DNA of 64,000 nucleotides from Donghicola mangrovi (GTDB lineage Bacteria > Pseudomonadota > Alphaproteobacteria > Rhodobacterales > Rhodobacteraceae), in the NCBI RefSeq assembly GCF_013377535.1, contig NZ_JABCJE010000005.1:62001-126000 (forward strand). Reading direction: 5' to 3'. This document shows positions 1-64,000 of this stretch, one piece after another (position 1 is the stretch's first letter; every line of letters starts with the position of its first letter). The position numbers and the translations under genes were made by a program. Below the pieces are notes generated by a model. That model did not search any database. It was not told the DNA's origin and saw only the letters and a list, made by a program, of their open reading frames with translations.

Positions 1-898
1 GCACGATGCGGATGTTCGGGCAGTCCAGAATCGCTTTGGTGGGCTCGATGGTGTCGGTGATCACGAGGCTCTTCATGACCGACTTGCTCACACGCTCGAC
101 CGCGGGGCCGGACATAACGCCGTGCGTGATGTAGCTGTGCACTTCGGTCGCGCCAGCAGCCATCAGAACCTCGGCGGCTTTGCACAGGGTGCCAGCGGTG
201 TCGCAAAGGTCGTCTACGATGATGCAGCGCTTGCCGGTCACGTCACCGATCACGGTCATTTCGGCGACTTCACCGGGCTTCTCGCGGCGCTTGTCCACGA
301 TGGCGAGGGGGGCGTTGATACGCTTGGCCAGCTCGCGCGCACGGGCCACACCGCCAACGTCCGGCGAAATCACCATGACGTCTTCCATGCTGCCGAAGTG
401 GTGCTGGATATCCAGCGCGAAGATCGGAGCGGCATAGAGGTTGTCGACTGGAATGTCGAAGAAGCCCTGAATCTGCGCGGCGTGCAGGTCCATGGTCAGG
501 ATGCGTTCGATGCCTGCGCCGACCAGCATGTTGGCGACCAGCTTGGCGCTGATGGGGGTGCGGGCCTTGGTGCGGCGGTCCTGACGGGCATAGCCGAAGT
601 ATGGGATCACAGCGGTGATGCGGCCAGCCGACGAACGGCGTAGGGCGTCAGCCATGATCAGCAGTTCCATCAGGTGGTCGTTTGCTGGCTTCGAGGTCGA
701 CTGGAGAATGAACATATCCTCGCCGCGGACGTTCTCGTAGACTTCGACGAAAATCTCGGCGTCGTTGAAACGTTCGACGCGTGCGTCGACGAGGCCGACA
801 TTCATCCCGCGATGCATCGACATCCGACGGGCAATCGACTTGGCAAGGCTCATATTGGCATTGCCGGAAATCAGCTTAGGTTCGGTCAAAGAGGGCAT
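1..898 (-). CDS. prs: Ribose-phosphate pyrophosphokinase (3' end cut by window)
   Basis: Makes PRPP from ribose 5-phosphate and ATP in the cytoplasm, for purine, pyrimidine, His and Trp synthesis. The minus strand reads without a stop from an ATG at 898 to the left edge, 299 codons, so only about the last 15-40 residues of a family-length protein are missing. Visible landmarks are FGYARQDRR (ATP-binding region), the flexible-loop KRREKPGE, and the PRPP-binding loop [10 protein letters not shown] near the truncated end. The start fits: GGAG of CTGGAGG-type sequence lies a short way upstream and the N-terminus [15 protein letters not shown] is what the family shows. Divergent from the isomerase gene at 1001. 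Confidence 0.95.
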
Positions 899-1000
899 GG
901 GCAGCGTCCTGGAGGGGAAGTTGTGACGGAATCGTGACGTGGGCTCGCCTTAACATGCAGATACGGTCGCGCCAAGCAACCGAAACGAGGGAGGGCTTCA

Positions 1001-1600
1001 ATGCCGCATATCGACTACTATTTTTCTACTCTTTCCCCATATGCGTACCTTGCGGGACAACGTCTGGAGGAGATCGCGGCCAAACACAGTGCAACGGTCA
1101 CTTACAAGCCCGTGGATATCATGGCGCTGTTCCCCCGCACCGGAGGCACCCCGCCCAAGGATCGCCATCCCGCGCGTCTGGAATACCGCGCCCAAGAGTT
1201 GCCGCGTCAGGCCAAGAAATCCGGTTTGCCGTTCAACTTGAGACCGATGTTCTGGCCCACCAACGCGGCCCCGTCGAGCTATGCGATTATCGCGGCGCAG
1301 AAGGCCGGAGGCGGCGATGTGGGGGCCTTGGTGCGCTCGGTGCTGCGCGCCACTTGGGCCGAGGAGAAGGACATCGCAGAGGACGGCGTGGTGAAGGCCG
1401 CGCTAGAGGGCGCGGGCTTTGATCCGAAGCTGGCTGATAGCGGCCTGCTGGTGGGGGCAGAGACCTATGCCGCCAATCTGGAAGAGGCCGTGAGTATGGG
1501 CGTGTTTGGCTCGCCCTTTTACATCGTGGACAAGACCGAGAAGTTCTGGGGACAGGACCGCTTGGACGATCTGGATGCGTTTCTGGCCGGAGAGCTCTGA
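1001..1600 (+). CDS. 2-hydroxychromene-2-carboxylate isomerase / DsbA-like (GST kappa) protein
   Basis: A 199-residue protein of the DsbA-like thioredoxin-fold family that includes 2-hydroxychromene-2-carboxylate isomerase and kappa-class glutathione transferases. The N-terminal DYYFSTLSPYAY carries the Ser-Pro expected at the glutathione-binding position, and the C-terminal VFGSPFYIVDKTEKFWGQDRL matches the family's GVPTF..G..F.G.DRL end. Length is normal (about 200). The name reflects family membership; an aromatic-degradation pathway is not present nearby, so a general glutathione-dependent isomerase or transferase role is equally possible. GGGAGGG lies upstream of the chosen ATG. Convergent with the threonine aldolase gene. 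Confidence 0.85.
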   Translation: MPHIDYYFSTLSPYAYLAGQRLEEIAAKHSATVTYKPVDIMALFPRTGGTPPKDRHPARLEYRAQELPRQAKKSGLPFNLRPMFWPTNAAPSSYAIIAAQKAGGGDVGALVRSVLRATWAEEKDIAEDGVVKAALEGAGFDPKLADSGLLVGAETYAANLEEAVSMGVFGSPFYIVDKTEKFWGQDRLDDLDAFLAGEL

Positions 1601-1607
1601 ACTGAGG

Positions 1608-1632
1608 TCGCCCGGACTGTCGGTCCGGGCGA
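1608..1632 (+). terminator. Hairpin after the isomerase gene
   Basis: TCGCCCGGAC (1608-1617) and GTCCGGGCGA (1623-1632) form a perfect 10-bp stem with a 5-base loop just after the stop codon at 1600. There is no clean T-run directly after it; TATTTT follows at 1649. It could act in either direction between the two convergent genes. Confidence 0.45.
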
Positions 1633-1643
1633 TGCCTTCGGCG

Positions 1644-1666
1644 GGGGTATTTTCGCCAAGATGAAG
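1644..1666 (+). repeat. Tail-only copy of the dispersed GTATTTT...AAGATGAAG repeat
   Basis: GGGGTATTTTCGCCAAGATG plus AAG, almost identical to the tail of the full repeat at 54548-54569. It sits between two convergent genes, like most copies in this window. Confidence 0.65.
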
Positions 1667-1668
1667 GG

Positions 1669-2712
1669 TCAGGCCGTGCGCAGGACGGCGAGGAACTGGT
1701 CGAGGTCCTGATAGGGGATGGACCAGTCGCAAACAAAGCGCGTGAGCAGCATTTCGTCGGGCGAGCCGATGTCGCGGTTGCCCCAGTTGTTGAACGCGAC
1801 CCCCGAGGTGGCGAGGTTCTGGAGCACGCTGCGGGGCAGCTTGGGGAACAGCATGTTGGCACGTGGCGCATAGGGCCACTGGATGCGCATGTCCATGCAC
1901 ATTGCCTCGGCCAGATATTGGCCACGGGCGTTGGCGGCGGCCCCCAGAGTGCGCCAGAGGTCGTTTTTCACATATCCAAGCATCTGTGCGGCCAGGAAGC
2001 GGTTCTTCGAGAACAGGTGACCGGCGCGTTTGCGGCGGGGGGCGAAGCCTCGGGCGCGGTCGGAGTTGAAGAAGATCACCGCTTCGACGCCCATGCAGCC
2101 GGATTTGGTGCCGCCAAAGGTCACCACATCGACGCCAGCCTGCCACGACATCTCGGCCGGAGTGCACTCCAGCGCCGCAGCGGCGTTGGCAAAGCGGGCG
2201 CCGTCCAGATGCAGGGGTAGGCCTGCGGAATGGGCGATGGTGGCGATGGACTGGATACGGTCAATCTCGTAGACTTGGCCGCGCTCGGTGACCGAGGTGA
2301 TGCTGACCGCTCCGGGTTGGGCGGTGTGGACGCCGCCTTCGGCCAGTTCGCGCAGCAGGACCGCCAGCGCATCGGGGTCCATCAGGTCGCCTTCGCCCAC
2401 CAGATAGGTCTTGCCCACGCCATAGAACTCGGGCGCGCCACACTCATCCTCGTGGATGTGGGCGACGGGGGTGCACAGGACGGACTGGTAGGGCTGGCAC
2501 AGGGTGGACAGCGCCAGCGCGTTGCCCGAGGTGCCCGTGGGGACAAAGAAAACCTCGGCCTGCGGGGCCTCGAACAGTTCGCGGATGGCGGTGACGGCGC
2601 GGTGGGTGAACGGATCGTTCCCGTAAGGAAGCGCGTAACCCTGATTGGCCTCTGTCAGCGCCTCCATGATTTGGGGATGGATGGGGCCGGTGTTGTCAGA
2701 GGCTAGGTACAT
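1669..2712 (-). CDS. ltaE: Low-specificity L-threonine aldolase (PLP-dependent)
   Basis: Cytoplasmic PLP enzyme cleaving threonine or allo-threonine to glycine and acetaldehyde. The 347-residue protein matches the beta-eliminating-lyase fold: N-terminal ASDNTGPIHPQIMEAL, the PTGTSGNALAL cofactor-phosphate region at about 58-68, HLDGARFANA at about 168-177 (Asp contacting PLP nitrogen), and TFGGTKSG around Lys203, the expected Schiff-base lysine. The start codon overlaps the stop of the upstream YcgN-like gene in an ATGA arrangement, so it is translated as the last gene of a ribF-ycgN-ltaE operon. Other family members act on related beta-hydroxy amino acids, so substrate preference is inferred. 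Confidence 0.88.
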   Translation of the reverse strand: MYLASDNTGPIHPQIMEALTEANQGYALPYGNDPFTHRAVTAIRELFEAPQAEVFFVPTGTSGNALALSTLCQPYQSVLCTPVAHIHEDECGAPEFYGVGKTYLVGEGDLMDPDALAVLLRELAEGGVHTAQPGAVSITSVTERGQVYEIDRIQSIATIAHSAGLPLHLDGARFANAAAALECTPAEMSWQAGVDVVTFGGTKSGCMGVEAVIFFNSDRARGFAPRRKRAGHLFSKNRFLAAQMLGYVKNDLWRTLGAAANARGQYLAEAMCMDMRIQWPYAPRANMLFPKLPRSVLQNLATSGVAFNNWGNRDIGSPDEMLLTRFVCDWSIPYQDLDQFLAVLRTA

Positions 2713-3182
2713 CAGATCGGTTCCTCGATAATATAGTCTTCCCAGTCCTCTTCATCGACTTCGAATTCGGGGACTGTCCACCCTTGGACCGACACGCCCG
2801 CGTCGTGGACCGATTGCGGCGTCCCTGTCAGCAGGGGGTGCCAGTCGGGCAGGGGGCGGTTCTGGAACAAAAGGCGGTAGGCACAGGTCTCCGGCATCCA
2901 GTAAGCGTGCTGGTCCAGCGTCTCGGGGCGCAGGACGATGCATTCGGGCACAAACTGGTGGCGGATCGGGTACTGGCTGCAGCGGCAGGACTGGTCGTCC
3001 AGCAGGCGGCAGGCGACCTTGGTCAAGGCAACTTCGCCGGTGTCGGGATCCTCGAGCTTGTTCAGGCAGCACTTGCCGCAGCCGTCACAGAGGGCTTCCC
3101 ATTCGGTCTCGGTCAGCTTGTCCAGAGGAAAGCGTTCCCAGAACCGGGGGCGGATTTTCTTGCGGTTGATCGGGTCTTTCAT
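2712..3182 (-). CDS. YcgN/UPF0260 family cysteine-cluster protein
   Basis: A 156-residue cytoplasmic protein of the YkgJ/YcgN type cysteine-cluster family. The signature is CDGCGKCCLNKLEDPDTGE near residues 33-51 followed by CRLLDDQSCRCSQYPIR, giving eight or more cysteines able to hold a metal or Fe-S cluster. The segment PRFWERFPLDKLTETEWEAL at the N-terminus is typical of UPF0260. Molecular function is not established for this family. It overlaps ribF upstream and ltaE downstream by four bases each, so the three genes are translationally coupled. Confidence 0.85.
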   Translation of the reverse strand: MKDPINRKKIRPRFWERFPLDKLTETEWEALCDGCGKCCLNKLEDPDTGEVALTKVACRLLDDQSCRCSQYPIRHQFVPECIVLRPETLDQHAYWMPETCAYRLLFQNRPLPDWHPLLTGTPQSVHDAGVSVQGWTVPEFEVDEEDWEDYIIEEPI

Positions 3183-4114
3183 AGGGCGGCCAGAATTTCG
3201 CGCGATTTGGCGCTGTCTGCATCCATCTGGGTGATCAGCGCCTCAAGGCTGTCGAACTTCAGCTCGGGACGCAGGTAGTCGACGAGGCCGACAGACAGAT
3301 GGGTGCCGTAGAGATCGCCCTTGAAATCAAAGATAAAGGTCTCGAGGTTGGGGGTGTTTTCCCCGAACATCGGACGCACACCCAGCGAGGCGACGCCGTG
3401 GTAGTTGCCTTTGTGGGGGCCTTCCTTGACCTCGACCAAGACGGCATAGACGCCGAGTTTGGGCAGGTGCAAGCCATCCACGGACATGTTCGCGGTAGGG
3501 TAGCCCAGATCGCGGCCGCGCTGTTCGCCGCTGATCACGGGACCGTCGATGCGGTGCCAGTGGCCCAGCATTTCGGCGGCGTGGCGCGGGTTGCCGTCGG
3601 CCAGTGCCTGACGGATCGCGGTCGAGGATACTCGGCCCTGAGAGCCTTGAATCATATCGGCAATCGTCACTTCGAACCCCATTTCAGCGCCCATGCGGGA
3701 CAGGTCTTCGGCGGTGCCACTGCGGCCCTTGCCGAACTGGAAATCGTTGCCCACCACTACGTGGCACAGGCCAAGCCCCTTGATCACGTCATGGGCAAAG
3801 GCCTCGGCGCTCAGGCCGGCGAGCGGGCCGTTGAACGGCAATTCATACAGAATATCGACCCCCAGCTTCGCCAGACGCGCGGCACGGGCTTCGGCGCTCA
3901 TGAGGCGGAAGGGCGTGCCCTTGGGGGCAAAGAACTGGCGGGGATGTGGTTCAAAGGTCATGACGCCCAAGGGGGCGTTCAGACGTTCCGCAGCGGCGCG
4001 GGCCAAGTCGATGACCGCTTGATGGCCCAAATGGACGCCATCGAAATTCCCGATGGCGACGCTGGCACCTCTGTTTTCCGGTGCGATGAACTGATGATCG
4101 CGAATGATGCGCAT
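3179..4114 (-). CDS. ribF: Bifunctional riboflavin kinase / FAD synthetase
   Basis: Converts riboflavin to FMN and then FAD. The 311-residue protein has both domains in the usual order. The N-terminal nucleotidyltransferase half carries SVAIGNFDGVHLGHQAVI (G-x-F-D-G-x-H-x-G-H motif, about residues 18-35), VVGNDFQFGKGRSG and VSSTAIRQALADG. The C-terminal flavokinase half has RGRDLGYPTANMSV, with the PTAN Mg-ATP motif, and LETFIFDFKGDLYG. Length and architecture are standard. It is the first gene of the operon with ycgN-like and ltaE genes, four-base overlap with the next. Confidence 0.96.
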   Translation of the reverse strand: MRIIRDHQFIAPENRGASVAIGNFDGVHLGHQAVIDLARAAAERLNAPLGVMTFEPHPRQFFAPKGTPFRLMSAEARAARLAKLGVDILYELPFNGPLAGLSAEAFAHDVIKGLGLCHVVVGNDFQFGKGRSGTAEDLSRMGAEMGFEVTIADMIQGSQGRVSSTAIRQALADGNPRHAAEMLGHWHRIDGPVISGEQRGRDLGYPTANMSVDGLHLPKLGVYAVLVEVKEGPHKGNYHGVASLGVRPMFGENTPNLETFIFDFKGDLYGTHLSVGLVDYLRPELKFDSLEALITQMDADSAKSREILAAL

Positions 4115-4152
4115 AAGGGGCAGTTAGCGCCCCTGATGCGGCGACGCAAGGC

Positions 4153-4596
4153 TCAGTCGAACTTGCGGCTGGGAGCGAGCACTTTTGCCTCGCCCTTGAG
4201 CACGGGTTTGCCGTCGATTTCACAGACGCAATCCAGGGTGACGCGGCGCTTGGCATGGTCGATGTCGGTGACGGTGACCTGCGCCTTGACCAGATCGCCG
4301 GGGCGGACGGGGGCCAGGAATTTCAGGGTCTGGCCCAGATAGACGGTGCCATGACCGGGCAGCTGTTCACCAATCACGGCCGAGATCAGGCCAGCGGTCA
4401 GCATGCCGTGCGCGATACGGCCGCCAAAGATGGTGTCGTTCGCGTAATCGTCATCCAGGTGCACGGGGTTCCGGTCGGTGGACACCTCCGCGAAAAGTTC
4501 GATGTCACGGTCCGTCACCACTTTGTGCAGGTGACGGGTCATGCCCATCTCGATGTCTTCGATGCAGATAGTTCCACGGGGCATGTTATCCAACAT
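4153..4596 (-). CDS. MaoC family dehydratase / (R)-specific enoyl-CoA hydratase-like
   Basis: A 147-residue hot-dog-fold protein. The catalytic hydratase-2 motif is clear in FAEVSTDRNPVHLDDDYA, with Asp41 and His46 as the expected catalytic pair, followed by the FGGRIAHGMLTAGLIS helix. Family members hydrate trans-2-enoyl-CoA to (R)-3-hydroxyacyl-CoA, supplying polyhydroxyalkanoate synthesis or fatty-acid turnover. It lies just upstream of ribF with a 38-base gap. The precise acyl chain length cannot be read from sequence; a role outside PHA metabolism is possible. Confidence 0.85.
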   Translation of the reverse strand: MLDNMPRGTICIEDIEMGMTRHLHKVVTDRDIELFAEVSTDRNPVHLDDDYANDTIFGGRIAHGMLTAGLISAVIGEQLPGHGTVYLGQTLKFLAPVRPGDLVKAQVTVTDIDHAKRRVTLDCVCEIDGKPVLKGEAKVLAPSRKFD

Positions 4597-4717
4597 TCGG
4601 GTCCTCCGATCTGGATGCCAATCTGAAGGGGTAATTTTCTGGCACCAGTAAGCTACGACTTGGCAACTTTATTACTTTGCAATCGCAGAAAATCAAGCCC
4701 CGTGAAACGTCTTTCGC

Positions 4718-5593
4718 TTACCGCAAGTACCCGATTGCGTAGGTCGGATTCGATTTTTCTTCGTCTAAATAAAGGCTTAGTGCCTCCGGGTCGGGCTGAT
4801 GCGACGTTTTGGTAATATCGCGGGCCAAACCGCCCGAAATGAAGATCGAATCGATGTTTTCGCCGATCGCGCCCAAGATATCGGTGTGGATGCCATCGCC
4901 TACGGCCAGAATCGTGCTGTCGGCAATCGTCGCGTCGATTTCTGCCAAACGGCGGCGGGCCAGATCGTAGATGGGCGGATGCGGCTTGCCGAAGTACAGA
5001 CTTTCACCACCCATTTCTGAATAAAGCTTTGCGACCGCGCCCGCGCACCATTCGCGGGTCTCGCCGCGGTCCACTACGATGTCGGGGTTGGCGCACAGCA
5101 GCTTGAGACCCATCTGCTTGGCGTAGAGCAGTTGGGGGCGCAGATCGTTGGGGTCGGCCATAGGGTCAAAGGGGCCGGTGCAGACGATGCCTTCGGCCTC
5201 TTCCAGCGGGACGCGCTGGATGTTGACGGGGTCTTTGATCAGCTTCAGGGGCTCGAAAAACGGCTCATCCCAAGGGGTTCCGATGTGAAAGACCTTTTCC
5301 CCGACGGCGCCGGTCAGCATGGCGGCACGGGCGCTGTCACCGCTGGTGGCGATGGTGTCCCAGCAATCTTCGGGGACGTTAAACTGTTCAATCAACTGCT
5401 TTTTCACACCGGCGCGGGGACGGGGGCTGTTGGTGACCAGCACGACGATGCCGCCTTTGGCGCGGAACGCACGCAGGGCCTCGATGGCTTCGGGATAGCC
5501 GGTGATGCCGTCGTGGACGCACCCCCAGAGGTCACAAAACAGGGCGTCGTAGTTGGCGGAAACTTCGGCGAGGGACTCGATGATGCGGGTCAT
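4718..5593 (-). CDS. HAD-superfamily phosphatase, NagD-like (TIGR01459 type)
   Basis: A 291-residue haloacid-dehalogenase-fold phosphatase with a C2-type cap. Motif I is DALFCDLWGCVHDG, motif II is the VLVTNSPRPR region, and the C-terminal FGKPHPPIYDLA and LAVGDGIHTDILGA give the Lys and Asp metal-binding motifs. This matches the TIGR01459 branch of NagD-like hydrolases; substrate unknown. A TTG nine codons upstream keeps the frame open, but the ATG at 5593 is preferred because AAAAAGGTG lies directly upstream at good spacing and it begins MTRIIESLAEVSANYDA. Confidence 0.85.
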   Translation of the reverse strand: MTRIIESLAEVSANYDALFCDLWGCVHDGITGYPEAIEALRAFRAKGGIVVLVTNSPRPRAGVKKQLIEQFNVPEDCWDTIATSGDSARAAMLTGAVGEKVFHIGTPWDEPFFEPLKLIKDPVNIQRVPLEEAEGIVCTGPFDPMADPNDLRPQLLYAKQMGLKLLCANPDIVVDRGETREWCAGAVAKLYSEMGGESLYFGKPHPPIYDLARRRLAEIDATIADSTILAVGDGIHTDILGAIGENIDSIFISGGLARDITKTSHQPDPEALSLYLDEEKSNPTYAIGYLR

Positions 5594-5687
5594 GTAGGCA
5601 CCTTTTTCAGGGTCTGACAAACGTACGGTTTGCGTATGGCAAACGTCATGACGTGGGTAGTCGGTTCCCTGCGATGGTGAAACCCCT

Positions 5688-6182
5688 TTAATGGACCGCT
5701 TGCGGAGCGGCCAAAGTGGTGTCGAGCCCGCGCAACATCGCCCACACGATCAGACGGTGCGCGGGGCCCACGGGGATCATGTAGGCGCGGCCAAAAAGGT
5801 TGTGCGTTTTCACCGACGAAATGATGAAGAGCGTCCGGTCGTGGATCGCGATGCAGGTCATCACATCTAGATGGCGGTCGCGCTCGGTCAGGATCAGGCG
5901 GTCGGGGGAGACGCCTTCGACGAGGAAAAAGTCCAGATGCTCACCCTCGGCCACTTCGGTCTGGCGGGCACCGGTGAAGCCGCCGATCTGCTTGACCCCG
6001 AACCGCTTGGAAATGGCGTCGCGGATTTTGAAGGCCGTGCCCATCAGCGGCAGGGGGCGGGACATCACGGCATTCCAAGCCTCTAGCGCCGTCATATCGC
6101 GGGGCAGAGGGTGGCTGCGGACGTGGAAGTAATCCAGCTGTTCACGGGGGGCGACGAGGGCTGCGTTCGGGGGCAATTGCAT
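5688..6182 (-). CDS. DUF2867-type protein
   Basis: A 164-residue protein resembling the DUF2867 family. The sequence includes FKIRDAISKRFGVKQIGGF, a charged GEHLDFFLVEG strand, LTERDRHLDVMTCIAI and a C-terminal hydrophobic IPVGPAHRLIVWAMLRGL segment that resembles the end of DUF2867 domains. No catalytic motif is evident and the function of the family is unknown. The ATG at 6182 was chosen; the longer open frame upstream is Arg/Pro rich and runs into the terminator of the neighbouring pyrophosphatase gene. Confidence 0.7.
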   Translation of the reverse strand: MQLPPNAALVAPREQLDYFHVRSHPLPRDMTALEAWNAVMSRPLPLMGTAFKIRDAISKRFGVKQIGGFTGARQTEVAEGEHLDFFLVEGVSPDRLILTERDRHLDVMTCIAIHDRTLFIISSVKTHNLFGRAYMIPVGPAHRLIVWAMLRGLDTTLAAPQAVH

Positions 6183-6252
6183 GGCGCGACTCCTTTGCTG
6201 GCGCAACCATAGGCTGCGGGCAGGGCAGGGGCACCGCGCGCTTTGCCGCATG

Positions 6253-6285
6253 AAAAAGGGCCGGTCCCGCGGGGGAACCGGCCCT
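6253..6285 (-). terminator. Rho-independent terminator of the pyrophosphatase gene
   Basis: Read on the minus strand, AGGGCCGGT and ACCGGCCCT form a 9-bp stem followed by TTTTT, 21 bases beyond the stop of the pyrophosphatase gene. Confidence 0.85.
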
Positions 6286-6305
6286 GTCATTCGGATCGTG
6301 TCAGA

Positions 6306-7226
6306 TCAGAGCGCCAGCGCGGGGATGATCTGCTTTTTGCGGCTCATGATGCCGGGCAGAACGACTGCGTCGCCTTCGACGGTCGCGCCAAAGCTTTTCT
6401 CGGCCACGGTTTTCACCAGATCGTTGGGGACCAGCAAGGTCGCCTCTTCTTTGATGATGTCCACGACGAACAGCAGAACCTGATCAACGCCGTCTTCGGC
6501 TTCGACGGTTTTGAAGGTTTCCATCAGGCTGGCTTTGCGGTCCAGCGGGATCTGGGGCGCGGTGGTTTCCAGAACCGAGACGCGGAATTTCTTGCCGGCG
6601 ACTTCGTATTCCTTGGAGTCCATGCGGATCAGTTCCGCGTCCGAGAACGCCGACACGTCGGATTTCGCGGCGAACAGCTCGGCTGCGTAGTCGGCGATGT
6701 TGATGCCCAGATCAGCGGCCAGCTTTTCGGCAACGGCGCGGTCGTGGTCGGTGGTGGTGGGGCTGCGGAATTCCAGCGTGTCGGACAGGATGCACGACAG
6801 AGCGGCGCCTTTGATGGCTTCGGGCATCTTGGCGGCGTCATCGCCCATCAGGTCGATCATGATGGTCGCGGTGCAGGCCAGCGGACGGATGGTGATGTCG
6901 ATCGGGCCTTTGGTTTCCAGACCGCCAACCAGTTTGTGGTGGTCGATGATCGCGGTGATGTCGGTGTCGTTGATGCCGGCGGGCAGCTCGGCGGGGTTGT
7001 TGGTGTCAACGATCACAACAGAGGTGCCTGCCGCGACTTCGGACACGATCTCGGGCTTGTCGAGGTTCCAGCGGGTCAGGACAAAGGCGGCCTCGGTGTT
7101 GGGTTCACCCAGCAGAACGGGCTTGGCGGCGACGCCTTTAACTTCGTTCAGGTACCACGACCAGATGATCGGGCTGCCGGTCGAGTCGGTGTCGGGTGCC
7201 TTGTGGCCGAAAACGAGTGTGGTCAT
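6306..7226 (-). CDS. ppaC: Manganese-dependent (family II) inorganic pyrophosphatase
   Basis: Hydrolyses pyrophosphate to drive biosynthesis; cytoplasmic. The 306-residue length is that of family II enzymes. DHH-family metal ligands are visible: FGHKAPDTDS at residues 5-14, VDTNNPAEL in the middle, and IIDHHKLVGG, the DHH motif. The C-terminal DHHA2 domain ends with GIMSRKKQIIPAL, containing the SRKKQ substrate-binding motif. The ATG at 7226 is chosen over upstream in-frame codons because AAGGGAC lies 9 bases ahead and the protein then begins MTTLVFGHKAPD as homologues do. A strong terminator follows. Confidence 0.96.
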   Translation of the reverse strand: MTTLVFGHKAPDTDSTGSPIIWSWYLNEVKGVAAKPVLLGEPNTEAAFVLTRWNLDKPEIVSEVAAGTSVVIVDTNNPAELPAGINDTDITAIIDHHKLVGGLETKGPIDITIRPLACTATIMIDLMGDDAAKMPEAIKGAALSCILSDTLEFRSPTTTDHDRAVAEKLAADLGINIADYAAELFAAKSDVSAFSDAELIRMDSKEYEVAGKKFRVSVLETTAPQIPLDRKASLMETFKTVEAEDGVDQVLLFVVDIIKEEATLLVPNDLVKTVAEKSFGATVEGDAVVLPGIMSRKKQIIPALAL

Positions 7227-7313
7227 TGAAAAATGTCCCTTGGCGGATTGAACTGTCGCGCGCCTTATAAAAAGCATCTGCCCCCGTGTCACGCGGGCCG
7301 AAGGGACAGGTTG

Positions 7314-8309
7314 TCACAAGGGCAGGCGTGTTAGCGAGAAACCTTCGTTTTCCAGCAGGGCGACCAGACCTTTTTCGCCGATCAGGTGGGCGGCGCCTAC
7401 GGCAATCAGGATCGGGCCGTCCTTCGCACCGTCGAGAATCACCGGCACCCAAGCGGTGTTGCGGCTGTCCAGAAACAGGTCCTTCATGCGGGCGGACTCG
7501 GCCTCGACGCGGTCGGGGGACATGCCGGGGATGCGTTTGCCAAGGACATCGGACAGAGCCCAGGCGCGGGCGTGGTTCTGGTCGAAATAGGCGTCGAGGG
7601 TGGCGGTAAAGGCGGCCTCGGACAGATCGTCGGGCATGAGGGACAGGGCCATCAGGTCCACCTGCTCTTGGTAGGGGATCTGGTCAAAGGCGGTAAACAG
7701 GGTCTGCCACTCCTCGAGGCTGCGGACGGGGATATCCAGCGCCTTGGCCGCACGTTCAGCCATCATATCCAGCCCGCCAACGCCGGAATTGATGCTCTCG
7801 ATCGCGCAGGGGGGCATGGACATCAGCATCGAGACATACCACGGGCGCATCTTGGCGGTGAGGGGGGCGGGGACGCCGCGGGTCGCCATTCCGTCGCGCA
7901 GTACGGCCCAAGTGGCGTCGTCCAGCAGATCGGGCAGGGTGGGGCCGCTGACGGTGAACATCAGGGCGGGGTTCTTGGCGATTTCGGCCTCCATCTGCGC
8001 CTCGCCATCGCTGGCGGTCTCTAGGTACAGGGCGCTGATTCCCTTCAGGATGGGGCGCAGGGCCTCCATGGTTTTGCTGTGGCGCGGGTCGGGCAGGTGC
8101 ATCGTGCCGACCAGAAAAACCGTCTGTTCGTCTTTGGTTGCCTTCCACAGGGTGCCGGTGCCGTTGGGGGTCGCGGCCTCTTCTGCGGCGACCTCGGCCT
8201 GTTCGGCGGGGGTCAGCAGGTGGCTCAGGTCAGGGCCGGTGCCACAGGCCGCAAATGCCGGAAGCGTCTGGAAAAGGCTCAGAAAAACGAGGGCGATGAG
8301 GCGCGGCAT
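7314..8309 (-). CDS. TraB/GumN family protein, exported
   Basis: A 331-residue protein with a signal peptide (MPRLIALVFLSLFQTLPAFA, cleavage after AFA). The TraB/GumN landmarks are LWKATKDEQTVFLVGTMHLPDPR near the start of the mature part, a GxxH pair, and VIIDGAKDGP-like plus ILIAVGAAHLIGEKGLVALLENEGF at the C-terminus, where GAAHL...G...L gives the second conserved Gly-His motif. The fold is related to erythromycin-esterase/Tiki-type metalloproteases, but catalytic activity in bacterial GumN proteins is not settled. Periplasmic location is inferred from the signal. The gene is separate from groESL, which starts divergently 228 bases away. Confidence 0.82.
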   Translation of the reverse strand: MPRLIALVFLSLFQTLPAFAACGTGPDLSHLLTPAEQAEVAAEEAATPNGTGTLWKATKDEQTVFLVGTMHLPDPRHSKTMEALRPILKGISALYLETASDGEAQMEAEIAKNPALMFTVSGPTLPDLLDDATWAVLRDGMATRGVPAPLTAKMRPWYVSMLMSMPPCAIESINSGVGGLDMMAERAAKALDIPVRSLEEWQTLFTAFDQIPYQEQVDLMALSLMPDDLSEAAFTATLDAYFDQNHARAWALSDVLGKRIPGMSPDRVEAESARMKDLFLDSRNTAWVPVILDGAKDGPILIAVGAAHLIGEKGLVALLENEGFSLTRLPL

Positions 8310-8413
8310 GTTCTCTCCGGTGGGCGGAAGGGGAGATTAAGGTATGACAAAACCATGACTATTTGTCTCGGATCACCGCCCGAAATTTTGCGAAAAAATC
8401 TGCACACAGAGTT

Positions 8414-8443
8414 CTTGACACATCCTTGGGCGATACCTAGCTT
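8414..8443 (+). promoter_or_regulatory. Probable heat-shock (sigma-32-like) promoter of groESL
   Basis: CTTGACA at 8414-8420 and CCTAGCT at 8436-8442 resemble the alphaproteobacterial RpoH pattern CTTG...CYTATNT. The element also contains a perfect TTGACA -35 box, so housekeeping sigma could share it. It ends just before the CIRCE operator. Confidence 0.6.
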
Positions 8444-8451
8444 TCGCTCCG

Positions 8452-8478
8452 TTAGCACTCGGGAGGAACGAGTGATAA
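8452..8478 (+). promoter_or_regulatory. CIRCE operator (HrcA-binding site) of groESL
   Basis: TTAGCACTC (8452-8460), nine bases, then GAGTGATAA (8470-8478). The consensus is TTAGCACTC-N9-GAGTGCTAA, so only one base differs. It lies between the promoter and groES, where HrcA repression of groESL is expected. hrcA itself is not in the window. Confidence 0.92.
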
Positions 8479-8536
8479 CGCCCCGGTCCTGCCGGGGGAC
8501 AATAGGAATTTAACTTTGAGCCAAGGAGCCTCAGAG

Positions 8537-8824
8537 ATGGCATTTACCCCGCTTCACGACCGTGTGCTGGTCCGTCGCGTAGAGAGCGAAGAAAAAACCG
8601 CTGGCGGTCTGATCATTCCCGATAGCGCGAAAGAGAAGCCCGCAGAGGGTGAAGTTATCGCAGTTGGCGCAGGCGTCCGCGATGACAAAGGCGCACGCGT
8701 CGAGCTGGACGTAAAAGCTGGCGACCGCGTTCTGTTCGGCAAGTGGTCCGGCACCGAAGTGACCGTCGACGGCAAAGAACTGCTGATCATGAAAGAAAGC
8801 GACATCCTGGGCGTTATCGCCTGA
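8537..8824 (+). CDS. groS: Co-chaperonin GroES
   Basis: The 10-kDa lid of the GroEL folding chamber. The 95-residue protein shows the full family pattern: [22 protein letters not shown] (mobile loop), [19 protein letters not shown], and the C-terminal [11 protein letters not shown]...[14 protein letters not shown]. The ATG at 8537 follows AAGGAG at good spacing; an upstream TTG in frame is not needed. It is the first gene of the groES-groEL operon, 45 bases ahead of groEL, under a CIRCE operator and heat-shock-like promoter. Confidence 0.98.
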
Positions 8825-8839
8825 TCGTCCGCCTTCTAA

Positions 8840-10507
<1,668 letters not shown>

Positions 10508-10530
10508 TCTGCCGATCCTTTTGGATTTGG

Positions 10531-10562
10531 GAAGGGCGTCCTGCGGGGCGCCCTTTTCTTTT
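10531..10562 (+). terminator. Rho-independent terminator of groESL
   Basis: AAGGGCG (10532-10538) pairs with CGCCCTT (10549-10555), followed by a T-rich run TTTCTTTT, 24 bases after groEL. Confidence 0.85.
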
Positions 10563-10592
10563 GCGGTGTGGGTGTGGTTATCGTGGTGCCGT

Positions 10593-10616
10593 GAGTATTT
10601 TTTGCAAAAAGAAGAG
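10593..10616 (+). repeat. Tail-only copy of the dispersed repeat
   Basis: GAGTATTTTTTGCAAAAAGA plus AGAG. It matches the tail of the repeat family found at 34189 and 51995 and overlaps the region that supplies the ribosome-binding site of the next gene. Confidence 0.6.
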
Positions 10617-10625
10617 GGCAGGCCT

Positions 10626-11117
10626 GTGCTGAAAATGCCGGAATTTGTGCGCGAGATGCGGCGCGGGGAAGAGGCTGCAGTGGATGCGCTGTTGCGGCGG
10701 GCCTTTGGCGGTGCCGATGAGGCGCGGCTGGTTGAAGCTTTGCGGAAGTCCGGGGCTATGGCTGGCGAGATGGTGCTGCCGTTCGAGGGCGGTGTCGTTG
10801 GGTACTATGCGTTGAGCGCGATGAAGGGGCCAAAGGGGTGGCTTTGTCTGGCACCGGTGGCCATTGATCCGGACTGGCAGGGGCGCGGGCACGGGCGCCG
10901 GATGGTGAAGCAGCTTGTGGCGTGGGCTGAGGCTGTGGGATCGTCAGTTTGCGTTTTAGGGGACGTTGATTTTTATAAATCATGCGGCTTTTCGACGATA
11001 GATGGCGTGGATCTGACGACGCCCTATGACGCGGATCACACTTTGTTTGCGGGTGTCGGGGCCGTGAAGGGTCCTGTGGCGCTGGAATATCCCAAGGCGT
11101 TCGGAGCACTGGGATGA
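10626..11117 (+). CDS. GNAT-family N-acetyltransferase
   Basis: A 163-residue acetyl-CoA-dependent acyltransferase. After an N-terminal FVREMRRGEEAAVDALLRRAFGG, motif A is visible as LAPVAIDPDWQGRGHGRRMVKQL, containing the Q-x-x-G-x-G/A acetyl-CoA loop, then VLGDVDFYKSCGFST, typical of the YhbS-like subgroup ('GDPxYYxRFGF'). Substrate unknown. The GTG at 10626 is chosen because GAGG lies eight bases upstream; the ATG three codons later is too far from it. Its stop overlaps the next gene by four bases. Confidence 0.82.
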   Translation: MLKMPEFVREMRRGEEAAVDALLRRAFGGADEARLVEALRKSGAMAGEMVLPFEGGVVGYYALSAMKGPKGWLCLAPVAIDPDWQGRGHGRRMVKQLVAWAEAVGSSVCVLGDVDFYKSCGFSTIDGVDLTTPYDADHTLFAGVGAVKGPVALEYPKAFGALG

Positions 11118-11401
11118 GCCGCAAGGATCGCCGCTGTGTGACCTATGTGGTGCTGGAGCCGGAGGTCGAGGCGCATCTTTATGAACGGCGCAGGGGGCGG
11201 CGCAGTTTAGGGGATATGGTGCGGCGGGCTGTTGAGGCGGGCTTGGCGCGGGAGGATTTGGGGGTGGGTCCGGTGCCAGCGATTGGGCGACGGTTGCCGG
11301 TGCAATTGCCTGCGCGGGTCGAGGTTGCTTTGGCCGCCGATGGGCGGGATCGCGCCATGTTGATCCAAAGTGCAATGATGGTCGGCCTTAATCTTGCATA
11401 G
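11114..11401 (+). CDS. Hypothetical protein, possible tandem ribbon-helix-helix regulator
   Basis: 95 residues, family not recognised with certainty. It appears to be two similar units. Residues about 7-44 read as a strand (CVTYVVLEPEVEAHL) followed by two helices ending RRAVEAGL. Residues about 60-94 read LPVQLPARVEVALAADG then a helix pair ending IQSAMMVGLNL. Each resembles a ribbon-helix-helix DNA-binding unit. The start ATG overlaps the stop of the acetyltransferase gene (ATGA), so the two are coupled, which would suit a toxin-like acetyltransferase with its regulator or a plain operon. That idea is inference. Confidence 0.55.
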   Translation: MSRKDRRCVTYVVLEPEVEAHLYERRRGRRSLGDMVRRAVEAGLAREDLGVGPVPAIGRRLPVQLPARVEVALAADGRDRAMLIQSAMMVGLNLA

Positions 11402-11410
11402 GATGAAGTT

Positions 11411-12250
11411 ATGCAGCTGATTTTACTGACCACGCTAACCATGATGGCCTTTGCGGCGAACTCGATCCTGAACCGGATGGCGGTTGACGGGGTGGGGATG
11501 GCGCCGATGGCATTTGCTGCCGTGCGGCTGGTGTCGGGGGCGCTGGTGCTGTTCGTGCTGGCCCGTGGATCGCTGGTTTTCAGGGGGCGAAGGCGCGGGG
11601 TTGGGGTGCTGGCGCTGCTGACCTACGCGGTCGGGTTTTCGCTGGCTTATGGGACGCTGGATGCGGGCTTAGGGGCGCTGATCCTGTTCGGGATGGTGCA
11701 GGTGACCATGTTCGCGGCGGCGGTTCTGGGGCGCGATGAGGTGCCCTTGCAGCGGTGGATCGGCGGGGCATTGGCCTTTGGTGGCCTCGTGTGGCTGCTG
11801 AGCCCCGGAGAAGGGGCGGTGCCGATCGGGCCTGCGATGGCGATGGCTTTCGCGGGGATCGCGTGGGGATTTTATTCGCTGGCGGGCCGAGGAGAGCCGG
11901 ACGCGGTCGCAGGAACGGCCGCGAATTTCGTTTTGGCGGCGCCCTTGGGGCTGGTGGCTTGGGCCTTGGTCGGTGGCGGCGGATTGTCTGCGGCGGGCAT
12001 CGGCTTGGCCGTGCTGTCGGGGGCTGTGACCTCTGGCATGGGATATGCGCTGTGGTATCGGCTGGTGCCGCAATTGGGGGCCAGCCGCGCGGCGGTGGCT
12101 CAGTTAACGGTGCCGGTGATTGCGGGGCTCGGCGGGGCGCTGCTGCTGGCCGAAGCGCCAAGCCTGCGCCTGATCCTGTCGGGCGCGCTGGTTTTGGGCG
12201 GGGTGGCGCTGTCGCTCAGCTCTGGATGGGTTCGAGCGGGTCGTAAGTAA
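11411..12250 (+). CDS. DMT-superfamily transporter (EamA domain)
   Basis: A 279-residue inner-membrane protein with about ten hydrophobic helices and two EamA repeats (about residues 1-130 and 145-275). Landmarks are MMAFAANSILNRMAVD in helix 1, FAAVRLVSGALVLFVLA in helix 2, and SGAVTSGMGYALWYRLVPQLGASRAA near the end, the usual EamA signature. Such proteins export amino acids or other metabolites; the substrate cannot be told. It begins nine bases after the previous gene, so it may be in the same operon, and ends overlapping the convergent Nudix gene by 35 bases. Confidence 0.88.
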   Translation: MQLILLTTLTMMAFAANSILNRMAVDGVGMAPMAFAAVRLVSGALVLFVLARGSLVFRGRRRGVGVLALLTYAVGFSLAYGTLDAGLGALILFGMVQVTMFAAAVLGRDEVPLQRWIGGALAFGGLVWLLSPGEGAVPIGPAMAMAFAGIAWGFYSLAGRGEPDAVAGTAANFVLAAPLGLVAWALVGGGGLSAAGIGLAVLSGAVTSGMGYALWYRLVPQLGASRAAVAQLTVPVIAGLGGALLLAEAPSLRLILSGALVLGGVALSLSSGWVRAGRK

Positions 12251-12680
12251 GCCCGCTTTCGCCCCACGCCACAGCGGCAAGGCTGCTGGGCTTGACCCTT
12301 AACTCATTGATTTCATAGCGATATACCCAGCGCCGCTGGGTTACAACGCCCTCTGGGTCCTGCCATGTGGGGTCCAGCGTTGCATCGTCGATGGTGCAGC
12401 GGAAAAACACCTCGACCTGATGGAATCCCGATTTGGGGTCGTGGAATTCGTTCACCAAGCAGGGCTGGTGGACTGTCACATCCAAGCCCGTTTCTTCTTT
12501 CATCTCGCGCCGCAGGGCGTCGGGCAGGCTTTGGCCTGCGTCCACGCCGCCCCCGGGTGCGCATAGCAGATCGCTGCGCCCGTTCGGCCACGCATTCACC
12601 AACAGCAGTTTGTCGTCGTGCAGAATGACGGCACGTACGGCAACGCGGGGGGATCTGGGCTTCATGGTCTTTGTGCGCAT
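12216..12680 (-). CDS. NUDIX-domain hydrolase
   Basis: A 154-residue Nudix hydrolase cleaving nucleoside diphosphates linked to another moiety; substrate unknown. The Nudix box is GGGVDAGQSLPDALRREM then KEETGL. The catalytic REUXEEXGU core is intact, but the first conserved glutamate of the box is glutamine here. Two starts are possible, ATG at 12680 or at 12665 (MKPRSPRVAVRAVI); neither has a good ribosome-binding site, and the later one gives the more usual N-terminus. The gene overlaps the end of the transporter gene tail to tail. Confidence 0.82.
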   Translation of the reverse strand: MRTKTMKPRSPRVAVRAVILHDDKLLLVNAWPNGRSDLLCAPGGGVDAGQSLPDALRREMKEETGLDVTVHQPCLVNEFHDPKSGFHQVEVFFRCTIDDATLDPTWQDPEGVVTQRRWVYRYEINELRVKPSSLAAVAWGESGLTYDPLEPIQS

Positions 12681-12739
12681 TGGAGGCTATAGCGAGGGCG
12701 AGTCTGGACGTTACTACACAGGAAGGGCAGGGACCGCCC

Positions 12740-13924
12740 ATGTCAAATCAAGCTTTGATCCTTGAAAACGGGGATGTTTTGGGGCGCGATGCCCTGTGGC
12801 AAGGTAGCCTGCTGATCGCGGATGGTCAAATCGCCGACGTTCTCTGTGGAAACGCAGGGGATGATGGCGGAATTGCCGACATGGGTGGGCGGAAAGTTGA
12901 TCTGAGCGGCTGGACCGTGGCCCCTGGCATCGTGGACGTCCACGGAGACGGGTTCGAACGCCATGTGGCGGTGCGGCGCGGTGCGCTGACCGCGATGGAG
13001 CATGGTTTGTTCAGCGTTGAGGCCGAATTGGCCGCAAATGGCATCACCACAGCCGTTTTGGCCCAGTTTTACAGCTGGGAAGGCGGAATGCGGGGCCCGG
13101 AGTTCGCCGATCGCCTGTTTGCCGCGTGGGAACAGGCCGCGCCGCAGGTCAAAACGGATTTGCAGTTGCAGTTGCGGCTGGAGACGCACCTGTTCGAGCA
13201 ATTCGACGATGTGCTTCGGCTAATCGACAGGACAGGGCTGCGATACGTCGTTTTCAATGACCATTTGCCACATGACCGTTTGGCGGCCGGAAAAACGCCC
13301 CCGCGGCTGACGGGGCAGGCTTTGAAGTCCGGACGGAGCCCAGAGGCGCATCTGGAGAACATGAAACGGCTCCATGGGCTAACTGACCGCGTATTTGGCG
13401 AATTGCAGGCCTTTTCTGCTGAATTGACGAGGCGTGGTGTGCAGATTGGCAGCCACGACGACGACACCGCCGAGAAACGCGCGAAGTTTCGCAGTTTGGG
13501 TGCGAATGTCAGTGAATTCCCCGAAACGATTGAGGCCGCGCAGGCGGCGCGGGACGCGGGCGATTTGGTAGTGATGGGATCACCCAATATCGTGCGGGGG
13601 GCCAGCCACGCGGGCAAGGTCAGCGCGCGAGAGATTGTGGCGATGGGGCTGTGTGATGCACTGGCGTCCGATTACCATTATCCGAGCCCGCGTTATGCGG
13701 CGCTGGAGCTAGTGAAAAAGGGCATCTGCGATCTGCCCGCCGCGTGGCGGCTTGTGTCAGAGGGGCCGGCCAAGGTGCTGGGTCTGACGGATCGCGGTGT
13801 GATTGAAGCTGGAAAGCGCGCCGATCTGGTGATTTTCGACCGCGAAACGGGCCGAGTGGGCGCGACGATGGCGGGCGGAAAGATCACCTATATGACCTCT
13901 CCGCTCGCGGAGCGTTTTATTTAG
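12740..13924 (+). CDS. phnM: PhnM-type alpha-D-ribose 1-methylphosphonate 5-triphosphate diphosphatase
   Basis: An amidohydrolase-superfamily enzyme that in the C-P lyase pathway removes pyrophosphate from ribose 1-methylphosphonate 5-triphosphate. The 394-residue protein has PhnM landmarks: WTVAPGIVDVHGDGFERH (metal-binding), VVFNDHLPHDR, GVQIGSHDDDT, VVMGSPNIVRG and CDALASDYHYPS (final Asp). Length is right for PhnM. No other phn gene is adjacent, so it is either a detached member of a C-P lyase system elsewhere or has another substrate. The ATG at 12740 (MSNQALILENG) follows GGGCAGGG. The 3' end overlaps convergent purK by eight bases. Confidence 0.87.
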   Translation: MSNQALILENGDVLGRDALWQGSLLIADGQIADVLCGNAGDDGGIADMGGRKVDLSGWTVAPGIVDVHGDGFERHVAVRRGALTAMEHGLFSVEAELAANGITTAVLAQFYSWEGGMRGPEFADRLFAAWEQAAPQVKTDLQLQLRLETHLFEQFDDVLRLIDRTGLRYVVFNDHLPHDRLAAGKTPPRLTGQALKSGRSPEAHLENMKRLHGLTDRVFGELQAFSAELTRRGVQIGSHDDDTAEKRAKFRSLGANVSEFPETIEAAQAARDAGDLVVMGSPNIVRGASHAGKVSAREIVAMGLCDALASDYHYPSPRYAALELVKKGICDLPAAWRLVSEGPAKVLGLTDRGVIEAGKRADLVIFDRETGRVGATMAGGKITYMTSPLAERFI

Positions 13925-14990
13925 AGCGGATCACGCGGTTCACGTGGCCCATTTTGCGGCCAGCGCGAGCCTCGGCTTTGCCATAGAGGTGGATCTGGGT
14001 GTCCGCCTCTTTGGCCAATTCCGGCCAAGTGTGCGCGTCGTCGCCGATCAGGTTGGTCATGACCACATCAGCGTGGCGCGCGCCATCGCCAAGGGGCCAG
14101 CCCGCAACGGCGCGGATGTGCTGTTCGAACTGATCGACAGCGCAGCCTGCTTGGGTCCAGTGACCCGAGTTGTGCACGCGGGGCGCGATCTCGTTCACCA
14201 CAAGCCCTTGGGGCGTCACGAAAAGTTCCACACCCATCACGCCGACATAGCCCAGACGGTTCAGGATCTGACCCGCCAGCAGAACGGCGTCGGTGCGCTG
14301 CTTGCCGGTCAGGTTCGCGGGAACGGTGGTGGTGTGCAGGATGCCGTTGACGTGCACGTTCTCACCGGGATCAAAGCACGCGACCTCGCCGGTGGTGCCA
14401 CGGGCGGCGATCACGGACACCTCGTGGGTGAAGTTCACGAACCCTTCGAAGATCGCGGGGGCACCGTTCATGTCGGCCAGCGCCTGCTCGGCGTCCTCGG
14501 GGGCCATGATGCGGGCCTGACCTTTGCCGTCGTAACCGAAGCGGCGGGTTTTCAGGATCGCGGGGGCGCCGATTTCCTCGAGCGCCTCGGCCATGTCATC
14601 CATGTCGTCGATCGCGGCGAAGGGCGCGGTTTTCAGGCCCAGATCGGACAGAAACGCCTTTTCGGTCAGGCGGTCCTGCGAAACAGCCAGCGCCTTGCGG
14701 TTGGGATGGATCGGCTTGGCCGATTCCAGAATGTCCAGCGCCTCGGTCGGGATATTCTCGAACTCGTAGGTGACGACATCGACGGTTTCCACCCATGATT
14801 TCAGGGCGTTAGCGTCGGTGTAGGCGGCGGTGGTCAGGCTGTCGCTGACTTGGCCAGCGGGGGCGTTCGGGTCGGGATCAAAGATCGCGGTGCGCAGACC
14901 CAGACGGGCCGCAGCCAGTGCGAGCATCCGGCCAAGCTGGCCGCCGCCCAAAATGCCAATGGTGCTACCGGGGGCGAGGGGCTCAGTCAC
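13917..14990 (-). CDS. purK: N5-carboxyaminoimidazole ribonucleotide synthase
   Basis: ATP-grasp enzyme converting AIR and bicarbonate to N5-CAIR in purine synthesis. The 357-residue protein shows the N-terminal [16 protein letters not shown] dinucleotide-like loop, [26 protein letters not shown] (ATP-grasp lysine loop), [18 protein letters not shown] and [14 protein letters not shown] near the C-terminus. Length is standard. It follows purE with an eight-base overlap, giving a purE-purK operon, and its stop overlaps the convergent phnM. Confidence 0.97.
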
Positions 14991-15477
14991 GGACGGGCTC
15001 CTCGGGGATGGAGGCCGACAGGTCGTCGCGCCATTTGTCCAGACGCTCGGCCAGTTCGGGATCGTTGATCGCCAGAATGCCAGCAGCCATCAGACCTGCG
15101 TTGGCGGCACCGGCTGCGCCGATCGCCATGGTCGCCACGGGGAAACCGCGGGGCATCTGCAGGATCGAATAGAGGCTATCGACGCCCGACAGCGCCTTGG
15201 TCTGAACCGGCACGCCGATCACCGGCACACGGGTTTTCGAGGCCATCATGCCGGGCAGGTGCGCCGCGCCGCCAGCGCCCGCGATGATCACGTGCAGGCC
15301 GCGTTTGACGGCGGTCTTGCCATAGTCCCACAGACGGTCGGGGGTGCGGTGAGCCGAAACGATCTTGATCTCGTGTTCGATCCCGAGGGCATCAAGCATA
15401 TCGGCGGCTTCTTTCATGGTGGGCCAGTCCGACTGGCTGCCCATGATGATCCCTACGCGCGGCTGGGTCATTGGCAA
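14983..15477 (-). CDS. purE: N5-carboxyaminoimidazole ribonucleotide mutase
   Basis: Class I PurE, which moves the carboxyl group of N5-CAIR to give CAIR. The 164-residue protein carries [17 protein letters not shown] at the N-terminus (active-site Ser-Asp), SAHRTPDRL (catalytic His) and [15 protein letters not shown]. Presence of purK directly downstream confirms the two-step bacterial route. The genes overlap by eight bases. Confidence 0.97.
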
Positions 15478-15519
15478 TCCTCTAGCAAATTGAGTGCGCG
15501 TTATAGCGCACGCTGGGGA

Positions 15520-15744
15520 TTACGCAATAATGTCAGGGGTCAGGGCGTCGCGAATCCGCTCGATCCGGTCTTTCAGCGCCAGTTTCTCGCGCTTGAGACG
15601 CTGCAGGGTCAGGGCATCCGCCGTGCCTTTTTCCTGAAGGGCGGTGATCGCCTCGTCCAGATCGCGGTGTTTGACCTTGTAAACCTCGAGCTCGTACCGG
15701 AGCACTTCCTCTTCGGTCATGGAAATATCGCTGCGTGCGTTCAT
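15520..15744 (-). CDS. DUF465 family small coiled-coil protein (YdcH-like)
   Basis: A 74-residue, charged, wholly helical protein. LEVYKVKHRDLDEAITALQE and LQRLKREKLALKDRIERI match DUF465, in which a Lys/Arg-rich second helix ends with LKDRIE. The family is widespread in proteobacteria but its role is unknown. The start is uncertain: GTG at 15753 has AAGGT close upstream and ATG at 15744 has it at 12 bases; the ATG is reported. It stands 42 bases upstream of purE on the same strand, so shared transcription is possible. Confidence 0.8.
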   Translation of the reverse strand: MNARSDISMTEEEVLRYELEVYKVKHRDLDEAITALQEKGTADALTLQRLKREKLALKDRIERIRDALTPDIIA

Positions 15745-15807
15745 TTTGTACACCGGACCTTAAAACAGACTCCCATATTACCAAGTCGTTAGATGTTTCG
15801 CAAAGGT

Positions 15808-15839
15808 CTTGCGCACCGAATGTCGGGCTACCATATTTA
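15808..15839 (+). promoter_or_regulatory. Probable sigma-32-like promoter of hsp20
   Basis: CTTGCG at 15808-15813 and CCATATTTA at 15831-15839, with 17 bases between TTGCGC and CATATT. This resembles the alphaproteobacterial heat-shock pattern (CTTG...CYTATNT) and lies about 60 bases ahead of hsp20, a gene expected to be heat induced. Confidence 0.55.
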
Positions 15840-15903
15840 GAGGGACAAGGCAGGTCGCCGCTATGGGGCCCGCCGGACGGTCGCTTGATAAAAGGGCATG
15901 TCT

Positions 15904-16317
15904 ATGACGAAACTTACTCTTGGTGCGCACCCCTATTTGCTGGGGTTCGAACAGCTGGAACGCCTCGTGGAACGTACCGCCAAAAGCGGGAACGAGGGCT
16001 ATCCCCCCTATAACATCGAACAAACGTCCGACCGGTCCTACCGGATCACCTTGGCTTTGGCCGGGTTCCGAGAGGAGGATTTGTCCATAACTGTCGAAGA
16101 TCGCCAACTTGTTGTGCGTGGCAGGCAGCAAGATGACAGTGCAGAGCGGGTTTTTCTGCATAGGGGCATTGCCGCACGTCAATTCCAGCGTAGCTTTGTA
16201 CTAGCGGACGGAGTCGACGTGGGTGAGGCCAGCATGGAAAACGGCCTTTTGCATATCGATCTGAACCGAACGGTGCCTGACACCGTTGTACAAGAGATCA
16301 AAATCCGAAAGGGGTAA
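15904..16317 (+). CDS. Small heat-shock protein, Hsp20/IbpA family
   Basis: A 137-residue ATP-independent holdase that binds unfolded proteins. The alpha-crystallin domain runs from about residue 34 to 130: YPPYNIEQTSDRSYRITLAL, AGFREEDLSITVEDRQLVV, and YLHRGIAARQFQRSF-like sequence (FLHRGIAARQFQRSFVLAD) typical of IbpA-type proteins. Two ATGs lie six bases apart (15898 and 15904); the second is chosen because AAAAGGG then lies seven bases ahead. It is followed five bases later by DUF1150 and a shared terminator, with a heat-shock-like promoter upstream. Confidence 0.93.
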   Translation: MTKLTLGAHPYLLGFEQLERLVERTAKSGNEGYPPYNIEQTSDRSYRITLALAGFREEDLSITVEDRQLVVRGRQQDDSAERVFLHRGIAARQFQRSFVLADGVDVGEASMENGLLHIDLNRTVPDTVVQEIKIRKG

Positions 16318-16321
16318 GACC

Positions 16322-16549
16322 ATGGATACCAAAGTCGACTTCATCAGCGGTGTTGAGCCCAAGATCGTCTACGTGCGTTCCGTCAAGGTTTCTGACCTTC
16401 CCGAGGAGGTCCAGGAACAAGCCGATGGGCTGCAAACCCTCTACGCGCTCCATAACACAGACGGAGAGCGTCTGGCCTTGGTGCGTGACCGCCAGATGGC
16501 CTATGCACTGGCCCTGCAGAACGATATGGCGCCGGTCGCGGTGCACTGA
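16322..16549 (+). CDS. DUF1150 family protein
   Basis: A 75-residue cytoplasmic protein of DUF1150, found in alphaproteobacteria and usually next to an hsp20 gene as here. Recognisable sequence is IVYVRSVKVSDLPEEVQEQ and LYALHNTDGERLALVRDRQMA, with AFALARQNDM-like ALALQNDMAPVAVH at the end. Function unknown; the conserved pairing suggests a part in small-heat-shock-protein function or its regulation. The ATG at 16322 follows AAAGGGG. It starts four bases after the hsp20 stop. Confidence 0.88.
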   Translation: MDTKVDFISGVEPKIVYVRSVKVSDLPEEVQEQADGLQTLYALHNTDGERLALVRDRQMAYALALQNDMAPVAVH

Positions 16550-16573
16550 ATTCGCCCGATAAAGGGGCAAGAG

Positions 16574-16603
16574 GGGCGGCCTTTGGGGGCCGCCTTTTGT
16601 ATT
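16574..16603 (+). terminator. Rho-independent terminator of hsp20-DUF1150
   Basis: GGCGGCC (16575-16581) and GGCCGCC (16588-16594) with a 6-base loop, followed by TTTTGTATTT. Confidence 0.85.
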
Positions 16604-16609
16604 TGGGGT

Positions 16610-17488
16610 TCAGGGTTTGGCGGGGCGCATTTCCTGACGGATCACGATCAGGCCCGCCAGCAGGATCACCCCCATGCCCGCCAGCGCCAGCGGCGTCGGC
16701 ATGATCCGGAACAGCAGCGCATCAATCCCCAGAGCCCAGATTAATCCCGTGAAATCAAAGGGCGCGACGGTAGAGACGGGCGCGCGGGCCACGGCCTCGG
16801 TGCTGGCGATGTGGGCAAGGCCGCCGAGCAAGCCAGCGATGGCCAGAAGGATCAGGTCGGTGCCGGACAGCGCGGGCCAGCCAAGGGGCAGGGTCGCCAG
16901 ACCGATACCACTGCAAATCAACGCAAAATATAGGGCGATGGTGGCGGCGCTTTCGGTGCGGGTCATCGCTTTGATATGGACGCGGACCACGGCCATCGTC
17001 AGGGCATAGGCGATGCCCGCCGCCACGCCGATCAGCGCGGTTTGCCCCCCGTCCAGCGCGTGCCACAGCATCATTAGTGCGCCGCCAAAGCCCAAGGCCA
17101 CGGCCAGAACCGTCAGCGGGCGCAGGGGTTCGCGCAGGTGCAGCGCCGCCAAGGGCAGGGTCAGCACAGGGGCCAGATAGGCCAGCGCCTGCGCATTCGC
17201 TACGGGCAGATAGATCAACGAAACAAAGCTGAACGCCATGGAGGCTGCGCCAAAGAGCCCTCGGGTCAGGTGAAGGCGCGGATGTTTGGTCTGTAGGCCC
17301 TTGGGCAGTTCAGAGCGCAGCGCCATGTAGCCAAGGATCGGGATCAGCGCCACGCTAGAGCGCCAGAAGATGATCTGCCCCAGCGCAGCCCGCGTGCCGA
17401 CCTCGTGCACCAAGGCGGACATGGCAGTGATCAGAAAGACCGCTACCAGTCGCAGGGCGATTCCAGAAAGGGCAGGGTGCGCGTTCAT
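16610..17488 (-). CDS. DMT-superfamily transporter (EamA domain)
   Basis: A 292-residue inner-membrane protein with about ten transmembrane helices in two EamA repeats. Visible segments include LRLVAVFLITAMSALVHEVG (helix 1), IIFWRSSVALIPILGYMAL (helix 2) and FDFTGLIWALGIDALLF with GMGVILLAGLIVIRQE at the end. The WRS..A pattern places it with metabolite exporters of the drug/metabolite superfamily; substrate unknown. It shares the strand with the isochorismatase-like gene upstream, 27 bases apart, possibly an operon. Confidence 0.88.
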   Translation of the reverse strand: MNAHPALSGIALRLVAVFLITAMSALVHEVGTRAALGQIIFWRSSVALIPILGYMALRSELPKGLQTKHPRLHLTRGLFGAASMAFSFVSLIYLPVANAQALAYLAPVLTLPLAALHLREPLRPLTVLAVALGFGGALMMLWHALDGGQTALIGVAAGIAYALTMAVVRVHIKAMTRTESAATIALYFALICSGIGLATLPLGWPALSGTDLILLAIAGLLGGLAHIASTEAVARAPVSTVAPFDFTGLIWALGIDALLFRIMPTPLALAGMGVILLAGLIVIRQEMRPAKP

Positions 17489-17515
17489 GTGTGACTGATG
17501 GCGCTAACGGACCTG

Positions 17516-18067
17516 CTAAACAAGGTTGCCGAGTGCGTTCAGTTCGGTTTCGGTGTCCTCCAGCCGCGCAAACTCGGCCTGAAGATGGGCCATGGTCACG
17601 TCAAAGATCACCTGTGCGGACAGACCGGTCTTGGGCAGGTCAAAGCCGATCACCGCATCCTGCACCACGGTCATGGTGAACCCCAAATCAGAGCCGTTGC
17701 GCACCGTGCTGTTCACGCAAAACCCCGCGACCGCGCCGGTGACGACCAATTCGGTGATCCCCTGCTGCTGCAAATGCGCGGCAAGGTCGGTCGAGGCAAA
17801 AGCGGAGGAGGTTTGTTTGATGAACACGGGCTCGTCCCCGACGGCCTCGGCGCAGGGCATCGGGGGGTATCCGGCGGCGTCCGCATGCACGGGCGAGGCG
17901 GGATCATCCTCGCGGTGGCGGATATGGAGGACCGGCAGGCTGCGTTCGCGATAGGCCGCTGCCAAAGCCGCGATCCGCGAGGGGGCGTCGCCGTTCACGC
18001 AGTCGCGGCCTGCGTCGAGTCGGCGCTGCATTTCCATCTGCATGTCGATAATGATCAGGGCTTTCAA
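17516..18067 (-). CDS. Isochorismatase-like cysteine hydrolase
   Basis: A 183-residue cysteine hydrolase. The catalytic triad of the family is visible: Asp8 in ALIIIDMQ, Lys84 in PVFIKQTSSAFAST, and Cys117 in VVTGAVAGFCVNSTVR. Members hydrolyse isochorismate, nicotinamide, N-carbamoylsarcosine and similar amides; this one groups by eye with the general YcaC/PncA-like hydrolases and its substrate cannot be assigned. It precedes the DMT transporter on the same strand by 27 bases and lies downstream of the trxB terminator, so it has its own promoter. Confidence 0.85.
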   Translation of the reverse strand: MKALIIIDMQMEMQRRLDAGRDCVNGDAPSRIAALAAAYRERSLPVLHIRHREDDPASPVHADAAGYPPMPCAEAVGDEPVFIKQTSSAFASTDLAAHLQQQGITELVVTGAVAGFCVNSTVRNGSDLGFTMTVVQDAVIGFDLPKTGLSAQVIFDVTMAHLQAEFARLEDTETELNALGNLV

Positions 18068-18100
18068 AGGGATATCTCCAATATACTGTGGTCTGAAATG

Positions 18101-18126
18101 AAAAAGGCCGCCCTGAAGGACGGCCC
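18101..18126 (-). terminator. Rho-independent terminator of trxB
   Basis: On the minus strand GGCCGTCC-TTCA-GGGCGGCC forms an 8-bp stem (one G-T pair) followed by TTTTT, eight bases after the trxB stop. Confidence 0.85.
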
Positions 18127-18134
18127 GTTTTGTC

Positions 18135-19079
18135 TTATTCGCCTTGCTCGGCCAGCCAACGCTCGGCTTCCAGCGCGGCCATACAGCCCATCCCGGCCGA
18201 GGTGATCGCCTGACGGTATTTGTCGTCGGTCAGGTCGCCCGCCGCGAACACACCGGGGATCGAGGTCGCGGTGCTGTCGGGTTTGGTAACCACGTAGCCG
18301 CCGGAGTGCAGCTCCAGCACGTCCTTGACCAGTTCGTTCGCGGGCGCGTGGCCGATCGCCACAAAGAAACCGTCGCAGGGGATTTCGGTGATTTCGCCGG
18401 TGTCCACGTGCTTGGCCTTGACGCCGGTGACGCCGAGGGGGGCTTCGGTGCCCAGAACCTCTTCGATCGAGTGGTTCCACAGAACCTCGATCTTCTCGTG
18501 CTTGAACAGGCGGTCCTGCAGGATCTTTTCGGCGCGCAGCGAGTCGCGGCGGTGAATCAGGGTCACTTTGGAGGCGAAGTTGGTCAGGAACAGCGCCTCT
18601 TCGACTGCGGTGTTGCCTCCGCCGATAACCACGATCTCTTTGCCGCGATAGAAGAAGCCGTCACAGGTCGCGCAAGCAGACACGCCGAAACCTTTGAACT
18701 TTTCTTCCGACGGCAGGCCCAGCCATTTCGCGCGGGCGCCGGTGGCCAGAATGACCGCATCGGCGGTGTAGGTGGTGCCGCTGTCGCCGTGGGCCACAAA
18801 GGGGTGCACGTCCAGATGCAGCTTGCTGATGTAATCGCTGATGATTTCGGTGCCCATGGCGCGCGCGTGGGCTTCCATGTTGGTCATCAGCTCGGGGCCT
18901 TGAATTTCGGTGTGGCCGGGCCAGTTCTCGACCTCGGTGGTGGTGGTCAGCTGACCGCCGGGCTCGAGGCCCTGAACCAGCAGGGGCTGCAGCATGGCAC
19001 GGCTGGCATAGACACCTGCGGTGTAACCTGCAGGGCCGGAGCCGATGATCAGAACCTTGGTGTGACGGGTCTCGGCCAT
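18135..19079 (-). CDS. trxB: Thioredoxin reductase
   Basis: FAD/NADPH enzyme reducing thioredoxin in the cytoplasm. The 314-residue length is standard. Motifs in order: [20 protein letters not shown] (FAD), the redox disulfide [28 protein letters not shown] (NADPH), and [20 protein letters not shown] (FAD). The ATG at 19079 (MAETRHTKV) is chosen over an upstream in-frame ATG because AAAGGTG lies seven bases ahead. It is divergent from the Lrp-type regulator gene across a 204-base gap. Confidence 0.97.
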
Positions 19080-19208
19080 AGGGCACCTTTCTGTCTTGCG
19101 TCTTTGTCTCAGGCGCACGATATAGACGCCCCGCCGCGGTGGTTAAAGAGGCAGTCGTCAAAGAGTGACTGACCTTGGGTAAACGGCCGCGAAAGTCCGC
19201 TTAACTTT

Positions 19209-19239
19209 CTTGCGCTTTGTTGAAATATTGTTGCGCAAG
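19209..19239 (+). promoter_or_regulatory. Candidate operator between trxB and the Lrp-type gene
   Basis: CTTGCGC (19209-19215) and GCGCAAG (19233-19239) form an inverted repeat around a 17-base A+T-rich centre, 44 bases ahead of the regulator's start codon. AsnC/Lrp proteins often bind such dyads and autoregulate. No binding evidence is available. Confidence 0.4.
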
Positions 19240-19283
19240 CAGGGTAAGTGGGTGTAAGGTTCGCAAAAAAGCAGGAAAGCCCC

Positions 19284-19784
19284 ATGCCCGGAACACGACT
19301 AGATCCCATTGATCGTAGAATCCTGGCCGAGTTGCAGGCAGATGGCCGCATGACCAATGTCGAACTGGCAAAACGCGTTGGAATCTCTGCGCCGCCGTGT
19401 TTGCGCCGCGTTCGCACGCTCGAAGAGGCCGGCTACATCAAGGGCTATCACGCCGATGTGGACGCCCGCGCGCTGGGGTTCGAGGTCAAGGTTTTCGCCA
19501 ACGTCGGTCTGATCAGCCAAGCCGAAGCCGATCTGAGCGCCTTTGAGGCCCGTTGCCGTGCTTGGCCGCTGGTTCGCGAATGCCACATGCTGAACGGCGA
19601 GGTTGATTTCCTGCTGAAATGCGTGGCGCCCGACCTGTCCACCTTCCAGTCGTTCCTGACCGAACAGCTGCTGAAGGCCGATAATGTGGCCAGCGTGAAG
19701 ACATCGCTGGTTATTCGCGGCGAAAAGGACGAGCCCGGCGTGCCCTTTGACGTTCTGGAAGAGCGCCTGAGCCGCAACGCTTGA
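19284..19784 (+). CDS. Lrp/AsnC family transcriptional regulator
   Basis: A 166-residue regulator. The N-terminal winged helix-turn-helix is LDPIDRRILAELQADGRMTN then VELAKRVGISAPPCLRRVRT, and the C-terminal RAM (amino-acid-sensing) domain runs from about residue 65 to 155 with VRECHMLNGEVDFLLKCV. It likely senses an amino acid and controls transport or metabolism genes; its ligand is unknown. GGAAAG lies eight bases ahead of the chosen ATG. A candidate autoregulatory dyad sits upstream and a terminator downstream. Confidence 0.92.
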   Translation: MPGTRLDPIDRRILAELQADGRMTNVELAKRVGISAPPCLRRVRTLEEAGYIKGYHADVDARALGFEVKVFANVGLISQAEADLSAFEARCRAWPLVRECHMLNGEVDFLLKCVAPDLSTFQSFLTEQLLKADNVASVKTSLVIRGEKDEPGVPFDVLEERLSRNA

Positions 19785-19810
19785 TCGTTTTACCACAGAT
19801 TTGATGAACG

Positions 19811-19838
19811 CCCCGCTGTCCCTGACGCGGGGTGTTTT
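19811..19838 (+). terminator. Rho-independent terminator of the Lrp-type gene
   Basis: CCCCGC (19811-19816) and GCGGGG (19827-19832) form a stem followed by TGTTTTCGTTT, 27 bases after the stop. Confidence 0.75.
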
Positions 19839-19871
19839 CGTTTGGCACCTTCGGTTGACGCTAAGGGGAAA

Positions 19872-20019
19872 AGAAAAAAGCGACCCCGTGTGACGGTTGA
19901 GGCTCCGTCGGGATCGCTCTTTACTTCAACACGCCGTTTCCGGCAAAAACCGCGAGGCCTGCGGTCTGGAAGGACTGCCCCGCTGGGGCAGACAGCTCAC
20001 TTTGCGGTGAGGTTGCCCC
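19872..20019 (-). ncRNA. Candidate structured small RNA, about 148 nt
   Basis: Not assigned to a known family. On the minus strand a TTGACA promoter box (20049-20044) leads into a chain of hairpins. GGGGCA/TGCCCC (20019-20014 with 19990-19985) encloses CTCAC/GTGAG. ACCGC/GCGGT lies at 19965-19949. GCCG-GAAA-CGGC (19944-19933) has a GNRA tetraloop. A 9-bp terminator stem, GCGATCCCG/CGGGGTCGC (19917-19880), encloses ACGG/CCGT and ends in TTTTTT (19879-19874). The only minus-strand reading frame inside is 34 codons with no convincing ribosome-binding site. Nothing downstream on that strand could be controlled in cis, so a free-standing regulatory RNA is the best reading. Confidence 0.65.
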
Positions 20020-20020
20020 A

Positions 20021-20049
20021 TTCATGCCTTAATTCGGCAGGCGTGTCAA
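20021..20049 (-). promoter_or_regulatory. Predicted promoter of the small RNA
   Basis: Minus-strand TTGACA (20049-20044), 17 bases, then CATGAA (20026-20021). The -35 box is perfect and the -10 matches three of six. The predicted start falls at about 20019-20013, at the first stem of the RNA. Confidence 0.5.
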
Positions 20050-20209
20050 AGATTTGACGCAAGATTTCATTGAATCCCAAGATCCGCGCCCAATGGGTGG
20101 TCAATGGCGGGTGGACCGGTGAAATTGTTCTGAAATCCTGACCTAATGTTTTCGCGTTTCTGCAAATTGCTGCATCTGTAAGGCAGCTTTGCGGGAGCGC
20201 GTGATTCGT

Positions 20210-20350
20210 TTAGGCAGACTTTCTGATCTCTTCGATGCGCTTGGTGGTCTGCGCCTTGCGAGGCTTGCCACGCGACCACGGCATCGGCCCGATTGCTTGA
20301 TCTGCGGATGTTTTCAGGACCGACTGGATAAAACGGGTCTTGGCTTTCAT
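20210..20350 (-). CDS. Small basic protein, 46 residues, conserved type
   Basis: ATG at 20350 to TAA at 20210. It begins MKAKTRFIQSVLKTSADQ and continues with GPMPWSRGKPRKAQTTKRIE before ending EIRKSA. About one third of residues are Lys or Arg, with an invariant-looking MPWSRG core. From memory, short basic proteins with a KTRFIxSV start and MPWxRG core recur in Rhodobacteraceae, without assigned function; they could bind nucleic acid. The ribosome-binding site (GAGAG, 9 bases ahead) is modest. The gene lies downstream of pgeF on the same strand by 132 bases and upstream of the small-RNA candidate. Confidence 0.65.
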   Translation of the reverse strand: MKAKTRFIQSVLKTSADQAIGPMPWSRGKPRKAQTTKRIEEIRKSA

Positions 20351-20482
20351 GGGTACCGCTCTCGTTGCTTTAATTCTTGCTTACGAGAAGCTTGACCGGA
20401 GAATGCGGCAAACCTGTGGCGTGTTGTGGGATTCAGGGTGGTGATCTGATGTTTTTGCAAGGATCACCAAGGGAGGCACAGC

Positions 20483-21238
20483 CTAGAGGCGAATGGCCGA
20501 AATCAGACGCCCGTAATCGGCTTCTCCGGCGTGGCAAGTGCGGCGGAACGAGTAGAATCGATCCGCGTCCGAATAGGTGCAGTGGCCGGTCCATTGCGCC
20601 TCGCCGACGCCCGCGCTGCGCAGGCGGTGCAGGCCATAGGAGGGCAGGTCGAACAGCATCCGGTCGCCGTTGCCTTGGGCAAAGAAGCGGGTGTTGTCCG
20701 CATCATCAGCGATGAAATTGTCAAAGAATTCAGGGCCAACTTCGTAGGCGCGCTGGCTGATGGTGGGGCCGATCAGGGCGCGGATGTTAGCACGGGTCGC
20801 GCCGATGCTTTCCATTGCATCAAGGGTCGCGTCCAGAATTCCCGAAACCGCACCTTTCCAGCCAGCGTGGGCTGCGCCGATCACGCCTGCCTCGGGGTCG
20901 TGGAACAGCACGGGCTGGCAGTCGGCGGTCAGGATGGCGATGGCGATGCCGGGGGTGCGGGTGACGATGCCGTCCGCCTCGACCGGAGCATCCAGCGGGC
21001 CGTCCACCACGATGGCGTCGGCCGAGTGGGTCTGGTGGACGGTGACCAGATTGGTGCGCTCGACCCCCATCGCGTCAGCGACGCGGGCGCGGTTGATGGC
21101 CACGATGTCCTTTTGGTCGGACGATCCGGCGCCGCAGTTCAGGCCCGCAAAAATCCCCGAAGAGGCGCCGCCCTTTCGCCCGAAAAATCCGTGGCGTGTG
21201 GGTTCCAGCAAATCATGGGAGATAATGTCGAGCGTCAT
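20483..21238 (-). CDS. pgeF: Peptidoglycan editing factor PgeF (multicopper polyphenol oxidase fold)
   Basis: A 251-residue cytoplasmic protein of the YfiH/PgeF family, which removes wrongly incorporated residues (L-Ser for L-Ala) from peptidoglycan precursors and was earlier called a laccase. Metal-binding landmarks are VTVHQTHSADAIVVDG, ILTADCQPVLFHDPEAGVIG, AAHAGWKGAVSGIL and the IGPTISQRAYEVGPEF motif. Standard length. It is the last gene of an lgt-midA-pgeF cluster with a two-base gap behind the methyltransferase, an arrangement that suits an envelope or respiratory maintenance operon. Confidence 0.92.
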   Translation of the reverse strand: MTLDIISHDLLEPTRHGFFGRKGGASSGIFAGLNCGAGSSDQKDIVAINRARVADAMGVERTNLVTVHQTHSADAIVVDGPLDAPVEADGIVTRTPGIAIAILTADCQPVLFHDPEAGVIGAAHAGWKGAVSGILDATLDAMESIGATRANIRALIGPTISQRAYEVGPEFFDNFIADDADNTRFFAQGNGDRMLFDLPSYGLHRLRSAGVGEAQWTGHCTYSDADRFYSFRRTCHAGEADYGRLISAIRL

Positions 21239-21240
21239 GG

Positions 21241-22308
21241 TTATTCGCTAAGTCCTGCGGGGAGTGTCGCGCCCTCGGGGTAGAGCCCGAGAACTTTGAA
21301 GAGCGTTCCCATTTCTTCGGGGTGGGTCAAGCGGCGATGCGCAGAGATATGGTTTTCCAGCGGTGTGCCAGACAGGTGTTGGGCCAAGGCTTGGGCGCGG
21401 GCAGTGATCCCGAGACGCTCTAGAAACAGGCCCTGACCGGTCAGACGGGTATATTTTGCTGGGGCGGCGGCCTGCGCGATGGCCTCGAAATCCACGTGGG
21501 CGGTCAGGTCCGAGTGGCCGGGCATTTCCAAGGGATCGGCGTATTCATGCCGGCGCAGTGCCTGAAACGTGTCCCCTTGCGAACGCCAGTCCCCGTAATC
21601 GATGATCAGCGCGACGCCGCCTTGGGTGGCGATGCGGTGGCCGATCTCGGCGGCGATGGCTTGGGCGGGGGCGCAGGTTTCGACCAGATCGCCCTCGGCG
21701 GTGTCGGCCAAGCGGTTCGCCAGTGCGTCCAGCGGCGCGGGGGTGGCGCGGGCGCGGGTCAGGCGGCCTTCGGTCGCGGTGACCAGAATTTCGCTCCAGT
21801 TGTCAGCGGTGCGCTGGAACTGGCGGATCGGCAGGGCGTCAAAGAACTCGTTTGCCACCAGATAGAGCGGCACATCGTCGGGCAACTCGGCGGCGGTGTC
21901 GTGCCATGTGGGGGCGTACCCGGCCAGCCGCGCGGCCTGAGCCTTGCGCAGGGCGGGCGAGGCTTCGACCAGATGGACCTTGGCGGCGGCGTGAAAGCCC
22001 GGAACGCGGCGGGTGGCGCGCAGGATGTCGGCCATCAGCGATCCGCGGCCCGGCCCCAGTTCGGCCAGCACAAAGTGTTCGGGGGTGTCCTGATCCAGCC
22101 ACGCTTGGGCAAGGCCAAGGCCGATGACTTCGCCGAACATCTGGCTGATTTCCGGCGCGGTGGTGAAATCGCCGCGCGCGCCCAAGGGGTCACGGGTGGT
22201 GTAATAGCCGTGCTCGGGGTGCAGGAGGCAGGTGCTCATATACTCGGCCAGCGAGATGGGCCCCTGCGACGCAATGCGCGCCAGAAGATGATTCAGCAGT
22301 TCGGTCAT
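21241..22308 (-). CDS. MidA/NDUFAF7-family SAM-dependent methyltransferase
   Basis: A 355-residue protein of the PF02636 family. The eukaryotic member NDUFAF7 methylates an arginine of respiratory complex I during assembly; bacterial substrates are mostly untested. Features are ISLAEYMSTCLLHPEHGYYT, GDFTTAPEISQMFGEVIG, the SAM loop LAELGPGRGSLMADILRA, LVANEFFDALPIRQF and ALIIDYGDWRSQGDTFQA. Standard length. Its start overlaps lgt by four bases and its stop is two bases from pgeF. Confidence 0.92.
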   Translation of the reverse strand: MTELLNHLLARIASQGPISLAEYMSTCLLHPEHGYYTTRDPLGARGDFTTAPEISQMFGEVIGLGLAQAWLDQDTPEHFVLAELGPGRGSLMADILRATRRVPGFHAAAKVHLVEASPALRKAQAARLAGYAPTWHDTAAELPDDVPLYLVANEFFDALPIRQFQRTADNWSEILVTATEGRLTRARATPAPLDALANRLADTAEGDLVETCAPAQAIAAEIGHRIATQGGVALIIDYGDWRSQGDTFQALRRHEYADPLEMPGHSDLTAHVDFEAIAQAAAPAKYTRLTGQGLFLERLGITARAQALAQHLSGTPLENHISAHRRLTHPEEMGTLFKVLGLYPEGATLPAGLSE

Positions 22309-23174
22309 GGGCGGATGCTATTGCGGCTGCGGGCGTAGACAATGATGAAAATGCCGATGATCACCATGGGCAGGGACAGAAGCTGACCCATGCTGACGCC
22401 GAAATCCCCGACCCATAGGGCATAGCCGTGGGGGTTTGCCTCGTAGAACTGGGGGTCGCTCTCGCGGAAGAACTCGACGACAAAGCGCGACAGGCCGTAG
22501 CCCAGAAAGAAGGTGCCAGCCACGATGCCGGGGGTGCGGGTGACCTTGCGGCCCCAGACCATCCACAGAATGACAGAGCCCAGCAAGAGCCCCTCGAGGC
22601 CCGCTTCGTAGAGCTGGCTGGGGTGGCGGGGCAGGCCCAGATGGTCGGTCGGAAAGATCATCGCCCATGGCACATTGGTGGGGCGGCCCCACAGCTCGGC
22701 GTTGATGAAGTTTGCGATGCGGCCCAGCATCAGGCCCGCAGGGGTGGCCATCGCCAGCGCGTCGGCCATCTGCCATTTGGGGATGCTGTACTTGGACGCA
22801 TAAAGCCACGAGGCCACGACAACCCCGATGAACCCGCCGTGAAAGGCCATGCCGCCATGCCAGACCATCAGAATCTCGGACGGGTTGGCCATGTAATAGG
22901 CGGGCTTGTAGAGCAGAACAAAGCCCAGACGCCCGCCAAGGATCACACCGATGATGATCCACGTCAGCAGGTCTTCGACCTGACGGGGGGGCATGGGGGG
23001 CTGTTCACCGGGCCACAGGCGGGGCGATTTCAGCGCCTGCACGATCAGCTGCCAGCCGATCAGCAATCCCGCGATATAGGCCAGTGCATACCAGCGCAGA
23101 GCAAAAGCGAACCCGCCGATCTCGATCGAGAACAGTTCGGGCGAAAAATTGGGGTACGGGATAATAGCCTGCAT
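22305..23174 (-). CDS. lgt: Prolipoprotein diacylglyceryl transferase
   Basis: Inner-membrane enzyme that attaches diacylglycerol to the lipobox cysteine of prolipoproteins. The 289-residue protein has about seven transmembrane helices, including LRWYALAYIAGLLIGWQLIV, the family motif VWHGGMAFHGGFIGVV, and the signature GRIANFINAELWGRPTNVPW. RHPSQLYEAGLEGLLL and SRFVVEFFRESD follow, with the catalytic Arg and Glu region. First gene of the lgt-midA-pgeF cluster; divergent from ubiK across about 96 bases. The M48 and other lipoproteins in this window would be its clients. Confidence 0.97.
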   Translation of the reverse strand: MQAIIPYPNFSPELFSIEIGGFAFALRWYALAYIAGLLIGWQLIVQALKSPRLWPGEQPPMPPRQVEDLLTWIIIGVILGGRLGFVLLYKPAYYMANPSEILMVWHGGMAFHGGFIGVVVASWLYASKYSIPKWQMADALAMATPAGLMLGRIANFINAELWGRPTNVPWAMIFPTDHLGLPRHPSQLYEAGLEGLLLGSVILWMVWGRKVTRTPGIVAGTFFLGYGLSRFVVEFFRESDPQFYEANPHGYALWVGDFGVSMGQLLSLPMVIIGIFIIVYARSRNSIRP

Positions 23175-23270
23175 GTGCGTCTGTGTGCCGTTGTCTTTCA
23201 GGCGAAGTCAAGGTTGAGGAAACCGCTGCCAAGGCCCATATAGGTGGCAAATGTAACGCCGGAGACACCA

Positions 23271-23516
23271 ATGCAAACCAAGGGCAAGATTTTCGACGAT
23301 CTTTCGCAACTGATGACCAACGCCATGGGTGTCGCCCAAGGCGCCAAGCAAGAGGCCGAGACGGCTGTCAGCTCGATGCTGGACCGTTGGCTGGCCGACC
23401 GCGACTTTGTGACCCGCGAAGAGTTCGACGCGGTCCGCGCCATGGCCCAGAAAGCCCGCGAAGAGAACGAGGCCCTGAAGGCCCGTCTGGACACGCTGGA
23501 AAAAGGCCAGAATTAA
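23271..23516 (+). CDS. ubiK: UbiK-like (BMFP/YqiC) ubiquinone-biosynthesis accessory factor
   Basis: An 81-residue, helical protein. KIFDDLSQLMTNAMGVAQG at the start is the membrane-fusogenic helix of the BMFP family, followed by WLADRDFVTREEFDAVRAMA and a C-terminal coiled coil (AREENEALKARLDTLEK). UbiK supports aerobic ubiquinone synthesis in enterobacteria; in alphaproteobacteria the same role is inferred. The ATG at 23271 follows GGAG at seven bases; an in-frame GTG nine codons earlier is less likely. A strong hairpin follows. Confidence 0.85.
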   Translation: MQTKGKIFDDLSQLMTNAMGVAQGAKQEAETAVSSMLDRWLADRDFVTREEFDAVRAMAQKAREENEALKARLDTLEKGQN

Positions 23517-23553
23517 GAGTCACTTACCCGAAATCAGGGTGCATTTTTTGCTT

Positions 23554-23577
23554 GGGGCGGTACATGCGTATCGCCCC
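23554..23577 (+). terminator. Strong hairpin after ubiK
   Basis: GGGGCGGTAC (23554-23563) and GTATCGCCCC (23568-23577) give a 10-bp stem (one G-T pair) with loop ATGC. The trailing TTGACTTT is only moderately T-rich. Confidence 0.55.
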
Positions 23578-23585
23578 TTGACTTT

Positions 23586-23594
23586 TGTGGATAA
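23586..23594 (-). promoter_or_regulatory. DnaA box (perfect TTATCCACA)
   Basis: TGTGGATAA on the plus strand, the reverse complement of the DnaA 9-mer consensus TTATCCACA. A second, near-consensus box in opposite orientation lies 38 bases further on. Confidence 0.5.
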
Positions 23595-23632
23595 CGGGGT
23601 TTTGGTGATTTGGCTGTGGCTAGGCCTTTGAT

Positions 23633-23641
23633 CTATCCACA
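23633..23641 (+). promoter_or_regulatory. DnaA box (CTATCCACA, 8 of 9)
   Basis: Differs from TTATCCACA only in the first base. With the box at 23586 it flanks a 38-base segment in the ubiK-ybjN-like gap. No replication-origin genes are nearby. Confidence 0.4.
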
Positions 23642-23802
23642 ACTTATTGCGACTCAGTGCGCAAAAACCGCTGGACGAGCGAATCATTTACCCTCACCAT
23701 ATGTCGTAGAAGTCGACGCGATGCGTCACTTTTCCTTGAGCAGGCACCGAGCGCTTGGGGCGCTGCCACGCCCCAAGACTAATCAGATAATGAGGTGGCG
23801 GC

Positions 23803-24303
23803 ATGGCACTATCGGAAGAATTCCTGGGGGAAGATCTGCACCCGATCGACATCGTTGAGACCTTGGCCGAACATCGTGCTTGGGATTTCGACCGCGTTGG
23901 CGACAACCAGATCGCCATGGCGATTACGGGCCAGTGGCGCACGTATTCGATCACCCTTGCGTGGTCGGATTACGATGAGACCCTGCGTCTGGTCTGCACG
24001 TTCGAAATGGATCCGCCGTTCCATCGGATGCCGCAGGTCTATGAGACCCTGAACCTGATCAACGACCAGGTCTGGACCGGCGCGTTCAGCTATTGGGAAA
24101 AGCATCGCCTGATGGTCTATCGCTATGGTCTGCTGATGGCGGGCGGTCAGTGCGCCACCCCCGAGCAGGTGGACCTGATGATCAGCGGCGCGGTTGCGAA
24201 TGCCGAACGCTTCTACCCTGCGATGCAGCTGGTGGCCTGGGGTGGACGAGAGCCCGCAGACGGCCTGCAAGTCGCCATTGCAGAGGCGTACGGGCGCGCC
24301 TAA
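23803..24303 (+). CDS. YbjN-domain protein
   Basis: A 166-residue cytoplasmic protein resembling the YbjN family (a fold shared with type III secretion chaperones). Visible sequence: IDIVETLAEHRAWDFDRVGD, ITLAWSDYDETLRLVCTFEM, and NLINDQVWTGAFSYWEKHRL followed by VYRYGLLMAGG. Function is not defined; E. coli YbjN influences stress and motility, which should not be transferred here. It stands alone 61 bases ahead of proC on the same strand, so it may be cotranscribed with it. Synteny with proC is common in Rhodobacteraceae from memory, unverified. Confidence 0.8.
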   Translation: MALSEEFLGEDLHPIDIVETLAEHRAWDFDRVGDNQIAMAITGQWRTYSITLAWSDYDETLRLVCTFEMDPPFHRMPQVYETLNLINDQVWTGAFSYWEKHRLMVYRYGLLMAGGQCATPEQVDLMISGAVANAERFYPAMQLVAWGGREPADGLQVAIAEAYGRA

Positions 24304-24363
24304 CCTGTCCCCGAATTCAGGCGGGGCGGGCGTGGTCTGCCCCTGAACTACGGGGATTTCCTT

Positions 24364-25176
24364 ATGGATATGAAAGACGTGGCCGAACGCGGCCTTGTTC
24401 TGCTGGGATGTGGTAAGATGGGCTCGGCGATGTTGGCGGGCTGGCTGAAGGGCGGCTTGCCGAACACGTCGGTCTGGGTGATCGACCCGTTCCCCTCGGA
24501 TTGGGTGCAGGCGCAGGGCGTCCATGTGAACGCCGAATTGCCCGCCAATCCCGCCTTGGTTCTGATCGCTGTGAAGCCCCAGATGATGGGCGAGGCCCTG
24601 CCGACCTTGGCCGCGATGGGCAGCAATACGCTGTTTGTATCGGTGGCTGCGGGCACCTCTCTGGCCACCTACGAGGCCGCATTGGGCGCGGACAGTGCGA
24701 TCGTCCGCTGTATGCCCAACACCCCCGCTGCCGTGGGGCAGGGGATCACCGCCCTGATCGGCAATGCCAACGTTTCCGAAGATCAGCTGGCCCTGTCCGA
24801 GGCCCTCTTGCAGGCCGTCGGTCAGACCGTGCGGCTGGAGGCCGAGGATCAGATGGACGCTGTAACGGCTCTGTCGGGGTCGGGACCGGCCTATGTGTTC
24901 CATATGATCGAATGCCTTGCCGCGGCTGGTGAGGCCGAGGGGTTGTCGCCCGGACTGGCAATGAAGCTGGCCAAGGCGACCGTCGCAGGCTCTGGCGCGC
25001 TGGCCGAGGCTGCGGACGAAAGCCCCGCGCAGCTGCGTGTGAACGTGACCAGCCCGAACGGCACCACCCAAGCGGGGCTCGAGGTTCTGATGAATGGCGA
25101 AAGCGGCCTGCCGTTCTTGGTCCGTGCGACCGTTGCCGCCGCCGCAGAGCGTAGCCGGGAGCTGGGTCGTGGCTGA
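24364..25176 (+). CDS. proC: Pyrroline-5-carboxylate reductase
   Basis: NAD(P)H-dependent last step of proline synthesis. The 270-residue protein has the Rossmann start [36 protein letters not shown] in the middle, and the family signature [18 protein letters not shown] with a C-terminal [19 protein letters not shown]. Standard length. Its stop overlaps the GTG start of the csaA-like gene by eight bases. Confidence 0.97.
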
Positions 25177-25507
25177 GATCACCTATGAGGACTTCGCCAA
25201 AGTCGACATCCGCGTAGGCCGCATCGTGCGGGCGGAGCCTTACCCCGAGGCCCGCAAGCCCGCGATCAAGCTTTGGATCGATTTCGGCCCCGAGATCGGC
25301 GAGAAGCGCAGTTCGGCCCAGATCACTGTCCACTACACCCCCGAGGACCTGATTGGGAAACGGGTGATGGGCGTGGTGAATTTCCCTCCGCGCCAGATCG
25401 GCAAGTTCATGTCCGAGGTTCTGGTGCTGGGTTTCCACGATGAGAGTGACGCCGTCGTTCTGGCCGTTCCCGACAAAGACGCCCCCGAAGGAGCCCGCCT
25501 ATGCTGA
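25169..25507 (+). CDS. csaA: CsaA-like tRNA-binding-domain protein
   Basis: A 112-residue single OB-fold protein of the CsaA/Trbp111 family. [20 protein letters not shown] then [14 protein letters not shown] and [15 protein letters not shown] are characteristic. Homologues bind tRNA, or in Bacillus act as a SecA-interacting chaperone. Here the role is inferred as tRNA binding. The GTG at 25169 is chosen since the protein then begins as VAEITYEDF, matching CsaA; it overlaps proC by eight bases and the next gene by seven, so three genes are coupled. Confidence 0.87.
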
Positions 25508-26454
25508 AGCTGTTTGTGACCCGTCCGCTGCCTGAAAAAGTACTGGAAGCGTTGAAAGGCCGTTTTGACATGACGGTGCGTTCCAGCGAATTGCCCATGT
25601 CTTTCGATGAAATGACGGCCAGTTTGCGCGATTATGACGTGGTTTTGCCGACCCTTCGCGATCTTTACAGCGCAGAGGTGTTTTCTGCGGTGGACGCGCC
25701 CCGTTGTCGGCTGCTGGCGAACTTTGGCGTCGGGTTTAATCACATTGATGTGGGTGCTGCGCGGGCTGCCGGGGTCTTGGTGACCAACACACCCGGCGCT
25801 GTAACTGATGCAACGGCGGATATTGCGCTGACGTTAATGCTGATTGCGACCCGCCGCGCAGGCGAGGGCGAGCGTCTGGTACGCTCTGGTGGCTGGACCG
25901 GCTGGCACCCCACCCAGATGCTGGGGATGCACCTGACGGGCAAGCGCGTGGGCATTCTGGGCATGGGTCGGATCGGCCAAGCGATTGCGCGCCGGTGCCA
26001 CTATGGCTTCGATATGTCGGTGCACTATTGTTCCCGATCGCCCAAGGAGGCGGTGATGGAAACGTCGTGGCACCCGTCAGCGGCAGAGCTGGCCGCCGCA
26101 GTGGATGTGTTGGTCGTGGCTGTTCCCGGCGGCGCAGAGACGCGCCATCTGGTAAATGCGGACGTGTTAAAGGCGCTGGGACCGAAGGGTTACCTGGTTA
26201 ACATCGCTCGAGGCGACGTGGTGGATGAGGCTGCCTTGATCGCGGCGCTAGAGGCCGGGGAAATCGCGGGCGCTGGCCTTGATGTCTATGAATACGAGCC
26301 AGAGGTTCCCGAAGCGTTAATTGCGCGGCCCGACGTTGTACTGCTTCCTCATTTAGGGACGGCAGCGTTGGCAGTGCGCGAGGCGATGGGGATGGTGGCT
26401 GTGGCGAATTTGGTTGCGTTCGCTGAAGGGCGGGAATTGTTGAATCCGGTTTGA
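25501..26454 (+). CDS. D-isomer-specific 2-hydroxyacid dehydrogenase (glyoxylate reductase-like)
   Basis: A 317-residue NAD(P)-dependent oxidoreductase. Features: [20 protein letters not shown] (substrate loop), the Rossmann motif [32 protein letters not shown] (catalytic Arg), and the catalytic His region [11 protein letters not shown]. Closest by eye to glyoxylate/hydroxypyruvate reductases; D-lactate or phosphoglycerate dehydrogenase activity is less likely because regulatory domains are absent. It overlaps csaA and ends just before a repeat copy that separates it from convergent tdk. Confidence 0.9.
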
Positions 26455-26458
26455 ATTT

Positions 26459-26481
26459 GGGTATTTGGGCCAAGAAAGAGG
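26459..26481 (+). repeat. Tail-only copy of the dispersed repeat
   Basis: GGGTATTTGGGCCAAGAAAG plus AGG fills nearly the whole 27-base gap between the convergent dehydrogenase and tdk genes. Confidence 0.55.
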
Positions 26482-27075
26482 TTAGGGGGCGATATTGGCG
26501 TCGCCCGTGGCCTCTCGGAAGTGGCGGCGGCAGAGGCTGATGTAGGTTTCGTTGCCGCCAATTTGTACTTGGTTTCCAGAGGTTTGGACGGTGCCGTCGG
26601 GGGATTTTCGGATCACCATGGTGGCTTTTTTGCCGCAATGACAGATTGTGCGGACTTCTCGCATTTCGTCGGCGATCGCGAGCAGAGCTGCGGAGCCGGG
26701 GAAGAGTTTTCCAAGAAAATCAACGCGTAAGCCGTAGCACATGACCGGTATCGTCAAATCGTCGACGATACGGGCAAGTTGCCATACTTGGTCTTCGGTC
26801 AGGAACTGGGCTTCGTCCACGAAAATGCAGGTGATTTCGCCCTCTTTGAGGCGGTTCAGGACTTTTTCCTGTAGGTTTTCCAGTGGGTTAAACACATCGG
26901 CCTCGGCGCTGATGCCAATGCGGCTGGCGATGCGTCCCACCCCTGCGCGGCCGTCGATGGCGGCGGTGAGGAGGTAGGTTTTCATGCCTCTTTCCAAGTA
27001 GTTATGCGATGCTTGCAGCAATACGGTCGATTTGCCCGCATTCATTGTGGAATAGTGGAAATAGAGCTTCGCCAT
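26482..27075 (-). CDS. tdk: Thymidine kinase
   Basis: Phosphorylates thymidine in nucleoside salvage. The 197-residue type II enzyme has the P-loop STMNAGKSTVLLQASHN, IFVDEAQFLTEDQV (catalytic Asp-Glu), a YGLRVDFLGKLFPGSAAL segment, and zinc-binding cysteines in CHCGKKA and LCRRHF near the end. The ATG at 27075 (MAKLYFHYSTMNAGK) is preferred to the longer open frame, which adds an Arg-rich stretch with no homology expected. Cytoplasmic, single gene. Confidence 0.96.
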   Translation of the reverse strand: MAKLYFHYSTMNAGKSTVLLQASHNYLERGMKTYLLTAAIDGRAGVGRIASRIGISAEADVFNPLENLQEKVLNRLKEGEITCIFVDEAQFLTEDQVWQLARIVDDLTIPVMCYGLRVDFLGKLFPGSAALLAIADEMREVRTICHCGKKATMVIRKSPDGTVQTSGNQVQIGGNETYISLCRRHFREATGDANIAP

Positions 27076-27208
27076 GGGTCGTCTTCCGAGGTCTGGTTCC
27101 GGTCTGGCTGGCGTATGGCACCCGTCATGACGTTCCGCACGCTGCCTTGGGCCCCTCTTAAGCAAATTTGCGGACGGTTAGCCACCCAAACCGACCCAGA
27201 GGTGCCCC

Positions 27209-27658
27209 TTGATCATCCCCGATATCAAAACCCGAACCCAACGCCAGAACCACGGCTACCTGATGGATGTCCTAGCCCAACTGGAATGGGACCTGCACCA
27301 ACCGATCATCAGCGGCAACCGCATCCCCGACGAATGGCGCGAAATCTATTCCCGCCGCCACGCAGGACGCAAAAAGAAGGTCACCCTGTGGGTCGAAGAG
27401 GACGTGGTGCGGTTCTTTAAAAAACAGGGGGCAGGGTACACCACGCGGATGAACGATGTGCTGGTGGCCTTTATGCTGGCGCGCCTGTCGGGGCTGATCC
27501 ACGCACGGGATACCACCGAGGAATTTCAGGAAAGCAATATCCAGCGCAAGGACGAGATGCGCCCACAGTTCGGGGATTATGATCGGGCCGAGGCGGCGTT
27601 TGATGCGGAGATCGACCGGCGGGCTGAGGCTCGGCGGGCGAAGAAGGGGGATGGGTGA
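27209..27658 (+). CDS. BrnA antitoxin-like protein, no toxin partner adjacent
   Basis: A 149-residue protein whose middle, KKKVTLWVEEDVVRFFKKQG then AGYTTRMNDVLVAFM, matches the ribbon-helix-helix domain of BrnA-type antitoxins (about residues 55-95). The flanks are longer than usual: an N-terminal 50 residues and a charged C-terminal tail (EAAFDAEIDRRAEARRAKK). No BrnT-like ribonuclease gene lies on either side, so it may be an orphan DNA-binding regulator. The likely start is TTG at 27209 with AGAGGT six bases upstream; an ATG 18 codons later lacks such a site. Confidence 0.7.
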   Translation: MIIPDIKTRTQRQNHGYLMDVLAQLEWDLHQPIISGNRIPDEWREIYSRRHAGRKKKVTLWVEEDVVRFFKKQGAGYTTRMNDVLVAFMLARLSGLIHARDTTEEFQESNIQRKDEMRPQFGDYDRAEAAFDAEIDRRAEARRAKKGDG

Positions 27659-27832
27659 GAGAGCGAGATACAGTCGGAAAAGCTCAATACACATATGAAA
27701 TGGAGAATTTGTGTGAGGACTATCTGCAAATTCTCTAGAACACTACGCATATGACATATCGCAACTACAGACAAACAGCGAGTGATGGAACGATCAGAGG
27801 TTTCGCAATTTTGATCAGATCGAGGGGCTGTG

Positions 27833-28795
27833 CTATTGCTTGGGGCGGTTGCTTGCGCTCTTCAGTACTTTGCTAAGTTGTGAGGAGTAGTTTTCGAAAG
27901 ATCTCTGATTTGCTTTTTCCAGCTCTATTTCAACAGTCGTCTCTCCATTCGCTAGATGCGTATTTCGCTCACACAGAATGAGTGCTTCGCAAATTTGCAT
28001 TGCCTGCTCCTTTGTTCCGTTTTGTCTTATTTGCAAAAACGAAAGCAATTTTAGTTCAATACTAGAGAGTTCATTTTGAAAAAATCTGATTTCTGAAATC
28101 GTCCTTGAGTGCAGGCGGAGAAAAAAGAAAGCAACAGTTTCCCCGATTATGAGAAGAGATAGCTTTGGGAGGTAATGTAGAATAGCTTCAGTGGGGCTAG
28201 TGCTTTTGTCGAATTCTCCGGCGCCATTAGCGTTGTTCGTGCTTGCAGCGGAGAGTAGATCTAATGGGATAGAGAAAACTCCTGATAGCACGCCAAAAGC
28301 AACCATAACTAAGAATGCTATCATAACTCCAATAATTAATGAGAAATTTGCTCTGCGTCCAAGTATCTCGGGCTGTTCGCTCAATCTTTGACGCAATTCG
28401 GAAAGAATTCTGAATATTTCAGTGTCTGCATTTGTATCGCCGTCAGCGGATTTGAATTTCAGATGATCCGTTCCGTTGGGATTGAGTTCACTACTCGTTT
28501 TTAAGTCAACGTGATCATTTCGAATGGATTCGTATGAACGCTCATCTTTCTTTCCTCCAGTCAGTATCCGACGCAGCAAATAAAAAGGCGTCACTGCAAC
28601 AAAAAATGCAAGGGTGGAGAAGAGTAATAGGGAGCCAGCTTGTACGGCGAAGGATGGCTTATTGTATGAGCCGAGTATATTGCTGAGAAGCGTGTCGCCG
28701 TAATTAAAGAATGTAAAGTAAATAATAGCGACGGCATAAAACACCAATGCGCGCGTCGCATAGGTCTTTATTTTTTCTTTGGTCTTGAAATTCAA
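27833..28795 (-). CDS. Unknown four-helix membrane protein, A+T-rich (probably acquired)
   Basis: 320 residues, no family recognised with confidence. Four membrane helices are predicted by eye: about 15-35 (ALVFYAVAIIYFTFFNYG), 52-75, 150-172 (SLIIGVMIAFLVMVAFGVLS) and 205-226 (LPKLSLLIIGETVAFFFLRL). A polar cytoplasmic segment lies between helices 2 and 3, and a C-terminal helical domain of about 95 residues follows, starting RTISEIRFFQNELSSIELKL. Base composition differs sharply from its neighbours: 28021-28080 has 16 G+C in 60, and ATA, AAT and AGA codons are common. The start is TTG at 28795 with GGGAGG five bases upstream, inside the carB-end hairpin. A membrane-linked defence or stress role is only a guess. 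Confidence 0.75.
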   Translation of the reverse strand: MNFKTKEKIKTYATRALVFYAVAIIYFTFFNYGDTLLSNILGSYNKPSFAVQAGSLLLFSTLAFFVAVTPFYLLRRILTGGKKDERSYESIRNDHVDLKTSSELNPNGTDHLKFKSADGDTNADTEIFRILSELRQRLSEQPEILGRRANFSLIIGVMIAFLVMVAFGVLSGVFSIPLDLLSAASTNNANGAGEFDKSTSPTEAILHYLPKLSLLIIGETVAFFFLRLHSRTISEIRFFQNELSSIELKLLSFLQIRQNGTKEQAMQICEALILCERNTHLANGETTVEIELEKANQRSFENYSSQLSKVLKSASNRPKQ

Positions 28796-28828
28796 AATGA
28801 CCTCCCTGCCGTAACAGAGAGGTCATTT
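28795..28828 (-). terminator. Hairpin ending carB and covering the next gene's ribosome-binding site
   Basis: AAATGACCTC (28795-28804) pairs perfectly with GAGGTCATTT (28819-28828), 10 bp with a 14-base loop, 19 bases past the carB stop. On the minus strand it ends in TTTT, so it can terminate carB. Its 3' arm contains most of the GGGAGG Shine-Dalgarno (28806-28801) of the downstream membrane-protein gene. Confidence 0.6.
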
Positions 28829-28847
28829 CACTATTAGGTTGTGCCTG

Positions 28848-32177
<3,330 letters not shown>

Positions 32178-32423
32178 GTTCGGTATCCTCAGGCTGGCAG
32201 ATCGGGCGCGGAAGGGGTCGCGCAAATTGTCGTGCGTTATAGACATCGACGCCCCGTTCGCAAGGGGGGATAGGCCCTAAGTTGGCCTGCGGTAAAGATC
32301 GCAAAAGGGCATTCGGCGGGATAACCGCAAAAAGGACGGAAAAAATCGCGCGGGGGGCGTTTTCTTTCCTGTCCTTGCGCGTGTAATCCCCTAAGTCCCG
32401 CGAACAAGACCCAAGGGGAATGT

Positions 32424-33548
32424 GTGTTGCAGATTCGTTTCGATCATGGACCAGCAGGGGAAGGCACCTGTTTCGACGCCCCCGCGTCGGTGATCGAGGC
32501 GTGGTCGGCAGATCAGGTGACCGCTGCTTTGGCCGCCGTGGATGCGGCGCGGGCAGAGGGCGCGTGGGTTGCGGGCTATGCGACCTATGAGCTGGGATAT
32601 GCTTTGGAGCCGCGCTTGGCCGCGCTGATGCCGACGGGGCGTCCGCTGCCGCTGATGCGGTTCGGGGTGTACGAGGCACCCGTGGCGCGCGGGCTGGCTC
32701 GGGGCGATGCGGGGCTCACGGATGTGGCCCCTGTGTGGGACGCGGGCGCCTATGCGGCGGCGTTCGGGCGGCTCCATGACTATATCGGTGCGGGCGACAT
32801 CTATCAGGTGAACCTGACGTTTCCGATGACGGCGCGGTGTTCGGGCACGCCCGAGGCCCTCTATGCGGCCTTGGCCGATGTGCAGCCGGTCAAACACGGG
32901 GCGCTGGTGGTCCAAGGCGATCTGCCCGCCCTGCTGTCGCGCAGCCCCGAGCTGTTCTTCCGCACTTCGGCGGATGGCGTGATCGAGACCCGCCCGATGA
33001 AGGGCACCCAGCCCCGTAGTGATGACGCCACCGAGGATGCGCGCCGCAAGGCTTGGCTGGCTCAGGACGACAAGAACCGCGCCGAGAACCTGATGATCGT
33101 GGACCTTCTGCGCAATGACGTCAGCCGCGTGTCGGTGGCCGGATCGGTCAAAGTGCCCGAACTCTTTCACGTGGAAAGCTATGCGACGGTGCACCAGATG
33201 ACCTCTCTGGTGCGGGCGCAGCTGCGCGATGGTGTTGGTTTCGCTGACATTATGACTGCGCTGTTTCCCTGCGGATCGATCACCGGCGCGCCCAAGGTCC
33301 GCGCCATGGAAATCATCCACGAGTTGGAACATGGGCCCCGTGATATCTACTGCGGGTCCATCGGCTGGATGGCCCCTGACGGGCGGTCGGAATTCAACGT
33401 GGCGATCCGGACCTTGCTGGTGGACGGCGCGGATGTGACCTTGAACGTGGGGGGCGGGGTCGTCTGGGACTCCACCGCCGATAGCGAATACGAGGAAGCC
33501 CTATGGAAAGCCCGCTACGCCCGCCTGCCGATCCCGGCTTCCGTCTGA
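32424..33548 (+). CDS. pabB: Aminodeoxychorismate synthase component I
   Basis: Chorismate-utilising enzyme that forms 4-amino-4-deoxychorismate for folate. At 374 residues it is a chorismate-binding domain with a short N-terminal part. Motifs are IYQVNLTFPMTARCSG, ETRPMKGTQPRSDDATEDAR, RAENLMIVDLLRNDVSRVS, FPCGSITGAPKVRAMEII and DIYCGSIGWMAPDG. pabC follows with a 46-base overlap, which favours PabB over anthranilate synthase or isochorismate synthase. GTG at 32424 has AAGGGGAA just upstream; TTG at 32427 is an alternative. Confidence 0.92.
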   Translation: MLQIRFDHGPAGEGTCFDAPASVIEAWSADQVTAALAAVDAARAEGAWVAGYATYELGYALEPRLAALMPTGRPLPLMRFGVYEAPVARGLARGDAGLTDVAPVWDAGAYAAAFGRLHDYIGAGDIYQVNLTFPMTARCSGTPEALYAALADVQPVKHGALVVQGDLPALLSRSPELFFRTSADGVIETRPMKGTQPRSDDATEDARRKAWLAQDDKNRAENLMIVDLLRNDVSRVSVAGSVKVPELFHVESYATVHQMTSLVRAQLRDGVGFADIMTALFPCGSITGAPKVRAMEIIHELEHGPRDIYCGSIGWMAPDGRSEFNVAIRTLLVDGADVTLNVGGGVVWDSTADSEYEEALWKARYARLPIPASV

Positions 33549-34141
33549 TCGAAACGATGCTCTGGACCCCCGAAGGCGGGTTCCAGCGCGGTAGCACCCA
33601 CCTGAAACGTCTGGCCCACGCGGCTGGGCGACTGGGGATCACTCCGGTCGGGGTGGAGGGCGTACTGTCCACCTTCACCGCCAACGGCCCCGCACGGGTG
33701 CGCCTGACGGTGGACGCAAAAGGGCAGGCCGAGATTACCTCTGGCCCCTATACCCCGTTCCCCGAAGGCACCGTCTGGCGGCTGGCCATCGCCGACACGC
33801 GGCTCGATGCGGCGAACCCGTGGCTGGGCGTGAAAACCACCCAAAGACAGCTTTACGACACCGATCGCGCGGCCTTGCCCGCGGATGTGGACGAACTGAT
33901 CTACCTGAACACAGGCGGGAACGTGTGCGAAGGCACCATCACCAACATCTTCGCCGATCTGGGCCAAGGACTGATCACGCCGCCCATCTCGGACGGCCTC
34001 CTGCCCGGAGTGCTGCGGTCCACCATGATCTGCGCGGGCGAGGCGCGGATCGGGCACCTGACGCTGGATGATCTGAAGTCCGCAGCCGCGCTCTATGTCG
34101 GCAACTCCCTGCGCGGGTTGATCCGCGTACGGCTGGTCTGA
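33503..34141 (+). CDS. pabC: 4-amino-4-deoxychorismate lyase (class IV PLP enzyme)
   Basis: Releases pyruvate from aminodeoxychorismate to give p-aminobenzoate. The 212-residue protein is a class IV aminotransferase-fold member, with the PLP lysine expected in WLGVKTTQRQLYD and the cofactor-binding segment LNTGGNVCEGTITNIFADLG followed by TPPISDGLLPGVLRSTMI. It is somewhat shorter than typical (about 270), as in pabB-linked versions. Its start lies 46 bases inside the end of pabB, so the two are translationally coupled. Confidence 0.88.
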   Translation: MESPLRPPADPGFRLIETMLWTPEGGFQRGSTHLKRLAHAAGRLGITPVGVEGVLSTFTANGPARVRLTVDAKGQAEITSGPYTPFPEGTVWRLAIADTRLDAANPWLGVKTTQRQLYDTDRAALPADVDELIYLNTGGNVCEGTITNIFADLGQGLITPPISDGLLPGVLRSTMICAGEARIGHLTLDDLKSAAALYVGNSLRGLIRVRLV

Positions 34142-34186
34142 CAGAGCGTCACCTCAGAAGTTTGCGCTGCGAAAACGCCAGTGCAG

Positions 34187-34247
34187 TTGAGTATTTAGAG
34201 CAAAAAGAAGCGAAAGGTTCCGGCTTCTTTTTGCTTAAAATACTCAA
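34187..34247. repeat. Inverted pair of repeat tails forming a long hairpin
   Basis: Arms 34187-34211 and 34223-34247 are 25 bases each with only two mismatches, around an 11-base loop. Each arm is a copy of the GAGTATTT...AGCAAAAAGAAG tail of the dispersed repeat. It lies just after pabC between convergent genes and probably also works as a bidirectional terminator. Confidence 0.75.
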
Positions 34248-34260
34248 AATATCCCGACCG

Positions 34261-34295
34261 AAAAAAGAGGCGCCACACCAGCATTGGTGGGCGCC
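34261..34295 (-). terminator. Rho-independent terminator of the 34330-34713 gene
   Basis: On the minus strand GGCGCC plus CACCA pairs with TGGTG plus GGCGCC (one bulged base, loop of 4), followed shortly by TTTTTT (34266-34261). Confidence 0.75.
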
Positions 34296-34329
34296 CGTTA
34301 GTCGGCAGTCAGGCAGGTAATCGTCAAAG

Positions 34330-34713
34330 TCAGGCGGCGCGGCGGGGGGCGGCGCGGCCGGTCAGGGCGTTGATCTGGCGCAGCAGGTCCGGCAGCGGGG
34401 TCGCGGGCGTCAGGTCTGTGGTGCAGAGCGCCGGTAGGGTGGCCAAGGGGCCGCTCAGGGGGGCGTCGCTGATGATGAGGGCGATCTCGGCGCTGTGGGC
34501 GTCCGAGGCTAGGTAGGCCTGCGCTTCGGCGGCAGAGGAAAAATAGAGCTCTACCGGCGCATCCAGTTTGTCCGCAATCAGGGACAGCATGTGCGCGGGC
34601 AGGGGCGGGGCTCCGTTATGGCCGGGGATGATCGCGATGGCGCGGCTCTCGGTGGCGTCCGGGCTGGTGGTGAACCAGCTTTTGGCAATCTCGCGGGTCG
34701 GGGACTGGAGCAT
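34330..34713 (-). CDS. Hypothetical protein
   Basis: 127 residues, family not recognised. It starts MLQSPTREIAKSWFTTSPDA, has a possible alternating strand-helix part (RAIAIIPGHNGAPPLPAHML, VELYFSSAAEAQAYLAS, EIALIISDAP) and ends Arg/Ala rich. The pattern of short hydrophobic strands followed by helices could be a small alpha/beta fold resembling a receiver-like domain lacking its phosphorylation site, but this is speculative. The ATG at 34713 follows GAGG at seven bases; the open frame continues upstream without coding character. A good terminator follows. Confidence 0.6.
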   Translation of the reverse strand: MLQSPTREIAKSWFTTSPDATESRAIAIIPGHNGAPPLPAHMLSLIADKLDAPVELYFSSAAEAQAYLASDAHSAEIALIISDAPLSGPLATLPALCTTDLTPATPLPDLLRQINALTGRAAPRRAA

Positions 34714-35044
34714 GGGTTGGCCTCTGTTTCTTTGCCGGTAACGCGGCGCAATGGTCAGGAGCAGATCATGAAGTCCGGTCTGGCTGACGGTCCTGTGGTT
34801 GTGGCCCTGTCGGGTCGCTGGGTGATAGTACGGGGCGGTTTTCGTGCCCCGTCGCGGTGGTCGTTCATATTCAGTTAGGTGAACGCATGACCGGCGGTAA
34901 GTTTCCGTCACCTTTGTGTGATGCGCCGCGATTGGCCGCGAGCGCCGATTGGACCTGTCCTCAGTTGAAAATGTGGACATGGCGGCAGAGTCGGGTGCAG
35001 GCTATTGCCCTGATCTGTTAGACTGTCTGCGCGAGGGTGCCGGA
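34714..35044. other. Divergent intergenic region without a recognised gene
   Basis: 331 bases between divergent genes. It contains the hairpin ACGGGGC/GCCCCGT (34830-34852) and AGGTGA/TCACCT arms around a 24-base centre near 34877-34912, perhaps a regulatory dyad. No tRNA or confident promoter seen. An in-frame extension of the acetyltransferase gene covers the last 96 bases but lacks a better start. Confidence 0.4.
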
Positions 35045-35599
35045 ATGGACGGATTTTTTTCTGATATAAAAGTGGCGGACGGGGTGCTGGAAATGCGCCC
35101 TTTGACCATCGAAGACCGCGAGGGCCTGTATCAGGCGGCCTCTGATCCGGCCACGTGGGCGCAGCATCCCGCCAAGGGCCGGTACCAGCGCGAGGCCTTT
35201 TGGCCCTATTTCGATTTCCTACTTCATGCGGGGGATGTGCTGGTTGCGGTCGAGGCCGAGAGCGGGCGCATCATCGGGTGTTCGCGGTTTTACGCGGTGC
35301 CGGACCAGCCCGGGGATGTGGCGATCGGGTTCACCTTTTTGGACTGTGCCTATTGGGGCGGGTCGTGGAACCGGCGGATGAAGGCGCTGATGGTGGGCCA
35401 TGTGCTGGAGAGCCGCCCCCGCGTCTGGCTGCATATTGCGCCTGATAACCTGCGCTCGCAGATTGCCAGCACCCGTCTGGGGGCCGTGCACCAGTATGAC
35501 GCGGAACTGGATCTGGGTACCGGTCTGGCCCTTTATGAGTGCTACACCATCACGGCGGACAGCTGGGCGGCGGCCATGGCCGAGCGCGCTGGCGCCTGA
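35045..35599 (+). CDS. GNAT-family N-acetyltransferase (RimJ/RimL-like)
   Basis: A 184-residue acetyltransferase. [20 protein letters not shown] begins the domain, then [40 protein letters not shown] (the acetyl-CoA-binding motif A region of GNAT_3-type enzymes) and [19 protein letters not shown]. The segment [10 protein letters not shown] is close to the WGxGYNxExK of such enzymes. Substrate unknown. The ATG at 35045 follows GAGGGTG; an earlier ATG at 34949 would add 32 residues without family support. A terminator lies ahead of aspS. Confidence 0.82.
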
Positions 35600-35611
35600 A
35601 ACGGGCCTTGG

Positions 35612-35635
35612 AGCCGCCAAAACGGGCGGCTTCTC
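35612..35635 (+). terminator. Terminator between the acetyltransferase gene and aspS
   Basis: AGCCGCC (35612-35618) pairs with GGCGGCT (35625-35631), then TCTCTT. A TTGACT box follows at 35636 that could begin the aspS promoter, though its -10 (TGTATC) is weak. Confidence 0.6.
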
Positions 35636-35700
35636 TTGACTTCTGGGGCGCGGGCATGTGTATCGGCTGCAACTTGATACCACCCGTCCGGGAGAGCCTG

Positions 35701-37485
35701 ATGCACACCTATCGCAGCCACACCTGCGCTGACCTGAACAAAGACAACGTTGGTGAAACCGTCCGCCTGTCGGGCTGGGTGCACCGTGTCCGTGACCACG
35801 GCGGCATTCTGTTTATCGACCTGCGCGACCACTATGGCGTGACGCAGGTTCTGTGTGACCCCGACAGCCCCGTTTTCAAGGACGTCGAGAAGGTCCGCAG
35901 CGAATGGTGTATCCGCATCGACGGCAACGTCAAAGCGCGTGACCCCGAGCTGGTGAACCCCAAGATCCCGACCGGCGAAGTCGAAGTCTTTGTCCGTGAC
36001 ATCGAAGTTCTGGGCAAAGCCGAAGAACTGCCGCTGATGGTGTTCGGTGATCAGGAATACCCCGAGGAAACCCGCCTGCGGTACCGTTACCTCGATCTGC
36101 GCCGCGAGAAGCTGCAGCGCAACATGACCCTGCGTTCTGACGTGGTTGCGTCCATGCGCCGCCGGATGTGGGACAAGAAGTTCCGCGAATACCAGACCCC
36201 GATCATCACCGCATCGTCGCCCGAAGGCGCGCGCGACTTCCTCGTGCCGTCGCGTCTGCACCCCGGCAAGTTCTATGCGCTGCCGCAGGCACCCCAGCAG
36301 TTCAAGCAGCTGATCATGGTGTCGGGCTACGACAAATACTTCCAGATCGCGCCCTGCTTCCGTGACGAAGACCCCCGTGCGGACCGTTCGCCCACCGACT
36401 TCTACCAGCTCGACATGGAAATGTCGTTCGTGACCCAGCAGGACGTGTTCGACACCATCGCGCCCGTCATCGCTGGCATCTTCGAAGAATTCGGCGGCGG
36501 CAAGAAAGTGGACGCAGCGGCTGACTGGGAACAGATCAGCTACAAGGACGCGGCGCTGTGGTACGGCACCGACAAGCCCGACCTGCGTAACCCCATCAAG
36601 ATGCAGGTTGTTTCGGACCACTTCCGTGGCTCGGGCTTTGCGATTTTCGCCAAGCTGCTGGAGCAGGACGGCACCGAAATCCGCGCGATCCCCGCGCCCA
36701 CCGGCGGCAGCCGCAAGTTCTGTGACCGCATGAACGCCTTTGCCCAGAAGGAAGGTCTGCCCGGTATGGGCTATATCTTCTGGCGCGCAGGCGACAACGG
36801 CGAGATGGAAGCCGCCGGCCCGCTGGCGAAAAACATCGGCCCCGAGCGTACCGAAGCGATCCGTCAGCAGCTGGGACTGGACGTGGGAGATGCCGCGTTC
36901 TTCTTGGGTGGGAAACCCGCCAGCTTCGAGCGCGTGGCAGGCAAGGCCCGCACCGTCATCGGCGAAGAGCTGGGCCTGACCGACAAGGACCGCTTTGCGT
37001 TTGCTTGGATCGTGGACTTCCCGATCTATGCGGCCGACGAAGAGACCGGCAAGATCGACTTTGAACACAACCCGTTCTCGATGCCCCAAGGCGGCATGGA
37101 AGCGCTGGAAGGCAACCCGCTGGACGTGCGCGGCTACCAGTACGATCTGGCGTGTAACGGCTACGAGCTGGTGTCGGGCGCAATCCGGAACCACAAGCCG
37201 GAAATCATGTACCGCGCCTTTGAAATCGCTGGCTATGGCGCCGACGAGGTCAATAAGCGTTTCGGCGGTATGGTTAACGCGTTCAAATACGGCGCGCCTC
37301 CGCACGGTGGTTGCGCGGCCGGTATCGACCGCATCGTCATGCTGCTGGCCGACGAGGCCAACATCCGCGAAGTCATCATGTTCCCGATGAACCAGCGCGC
37401 TGAAGACCTGATGATGAACGCCCCCAGCGATCCGACCTCGGACCAGCTGATGGAGCTGAACCTGCGCGTCATTCCGCAGGATTAA
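35701..37485 (+). CDS. aspS: Aspartyl-tRNA synthetase
   Basis: Class II synthetase charging tRNA-Asp (possibly also tRNA-Asn). The 594-residue bacterial-type enzyme has the N-terminal OB fold ([15 protein letters not shown]), motif 2 [20 protein letters not shown], the bacterial GAD insertion in the middle, and motif 3 [19 protein letters not shown] near the end. Start ATG at 35701 is preceded by GGGAGAG and gives the conserved [12 protein letters not shown]. Codon bias is strong, as for a translation gene. A 12-bp terminator follows. Confidence 0.98.
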
Positions 37486-37527
37486 GGTCCAAACGGCGCG
37501 ATTGTGCCGATATTACAAACGATCACG

Positions 37528-37560
37528 AGGCAGTGCGATGCGAATCGCGCTGCCTTTGTT
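37528..37560 (+). terminator. Terminator of aspS
   Basis: AGGCAGTGCGAT (37528-37539) pairs with ATCGCGCTGCCT (37544-37555) over 12 bp with one T-G pair and a 4-base loop, then TTGTT. Confidence 0.7.
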
Positions 37561-37602
37561 CATGCTGGGCGCTGAAATTGCTGTAGATTCCAGAGGTTTT
37601 GC

Positions 37603-38997
37603 ATGGTGTTCGATCCAGCCTTGGCGGAAATCCGGTTTGGTACCGGTCTGTCCCCGCGCGTGGCCGCTCCGCAGGGGATAGACGATATGCTGCGTCGTCT
37701 GGCGGGTTCCGACCAGATGGCGCAGTCCTATCCCATCCCGCGTTTCGACGGGCAGGGGGGCGCAGACATCCGCGAATACCGCGACCTCTTGAAGGCCCGC
37801 AACGCCGTCCGCGACACCGAGGCCGAAGAGCCCGCTCGCAAGGCGCTGACCGCCCAGAAGCGCAAGCTGCGGCAGGGTGAGATCGACATGATCCGTGCGC
37901 AGCTTTTGCGCGGGGTGATGACCGAAGACGGGTTGCGCGAACGGTTGGTGTGGTTCTGGTCGGACCATTTTGCCACCGCGCCGCGCAGTCAGCTCTATCA
38001 GCATTCGATGGCCGCCTATCCCGAACAGGCGATCCGGCCCCATGTGGCGGGGCGCTTTGCCGATATGTTGTGGGCCGCGGCGACCCATCCGGTGATGCAG
38101 GTCTATCTGGACCAGCAGCGCAACTTTGGCCCCACCAGCGTGGCCGCCGAAAAGCGCCCCAAAAAGAAGCTGGGCCTGAACGAGAACCTCGCCCGCGAGA
38201 TGCTGGAGCTGCACACGCTGGGCGTCGGCGGCGGGTATACTCAGGCGGATGTGACGGGGTTGGCGGGGCTGCTGACCGGCCTGAACATCAACGAAGACAC
38301 CGATATGGTGGTGCGCCCGAACTATGCCGAGCGCGGGCCGTTCCAGATTTTGGGCCGCAGTTGGGGCGGGGACCCCAAAACGCGCGAGGCCGATATCCGC
38401 GAGTTCATCGAGGATCTGGCGCGCAATCCCGTGACCCTGCGCCACTTGGCCCGCAAGCTGGCGGTGCATTTCGTAGCTGACCAGCCGGACGAAGGCTTGG
38501 TCGAGCATATGGCGGCGGCGATGATCGGGGCGGATGGGGACCTGAGCGCAGGCTACCGCGCGATGCTGGAACACCCCGTGTCGTGGGACGAGGCGCCCGC
38601 GAATGTGAAGCCGCCCTTTGATTTCATGGTGTCCGCAATGCGGGCGCTGGACGTGCACCCCGCCATGCTGGAGCGCATGAACCCCCGCAATATTCAGGCG
38701 CTGTTCCTGCTGCCCATGTCCTTGATGGGGCAGTCGTGGCAGCGGCCTAACGGCCCCGATGGTTTCCCCGAGGCGGATGATCGCTGGATCAGCCCCCAAG
38801 GTCTGGCCGAGCGCATCCAGTGGTCCATGACCGCGCCGCAAACCCTGACGACGCGGCTGCCGGACCCGCGGGCCTTTGTGCAGGTGGCGCTGGGGGACCG
38901 CGCCCCTGAGGCCGTGCAGTTTGCCGCCAAGGCGGCCGAAACCGAGTGGGAAGGCGTGGGCTTGATCCTGTCCTCGCCCGCGTTCCAGAGGAGATAA
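37603..38997 (+). CDS. DUF1800 domain protein
   Basis: A 464-residue protein of DUF1800. Characteristic stretches are LRERLVWFWSDHFATAPRSQ, LNENLAREMLELHTLGVGGG then YTQADVTGLAGLLTG, HLARKLAVHFVADQPDEGLV, and a C-terminal LILSSPAFQRR. No signal peptide is evident. The family has no established biochemical function. It is almost always followed by a DUF1501 gene, as here four bases downstream, so the two products probably act together, with the partner exported by Tat. Confidence 0.9.
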   Translation: MVFDPALAEIRFGTGLSPRVAAPQGIDDMLRRLAGSDQMAQSYPIPRFDGQGGADIREYRDLLKARNAVRDTEAEEPARKALTAQKRKLRQGEIDMIRAQLLRGVMTEDGLRERLVWFWSDHFATAPRSQLYQHSMAAYPEQAIRPHVAGRFADMLWAAATHPVMQVYLDQQRNFGPTSVAAEKRPKKKLGLNENLAREMLELHTLGVGGGYTQADVTGLAGLLTGLNINEDTDMVVRPNYAERGPFQILGRSWGGDPKTREADIREFIEDLARNPVTLRHLARKLAVHFVADQPDEGLVEHMAAAMIGADGDLSAGYRAMLEHPVSWDEAPANVKPPFDFMVSAMRALDVHPAMLERMNPRNIQALFLLPMSLMGQSWQRPNGPDGFPEADDRWISPQGLAERIQWSMTAPQTLTTRLPDPRAFVQVALGDRAPEAVQFAAKAAETEWEGVGLILSSPAFQRR

Positions 38998-39001
38998 GCC
39001 T

Positions 39002-40225
39002 ATGAAGAGACGTGATTTCCTGATCCGGTCCGCTATTCTGGGCTGCTCGGCGGCGGCTTCGCCGTTTATGACGCCGGTGGCGTTGGCCTCGGCGCCTTGG
39101 GATGCGCGGTTGGTGGTGATCATCCTGCGCGGGGCGATGGACGGGCTGGATATGGTGCGCCCTTACGGCGACCGCGAGTATGCGGCGCTGCGGGGCGGGC
39201 TGACCGGCGGCTCGGTCGGAGAGGCGGATTTGGACGGGTTCTATGCGCTGCACCCGTCGCTAGAGCCCCTGCGCCCCCTGTGGAAACAGGGCGGGTTGGG
39301 CTTTGCCCATGCGGTCAGCACGCCATACCGCGACCAGCGCAGCCACTTTGACGGGCAGGACCTGCTAGAGGCCGGCACCGTCGGGCTGGATGGCGCGGCG
39401 CGGCGGGATGGCTGGCTGAATCGCCTGCTGCAAAGCGTGCCCGGCGTGACAGGCGAGACCAGCTTTGCGCTAGGGCGCGACCGGATGCTGCTGATGCGGG
39501 GCGATGCGCCGGTCAGCACTTGGGCGCCCGAGTCGGACCTGAACCTGAGCCCTCAGGCGCGGTTGCTGCTGGAAACCGTTCACCACGATGACCCGCTGTT
39601 CGCGGGCGCGGTGTCGGACGCGATCCATATTGCGGAAAGTCTGGGGCTGATCGACGTGCCCGAAAACGTCATGGACGCCCAAGAAATGGTGATGGAGCGC
39701 GCCGAGGCCAGCCGCAAACAGGCGGCGGACGGGCACACCATGCTGGCGGAATTCGCCGCCGCACGGCTGAAGGAAGAGGCGCGGATCGCGGCCTTTTCGC
39801 TGAACGGGTGGGACACCCACAAGGGGCAGGCCAAGGCGATTGCCCGCTCTGGCACCCAGTTGGCCGAGGTGATCGGTCTGCTGCACGACCGTTTGGGCCC
39901 CGATGTCTGGGGCAAGACCGTGGTGCTGGCGATGACCGAATTCGGGCGGACGGCGCGGGTCAATGGCTCGGCCGGAACGGACCACGGGACGGGCAGTGCG
40001 ATGGTGATGGCGGGCGGCGCGCTGCGCGGCGGTCAGGTCTGGGCCGATTGGCCGGGGCTGGGGGACAGCGACCTGTATGCGCGGCGCGATCTGATGCCGA
40101 CCCGCGATGTGCGCGCCCACGCGGCGTGGACGCTGCGGTCTTTGTTCGGGATCGACCGGACCTTGCTGGAAACCAGCGTGTTCCCCGGTCTGGACATGGG
40201 GAACGATCCGAACCTGATCCTGTGA
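39002..40225 (+). CDS. DUF1501 protein with Tat signal
   Basis: A 407-residue protein beginning MKRRDFLIRSAILGCSAAAS, a twin-arginine signal (RRDFL) with cleavage likely after VALA. The body has VVIILRGAMDGLDMVRPYGD, FAHAVSTPYRDQRSHFDGQD and VVLAMTEFGRTARVNGSAGT then DHGTGSAMV. This His/Asp-rich set recalls the alkaline-phosphatase/sulfatase superfamily that DUF1501 belongs to. Periplasmic action is inferred. It pairs with the DUF1800 gene. Its stop abuts the stop of the convergent response regulator gene in the palindrome TGATCA. Confidence 0.9.
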   Translation: MKRRDFLIRSAILGCSAAASPFMTPVALASAPWDARLVVIILRGAMDGLDMVRPYGDREYAALRGGLTGGSVGEADLDGFYALHPSLEPLRPLWKQGGLGFAHAVSTPYRDQRSHFDGQDLLEAGTVGLDGAARRDGWLNRLLQSVPGVTGETSFALGRDRMLLMRGDAPVSTWAPESDLNLSPQARLLLETVHHDDPLFAGAVSDAIHIAESLGLIDVPENVMDAQEMVMERAEASRKQAADGHTMLAEFAAARLKEEARIAAFSLNGWDTHKGQAKAIARSGTQLAEVIGLLHDRLGPDVWGKTVVLAMTEFGRTARVNGSAGTDHGTGSAMVMAGGALRGGQVWADWPGLGDSDLYARRDLMPTRDVRAHAAWTLRSLFGIDRTLLETSVFPGLDMGNDPNLIL

Positions 40226-40948
40226 TCAGGCCACGGCCAGCGCGTTCATCCGCTGTTGCAAGAGCGCGGCCAGATTGGCGCGGGCGGTGCCGATGGCATG
40301 CCCGCCACTGACTGCGCGCGACAGTTCCTCGACCGCGTCAGAGATCGGGGTGTCGTCGGCGCTGATCGCAACGCCGCGCAGGAATTGCAGGGCGTAACCC
40401 AGCTTGTCCCCGATGGTTTCGCGGCCCTCGTCCAGCATGTGCACCACATGGCTGAGGTCGTCGTAATAGGCCAGCTGATCGGGACGGATGGTTTCTTCGT
40501 TGATCATGCGGGGGCCGGTGGGGTGGCGGTTCAGGGGCAGGTGCCCAAGGATGGTTTCCTGAAACACCGCCAGCGACGACAGCGGCTTGGCCAGAAAGGC
40601 GTGGGCGCCCGCGTCCAGCGCCGCTTGGCGTTGCGAGACGTCGCCCGAGATGGCGATCAGCACGGGCGGGCGGGTGCCGGTGTCGGTCAGTTCCTGAAGC
40701 AGCTCACAACCGTTGCCGTCGGGCAGGCCCAGATCCACCATCAGGCAATCGGGGCGATAGATGCTAAGGTGCCGGTGGGCAGACCGCAGGCAGTCGGCGC
40801 GGCGGATGCGGGCGCCAGAGCGCATACACATCAGGCGCAGCGCCTCGCAGGTAAAGCGGCTGTCTTCGACCAGCAGCAGGCTCAGGCCGTTCAGGGGGCG
40901 CGTCGGGGTGGGGCGGGTCATCCGGTTACGCAGGTCGTCATCGTTCAT
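40226..40948 (-). CDS. Response regulator with uncharacterised C-terminal half
   Basis: 240 residues. An N-terminal receiver domain (about 20-137) has the acidic pair Glu28-Asp29 in LLLVEDSRF, the phosphorylation Asp72 in CLMVDLGLPDGNG, Ser101 in AISGD and Lys121 in FLAKPLSS. The remaining 100 residues are helical (DLSHVVHMLDEGRETIGDKL, LSRAVSGGHAIGTARANLAA) with no DNA-binding motif recognised. No histidine kinase gene is adjacent. It may relay signals by protein contact. Convergent with the DUF1501 gene with no gap and divergent from mce. Confidence 0.82.
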   Translation of the reverse strand: MNDDDLRNRMTRPTPTRPLNGLSLLLVEDSRFTCEALRLMCMRSGARIRRADCLRSAHRHLSIYRPDCLMVDLGLPDGNGCELLQELTDTGTRPPVLIAISGDVSQRQAALDAGAHAFLAKPLSSLAVFQETILGHLPLNRHPTGPRMINEETIRPDQLAYYDDLSHVVHMLDEGRETIGDKLGYALQFLRGVAISADDTPISDAVEELSRAVSGGHAIGTARANLAALLQQRMNALAVA

Positions 40949-41104
40949 CGGGTTTCTCCTCGACTCGGGGACTGGGGCGATTTCCTTCAGGATACCGGCC
41001 GCATGGATAACGTGGGGTTAACGCCCTGCGACCTTGGCGGCGCTGGACAAGCGCTGCGGTGCGGCGCGATAACTACCCCCGACCCAACAGGAGGAGACGA
41101 CATT

Positions 41105-41509
41105 ATGATCGGACGTTTGAACCACGTCGCTATTGCAGTGCCCGATTTGCAGGCCGCCGCCGAACAGTACCGCACCGCGCTGGGTGCCAAAGTGGGCGAG
41201 CCTCAGGACGAACCCGACCACGGCGTGACCGTGATCTTCATCGAATTGCCGAACACCAAGATCGAGCTACTCTACCCTTTGGGTGAGAACAGCCCGATCA
41301 ACGGCTTTCTGGAAAAGAACCCCTCTGGCGGCATCCACCATGTCTGCTATGAGGTGGACGATATTATCGCGGCACGCGATCACCTGAAAGCAACCGGCGC
41401 ACGTGTTCTGGGCTCGGGCGAGCCCAAGATCGGCGCCCATGGCAAGCCCGTCCTGTTCTTGCACCCCAAGGACTTTAACGGCTGCCTCGTGGAACTGGAG
41501 CAAGTCTGA
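41105..41509 (+). CDS. mce: Methylmalonyl-CoA epimerase
   Basis: Interconverts (2R)- and (2S)-methylmalonyl-CoA in propionyl-CoA and ethylmalonyl-CoA metabolism. The 134-residue vicinal-oxygen-chelate protein shows LNHVAIAVPDLQAAAEQYR (His metal ligand), IELLYPLGENSPINGFLEKN, GGIHHVCYEVDDIIAARDHL (second His) and FLHPKDFNGCLVELEQV (final Glu). AGGAGGAG precedes the ATG. The DUF1467 gene starts within its stop codon. meaB, the mutase chaperone, is at the other end of the window; the mutase gene is not present. Confidence 0.95.
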   Translation: MIGRLNHVAIAVPDLQAAAEQYRTALGAKVGEPQDEPDHGVTVIFIELPNTKIELLYPLGENSPINGFLEKNPSGGIHHVCYEVDDIIAARDHLKATGARVLGSGEPKIGAHGKPVLFLHPKDFNGCLVELEQV

Positions 41510-41799
41510 TGACGATCACCGCGGCCATCGTTCTATATGCGATCTGCTGGTTTATGACCCTGTTTATCACCCTGCCGCTGAAACTGCGGACCCAAGGGGA
41601 TGAAGGCGAGGTTGTGCCCGGCACGCCTGCGGGCGCACCGGCAGATTTCAAGCCCAAGCGCGTGGCGCTGATCGTGACCATCTGGGGCACGCTCATCTGG
41701 GCAGCGATTGCATCGGTGATTGTGTTTGGCGGTCTGTCCATTCGGGACATGGACCCGTGGAAATCCATCCGCCCCCAGCCCATCGAGGTGGGCAAGTAA
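41509..41799 (+). CDS. DUF1467 family membrane protein
   Basis: A 96-residue protein with two membrane helices (about 4-24, AIVLYAICWFMTLFITLPLK, and 53-75, LIVTIWGTLIWAAIASVIVF). The motif LPLKLRTQGDEGEVVPGTPA GAP fits DUF1467, an alphaproteobacterial family of unknown function usually beside mce. Its ATG shares one base with the mce stop (TGATG), giving tight coupling. The C-terminus is followed by a bidirectional hairpin. Confidence 0.88.
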   Translation: MTITAAIVLYAICWFMTLFITLPLKLRTQGDEGEVVPGTPAGAPADFKPKRVALIVTIWGTLIWAAIASVIVFGGLSIRDMDPWKSIRPQPIEVGK

Positions 41800-41803
41800 A
41801 TTG

Positions 41804-41828
41804 GTCTGCCGCGGTTAACGCGGCAGAC
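41804..41828. terminator. Bidirectional hairpin between DUF1467 and the CysZ-like gene
   Basis: GTCTGCCGCG (41804-41813) and CGCGGCAGAC (41819-41828) are perfect 10-bp arms with loop GTTAA. The loop and stem include the stop codon of the minus-strand gene. Confidence 0.6.
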
Positions 41829-42507
41829 GATGATACAGGTGGGTGAACACGGCGCAGCCCACCACCGGAACCAGCAGGTTCAACAGCGGGATCGACAGGG
41901 GCAGGGCCATCAGCCCGCCCGCCAGCCACAGGCTGAGCGCGTTCTTGCGGCGCATCTTCTTCATTCCGGCGCGGTCCGTGCGGCGCACAGCGACCATCTG
42001 GAAATATTCGCGGCTGAGCAGGAACCCGTTCAGGGCCCAGAAGATCAGCGGCGCAAAGGGCGCAAAGATCAGATACAGCACCAGCGCCAGAAGGTTCGCC
42101 ACCACGATGACGCCCATAAAGCGCAGGGAGTCCCCGATATTGGTTGCCAGACGGACGTGCTGTGCGGGGGGCAGACCGGCGTAGTGCTGATCCTCGACCG
42201 CGTCGGCCACGTCGTCCAGAAAGATGCCGGTCATGGCCGAGGCCACGGGCACCATCAGGAACGTCGAGAGCAGCAGCATCAGCGGGATCGAGCCCCACGA
42301 CACCACGTTATCGACCCAAGTGACCTCGCCAATAAACGGCAGGGTGACCGAGTCCCCCAAGAGCCAGCCGACGATCCACATGACGATGGCGTAGATGCCT
42401 GCCAGCAGAGCGATGGCAAGGCCGATCCCCTTGAGGAGGACCGACCGGAAGCGCGGATCGCTGAGCTGTGCGAGGCTCAGCGACAGGGCCTTGAGGATCT
42501 GGGTCAT
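41815..42507 (-). CDS. EI24/CysZ-family membrane protein
   Basis: A 230-residue inner-membrane protein with about four to five helices: IGLAIALLAGIYAIVMWIVG, WGSIPLMLLLSTFLMVPVAS, VIVVANLLALVLYLIFAPFA and LSIPLLNLLVPVVGCAVFTH. The ALSLSLAQLSDPRFRSVLLK start and the FLLSREYFQMVAVRRTDRA segment (LGREY..LVA.R) match the EI24/CysZ family. CysZ imports sulfate in enterobacteria; without cys genes nearby that role cannot be assumed. It overlaps the upstream nitroreductase gene by four bases. Confidence 0.85.
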   Translation of the reverse strand: MTQILKALSLSLAQLSDPRFRSVLLKGIGLAIALLAGIYAIVMWIVGWLLGDSVTLPFIGEVTWVDNVVSWGSIPLMLLLSTFLMVPVASAMTGIFLDDVADAVEDQHYAGLPPAQHVRLATNIGDSLRFMGVIVVANLLALVLYLIFAPFAPLIFWALNGFLLSREYFQMVAVRRTDRAGMKKMRRKNALSLWLAGGLMALPLSIPLLNLLVPVVGCAVFTHLYHRLPR

Positions 42508-43082
42508 TCAGCAACCCAAGTGACGATCTGCTCCAGATCGGGGCGCGGACGGTCGGGGGCCTCGGGGCCTTTGGTGCCGATGTGGATGATGCCAGCGACA
42601 CGCTCGTGAGGTTCGGCACCGAAGGCTTCGGTGATGAACTGACGATCATGGCTGAACCAGTTCGACACCCAGTTCGCGCCGAAACCGGCGGCAGTCGCGG
42701 CGTTCACAAGCGCCAGACAGACGGCGCCGGTGGAATAGGTCTGCTCGACCGCGGGGACTTTGTCGCTGTCCACGGGGCTTTCCAGAACGACAACGGCGAC
42801 GGGGCTTTTGCCGTAGACGCCGACGGGCTTGTCGATCTTGGCCTGCTCGATCCCCAGTTCCGGCCCGCGTTTCGCGATCATGCCCGACACGCGCTCCAGC
42901 GCGGCTTTCTCCAGCACGACAAAGCGCCAAGGCACCAGTTTCCCGTGGTCGGGGGTGCGGGCGGCGGCGGTGAGGATGGTGGTCAGGGTCTCGCGGTCCG
43001 GTGCGGGCTGTTGCAGCGCCAGAATGGGATAGCTCTGACGGGTCAGCAGGAAATCGAGGGCGGCTTGGTTTTTCTCGGTCAT
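42504..43082 (-). CDS. Nitroreductase family protein (YdjA-like)
   Basis: A 192-residue FMN-dependent oxidoreductase. FLLTRQSYPILALQQPAPDR is the family's RRS-type N-terminal region, TPDHGKLVPWRFVVLEKAAL resembles YdjA-type enzymes (A.DHG.L.PWRF), and AGFGANWVSNWFSHDRQFIT gives the flavin-binding GxGxxW motif. Substrate unknown. It is coupled to the CysZ-like gene by an ATGA overlap. Confidence 0.9.
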   Translation of the reverse strand: MTEKNQAALDFLLTRQSYPILALQQPAPDRETLTTILTAAARTPDHGKLVPWRFVVLEKAALERVSGMIAKRGPELGIEQAKIDKPVGVYGKSPVAVVVLESPVDSDKVPAVEQTYSTGAVCLALVNAATAAGFGANWVSNWFSHDRQFITEAFGAEPHERVAGIIHIGTKGPEAPDRPRPDLEQIVTWVAE

Positions 43083-43140
43083 CGGTCGTCCTAAAATTAC
43101 TAGGGCCTATGTCGGCAGTGGGGCGCGTCAGTTCAACCCT

Positions 43141-44247
43141 TTAGGGCAGAACGTGCGCGGCGATATCGTTAATTTCCGCTTCGACCATGGCATCATGTCG
43201 CGGGCCGGGCTGGCGGGCGTCATAGGTTTCGGCCAAGGGGTCGGGAACGGTGATTGTGCTGCCTGACATCTCCTCAAGCACGGCATGGCCGCAGAAGGGG
43301 ACGTAAAATTCCGAGTAGCCCCCTTCGTGTGCCATCACGAGGCGGCCTTCGCAATGCTCTTCGGCGGCTTCCATCAGGCTGCGGGTCATCAGGCGATAGG
43401 TCTCGGCGGTGCACATCATGCGCGACAGGGGGTCCACAATCGCCGCATCGAACCCGCAGGCGACGATGATCACGTCGGGGCGGAATTCATCCAGCGCGGG
43501 GCGGACGATCTGATCAAACGCATAGAGGTAGCCGTGATGGCCGGTGCCGGGGGGCAGGGGGATGTTGATGTTGAACCCCTCGCCCGGGCCTGCGCCGCGA
43601 TCGGTATAGGCGCCAGTGTCCTCGGGGTAGTTGCGGTCCTGATGGAGGCTGATGGTCAGCACATCGGGGCGGTCATAGAAGATCGCCTCGGTCCCGTTGC
43701 CGTGGTGCACGTCCCAGTCGATGATGGCGACGCGGCCGGCCAACCCTTCGGCGATGGCGCATTCGGTGGCGATGGCGACGTTCGCCAAGATGCAGAAGCC
43801 GTTGGGGTGATCGGGCAGGGCGTGGTGGCCCGGTGGGCGCGATAGGGCATAGGCGTTGGCAGTCTGGCCGGTCAGGACCGAGAACAGCGCGCCGCGCACC
43901 AAGCCTGCGGACTGCGCGCAAATCTCGAAACCACCGGGGCCAAAGGGGGCCTGTTCCCCCAACTCTCCGCCGCCGTTATCGGACAGGCGTTTGAATTCGC
44001 TGAGGAACGGCTCAGGGTGGACGTGCAGCATTTCCGACCACGTCACGGGATCGGCGCCGGACATGCGCAGTTCCTTGGACAGGCCGGAGCGGTCGATCAG
44101 GTTTTTCAGACGGCGCTTGGTTTCCGGTGCCTCGGGCAGGCCGCCCGCGACGAGGGGCTGCACCCAGCCGCCCACCGGATAGGTGAACGCATAGTGCCCG
44201 CCCCCGTGCCAGAAACACCCTTCGTCCCAGAAAAATCCTGTAGCCAT
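43141..44247 (-). CDS. Class II histone-deacetylase-like amidohydrolase (acetylpolyamine deacetylase type)
   Basis: A 368-residue zinc-dependent deacetylase of the arginase/HDAC fold. Visible active-site features are ALSRPPGHHALPDHPNGFCI (tandem His), AIIDWDVHHGNGTEAIFYDR (Asp and His zinc ligands), TISLHQDRNYPEDTGAYTDR, and VIIVACGFDAAIVDPLSRM (Asp ligand). Bacterial members usually deacetylate acetylpolyamines or other small amides, since histones are absent. Standard length. Single gene; divergent from DUF167. Confidence 0.9.
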   Translation of the reverse strand: MATGFFWDEGCFWHGGGHYAFTYPVGGWVQPLVAGGLPEAPETKRRLKNLIDRSGLSKELRMSGADPVTWSEMLHVHPEPFLSEFKRLSDNGGGELGEQAPFGPGGFEICAQSAGLVRGALFSVLTGQTANAYALSRPPGHHALPDHPNGFCILANVAIATECAIAEGLAGRVAIIDWDVHHGNGTEAIFYDRPDVLTISLHQDRNYPEDTGAYTDRGAGPGEGFNINIPLPPGTGHHGYLYAFDQIVRPALDEFRPDVIIVACGFDAAIVDPLSRMMCTAETYRLMTRSLMEAAEEHCEGRLVMAHEGGYSEFYVPFCGHAVLEEMSGSTITVPDPLAETYDARQPGPRHDAMVEAEINDIAAHVLP

Positions 44248-44312
44248 CAGTCTAACCCCCGAAATTTCCGGTCAGACTAGGCGGGGGCGCACCAGAGTGC
44301 TAGAGGGCAATT

Positions 44313-44567
44313 ATGGCTGATCCCGACCTGACCCATCTGGCCCAAGTAGGCACCGAAATCGCAATCCGCGTTACCCCCAAGGCGTCGCGCAACGCGATCA
44401 AGGAAGAGGACGGCGCGCTGCGCGTCTATGTCACGACCGTGCCAGAGGATGGCAAGGCCAATGCCGCTGTGGTGAAGCTGCTCTCCAAAGCGGTTGGCGT
44501 ACCGAAATCACGGCTAGAGCTGGTAAGAGGGCATACCAGCCGTGACAAGGTTTTTCGCGTCCTGTGA
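44313..44567 (+). CDS. DUF167/YggU family protein
   Basis: An 84-residue protein. EIAIRVTPKASRNAIKEEDG, LRVYVTTVPEDGKANAAVVK and LSKAVGVPKSRLELVRGHTS are the full DUF167 pattern. Structures of the family exist but function is unknown. GAGGGC lies upstream of the ATG. Its stop abuts the stop of the convergent small gene (TGATCA). Confidence 0.92.
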   Translation: MADPDLTHLAQVGTEIAIRVTPKASRNAIKEEDGALRVYVTTVPEDGKANAAVVKLLSKAVGVPKSRLELVRGHTSRDKVFRVL

Positions 44568-44807
44568 TCAGGCCTCGGCCCGGCGCAGCGTATAGACCCC
44601 TTCGGGTAGGTCGAGCGCGGCCCCAAGGTCGCGCAGCTGGCTCAGGCTCAGGGTGACTTTCATCACCTGATCGGTTCGCTGGTCATATTGTTCTAGTGTG
44701 ACGCAATCCTCGAAGGCGTTGATGATCACATCCTCGGCGAAGGGGGAGGGGCCCTCATCGACCAAGGTTACAACAGTTGCGTCAAACTCGTGCTCTATCG
44801 AAAACAT
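44568..44807 (-). CDS. Hypothetical small acidic protein
   Basis: 79 residues, not recognised. It starts MFSIEHEFDATVVTLVDEG, includes FAEDVIINAFEDCVTLEQYD and ends in a strand-helix segment VMKVTLSLSQLRDLGAALDL then PEGVYTLRR. The amphipathic pattern and lack of a signal suggest a small cytoplasmic alpha/beta protein. The ATG at 44807 is preferred to a GTG or ATG ten codons upstream because the added residues look non-coding. No partner is apparent. Confidence 0.6.
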   Translation of the reverse strand: MFSIEHEFDATVVTLVDEGPSPFAEDVIINAFEDCVTLEQYDQRTDQVMKVTLSLSQLRDLGAALDLPEGVYTLRRAEA

Positions 44808-45101
44808 ATGCCAAGCGTACCCTGCTGTTAGCGGCAATCAAGCCTTGCATGACATTTAGATGAACGCATTCGCATCATAGCACCCTGTACTTTGGTGCAT
44901 ATCTACCTAAGGGATTGATGCAAAAGGGAAATGGTCCCCCTTCGCGACATCGTGGTGGATTGCCTGCCACAGGGGGCGCACTATCTTTGTAAAAGATGAA
45001 TTTTTCCTTTATTTTCGGTGAAAATGGCCTTCTACCCATACGTATCGGTAAGACTAAACGCGCTGGAACAGGCGCGCCGAACACGCCATTCTCTCTCTGA
45101 C
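44808..45101. other. Divergent gap, A+T-richer, no gene found
   Basis: 294 bases between divergent genes. It is T/A-rich near the M48 gene (TTTTTCCTTTATTTTC at 45001-45016), probably holding that gene's promoter. No tRNA, riboswitch or convincing open frame was found. Confidence 0.4.
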
Positions 45102-45824
45102 ATGAAACACTTCTTCCTCTTTCCTGTGCTGGCCTTGCTGGCCGCTTGTGCTGTGCCCCTTCCAGAAGAACCCGACGCCCGCGGGTATACCGGCGCCCCC
45201 GATCAGACGGCGGGGATCTCTGCGCAGGCCGATGCGGCAGCCGAGAGATTCGTGCGTGTGGTGTCGCGGGTCGAGCCCGTGGCCGAATCGATCTGCCGAG
45301 AGGAGACCGAGCGGTTTCTGTGCGATCTGACGATCATGGTGGATGCGGACCCGAACGCGCCGCCCAACGCCTATCAGACGCAGGACCGCTGGGGCCGTCC
45401 GATCATCATCTTTACCGTCGCTCTGATCGCCGACGCCCGGAACGAGGACGAGCTGGCTTTTGTGCTGGGGCACGAGGCCTCTCACCACCTGCTGGGGCAC
45501 ATCAAGAAAAGCACCGAGGGCGCCAAAGCCGGCGCTGTGATCTTTGGAAATCTGGCCAGTGCCAGTGGGTTGCAGGACAAGGCGCTTGAGGATGCGGTCA
45601 ATCTGGGGGCGATCGTGGGCTCGCGCTACTATGCCAAACGCTACGAGCTAGAGGCCGACCGACTGGGTACGCTGATCGCCGCCGAGGCCGGGTATAACCC
45701 CGTGCGGGGCGCGCAATTCTTTGCCCGTATCCCTGATCCCGGTGACCGGTTCCTGGGCTCTCATCCGCCGAATGCCCAACGCCTGCAGGTTGTGCGGGAA
45801 GCCGCCGCCCTGGTGGGTTATTGA
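45102..45824 (+). CDS. M48-family metalloprotease lipoprotein
   Basis: A 240-residue zinc protease predicted to be an outer- or inner-membrane lipoprotein. The N-terminus MKHFFLFPVLALLAAC ends in a lipobox with Cys16. The zinc motif is HEASHH (His124-Glu125...His128) and the third ligand lies in KRYELEADRLGTLIA. Length is that of the short LoiP/YggG-like group, which lack the membrane domain of HtpX. A role in envelope protein quality control is inferred. The ATG at 45102 was selected because it yields the lipoprotein signal; an upstream ATG at 45018 does not. Confidence 0.9.
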   Translation: MKHFFLFPVLALLAACAVPLPEEPDARGYTGAPDQTAGISAQADAAAERFVRVVSRVEPVAESICREETERFLCDLTIMVDADPNAPPNAYQTQDRWGRPIIIFTVALIADARNEDELAFVLGHEASHHLLGHIKKSTEGAKAGAVIFGNLASASGLQDKALEDAVNLGAIVGSRYYAKRYELEADRLGTLIAAEAGYNPVRGAQFFARIPDPGDRFLGSHPPNAQRLQVVREAAALVGY

Positions 45825-45893
45825 TCTGGGTCAACGTATCGGGGCGCAACTAATGTTGCACTGCCGGGGAACCTTATGTGCTGGAGGCCCCGA

Positions 45894-46148
45894 ATGTCTG
45901 TATCCGAACGCTTTGAACACCATGCCAAGCTGGTTGCCGAAATGGCGGACACCCTTGGCGTTGACCTGATCGAGACCATGCAACGCGGCAATCTGGACGG
46001 CGAGGACCTGCGCCAGATGGTGAACAAGTGCACCGGCTGCACCAGCCCCTGCGAGTGCAACGACTGGCTGGCCGCCCACAAGGACGGTGCCGACGCGACC
46101 CCCGACTTCTGCCGGAACGCGGACACCTTTGCCAAGCTGAAGATCTAG
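45894..46148 (+). CDS. DUF6455 family cysteine-rich protein
   Basis: An 84-residue protein with five cysteines: Cys46, Cys49, Cys53 and Cys55 in VNKCTGCTSPCECNDWLA and Cys73 in TPDFCRN. This matches the small DUF6455 family common in Rhodobacteraceae, in which the cysteines are likely to hold a metal or Fe-S cluster. Function unknown. GGAGG lies seven bases before the ATG at 45894. The IMPACT-family gene follows 38 bases later. Confidence 0.8.
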   Translation: MSVSERFEHHAKLVAEMADTLGVDLIETMQRGNLDGEDLRQMVNKCTGCTSPCECNDWLAAHKDGADATPDFCRNADTFAKLKI

Positions 46149-46186
46149 GGTTCCGCACCCGCGCCCGCGCCTGCTATGGCGGGGGC

Positions 46187-46543
46187 ATGAAACAGCTGGA
46201 ACAAGTCGTGACAGACCGCGGATCGAAATACGCGGTCTCGGGTGGGGCCGCCCGTAACAAGGCCGAGGCCGAAGCTTTCCTGAAAGAGCTGAAGCGGGAC
46301 AAGAAATACGCCAAAGCGACCCACAACACGTGGGCGCTTTTGCCGTCCGATGGCGAACCCTTGAAAAACGATGACGGAGAAAGCGGCGCAGGCATGGTGA
46401 TCCTGCGGATGCTGGAGCGCGATGACGTCCGCGATACGGTGATCGTGGTCACGCGGTGGTATGGCGGAAAGCATCTGGGGGGTGATCGCTTCCGCCATGT
46501 CCAGACCTGTGTGCGCGAATGGCTGGACGCCTTCGCGACCTGA
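46187..46543 (+). CDS. IMPACT/YigZ-like (UPF0029 N-terminal) protein
   Basis: A 118-residue protein equal to the N-terminal domain of YigZ/IMPACT proteins. Landmarks are DRGSKYAVSGGAARNKAEAE, KATHNTWALLPSDG with DDGESGAGMVIL (the DGEP.GTAG.P region), and VIVVTRWYGGKHLGGDRFRH, the most conserved stretch. The C-terminal domain present in E. coli YigZ is absent, as in other short members. IMPACT proteins affect translation control in eukaryotes; the bacterial role is unclear. Confidence 0.85.
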   Translation: MKQLEQVVTDRGSKYAVSGGAARNKAEAEAFLKELKRDKKYAKATHNTWALLPSDGEPLKNDDGESGAGMVILRMLERDDVRDTVIVVTRWYGGKHLGGDRFRHVQTCVREWLDAFAT

Positions 46544-46548
46544 CCCGG

Positions 46549-46579
46549 AAAAAGGCGACCCGGTTGGGGCCGGGCCGCC
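46549..46579 (-). terminator. Terminator of the VPLPA-CTERM gene
   Basis: On the minus strand a 10-bp stem with one mismatch (46579-46570 with 46563-46554) is followed by TTTTT (46553-46549), 28 bases after the stop. Confidence 0.65.
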
Positions 46580-46606
46580 CAAAGCACATCCAGACGTAGT
46601 TGGAGA

Positions 46607-47194
46607 TTACGCCAGTTTGCGCTTTTTACGGCGGGAGGCAAAGCCACCCAGAACCATCAGGCCAGCTGCGGCCATGGGCAGTGCTGCGGGCAGCGGGATC
46701 GGAGCAAGGTCGCCCTTGCCGTAGATCGTCGCGACCGCTTTGCCGAATTTGTCATCCAGCGAGTCGATGTAGAACGAGAAGCTGTCGGTCGGCTTGACGG
46801 TGAATTCGTACTTGCCGCCCTGCAGGCTGATGCCGGCGTCGTCGGACAGCTGCACCTTCTTGCCGTTGATGATCAGACCGAACGGGTCGTTGCTTGCGCC
46901 GTTCTTGTCGTAGGTGCCATAGACCCACTGGGTGGTCAGCGCGACCACACCGGTAAAGCCGGTGAAGGTCAGCGAGGTGATGATGTTGGTGTCGGACTTG
47001 CTGTTCGAACCTTTCAGGCGATACAGGAAATCGGTACCGGGATAAGTGGCAGACTTATCCTTGTACCAACCGTTACCGCCGTTGTCTTCGAAGGTGCCGG
47101 TCGACCCGTAGGGACCCGCGAAATTCACGGTCGTCGCCTGCGCGCCGGTGGCCAGAAGCAGGCACATTCCAGCTGCACTCAGAAACTTTAGCAT
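46607..47194 (-). CDS. VPLPA-CTERM sorting-domain protein
   Basis: A 195-residue exported protein. The N-terminal signal (MLKFLSAAGMCLLLATGAQA) is followed by a beta-rich body (VNFAGPYGSTGTFEDNGGNG, TSLTFTGFTGVVALTTQW). The C-terminal anchor has the sorting motif IPLPAALP, a hydrophobic helix (MAAAGLMVLGGFA) and a basic end SRRKKRKLA. This is the VPLPA-CTERM form of PEP-CTERM signals, normally cut by a cognate exosortase, which is not in the window. A surface or matrix protein is likely. GAGGATT precedes the ATG. Confidence 0.85.
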   Translation of the reverse strand: MLKFLSAAGMCLLLATGAQATTVNFAGPYGSTGTFEDNGGNGWYKDKSATYPGTDFLYRLKGSNSKSDTNIITSLTFTGFTGVVALTTQWVYGTYDKNGASNDPFGLIINGKKVQLSDDAGISLQGGKYEFTVKPTDSFSFYIDSLDDKFGKAVATIYGKGDLAPIPLPAALPMAAAGLMVLGGFASRRKKRKLA

Positions 47195-47471
47195 AAATTA
47201 ATCCTCAAATTGGAACGCCCCGTACATTTCAGGACCAACTTATTGTGCCATCAAATTTTCTTCTGTTTAGGGGCTATTTGAAAAAATTACGAAAAAATAA
47301 ACGCCTAGGGACGGGATTGTTTCGCGGATAAATCCATCCTCATGAAAACAAAGGGAAATTAATCGGAACTTTGAATAAAAGTCTGAGGGCCGATTGTGGT
47401 TTTTGCTTGTTCTCGATACGTGAACAATAGGGCGAATGGGTCAAACTGTACGGACCTGCCCTGAAAACGGA
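47195..47471. other. A+T-rich leader region of the VPLPA-CTERM gene
   Basis: Long upstream region, A+T-rich, with no gene and no promoter I can assign confidently. Poly-A/T runs near 47279-47300 may be promoter-associated. The segment from 47472 is the rimO terminator. Confidence 0.4.
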
Positions 47472-47497
47472 AAAAGCGGCGCTTTTGCGCCGCTTTT
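47472..47497 (-). terminator. Rho-independent terminator of rimO
   Basis: AAAAGCGGCGC and GCGCCGCTTTT form an 11-bp stem with a TTTT (plus strand) loop, and TTTTT ends the minus-strand side, 31 bases after the rimO stop. Confidence 0.85.
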
Positions 47498-47527
47498 CCA
47501 AGATTCGTCCCTAGGGGTGCTTCGTTC

Positions 47528-48904
47528 TCAGTCGGATATTTTTCCCCAAAGATCATACTCTCCGGCCTCGTCGACCTCGACCTTAACGATGTCACCGACT
47601 GACAGATTCTCGGTGCTCTCGTCGATAAAGAGGTTGCCGTCGATCTCGGGGGCGTCGGCCCAGGTGCGGCAGGTAGCGATCCCGTCTTCGTCGATTTCGT
47701 CAACAATCGCTTCCAGCGTCTTGCCAACTTTGGCCTCGAGCTTGGCTTCGGAAATGGCCTGAGCCTTTTCCATGAAGCGTTCCCAGCGCTCTTGCTTGAT
47801 TTCGTCGGGCACATGGTCGGGCAAATCGTTGGAACGGGCGCCCGCGGCGTTTTCGTATTGGAAGCAACCGACGCGATCCAGCTGTGCTTCATCTAACCAA
47901 TCCAGCAGGGTCTGGAACTCTGCCTCGGTCTCGCCGGGGTAGCCGACGATAAAGGTGCTGCGCAGGGTGATGTCGGGGCACACGTCGCGCCAAGCGGCGA
48001 TCTCGTCCAGCGTCTTGGCGGCAGCGGCAGGGCGCGCCATCCGCTTCAGCGTGTCAGGGTGCGCGTGCTGGAAGGGGATGTCCAGATAGGGCAGGATCAG
48101 CCCGTCTGCCATCAGCGGGATCAGGTCACGCACATGGGGGTAGGGGTAGACATAGTGCAACCGCACCCACGCCCCCAAGGACCCCAGATCGCGCGCCAAG
48201 TCCTTGATGTGGGCGCGGTGGCCGCGCTCCTCGGCGTGCTTGATGTCGACGCCATAGGCGCTGGTGTCCTGTGAAATCACCAGCAGTTCCTTGACCCCGT
48301 TCTGCACCAGTTTCTCGGCCTCGCGCACGACGGCATGAGCCGGACGGCTGACCAAGCGGCCGCGCATATCGGGGATGATGCAGAATTTGCACTTGTGGTT
48401 ACAGCCCTCGGAAATCTTGAGATAGCTGTAGTGGCGGGGCGTCAGGCTGACCCCGCTGGCAGGCAGCAGATCCACAAACGGATCGGGGCTGGGGGGCACC
48501 GCCCCGTGCACCGCATCCAGCACCTGCTCGTACTGGTGCGGGCCGGTGACGGCCAGAACCTTGGGGTGGTGGCCGGTGATGTATTCGGGCTCTGCCCCCA
48601 GACAGCCGGTCACGATCACGCGGCCATTCTCGGCCAGCGCCTCGCCGATCGCTTCCAAAGACTCTGCCTTGGCCGAATCCAGAAACCCGCAGGTGTTCAC
48701 GATCACCGCATCCGCGCCAGAATAGTCAGGGCTGATCGCATAGCCTTCGGCCCGCAGGCGGGTCAGAATGCGCTCGCTGTCCACCAGCGCCTTGGGACAG
48801 CCCAAGGACACCATCCCGATGGTCGGCTGGCCGGGGCGGGCCTCGTCACGGATCAGCGCACGGGGCGCAAGGTCGGGTCGCAGGTTCGGGGGGTTCTGGC
48901 TCAT
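47528..48904 (-). CDS. rimO: Ribosomal protein S12 methylthiotransferase
   Basis: Radical-SAM enzyme that methylthiolates Asp88 of ribosomal protein S12. The 458-residue protein has the N-terminal UPF0004 domain ([33 protein letters not shown]) with one Fe-S cluster. The radical-SAM motif is [20 protein letters not shown], and a C-terminal TRAM domain ends YDLWGKI. The [12 protein letters not shown] start distinguishes RimO from MiaB. ATG at 48904 (MSQNPPNL) is used. gcrA lies upstream on the same strand with a repeat copy between. Confidence 0.95.
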
Positions 48905-48985
48905 GGTCGGTCCACCGGCTAGCGGCCACAAGGCAACACCACCTTGCAACCAAAAACGACGAAAGGGGCCTGATCCAGCCCCCTG

Positions 48986-49008
48986 CTTCTTCTTTGCTTT
49001 AAATACTC
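48986..49008 (-). repeat. Tail-only copy of the dispersed repeat
   Basis: Minus-strand GAGTATTTAAAGCAAAGAAG plus AAG, in the gap between gcrA and rimO. Confidence 0.6.
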
Positions 49009-49048
49009 ATTAACGCGCCGCCACCCACAGGGCACCGGCGCCAAGAGT

Positions 49049-49642
49049 TCAGCGGCGACGGTCCCGCTTGTTGTTCACGGGCTGGAACGCCACGCCAACA
49101 TGTGCCTCGCAATAGGGCTTGCCCTGCTGGACAGGGTGGCCGCAGAACCAGAAGTCCGGGGTCGCCGGATCGCCCACGGGCCATTTGCAGGTGCGCTCGG
49201 TCAGCTCCATCAGGGTCAGGCGCTTTGCCTTCTTCTCGACTTCACTCACCTTGGCCAGAGCCTCGGCAGGGATCTCGTTGGCCGAGGGCTGCGGGGGCAG
49301 GGGCTGACCGGCCGGAATGATCGCCTTGCGGGCCGGGGTCGGCACGGGCACAGGGCGCGCTTCGGGCGCGGGGGCCGCGGCCGCAGGGGCGGGCTCGGGC
49401 TTGGGCGCGGGTTTGGGCTTGGCTTCGGCCTTGGGTTTCGGTGCCGCCTTGGGTTCGGGAGCAGCGGCAGGCGCCGCCGCAGCCGCGCCGCCCGCATTGC
49501 GGTTCGACAGACCCAGACGGTGCACTTTGCCGATCACCGCGTTACGGGTCACGCCACCGAGCTCCTTGGCGATCTGGCTTGCCGATTGGCCTTCGCCCCA
49601 CATCTTTTTCAGAAGCTCAACGCGTTCGTCGGTCCAGGACAT
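49049..49642 (-). CDS. gcrA: GcrA cell-cycle regulator
   Basis: A 197-residue alphaproteobacterial transcription factor that works with housekeeping sigma at promoters bearing methylated GANTC sites, controlling cell division and replication genes. The N-terminal helix-turn-helix is MSWTDERVELLKKMWGEGQS then ASQIAKELGGVTRNAVIGKV. A long Ala/Pro/Lys-rich linker (about 55-120) follows, and the C-terminal RNA-polymerase-contact domain has CKWPVGDPATPDFWFCGHPV and YCEAHVGVAFQP. ATG at 49642 follows AAGGAAAG. Divergent from the ABC permease gene. Confidence 0.96.
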   Translation of the reverse strand: MSWTDERVELLKKMWGEGQSASQIAKELGGVTRNAVIGKVHRLGLSNRNAGGAAAAAPAAAPEPKAAPKPKAEAKPKPAPKPEPAPAAAAPAPEARPVPVPTPARKAIIPAGQPLPPQPSANEIPAEALAKVSEVEKKAKRLTLMELTERTCKWPVGDPATPDFWFCGHPVQQGKPYCEAHVGVAFQPVNNKRDRRR

Positions 49643-49767
49643 ACAGCTTTCCTTGATGGTCAAAGGCGTCCGAAGGGGGACAGCCTAACAGAAATTGGTC
49701 GAGGCCCTATTCTAATCATCCCACGCCGCGTTACAAGGCACGCAAAGCATTCTAGGGAAATCGGCAC

Positions 49768-50571
49768 ATGTCGCAGACGAACGAAATGGGAGAACGCCGC
49801 TTTGGTCGGGTGAACTGGCTAGGCCTGATGACACTGGCAGAGCGCGAATGCCGCCGGTTTCTGGCGGTCTGGAACCAGACGCTGGCCGCACCTATTGTGA
49901 CCGCAGGCCTGTTTCTGACCATATTTGCCATAGCAATCGGCCCCACAAGGGGGGATGTGATGGGTGTACCCTTTGTCCACTTCATCGCACCGGGCATCCT
50001 GATGATGACCGTGATCCAGAACGCATTCGCCAATGTGTCGTCCTCGATCGTCAGCGCCAAGGTGCAGGGAAATATCGTCGACACGCTGATGCCGCCCCTG
50101 TCGGCAGGCGAAATGGTGCTGGGTTATCTGGCCGGCGGCATCGTCCGCGGGGTTCTGGTGGCCATCGTGATCGCCCTAGCGATTCTCTTGTTTCTGGGCA
50201 CGGGGCTAAAGCACCCCTTCGCGGCGCTGGCCTTCATCATCGTCGGGTCCGCGTTTATGGGCGGGATGGGCATGGTCGCGGCGGTCTATTCGCAGAAGTT
50301 TGATCAAATTGCCGCGATCACGAATTTCGTCGTCACGCCACTCGCCTTCCTGTCGGGTACCTTCTACTCGGTCGAGGCGATGCCCGTCGGTCTTTACCAG
50401 ATCACCCACCTGAACCCGATTTTCTACTTTATCGACGGGGTGCGCTGGTCAGTGCTGGGGATTTCGGACAGCAATCCGCTGTTCGGTTTCTGCTTTGGCC
50501 TGACGGCGGCGATCGCTGTAAATCTGGTCGCGTGGTGGATGTTCCGCACCGGTTACCGCCTCAAGGCGTGA
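49768..50571 (+). CDS. ABC-2 type transporter permease
   Basis: A 267-residue inner-membrane protein with about six helices: TAGLFLTIFAIAIG, FIAPGILMMTVIQNAFANVS, VLVAIVIALAILLFLGTGLK, LAFIIVGSAFMGGMGMVAAV, and a final NLVAWWMFRTGYRLK. The FVVTPLAFLSGTFYSVEAMP motif is the ABC-2 signature, as in NodJ/DrrB-type exporters of polysaccharides or drugs. No ATP-binding subunit gene is adjacent, so its partner must be elsewhere. Substrate unknown. Confidence 0.88.
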   Translation: MSQTNEMGERRFGRVNWLGLMTLAERECRRFLAVWNQTLAAPIVTAGLFLTIFAIAIGPTRGDVMGVPFVHFIAPGILMMTVIQNAFANVSSSIVSAKVQGNIVDTLMPPLSAGEMVLGYLAGGIVRGVLVAIVIALAILLFLGTGLKHPFAALAFIIVGSAFMGGMGMVAAVYSQKFDQIAAITNFVVTPLAFLSGTFYSVEAMPVGLYQITHLNPIFYFIDGVRWSVLGISDSNPLFGFCFGLTAAIAVNLVAWWMFRTGYRLKA

Positions 50572-50714
50572 ACGAATCTTCTTTATTTTTGCCCTGCGCC
50601 GCGCTATGCGCAGGGCATGATGACCCTGTCGATCTTCCGTGCTGTCACAGCCGACCGACGCCGACGCGCATTCGCCGCGTAACGGCTCCGTCATCTTGTG
50701 CTTTTTTCGCACGC

Positions 50715-50732
50715 CATCTTTTGCAAAATACC
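50715..50732 (-). repeat. Short tail-like copy of the dispersed repeat
   Basis: Minus-strand GGTATTTTGCAAAAGATG, upstream of argD. It is shorter than other copies and the assignment is less sure. Confidence 0.45.
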
Positions 50733-50795
50733 TGAAATCGTTGACTTGAACGGCCCTACAGGCCACCAAAGCCTTCATCCACAAGGAAGAATGCC

Positions 50796-51974
50796 ATGAT
50801 CCCTTCGGTTCTGCCCACTTACAATCGCGCTCCCCTGTCCTTCGTCAAAGGCGAAGGTAGCTGGCTGATCGAGGCTGACGGCCGACGCTTTCTCGATCTG
50901 GGGGCGGGTATCGCTGTGAACGCCCTGGGTCACGCCAACCCCGCGCTGACCGAGACCCTGACCCAGCAGGCGCAGACCCTGTGGCATGTGTCGAACCTGT
51001 ACAACATTCCCCAGCAGCAGCAGCTGGCCGACCGTCTGGTCGACGCCACCTTTGCCGACACCGTGTTCTTCACGAACTCGGGCACCGAAAGCTGCGAGCT
51101 GGCGGTCAAAATGGCGCGCAAATACTGGTACGACAAAGGCCAGCCCGAGCGTCATGTGATCATAACTTTTGAGGGCAGCTTCCACGGCCGCTCCTCGGCC
51201 GGTATCGCCGCCGCTGGCAGCGAGAAAATGACCAAAGGCTTCGCGCCCTTGTTGCCCGGTTTCCGCCATCTGCCCTTCGGCGATCATGACGCCATCAAAG
51301 AGGCGATCCAGCAGCCCGACGTGGCCGGCATCCTGATCGAGCCCGTTCAGGGCGAGGGCGGCATTCGCCCGCTGCCCGATGTCTGCCTCAAGGGCATTCG
51401 CGCCCTGTGCAACGAAACCGGCGCCCTGATGATGCTGGACGAAGTGCAATGCGGCGTCGCCCGGACCGGCAAACTCTTTGCCCACGAATGGGCGGGCGTG
51501 ACCCCGGACATCATGATGGTGGCTAAGGGCATCGGCGGCGGCTTCCCCCTCGGCGCGGTTCTGGCGACCGAGGACGCGGCCAGCGGCATGACCGCAGGCA
51601 CCCATGGCTCGACCTATGGCGGCAACCCTCTGGGCTGCGCCGTCGGCAACAAAGTCATGGAGATCGTCAGCACACCCGACTTCCTGTCCGAAGTGAACCG
51701 CAAGGCGGGCCTTTTGCGTCAGGGTCTGGAATCTCTGGTCGCCCGTCACCCCGACCTCTTTGACAGCGTCCGCGGCCTTGGTCTGATGATCGGCCTGAAA
51801 TGCAAGGTCACCAACACCGACGTGGTCAAAGCCGCCTATGACGCGGGCCTTCTGACCGTCCCCGCCGGGGACAACGTGGTGCGCCTGCTGCCCGCCCTGA
51901 ACATCCCCGACGAAGACATCTCCGAAGCCCTCAGCCGCTTCGAGGCCGTTGCGTCGGCCCTGAAACAGGCCTGA
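50796..51974 (+). CDS. argD: Acetylornithine / succinyldiaminopimelate aminotransferase
   Basis: PLP class III aminotransferase of arginine (and possibly lysine) synthesis. The 392-residue protein has FLDLGAGIAVNALGHANPAL, FFTNSGTESCELAVKMARKY, FEGSFHGRSSAGIAAAGSEK, LMMLDEVQCGVARTGKLFAH and the PLP-lysine motif MVAKGIGGGFPLGAVLATED. Followed by argF 87 bases downstream with a repeat between, the usual argD-argF order in Rhodobacteraceae. AAGGAAG precedes the ATG. Confidence 0.95.
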   Translation: MIPSVLPTYNRAPLSFVKGEGSWLIEADGRRFLDLGAGIAVNALGHANPALTETLTQQAQTLWHVSNLYNIPQQQQLADRLVDATFADTVFFTNSGTESCELAVKMARKYWYDKGQPERHVIITFEGSFHGRSSAGIAAAGSEKMTKGFAPLLPGFRHLPFGDHDAIKEAIQQPDVAGILIEPVQGEGGIRPLPDVCLKGIRALCNETGALMMLDEVQCGVARTGKLFAHEWAGVTPDIMMVAKGIGGGFPLGAVLATEDAASGMTAGTHGSTYGGNPLGCAVGNKVMEIVSTPDFLSEVNRKAGLLRQGLESLVARHPDLFDSVRGLGLMIGLKCKVTNTDVVKAAYDAGLLTVPAGDNVVRLLPALNIPDEDISEALSRFEAVASALKQA

Positions 51975-52034
51975 TTTCTTCTTGCAAAAATACTCCGGGG
52001 GAGGCCGCCAAAGGCGGACGGGGGCAGCGCCCCC
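51975..52034 (-). repeat. Full copy of the dispersed hairpin repeat
   Basis: Read on the minus strand: GGGGGC-GCT-GCCCCC hairpin (52034-52020), CCGCC-TTT-GGCGG hairpin (52017-52005), CTCC-CCC-GGAG (52003-51993), then the GTATTTTTGCAAGAAGAAA tail. It begins directly after the argD stop. Confidence 0.85.
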
Positions 52035-52061
52035 ACCCGGGCCCGACAGAAAGACACCGTG

Positions 52062-52988
52062 ATGAACCACTTTCTAGACATTCACAAAACCGACCAAGCC
52101 GATCTTCTGGCGATGCTTGCCAACGCCGAGCAGATGAAGAACGCCCGCAAGGGCCAGCCCAAGGGCATGCCCGACGCGGACCAGCCTCTGGCGGGCCGCA
52201 TGGTTGCGCTGATCTTCGAAAAACCCTCGACCCGGACCCGCGTCAGCTTTGACGTCGGCGTGCGCCAGATGGGTGGTCAGACCATGGTTCTGTCGGGCAA
52301 CGACCTGCAACTGGGCCACGGCGAAACCATCGCCGACACCGCCCGCGTTCTGTCGCGCTATGTGGACATGATCATGATCCGCACCTTCGACGAATCCGTG
52401 CTGCTGGAACTGGCCGAGCATTCGACCGTGCCCGTGATCAACGGCCTGACCGACCGCACCCACCCCTGCCAGATCATGGCCGACATGCTGACCTACCGCG
52501 AACACCGCGGCGATATCGCCGGCAAAAAGGTGGTCTGGTCCGGTGACGGCAACAACGTCTGCGCGTCCTTCCTGCATGCGGCTGGCCAGTTCGGTTTCGA
52601 TTTCACCTACACCGGCCCCGAAAAGCTGGACCCCGAGGCAGAGTTCGTGGGCTATGCCCGCTCCAAGGGCTCGCAGGTCAGCATCGAGCGTGACCCCTTC
52701 AAGGCGGTCGAGGGCGCGGATCTGGTCGTGACCGACACTTGGGTGTCCATGCATGACAGCCAGTCCACCAAGGAACGCCGCCACAACCTGCTGCGTCCCT
52801 ATCAGGTGAACCCCGAGCTGATGGCCGCCGCCAAGGACGACGCGATCTTCATGCACTGCCTGCCCGCCCACCGCGGCGAGGAAGTGACCTCGGACGTCAT
52901 GGACGGCCCCCAGAGCGTCATTTTCGACGAGGCAGAAAACCGTCTTCACGCCCAAAAGGCCGTGATGCGCTGGTGCCTCGGGGTTTGA
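52062..52988 (+). CDS. argF: Ornithine carbamoyltransferase
   Basis: Forms citrulline from ornithine and carbamoyl phosphate. The 308-residue protein has the carbamoyl-phosphate motif [70 protein letters not shown] and the ornithine-site [13 protein letters not shown]. Substrate carbamoyl phosphate comes from CarB, encoded in this window. ATG at 52062 is used rather than the GTG just before it. Confidence 0.96.
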
Positions 52989-53083
52989 TCCCTGCACCTG
53001 TGCACAGCCCCTCTACGACGAAAGTCGCTTGATGTTTGCGGTAACGGCGTTAGATATCACGCGACTTTTGATAGGAGTGTGGG

Positions 53084-54499
53084 ATGGTTGAAGCACAGAA
53101 AATCGGGCTGATCGGCCTTGGGACCATGGGCAGCGCGCTGGCGTTGAACCTGGCTGAAAAGGGCGCCCATGTGGTCGTCCAGAACCGGACCCACGCCCGT
53201 GTGCCCGAATTCATTGCCGAGGCTGGCGATCTGGCCTCGAACCTCGAGGGCGCGGGCGATCTGGCTGATTTCGTTGGCCGTTTGCCCCAGCCTCGCTTCA
53301 TCATCCTGATGACCCCCGCCGGTGCCCCCACCGACGCCATGATCGAAGAGCTGAAGCCCCTGCTTGCCGCAGGCGACACCCTGATCGACGCGGGCAACTC
53401 TGACTTCCACGACACACGCCGCCGTACCGCCGATATGGAATCGGCTGGCTTCAAGTTCCTTGGCATGGGTGTGTCTGGCGGCGAAGAAGGTGCGCGTCAT
53501 GGTCCCAGCATCATGGTTGGCGGCACCGCAGACGCCTATGCGCCGGTGAAATCCATCATCGAAGCCATTGCGGCCAAGTTCGAAGGCGCCCCTTGTGCGG
53601 CGCATCTGGGGCCGGACGGCGCGGGCCACTTTGTGAAGACCGTTCACAACGGCATCGAATACGCGGACATGCAGATGATCGCCGAGGTTTACGGCCTGCT
53701 GCGTGACGCAGGCTGGGACGCGGGCCGCATTGGCACCCTGTTCGGGGAATGGGGCAAGGGCGATCTGGGCTCCTATTTGGTCGAAGTGACCGAAGCCGTC
53801 CTGACCGCCACCGACCCCGAGAGCGGCAAGCCCATGGTCGACATGATCGCCGACAAGGCAGGCCAGAAGGGCACCGGCCGCTGGACCGTGATCGAGGCGC
53901 TGAAGCTGGGCCAATCCGCCACCACCATCGAAGCCGCCGTTGCGGCGCGGTCCTGGTCGGCAGAACCCGAGGTGCGTAACGCAGGCGAGGCGGCCCTGAC
54001 CCCCGCAGGCACCGAAGCCGTCGTGGTCGAGCCCGAAGACCTGAAGAGCGCGTTCCTTGTGTCGCGCATTCTGGCCTACGCGCAGGGCTTCCGCGTGCTG
54101 CAGGCGGCGTCGGACACCTATGGCTGGGATCTGGACATGGCCCGCGTGGCCGAAATCTGGCGCGCAGGCTGCATCATCCGCAGCGTGCTCTTGGACGAGA
54201 TCAGCGGCGCGCATCGTGGCGGTCTGCCGAACGGTCAGCTCTATCTGGCGGATGGTCTGCGCGAGAAGGTCGTGGGCGGTCTGCCCGCCCTGCGCCGTGT
54301 GGTCGCCGCAGCGGCCATCAGTGGCCAGCCTGTTCCCGCCCTGTCGAGCGCGCTGTCGTTCATCGACACCATGCGCCACAGCCGTGGTACGACCAACCTG
54401 ATCCAAGCGCAGCGCGACTATTTCGGCGCCCACGGGTTCGAGCGTGTGGATAGCGACGAGACCGGACTGCACGGTCCTTGGGCCGGTCACGGGATGTAA
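53084..54499 (+). CDS. gnd: 6-phosphogluconate dehydrogenase (decarboxylating)
   Basis: NADP-dependent pentose-phosphate enzyme giving ribulose 5-phosphate. The 471-residue protein has GLIGLGTMGSALALNLAEKG (Rossmann), GVSGGEEGARHGPSIMVGG, GPDGAGHFVKTVHNGIEYAD (catalytic Lys and His region) and the C-terminal RDYFGAHGFERVD. Standard long-form length. GGAG lies ahead of the ATG. The gene is followed by a full repeat copy and then a bidirectional terminator. Confidence 0.96.
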   Translation: MVEAQKIGLIGLGTMGSALALNLAEKGAHVVVQNRTHARVPEFIAEAGDLASNLEGAGDLADFVGRLPQPRFIILMTPAGAPTDAMIEELKPLLAAGDTLIDAGNSDFHDTRRRTADMESAGFKFLGMGVSGGEEGARHGPSIMVGGTADAYAPVKSIIEAIAAKFEGAPCAAHLGPDGAGHFVKTVHNGIEYADMQMIAEVYGLLRDAGWDAGRIGTLFGEWGKGDLGSYLVEVTEAVLTATDPESGKPMVDMIADKAGQKGTGRWTVIEALKLGQSATTIEAAVAARSWSAEPEVRNAGEAALTPAGTEAVVVEPEDLKSAFLVSRILAYAQGFRVLQAASDTYGWDLDMARVAEIWRAGCIIRSVLLDEISGAHRGGLPNGQLYLADGLREKVVGGLPALRRVVAAAAISGQPVPALSSALSFIDTMRHSRGTTNLIQAQRDYFGAHGFERVDSDETGLHGPWAGHGM

Positions 54500-54508
54500 A
54501 ACGGGGGA

Positions 54509-54571
54509 GGGGGCTCTGCCCCCGCCTGCCGCTGGCAGGCCCCCCCGGGGTATTTTCGCCAAGATGAAGAA
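54509..54571 (+). repeat. Full copy of the dispersed hairpin repeat
   Basis: GGGGGC-TCT-GCCCCC (54509-54523), CCTGCC-GCT-GGCAGG (54525-54539), a C/G run, then GGGGTATTTTCGCCAAGATG with AAGA after it. It lies immediately after gnd. Confidence 0.85.
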
Positions 54572-54600
54572 AGGCCGTTCCGCAAGTCGGGGCGGCCTTT
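54570..54600. terminator. Bidirectional terminator after gnd
   Basis: AAAGGCCG (54570-54577) pairs with CGGCCTTT (54593-54600), with an additional TTCC/GGGG inner pairing. T-runs lie on both strands between convergent genes. Confidence 0.75.
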
Positions 54601-54609
54601 TGCGTTGGG

Positions 54610-54981
54610 TCAGATCAGGCCGCGCCAGACCAGAACGGCGAGGATGATCCCCCCAAGGACCAACATGTTGAACATGATCGAGCTGATGATCCCGAGGCGG
54701 CGTTTGCGGCTGCGTCCGGTGGTGTCGATGCTGCCAAGGTGCTTGCGCAGGGCCTTTGCGTTCCGGTTCGCGCTGGTCTGGTCGATCATGCGAGACAGCT
54801 TGGGGTGGGTGGCCAGTGCAGACGATTCGCTGAGTTCCTGCGCCGCGCGGCGCAGTTTGCGGGGCAGGCGTTTCTGGGCCTTGCGGGTCTGTCCCTGAAG
54901 CGTTGGCGCCTTGATCCCAAGGCGGGTTTTCATCAGATCCGAGACTTCGGTTTCAATATTCGCGATTTCCCGCGGGTCCAT
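54610..54981 (-). CDS. Hypothetical protein with C-terminal membrane helix
   Basis: 123 residues, not assigned. The N-terminal part is a charged helical segment (MDPREIANIETEVSDLMKTR, LPRKLRRAAQELSESSALAT) and the C-terminus is one membrane helix (GIISSIMFNMLVLGGIILAV). The very basic middle (RKAQKRLPRKLRR) could bind nucleic acid or phospholipid. ATG at 54981 follows GAGAGG. Divergent from the hydrolase gene at 55073. No operon partner. Confidence 0.65.
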   Translation of the reverse strand: MDPREIANIETEVSDLMKTRLGIKAPTLQGQTRKAQKRLPRKLRRAAQELSESSALATHPKLSRMIDQTSANRNAKALRKHLGSIDTTGRSRKRRLGIISSIMFNMLVLGGIILAVLVWRGLI

Positions 54982-55072
54982 TGGGCATCCTCTCGCCTTT
55001 GGGGGCGTAAGATGGTTTATCAGGTTGCGACACATACTGGAATGCAACCGAGCCCGGGACTTTTACACAAAG

Positions 55073-55849
55073 ATGTTGAATGTAGACATTTATGGCGAAG
55101 GCCAGCCGCCCTTGATGATCGTGCATGGCCTTTATGGATCGGCGCGGAACTGGGGCGTTATTTCGCGCCGCCTGTCCGAAGATCGCCGCGTGGTCGCGGT
55201 GGACCAGCGCAACCACGGGGACAGCCCTTGGTACGATGAACATACCTATCACGATATGGCCAACGATCTGGCGCAGGTGATCGAGGCTGAAATGCCCGGC
55301 GGCGCGATTGTTCTGGGCCATTCCATGGGCGGCAAGGCGTCGATGGTGCTGGCGCTGACGCGGCCCGATCTGGTCAAAGGGCTGATCGTCGCCGACATTG
55401 CGCCCGTGGCCTATGACCACACGCAAATCCAGTTCATTGAGGCGATGCGTGGGCTGGACCTGTCGGCCGTGAACACGCGCGGGGATGCGAACCGTTTGAT
55501 GGCCGAAACCGTGCCCGAGGACGGCGTGCGGGCGTTCCTTCTGCAGTCGCTGGACGTCAAGGAAAAGCGCTGGCGCCTGAACCTCGATGTGCTGGCGCGC
55601 GAGATGGCCACCGTGGTCGGCTGGCCCGCCGCCGAGATGGCAGGCCGCACCTATGACGGGCCGGTTCTGTTCCTGTCAGGGGCCGAAAGCACCTATGTCA
55701 CCCCCGCGGGCCGAGAGGCCGCCAAGGCGCATTTCCCCAATTCGCGGTTCTTCAAAATTCCCGGTGCGGGCCACTGGCTGCACGCGGAAAAGCCCCGCGA
55801 ATTCGAGGCCGCCGTTCAGGCGTGGATCGAGGCTCAGGCGTTTTCGTAA
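55073..55849 (+). CDS. Alpha/beta hydrolase (YbfF-like esterase)
   Basis: A 258-residue serine hydrolase. MIVHGLYGSARNWGVISRRL (oxyanion HG), VVAVDQRNHGDSPWYDEHTY, the nucleophile elbow IVLGHSMGGKASMVLALTRP, LFLSGAESTYVTP and the C-terminal GAGHWLHAEKP (catalytic His) follow the family. The QRNHG.S pattern is that of YbfF acyl-CoA esterase-like proteins; substrate unknown. The chosen ATG gives the expected start but the ribosome-binding site is weak. Its 3' end overlaps the convergent small gene by 16 bases. Confidence 0.87.
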   Translation: MLNVDIYGEGQPPLMIVHGLYGSARNWGVISRRLSEDRRVVAVDQRNHGDSPWYDEHTYHDMANDLAQVIEAEMPGGAIVLGHSMGGKASMVLALTRPDLVKGLIVADIAPVAYDHTQIQFIEAMRGLDLSAVNTRGDANRLMAETVPEDGVRAFLLQSLDVKEKRWRLNLDVLAREMATVVGWPAAEMAGRTYDGPVLFLSGAESTYVTPAGREAAKAHFPNSRFFKIPGAGHWLHAEKPREFEAAVQAWIEAQAFS

Positions 55850-56019
55850 ATCTGCTTGGCGACGAACCAGCTGATCGGCAGGGCAATCAGGAAACCGGCG
55901 GCAGCGGCACCCAGAATGGGTGTAAGCGTGTCCAACCCCATGGTCAGCACCAGCACAACGCCGGTCCCCATCAGGGTCGTCGAAATCAAAGAGAACAGGG
56001 TCAGGGCAAGACGTAGCAT
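55834..56019 (-). CDS. 61-residue two-helix membrane protein (often mislabelled CTP synthetase)
   Basis: A small inner-membrane protein beginning MLRLALTLFSLISTTLMGTG, with two hydrophobic helices (about 4-28 and 34-55) and the end LPISWFVAKQIYENA. From memory, this short protein is conserved in Rhodobacterales and is annotated in many genomes as 'CTP synthetase', which it is not: it has no catalytic domain. Function unknown. GAGGAGG lies eight bases before the ATG, a strong site. It ends overlapping the hydrolase gene. Confidence 0.75.
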   Translation of the reverse strand: MLRLALTLFSLISTTLMGTGVVLVLTMGLDTLTPILGAAAAGFLIALPISWFVAKQIYENA

Positions 56020-56096
56020 CTGCAAACCTCCTCGGGACTTTGCGCGTTCCCGAGGAGATTCGTATTCCAATATTGAAATGTGATCCTTGATCTGGA

Positions 56097-56606
56097 TCAG
56101 CGTTTCTTGACGTACTTGGTCAGGATGACGATGCGCTGGCCTTCGACGCGGCCCTCGATGTGCTCGGCGTTGTCGGGAACCAGCGAAATACGGGGCACAG
56201 CGGTGCCGCGCTTGGCGGTAAAGCCGCCACCCTTCACGGGCAGGTCCTTGATCAGAACGACGGTGTCGCCTGTGGCCAGCTGAACGCCGTTGGAATCGCG
56301 GTGCACGGTTTCCTTGATCTCGTTCTCGACCCAAGCCTGACGCTCTTCGTCCAGCCACAGCTGCTCGCTCAGGTCGCGGGCCCAGTCCTGATCTTCCAGA
56401 CGGCGCAACAGACGCGCGGCCAGAACCTGCGTTGCCGCATCCTCGGACCACATGGACGAGCCAAGGCAGCGCCAATGCTCGGGCGTGGTGGTTTCTGCGA
56501 TCTGCTCGGCGCAGGTTTCGCAAATCTCGGTGGTGGCGCCTTCGGGGCCGCCGGTCACGGCGTAGGCAGAGGTCTCGGTTTCAGCAGAACACAGGGCGCA
56601 GGGCAT
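56097..56606 (-). CDS. PhnA/YjdM-like zinc-ribbon protein
   Basis: A 169-residue protein. An N-terminal zinc ribbon has Cys3-x2-Cys6 and Cys29-x2-Cys32. A middle helical part (WRCLGSSMWSEDAATQVLAA) leads to the C-terminal PhnA/YjdM domain: SNGVQLATGDTVVLIKDLPV followed by KGGGFTAKRGTAVPRISLV and EGQRIVILTKYVKK. Despite the name, YjdM is not a C-P lyase component and its role is unknown. It should not be joined functionally to the phnM gene at 12740. ATG at 56606 gives the family start MPCALCSAE. Confidence 0.87.
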   Translation of the reverse strand: MPCALCSAETETSAYAVTGGPEGATTEICETCAEQIAETTTPEHWRCLGSSMWSEDAATQVLAARLLRRLEDQDWARDLSEQLWLDEERQAWVENEIKETVHRDSNGVQLATGDTVVLIKDLPVKGGGFTAKRGTAVPRISLVPDNAEHIEGRVEGQRIVILTKYVKKR

Positions 56607-56693
56607 CGGGGAACCTTCGGATGAAATACTGTTGCCCACCCCTTAGGCGAAGCCGCACGCAACGAAAACATACTTCTCGCATGTGTCTTTCAC

Positions 56694-56748
56694 CTTTGTT
56701 CAAATACTCCGGGGGAGGCCGCGGCACGCGGACGGGGGCAGAGCCCCC
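56694..56748 (-). repeat. Full copy of the dispersed hairpin repeat
   Basis: On the minus strand: GGGGGC-TCT-GCCCCC (56748-56734), CCGCG-TGC-CGCGG (56731-56719), CTCC-CCC-GGAG (56717-56707), then a diverged tail TATTTGAACAAAGGTG. It lies between lepA and the PhnA-like gene. Confidence 0.85.
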
Positions 56749-56762
56749 AACCCCGCCCTAAG

Positions 56763-56786
56763 AAAAAGGCGCCCGAAGGCGCCTTT
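56763..56786 (-). terminator. Rho-independent terminator of lepA
   Basis: AAAGGCGCC-CGAA-GGCGCCTTT (56765-56786) is a perfect 9-bp hairpin; the minus strand ends in TTTTT. It begins four bases past the lepA stop. Confidence 0.8.
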
Positions 56787-56790
56787 CCGA

Positions 56791-58590
56791 TCAATCGTCC
56801 ATCTTGAGCGCGTTGATAAACGCTTCCTGAGGGATCTCGACGCGGCCGAACTGGCGCATCTTTTTCTTACCGGCTTTCTGCTTCTCCAGCAGCTTGCGCT
56901 TACGGGTGGCGTCGCCGCCGTAACACTTGGCGGTCACGTCCTTGCGCAGGGCGGCCAGTGTTTCACGGGCGATCACCTTGCCACCGATGGCAGCCTGGAT
57001 CGGGATCTTGAACATGTGCCGGGGGATCAGCTCTTTGAGCTTTTCGCACATGGCACGGCCACGGGTTTCGGCGCGGGTGCGGTGCACCATGATCGACAGC
57101 GCGTCCACCGGTTCGTCGTTCACCAGAATCTGCATCTTGACCAGCTGGTCTTCCTGATAGCCGCTCATCTGGTAGTCAAAGGACGCATAGCCCTTGGTCA
57201 CCGATTTCAGGCGGTCGTAAAAGTCAAAGACGACTTCGTTCAGGGGCAGGTCATAAACGGCCATCGCACGGGCACCGGCATAGGTCAGGTCCAGCTGCAC
57301 GCCGCGGCGGTCCTGACACAGCTTCAGCACGTCACCCAGATATTCGTCGGGCACCATGATGGTCGCTTTGATGCGGGGCTCTTCCAGATGATCGACCTTG
57401 GACAGGTCGGGCATGTCGGCGGGGTTGTGCAGCTCGATCATCTCGCCGTCTTTCATGAAGACGTGGTACACCACGCTCGGCGCAGTGGTGATCAGATCGA
57501 TGTTGTATTCCCGCTCGATACGGTCGCGGATCACCTCGAGGTGCAGCAGACCCAAGAAGCCGCAGCGGAAACCGAAACCCAGCGCCGCCGAGCTTTCCAT
57601 TTCATAGCTGAACGACGCGTCGTTCAGGGCCAGCTTCTCGATCGCGTTGCGCAGGTCGTCGAATTCGGCGCTGTCCACGGGGAACAGACCACAGAAAACC
57701 ACGGGGATCGACGGTTTGAAGCCGGGAAGCGGAACCTCGCAACCCTTCTTCTCGGTGGTGATGGTGTCACCGACGCGGGTGTCGCGAACCTGTTTGATCG
57801 ACGCGGTCAAGAAGCCGATCTCGCCCGGCCCGAGTTCCGCGATGTCTTGCATCTGCGGACGGAAGACACCCAGTTTTTCAACGGGGTACTGGCCGCCGGT
57901 TTTCATCATCTTGATGCGGTCACCCTTTTTGATGACGCCGTCGATGACGCGGATAATGACCACAACGCCAAGGTAAGCGTCATAGTAGCTGTCCACCAGC
58001 ATGGCCTTTAGGGGCGCATTGCGGTCGCCCTTGGGGGCGGGCAGACGGGTGACGATGGCCTCGAGGACATCGGGGATGCCGACGCCGGTCTTGGCGGAAA
58101 TGTGGATCGAGTTCGATGCGTCGATGCCGATCACATCCTCGATCTGCTCGGCCACACGGGCGCAGTCGGATGCGGGCAGGTCCACCTTGTTGAGGACGGG
58201 CACGATCTCGTGGTTGGCGTCGATCGCCTGATACACGTTGGCCAGCGTCTGGGCCTCGACCCCTTGGGTCGAGTCGACGACCAAGAGCGATCCCTCGACC
58301 GCCTGCATCGAGCGGCTGACCTCGTAGGAGAAGTCCACGTGGCCGGGGGTGTCGATCAGGTTCAGCACATAGGTCTGACCGTCCTTGGCCGGATAGTCGA
58401 TCCGGACGGTGTTCGCCTTGATGGTGATCCCGCGCTCGCGCTCGATGTCCATGGAGTCCAGAAGCTGGGCCTTCATGTCACGTTCGGCGACGGTGCCAGT
58501 CATTTGAATCAGCCGGTCGGCCAGGGTGGATTTACCGTGGTCGATGTGGGCAACGATCGAGAAATTGCGGATGTTCGAGAGCTCTGTCAT
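56791..58590 (-). CDS. lepA: Elongation factor 4 (LepA)
   Basis: Ribosome-associated GTPase affecting translation under stress and initiation. The 599-residue protein has the G1 motif [19 protein letters not shown]3 [16 protein letters not shown]4 LNKVDLP and the LepA-specific C-terminal domain ([20 protein letters not shown]). ATG at 58590 ([17 protein letters not shown]) is the conserved start; the longer open frame upstream is not supported. Confidence 0.98.
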
Positions 58591-58898
58591 GCACGGCGAT
58601 ATGCTGTGGAAAACAGGTTTGGTCAAGCGACTCGATGGGCCTGCAAGCCCTGTACACGAAGGTTTTTGATCGCCTGTGGCACGGGCACAGATTCGCACCC
58701 CGGCGGCAGGGCAAACGGGTAGGTCGTTGCAGATGTGCGGTGCGTTCAGCGCAAAGTTGCAAAATCATGGGGGAATCTCGGCAAATCACTGCCGATGCCA
58801 GCAAAACAAGGGAACAAAACCGTCCCCCGCATTGAATCGTAAATCCTGATGCGGCATCCTTCTTGCAAATAGCAGCTTATAGCTAGGGACGAGCAGTC
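58591..58898. other. Intergenic region between divergent lepA and the 58899 gene
   Basis: 308 bases, no gene or tRNA seen. It must hold both promoters, but no convincing -35/-10 pair was found; GCTTATAGCTAG at 58874-58885 may be the -10 region of the plus-strand gene. Confidence 0.4.
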
Positions 58899-59213
58899 AT
58901 GATCCGTAAAACTCTTACCATCCTGTGCACTGCGGGCCTTCTGGCCAGCACCTGCGCCACCGCAACCTTGGCCGGCCCCGTTGAACGGGCGTGCCGCCAA
59001 TCCGACCGCCCGCAGGCGTCGGCATCGCTGTGTGGCTGCATCGGCCGCGTGGCAGACCAGACCCTGTCGAACTCGGACCAGCGTCAGGCGGCCCAGTTCT
59101 TCAAGGACTCGGACAAGGCACAGGAAATCAAAATGTCCGACAACCGCAGCCACAAAGCCTTCTGGGAGCGTTACAAACGCTTTGGCCAGACCGCCGAGGC
59201 TTATTGCTCGTGA
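58899..59213 (+). CDS. Small exported protein, unknown
   Basis: 104 residues with a signal peptide (MIRKTLTILCTAGLLASTCA then TATLAG) and a mature part with three cysteines (ACRQSD, LCGCIG) plus one at the end (EAYCS), likely forming disulfides in the periplasm. ADQTLSNSDQRQAAQFFKDS and HKAFWERYKRFGQTAEAYCS look like conserved helices. Its family name is not known to me; similar small proteins are frequent in Rhodobacteraceae. The 3' end overlaps the convergent phosphatase gene by 13 bases. Confidence 0.75.
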   Translation: MIRKTLTILCTAGLLASTCATATLAGPVERACRQSDRPQASASLCGCIGRVADQTLSNSDQRQAAQFFKDSDKAQEIKMSDNRSHKAFWERYKRFGQTAEAYCS

Positions 59214-59653
59214 TCTCGTAGCGCGGCGATCAGGCCGCGCGCGCAATCCTCGATCATATCCAGCGTGCCGTCGAAATCGCGGCTGTAATAAGGGTCCGGT
59301 ACATCTGTGCCGGGCTTTTTGCTGTAGTCCGACAGCATCCGCACCGGCGTCTGGTTGCCCTTGGGGCGCAGGGCCAGCACGTCGCGCTGGTTCCCCTTGT
59401 CCATGGTGATGATCAGATCAAAGCGGTCGAAATCGCCTTTGGTGATCTGGCGGGCGCGCAGATCGCTCAGGTCATAGCCCCGCGCGGTGGCCGCGGTTTG
59501 CATGGGCCCATAGGGAGCCTCGCCTACATGCCAGGGGCCGGTTCCCGCGCTGTCCAGTGACAGGTCCAGATCGCCCGCCATCGCCCGCACAACGCCCTCG
59601 GCGGACGGGGACCGGCAGATGTTCCCGAGACACACGAAGAGGATACTGGTCAT
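59201..59653 (-). CDS. Low-molecular-weight protein-tyrosine phosphatase
   Basis: A 150-residue cytoplasmic phosphatase. The P-loop LFVCLGNICRSPSAEG gives Cys8-x5-Arg14-Ser, and the general acid lies in DVPDPYYSRDFDGTLDMI (Asp-Pro). SAGTGPWHVGEAPYGPMQTA is also typical. Substrates may include tyrosine-kinase-linked polysaccharide exporters, as in other bacteria, but no such genes are here. Divergent from cobB by about 54 bases. Confidence 0.93.
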   Translation of the reverse strand: MTSILFVCLGNICRSPSAEGVVRAMAGDLDLSLDSAGTGPWHVGEAPYGPMQTAATARGYDLSDLRARQITKGDFDRFDLIITMDKGNQRDVLALRPKGNQTPVRMLSDYSKKPGTDVPDPYYSRDFDGTLDMIEDCARGLIAALRDHEQ

Positions 59654-59707
59654 GGGGCGGCTCCTTTGTCAGGGTAGAGTAAAAACGGGCTAACAGAGGG
59701 CAGAGCA

Positions 59708-60406
59708 ATGGAAAAGATCGTGATTCTGACGGGCGCCGGTATTTCCGCCGAAAGCGGGCTGGGGACCTTTCGCGACGAGGGGGGCCTGTGGGCCCAGCAC
59801 CGGATCGAAGACGTTGCCACTCCCGAAGGGTTCGCCCGCAATCCGAAGCTGGTCCAGACCTTCTACAACACCCGCCGCGCCCAAGCCCGCAAGGCCGAGC
59901 CCAACGCCGCCCACTATGCCCTTGCCAAGCTGGAGCAGGAGTTGACCGGAGAGGTCGTGATCGTGACCCAGAACGTGGACGGTCTGCACGAGCGGGCGGG
60001 CAGCAAGAACGTCCTGCACATGCACGGCTTTCTGGAGGGGGCGCTGTGTGCCGCCTGTGAACACCGCTGGCCTGCGCCCTTGGTCATGCACATCACCGAC
60101 CGCTGCCCCAAGTGCAAAGAGGTCGCCACCCGTCCCGACATCGTCTGGTTCGGCGAGATGCCCTATTACATGGAAGAGATCTGGGATCATCTGCGCAGCT
60201 GCGACTACTTTGTCGCCATCGGCACCAGCGGCAACGTCTATCCGGCGGCGGCCTTTGTGCAGGATGCGGGGCGGCACGGTGCAGTGACGGTCGAGCTGAA
60301 TCTGGAGCCGTCCTCTGTGGTGAGCGACTTCTGCAAGGCCGAGTTCGGCAAAGCAAGCGAGATTGTTCCCGAGTGGGTCGATAAAATGCTGTCCGTCAGA
60401 AAATAA
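59708..60406 (+). CDS. cobB: NAD-dependent protein deacylase (sirtuin)
   Basis: Removes acyl groups from protein lysines, making nicotinamide and O-acyl-ADP-ribose. The 232-residue class III sirtuin has VILTGAGISAESGLGTFRDE, TQNVDGLHERAGS, the catalytic His in NVLHMHGFLEGAL, and zinc cysteines in LCAACEH and DRCPKCKE. VFVAIGTSGNVYPA-like AIGTSGNVYPAAAF follows. The YxxR desuccinylase motif may be represented by FYNTRRAQ. Standard length. Often controls acetyl-CoA synthetase in bacteria (inferred). Confidence 0.95.
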   Translation: MEKIVILTGAGISAESGLGTFRDEGGLWAQHRIEDVATPEGFARNPKLVQTFYNTRRAQARKAEPNAAHYALAKLEQELTGEVVIVTQNVDGLHERAGSKNVLHMHGFLEGALCAACEHRWPAPLVMHITDRCPKCKEVATRPDIVWFGEMPYYMEEIWDHLRSCDYFVAIGTSGNVYPAAAFVQDAGRHGAVTVELNLEPSSVVSDFCKAEFGKASEIVPEWVDKMLSVRK

Positions 60407-60431
60407 GGGCGGCCCGTTTCCGGCGCCGCCC
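60407..60431 (+). terminator. Possible terminator after cobB
   Basis: GGGCGGC (60407-60413) pairs with GCCGCCC (60425-60431); the following CTGTTGGTGT has few T residues, so termination is uncertain. Confidence 0.35.
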
Positions 60432-60457
60432 CTGTTGGTGTGCTGTCCCTAGCGAAC

Positions 60458-60964
60458 TCAGTTGGCCATTTTCCCGTGGTCCATTTTGCCATGCTCCATG
60501 TTTCCATGCTGCATCGCGCCGTGGGCGTCCTGACGCTCCAGATCGACGGGGATGTCGACCTCGATCTCGCCGGCCTTTTCGAAGACCAGCGTGACGTGGA
60601 TGATCTTGCCCTGATCAAAGGGCTCTTTCAGACCCATGAACATCACGTGGTCCCCGCCACGGGCCAGCGCATGGGTGCCGTTGGCGGGCGCGGGAAAGCC
60701 GTCTTCGTCGCGGCGCATCTGCATCACGCCGTTGCCGTCCGCGATATGGGTGTGCAGCTCGACCTTGGCGGCCACGTCAGAGCGGGCGTCGATCAGCTGG
60801 TCGTCTTCGGTGCCGGTGTTCTGGATCACAAAGAAGGCCGCGCCGGATTTGGCATTGGTGGATGCCGCGCGGGCATAGGCGTCGGTCACGGTGATTTCGG
60901 CTTCTGCAGTCAGGGGCAGGGCACACACAGCGGCGGCGAGAATCGCCTTGAGGGTCAGGGTCAT
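60458..60964 (-). CDS. PCu(A)C periplasmic copper chaperone
   Basis: A 168-residue exported copper-binding protein that delivers copper to cytochrome oxidase assembly (CuA or CuB sites). The signal peptide is MTLTLKAILAAAVCALPLTA. The motif H(T)H...M...H-x-M is seen in VELHTHIADGNGVMQMRRDE and ARGGDHVMFMGL. The C-terminus is His/Met rich (HGAMQHGNMEHGKMDHGKM), adding copper-binding capacity. The DUF2946-like gene lies 47 bases upstream on the same strand. Confidence 0.92.
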   Translation of the reverse strand: MTLTLKAILAAAVCALPLTAEAEITVTDAYARAASTNAKSGAAFFVIQNTGTEDDQLIDARSDVAAKVELHTHIADGNGVMQMRRDEDGFPAPANGTHALARGGDHVMFMGLKEPFDQGKIIHVTLVFEKAGEIEVDIPVDLERQDAHGAMQHGNMEHGKMDHGKMAN

Positions 60965-61011
60965 AGGATTGTCCTTTGGTTCGATATTGTCTGGTCTAGG
61001 TCTGTTGGAAA

Positions 61012-61377
61012 TCAAGCCAGAGCAGGGGGCGCGCGGGCCCGCGCGGTGGGCGCGGTTGCGCCATGGGCGCGCCAGTTATCGATCTCAAAGGGGGTAATGT
61101 GGTGCCCGCTGGGGGCAAATGTTTCGGGCTGCCACGGAGCCACCGCCGCCAGCAGCGTCAGCGCGCAGTCGGGGCAGTAATGCAAAGAGGCAGGCTTGCC
61201 TTCGCTGTCCACGCCAACGGTGACGGGGCCTGTGCCGGTGCACAGTTCCATCTGGCCCACAGCGGGGGACATGCCGCGGATATAGCCCATGTGCACGGCG
61301 GTGAACGCCATGAGCAAGGCCATCATCAGGCTAAGGATATCGAGCCGAAGTTTCCGCATTGCACGAGGATTAGGCAT
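61012..61377 (-). CDS. DUF2946-like small membrane protein
   Basis: A 121-residue protein with one N-terminal helix (LDILSLMMALLMAFTAVHMG) and a periplasmic part containing MELCTGTGPVTVGVDSEGK and YCPDCALTLLAAVAPWQPE. The C...CPDC pair and overall layout resemble DUF2946 proteins, commonly encoded near copper-handling genes. A start at 61359 (MRKLRLDIL) is equally possible. It is upstream of the PCu(A)C gene and downstream of the rpmB terminator, so the two form a small copper-related unit (inferred). Confidence 0.65.
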   Translation of the reverse strand: MPNPRAMRKLRLDILSLMMALLMAFTAVHMGYIRGMSPAVGQMELCTGTGPVTVGVDSEGKPASLHYCPDCALTLLAAVAPWQPETFAPSGHHITPFEIDNWRAHGATAPTARARAPPALA

Positions 61378-61405
61378 TGGCGCGGGGCGCCACAAGTCTA
61401 GAGAC

Positions 61406-61440
61406 AAAAAAAGACCCTGCGACCGAATGGTGCAGGGTCT
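61406..61440 (-). terminator. Rho-independent terminator of rpmB
   Basis: On the minus strand AGACCCTGC (61440-61432) pairs with GCAGGGTCT (61420-61412), followed by a T7 run, 28 bases after the rpmB stop. Confidence 0.85.
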
Positions 61441-61468
61441 CTTTTCGTGAGTGGTGCAAAACCTGAAA

Positions 61469-61759
61469 TTAGGCGTTTGCAGCCTGCGCTTTTGCGATCT
61501 CTTTTTTGATCTTCAGCGCGTTGTCCGACAGCTCAACGTCCTTGGCTTTTGCAAGGAACGCGTCCAGACCACCGCGGTGGTCGACGCTACGCAGAGCAGC
61601 AGCCGAAATGCGCAGCTTCACGCCACGGCCCAGAGTCTCGGACTGCAGGGTCACGTCGTTCAGGTTGGGCAGGTAACGGCGGCGGGTTTTGTTGTTTGCA
61701 TGGCTGACGTTGTTGCCAGTCATGGGGCCTTTTCCGGTCAGTTCGCAGCGGCGAGCCAT
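61469..61759 (-). CDS. rpmB: 50S ribosomal protein L28
   Basis: A 96-residue ribosomal protein. [20 protein letters not shown] and [20 protein letters not shown] are the L28 signature, followed by [20 protein letters not shown] typical of alphaproteobacterial L28. GAGGACATAAC precedes the ATG. Monocistronic, with its own terminator. Confidence 0.98.
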
Positions 61760-61896
61760 GTTATGTCCTCGTTTCGATCTCGATGTTCAGTGGCTGGGCG
61801 CCACTGCGCCCTCGAATATCAAAGGGGCGCAATTTCCTACGCCCCAAAATCCGTATCGCGGTCGTTTAGGTGAGATTCAAGGGAACGTCAAGCGAT

Positions 61897-62883
<987 letters not shown>

Positions 62884-62980
62884 TGCCAAACCCTTCCTCC
62901 GTATCGCTGGCGTTTGTGCCAAGGGGGCAGGGCGCTGTCCACCCGTGGACGGGCGCTAACACCTGCGTCATAAGCACTAT

Positions 62981-64000
62981 ATGACCGAATTGCCCATTCA
63001 CGCCGCCCTCGATGACCTGATCCAAGCCCTGCGTTCGCGCGGCCGCGCCGTGCTGCAAGCGCCCCCCGGCGCGGGCAAGACCACCGTGGTGCCGCTGGCG
63101 ATGATGCAGGCGGGCCTGACGGACGGGCGCATTGTGATGCTGGAACCGCGCCGCCTTGCCGCCCGCGCCGCGGCCGAGCGGATGGCCGAAACCTTGGGCG
63201 AACCCGTGGGGCAAACCGTGGGCTACCGCGTGCGCGGCGAATCAAAGGTGTCGAAATCGACCCGAATCGAAGTCGTGACCGAAGGCATCCTGACCCGCCG
63301 TATCCAGCACGACCCCGAACTCGCGGGCGTGGGCGCGGTGATCTTTGACGAATTCCATGAACGGTCGCTGAACGCCGACTTGGGGCTGGCTTTATGTCTG
63401 GAAGTCGCAGGCGCCCTGCGCGACGACCTGATGCTGGTGGCCATGTCCGCGACCTTGGACGCCGAACCCGTGGCGGCCCTGATGGACGCGCCCATGATCA
63501 CCTCCGAAGGGCGCAGTTATCCGGTGGAAACCCGCTGGCTGGACCGTCCCCTTGGCCCCAAAGCCCGCATCCCCGAAGCCACCGCCGATCTTGTCGCCCA
63601 AGCGGTCCGCGAAACCGAGGGCGGCGTTCTGGTCTTCTTGCCCGGCGAAGGGGAAATCCGCCGCGTCGAGGGGTTGCTAAACGGTCGCCTGCCAGACGGC
63701 TGCGTCGTGCGCCCCCTGTTCGGGGCCATGGACTTTGCCGCCCAACGCGCCGCGATCCAGCCTGCCACGTCGGGCCGTAAGATCGTGCTGGCGACGTCCA
63801 TCGCCGAAACCTCGCTGACCATTCAGGATATCCGCGTGGTGGTCGACGCAGGCCGCGCCCGCCGGTCGCGGTTCGATCCGGCCTCTGGCATGTCCCGTCT
63901 GGTGACCGAGCGCGTTACCAAAGCCGAAGCCACGCAGCGCGCAGGCCGCGCGGGCCGTGTGGCCGAGGGCACCTGCTATCGCCTCTGGACCCGTGGCGAA
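62981..64000 (+). CDS. hrpB: ATP-dependent helicase HrpB (5' part, cut by window)
   Basis: A DEAH-box-type helicase of unclear cellular role. 340 codons read from ATG at 62981 to the right edge without a stop; the full family is about 800-850 residues. Seen are the Walker A LQAPPGAGKTTVVPLA, motif Ia MLEPRRLAARAAAERM, motif II VIFDEFHERSLNADLGLAL (DEFH), motif III AMSATLDAEPVAAL, and motif IV-VI sequence ending with ITERVTKAEATQRAGRAGRV-like QRAGRAGRVAEG. The motif-II residue is Phe instead of the Ala of DEAH, as expected for HrpB. Confidence 0.93.
   Translation, partial: MTELPIHAALDDLIQALRSRGRAVLQAPPGAGKTTVVPLAMMQAGLTDGRIVMLEPRRLAARAAAERMAETLGEPVGQTVGYRVRGESKVSKSTRIEVVTEGILTRRIQHDPELAGVGAVIFDEFHERSLNADLGLALCLEVAGALRDDLMLVAMSATLDAEPVAALMDAPMITSEGRSYPVETRWLDRPLGPKARIPEATADLVAQAVRETEGGVLVFLPGEGEIRRVEGLLNGRLPDGCVVRPLFGAMDFAAQRAAIQPATSGRKIVLATSIAETSLTIQDIRVVVDAGRARRSRFDPASGMSRLVTERVTKAEATQRAGRAGRVAEGTCYRLWTRGE

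Follow-up and report, generated by a model that had tools for sequence, protein, structure and literature searches.

Small RNAs of the CcsR and alpha-r types, found in Rhodobacter and the rhizobia, are trans-encoded, Hfq-type sRNAs with C-rich loops. The leader of the IS200 transposase mRNA also has sRNA activity. In Rhodobacter sphaeroides, UTR-derived sRNAs are described as products of the 3' UTRs of living mRNAs (PMC8625941). The origins of bacterial small RNAs are an open question with few traceable cases, and among the papers listed in literature searches none describes a bacterial sRNA that arose through decay of a protein gene.

The locus compared here with these systems lies in Donghicola mangrovi, in a stretch of 64,000 nucleotides that was analysed as a whole and is called the window. 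Its minus strand very probably carries, as judged from sequence, an undescribed, free-standing structured small RNA gene (Table 1). The full reading that we favour, with moderate confidence, is that this gene of ~147 nt is derived from a Hint gene and that its CCUC/CUCU loop pairs in trans with Shine-Dalgarno sequences. The gene order at the locus is pgeF (20483-21238, minus strand; its product matches TIGR00726 at 176 bits), a 46-aa frame (20350..20213, minus strand), the RNA, the convergent lrp (19284-19784, plus strand) and trxB. The first-pass annotation had placed the RNA between trxB/lrp and pgeF and had seen no gene downstream on the minus strand; these flanks are right, and lrp converges from the plus strand instead, while the 46-aa frame on the same strand just upstream of the RNA had been overlooked. 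This frame (20213-20350, MKAKTRFIQ...PMPWSRG..) stands directly 3' of pgeF, has counterparts in this position in several genera and gave no Pfam or NCBIfam match.

Table 1. Features of the RNA gene and its upstream region, in positions of the window
Feature	Position	Strand	Basis or remark
Small RNA gene	19872..20019	-	~147 nt, 5' end approximate; 4/4 genus genomes, alignment, fold
-35 box TTGACA	20044..20049	-	read in sequence; invariant across 4 genus genomes
Putative weak -10 CATGAA, 17-nt spacer	20021..20026	-	read in sequence
Palindrome GTCAAA-N2-TTTGAC over the -35, possible operator	20045..20058	.	once per genome, 4 genus genomes
Hairpin H1	19996..20011	-	paired in L009, L010, L027; 4/5 pairs in L028
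Hairpin H2	19975..19991	-	paired in 3/4 genomes, changes on both sides; absent in G296
Hairpin H3	19947..19967	-	CCGC/GCGG becomes CCAC/GTGG in G296
Hairpin H4, GNRA loop	19933..19944	-	GCCG-GAAA-CGGC becomes CCGC-GCAA-GCGG in G296
Terminal two-storey hairpin + T6, terminator	19874..19922	-	homologous to Hint-embedded hairpin; models R2/R3, covariation
Apical loop AGCCUCAA, proposed pairing site	19897..19904	-	CTC in 47/47 member loops

The minus-strand TTGACA box with 17-base spacing named in the first-pass annotation can be read as described, and a consensus promoter scan listed no minus-strand promoter at the RNA gene because the -10 is so poor. The palindrome over the box is perfect in all four Donghicola-like genomes that make up the genus set, with a different N2 in one of them (G296). 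It occurs exactly once per genome, always at the RNA locus, and the backwards pattern has 0 occurrences; its spacing to a GGCAAC further on is 41 nt in all four. Elsewhere in the family, the longer form TGTCAAA-N2-TTTGACA was found in 5 of 198 genomes, at 6 places which by eye looked unrelated to the RNA locus, and these were set aside.

The RNA (19872-20019) folds at -65.3 kcal/mol, compared with -52.4 (sd 4.2) for dinucleotide shuffles, of which 0/200 were as stable (z -3.05); with one base fewer, the z value is -2.81 and 1/200 shuffles is as stable. Its three genus relatives fold with z -3.83, -3.59 and -3.53, and for each of them 0/200 shuffles were as stable. The pairing of H1-H3 differs between single-sequence folds, so the four-hairpin structure, already proposed at first reading, is retained on the strength of comparison with the genus relatives. 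The GCCG/CGGC stem capped by GAAA is also present as claimed. Of the terminator as first drawn, the T6 holds (19879..19874, minus strand) and the size of the stems, 9 bp outer and 4 bp inner, does not: the outer stem has 13 pairs (9 core + 4 A-U/G-U), the inner stem has 5 bp, and 4 nt are bulged on the 3' side. A terminator scan did not have it in its minus-strand list.

The RNA is present in 4/4 genus genomes, in G296 only partly by BLAST, and an alignment of the orthologous gaps, which the first-pass annotation had suggested as a search for compensatory changes, found the stems kept with such changes within the genus. For H3 and H4 together, 10 of 11 hand-aligned pairs are kept in G296 despite many changes, and the GNRA loop is kept; randomised replacement letters equal this pairing in 0.6% of cases. 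Between two close Donghicola species, compensation in H1 and H2 does not reach significance by itself (p 0.20 and 0.44). H1-H4 were not recognisable outside the genus, and small-protein reading frames across the RNA are not conserved within it. A promoter (with a weak -10), a structured RNA, a terminator and the lack of a conserved reading frame are thus all found together, as in the class of trans-encoded small regulatory RNAs.

A search of the window against Rfam 15, also suggested in the first-pass annotation, returned 0 matches, and a scan of 49 related loci (12 + 17 + 20) likewise gave 0 matches. The sole Rfam match at this place was mir-5856, obtained from a 701-nt stretch at E 10 and rejected because its 17.7 bits fall far short of the cut-off, 90. 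The RNA had not been taken for 6S RNA at first reading, and there was indeed no covariance-model match to RF00013 at this locus. Another contig of the same assembly carries a 6S RNA match (G000:C63:51133-51291, minus strand) of 33.6 bits, below the cut-off of 46.4, which is possibly the genome's own 6S RNA. Given no Rfam match, compensated stems and a fixed promoter spacing, the earlier call of a new structured small RNA gene is supported.

Literature searches found no paper joining sRNA, pgeF and Rhodobacter, none joining Dinoroseobacter shibae sRNA and transcription start, and for Donghicola small RNA only one CRISPR paper. A word search of PMC4809877, on the sRNAs of R. pomeroyi, found no AsnC, Lrp, laccase, thioredoxin reductase, Hint or polyphenol, and the sRNAs in the passages of PMC5107571 considered, on Paracoccus, were not mappable to the pgeF/lrp locus. 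No paper on this RNA was found among those listed, and some member may already have been detected by RNA-seq.

Whole-genome searches did not reach distant relatives, which surfaced only via syntenic gaps. DNA BLAST of the RNA matched in 18/295 family genomes, of which two were convincing (its own and G039), and the 16 further matches, of only 20-33 nt, were set aside. A model built from genus members alone (R1) matched in 11/295, where again its own genome and G039 were convincing and the others reached at most 22.7 bits; R1 also matched a locus (L055) in the same gap and orientation, with 28 bits and an E value of 1e-5 over 330 kb. The pgeF-lrp gaps of two loci from other genera (L076 and L070) have the same terminator design. 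The L076 element matched in 6/295 genomes, four times at the pgeF locus; the other two matches, of 24-29 nt and without locus genes, were rejected.

Using a second model (R2), built from ten hairpins, together with synteny, 17 of the 295 family genomes were found to have a stand-alone hairpin by pgeF, 13 of them also with lrp. The 17 include its own genome and G039; 16 score at least 35 bits, and the remaining one, G221, scores 29.5. In all 17, the hairpin stands beside pgeF in the same locus and orientation. Twelve R2 matches without lrp or pgeF (L184-L191 and L193-L196; 37-57 nt, 28-34 bits) were not accepted. Of 20 weaker R2 places, five are at the locus (all Hint), 14 lack the query genes and one (L216) has only a Lrp-like match of 38.6%.

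A third model (R3) was built from 27 hairpins of both forms, the window RNA among them, so that its own 56.5 bits against R3 is the score of a member that helped build the model. At 47 bits or more, R3 matched 26/295 genomes, 17 with the stand-alone and 9 with a Hint-embedded hairpin, and 16 more matches of at least 50 nt (26.7-43.7 bits) are all Hint-embedded at the pgeF locus. Under these strict filters, the hairpin is at the pgeF locus in at least 42 of the 295 sampled genomes, 17 stand-alone and 25 Hint-embedded. R3 matches of any kind occur in 88/295 genomes, of which 42 were assigned to the locus. The other matches are all shorter than 50 nt and are taken as ordinary terminators, since similar ones scoring as high as 37.6 bits occur in other families. 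That ceiling comes from 289 genomes of the class, at least 4 of them Rhodobacteraceae, in which matches outside the family are mostly 34-52 nt, the longest being 57 nt with 27.1 bits.

These data make it highly likely, at the level of sequence and synteny, that the window RNA is a member of an undescribed RNA family of the Rhodobacteraceae whose place is next to pgeF and, in most cases, lrp. The RNA gene of the first-pass annotation is upheld, and it is not an isolated one: the terminal hairpin is common to RNAs of the same locus and to a hairpin within Hint genes. In the wider set, 25/27 loci have a TTTGAC at a distance of 71-218 nt upstream of the hairpin.

Three further observations were made among the stand-alone loci. 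An ATTAAG(A/G)AT-containing stretch lies by the -35, just upstream of TTTGACA, in L164, L173, L175 and L178, and is a possible regulator site. A 5' hairpin resembling ACAGAUGUCC..UCUGU and/or a GGUAAGACCU-like motif is seen in L163, L164, L173, L178, L180, L181 and L077, and is absent in the Donghicola RNA. L077, from a Pseudorhodobacter MAG outside the 295-genome sample, is itself one more stand-alone member; at positions 3078-3400 of this locus, a same-strand frame begins ~50 nt after the hairpin, instead of the convergent lrp.

A same-locus hairpin inside an open reading frame was first met in G080 and in the five weaker R2 places mentioned above. The frame fills the same gap and encodes a Hint_2 protein (PF13403 in three examples), for which NCBIfam had no model in the two examples searched. 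The embedded hairpin lies in the N-terminal coding region, where it covers codons such as GRPQRSQPLMRKYEVAHLA, and it is not followed by a T-tract. Many Hint genes are without the hairpin, since among the 16 Hint loci of the named set only L068 matched, weakly (20.1 bits). A conserved leader hairpin (GUUGUCGGUGGGGGCCGACA-like) was also seen 5' of the Hint start in L183, L197-L199, L201, L238-L247 and L249-L256, and is possibly a second RNA element; a GGTGGGG leader occurs in 23/25 Hint loci vs 0/22 stand-alone loci, and an Rfam scan of 21 of the 25 Hint loci gave no match. At E 10, no Hint-like protein was found in any of the 22 stand-alone loci. In 18/22 stand-alone members the hairpin is crossed by mechanical reading frames, which are mutually unlike or run antisense through lrp.

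The terminal hairpin of the family has a 10-bp outer stem, a 5-6-bp inner stem, a 3' bulge and a CUC-bearing loop. In the 22 stand-alone hairpins, 97.7% of cells are paired and double changes occur at 14/16 pairs, values equalled by 0/500 shuffles in either case, and pairing drops to 44-56% when slid. For the Hint-embedded form, in an alignment of 27 rows of which two are unrelated terminators, 90.9% of cells are paired, with double changes at 10/16 pairs, 0/500 shuffles as high and 32-47% paired when slid; at one pair, 14 rows have A-U where 10 others have G-C, and the outermost pair of the inner stem is not formed in 21 of the 25 Hint-gene rows. In the first ten hairpins, double-change cells numbered 25 vs a shuffled mean of 10, and two of five covariation measures were not above chance, 170 and 395 of the 500 shuffles reaching the observed values; with 23 hairpins, one of five was not (201 of 500). 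All these comparisons use shuffles that ignore relatedness, and the later alignments were fitted to the model.

The loop has CTC in 47/47 members. Counting the closing pair, CCTC is found in 18/22 stand-alone and 21/25 embedded hairpins, and CTCT in 17/22 and 24/25, respectively. The P-L-M codons of the loop may be constrained by the protein in Hint genes, an explanation that does not apply to the constant loop of the non-coding form. Several stand-alone members are without a good U-tract, e.g., L070 with TATCTGCTTC and L164 with TAAACATTTG, so termination there is uncertain.

A simpler explanation is that the hairpin is a mere terminator between convergent units, acting bidirectionally for the lrp and pgeF strands, with no independent regulatory RNA. 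The convergent genes at the locus suit it, as do the weak scores of some hairpins on the opposite strand and the ordinary terminators elsewhere that reach the 37.6 bits with R3. It does not account for the conserved TTTGAC box upstream, with its fixed spacing and unique palindrome in the genus, nor for the compensation in H3/H4 and the constant loop. Moreover, lrp (plus strand) carries its own terminator-like hairpin in the window, and the hairpin exists inside Hint genes where no T-tract follows. We consider this explanation improbable.

A cis-acting element would be a hairpin controlling Hint translation or elongation, the stand-alone form being an attenuated leader or a cis-acting leader of the following gene. 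This is the main rival to the reading as a free-standing RNA because L077 has, after its stand-alone hairpin, a same-strand frame that is in frame with one spanning the hairpin. The hairpin also sits and covaries within the N-terminal codons of Hint, and a conserved leader hairpin precedes the embedded one (23/25). Against this, nothing follows on the strand in the window, and in 13 of the 17 stand-alone sampled genomes the next gene found is the convergent lrp. A cis role is judged unlikely.

To order the two forms, a tree of pgeF, lrp and trxB was used, with 80 rows: 20 stand-alone, 39 Hint, 19 chosen neither-form loci and 2 outgroup rows. It left out L178, L245 and L255 (no full pgeF), L161 (close to L070) and L077, and 11 rows were under half filled. 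Nineteen of the 20 stand-alone rows fall in one clade together with 12 neither-form rows (SH-aLRT 96, and 97/95), and the lineages next to this clade carry Hint. The twentieth, G221 (L192), groups with a Hint row and a neither-form row (96/98). Support is weak at the deepest branches, and Hint is found on either side of them.

Hint-like codon letters are seen in the 3' arm or tail of stand-alone members, such as GAAYLL in L070, GAAYLF in L076, IEVAFL in L192 and YGVAFF in L010, next to a Hint consensus of YEVAHLLP; the similarity of the tail to Hint codons beats 95% of random 12-mers in only 6 of the 18 measured (of 22 stand-alone). The Donghicola U-tract probably comes from Hint codons because its TTT TTC occupies the place where Hint has H/F/Y-L codons. 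Tree and codon letters together suggest that the RNA with the terminal hairpin is likely to descend from a Hint gene. The ancestor would have been a Hint mRNA whose 5' region was structured. In the clade that holds Donghicola, Rhodobacter and Tabrizicola, the coding sequence would then have been deleted and the stretch from promoter to hairpin retained; in Donghicola, codons that had followed the hairpin would have turned into a U-tract and so into a terminator.

There is nearly an even chance, in our judgement, that the ancestral Hint mRNA was dual-function, encoding a protein and carrying inside its coding region a hairpin of independent function, that at least two lineages, the Donghicola/Rhodobacter clade and separately G221, lost the protein and kept the RNA, former codons supplying the Donghicola terminator, and that L192, L070 and L076 are intermediates. 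An alternative is a relic, the leader of a lost Hint gene that is now functionless, with stems kept by chance or solely as a terminator. The vestigial codon letters fit a relic, as do the losses in related loci (the 12 neither-form rows in the same clade) and the weak U-tracts in several members. A functionless leader is nonetheless rather improbable in view of the double changes that preserve pairing at 14/16 pairs, the loop kept in the non-coding form, and the new stems and T6 in Donghicola.

For the retained hairpin RNA, trans action is plausible from sequence, and a block of translation in trans is its most likely action because CCUC/CUCU is complementary to the purines of the Shine-Dalgarno sequence. 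A sigma-70-type promoter would drive the RNA, perhaps under the control of a regulator bound to the palindrome, and the U-rich 3' end of the RNA would recruit Hfq. The apical CCUC/CUCU loop would then pair with a purine-rich Shine-Dalgarno sequence (GAGG/AGAGG) of target mRNAs, so that translation is blocked, and the upper hairpins may serve to protect the RNA or to tune how accessible the loop is. As a speculation from the letters, the 5' end in the genus (GAGGC or GGGGC; AAGGC in one) could pair with GCCUC of the loop and hide it. The pairing of the loop with Shine-Dalgarno sequences is put forward tentatively. The loop complement GTTGAGGCT has 13, 20, 32 and 33 sites in the four genus genomes vs 22, 24, 24 and 11 for a reversed control, and only G296 clearly exceeds its control (33 vs 11). 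When 30 loci of the 98 target matches were checked for a ribosome-binding position, there was no evident recurrent target; 10 of these 30 have a start codon with at least 70 codons downstream, with no evident repeat among their beginnings.

The stacked hairpins might instead titrate an RNA-binding protein (Hfq, a CsrA-like protein or another), with no pairing to mRNA. Several compact hairpins, and a GNRA loop kept while the letters of its stem change, are consistent with protein binding. The constant feature, however, is one single-stranded CUC loop and not a repeated motif, and H1-H4 are not common beyond the genus, which leaves protein titration quite improbable.

If the preferred reading of a Hint-derived trans-acting RNA is right, a widespread bacterial family would gain a new regulatory RNA with a constant loop. 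One chromosomal locus presents a coding form with an embedded hairpin next to a non-coding form, with recognisable intermediates and a tree to order them. The data also suggest that an RNA structure inside a Hint-domain gene matters in itself.

Compared with 6S RNA (RF00013), the window RNA is of the same size class and is likewise intergenic; it differs in having no match to the 6S model, and the 6S-like match of its own genome is on another contig. It resembles the CcsR and alpha-r sRNAs in being a free-standing gene with hairpins, a U-rich terminator and a C-rich loop able to pair with a Shine-Dalgarno sequence, yet its loop is without the CCUCCUCCC motif, its locus is another one, it apparently descends from a protein gene, and its Hfq role is a prediction. 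As in the IS200 leader, the 5' region of a coding transcript is predicted to act as an RNA, here from a chromosomal Hint gene with no transposon and with the coding part deleted. Like the UTR-derived sRNAs of R. sphaeroides, as described in PMC8625941, the RNA is related to a part of an mRNA; unlike them, the protein part appears to be gone and the 5' part to have been kept as a gene of its own.
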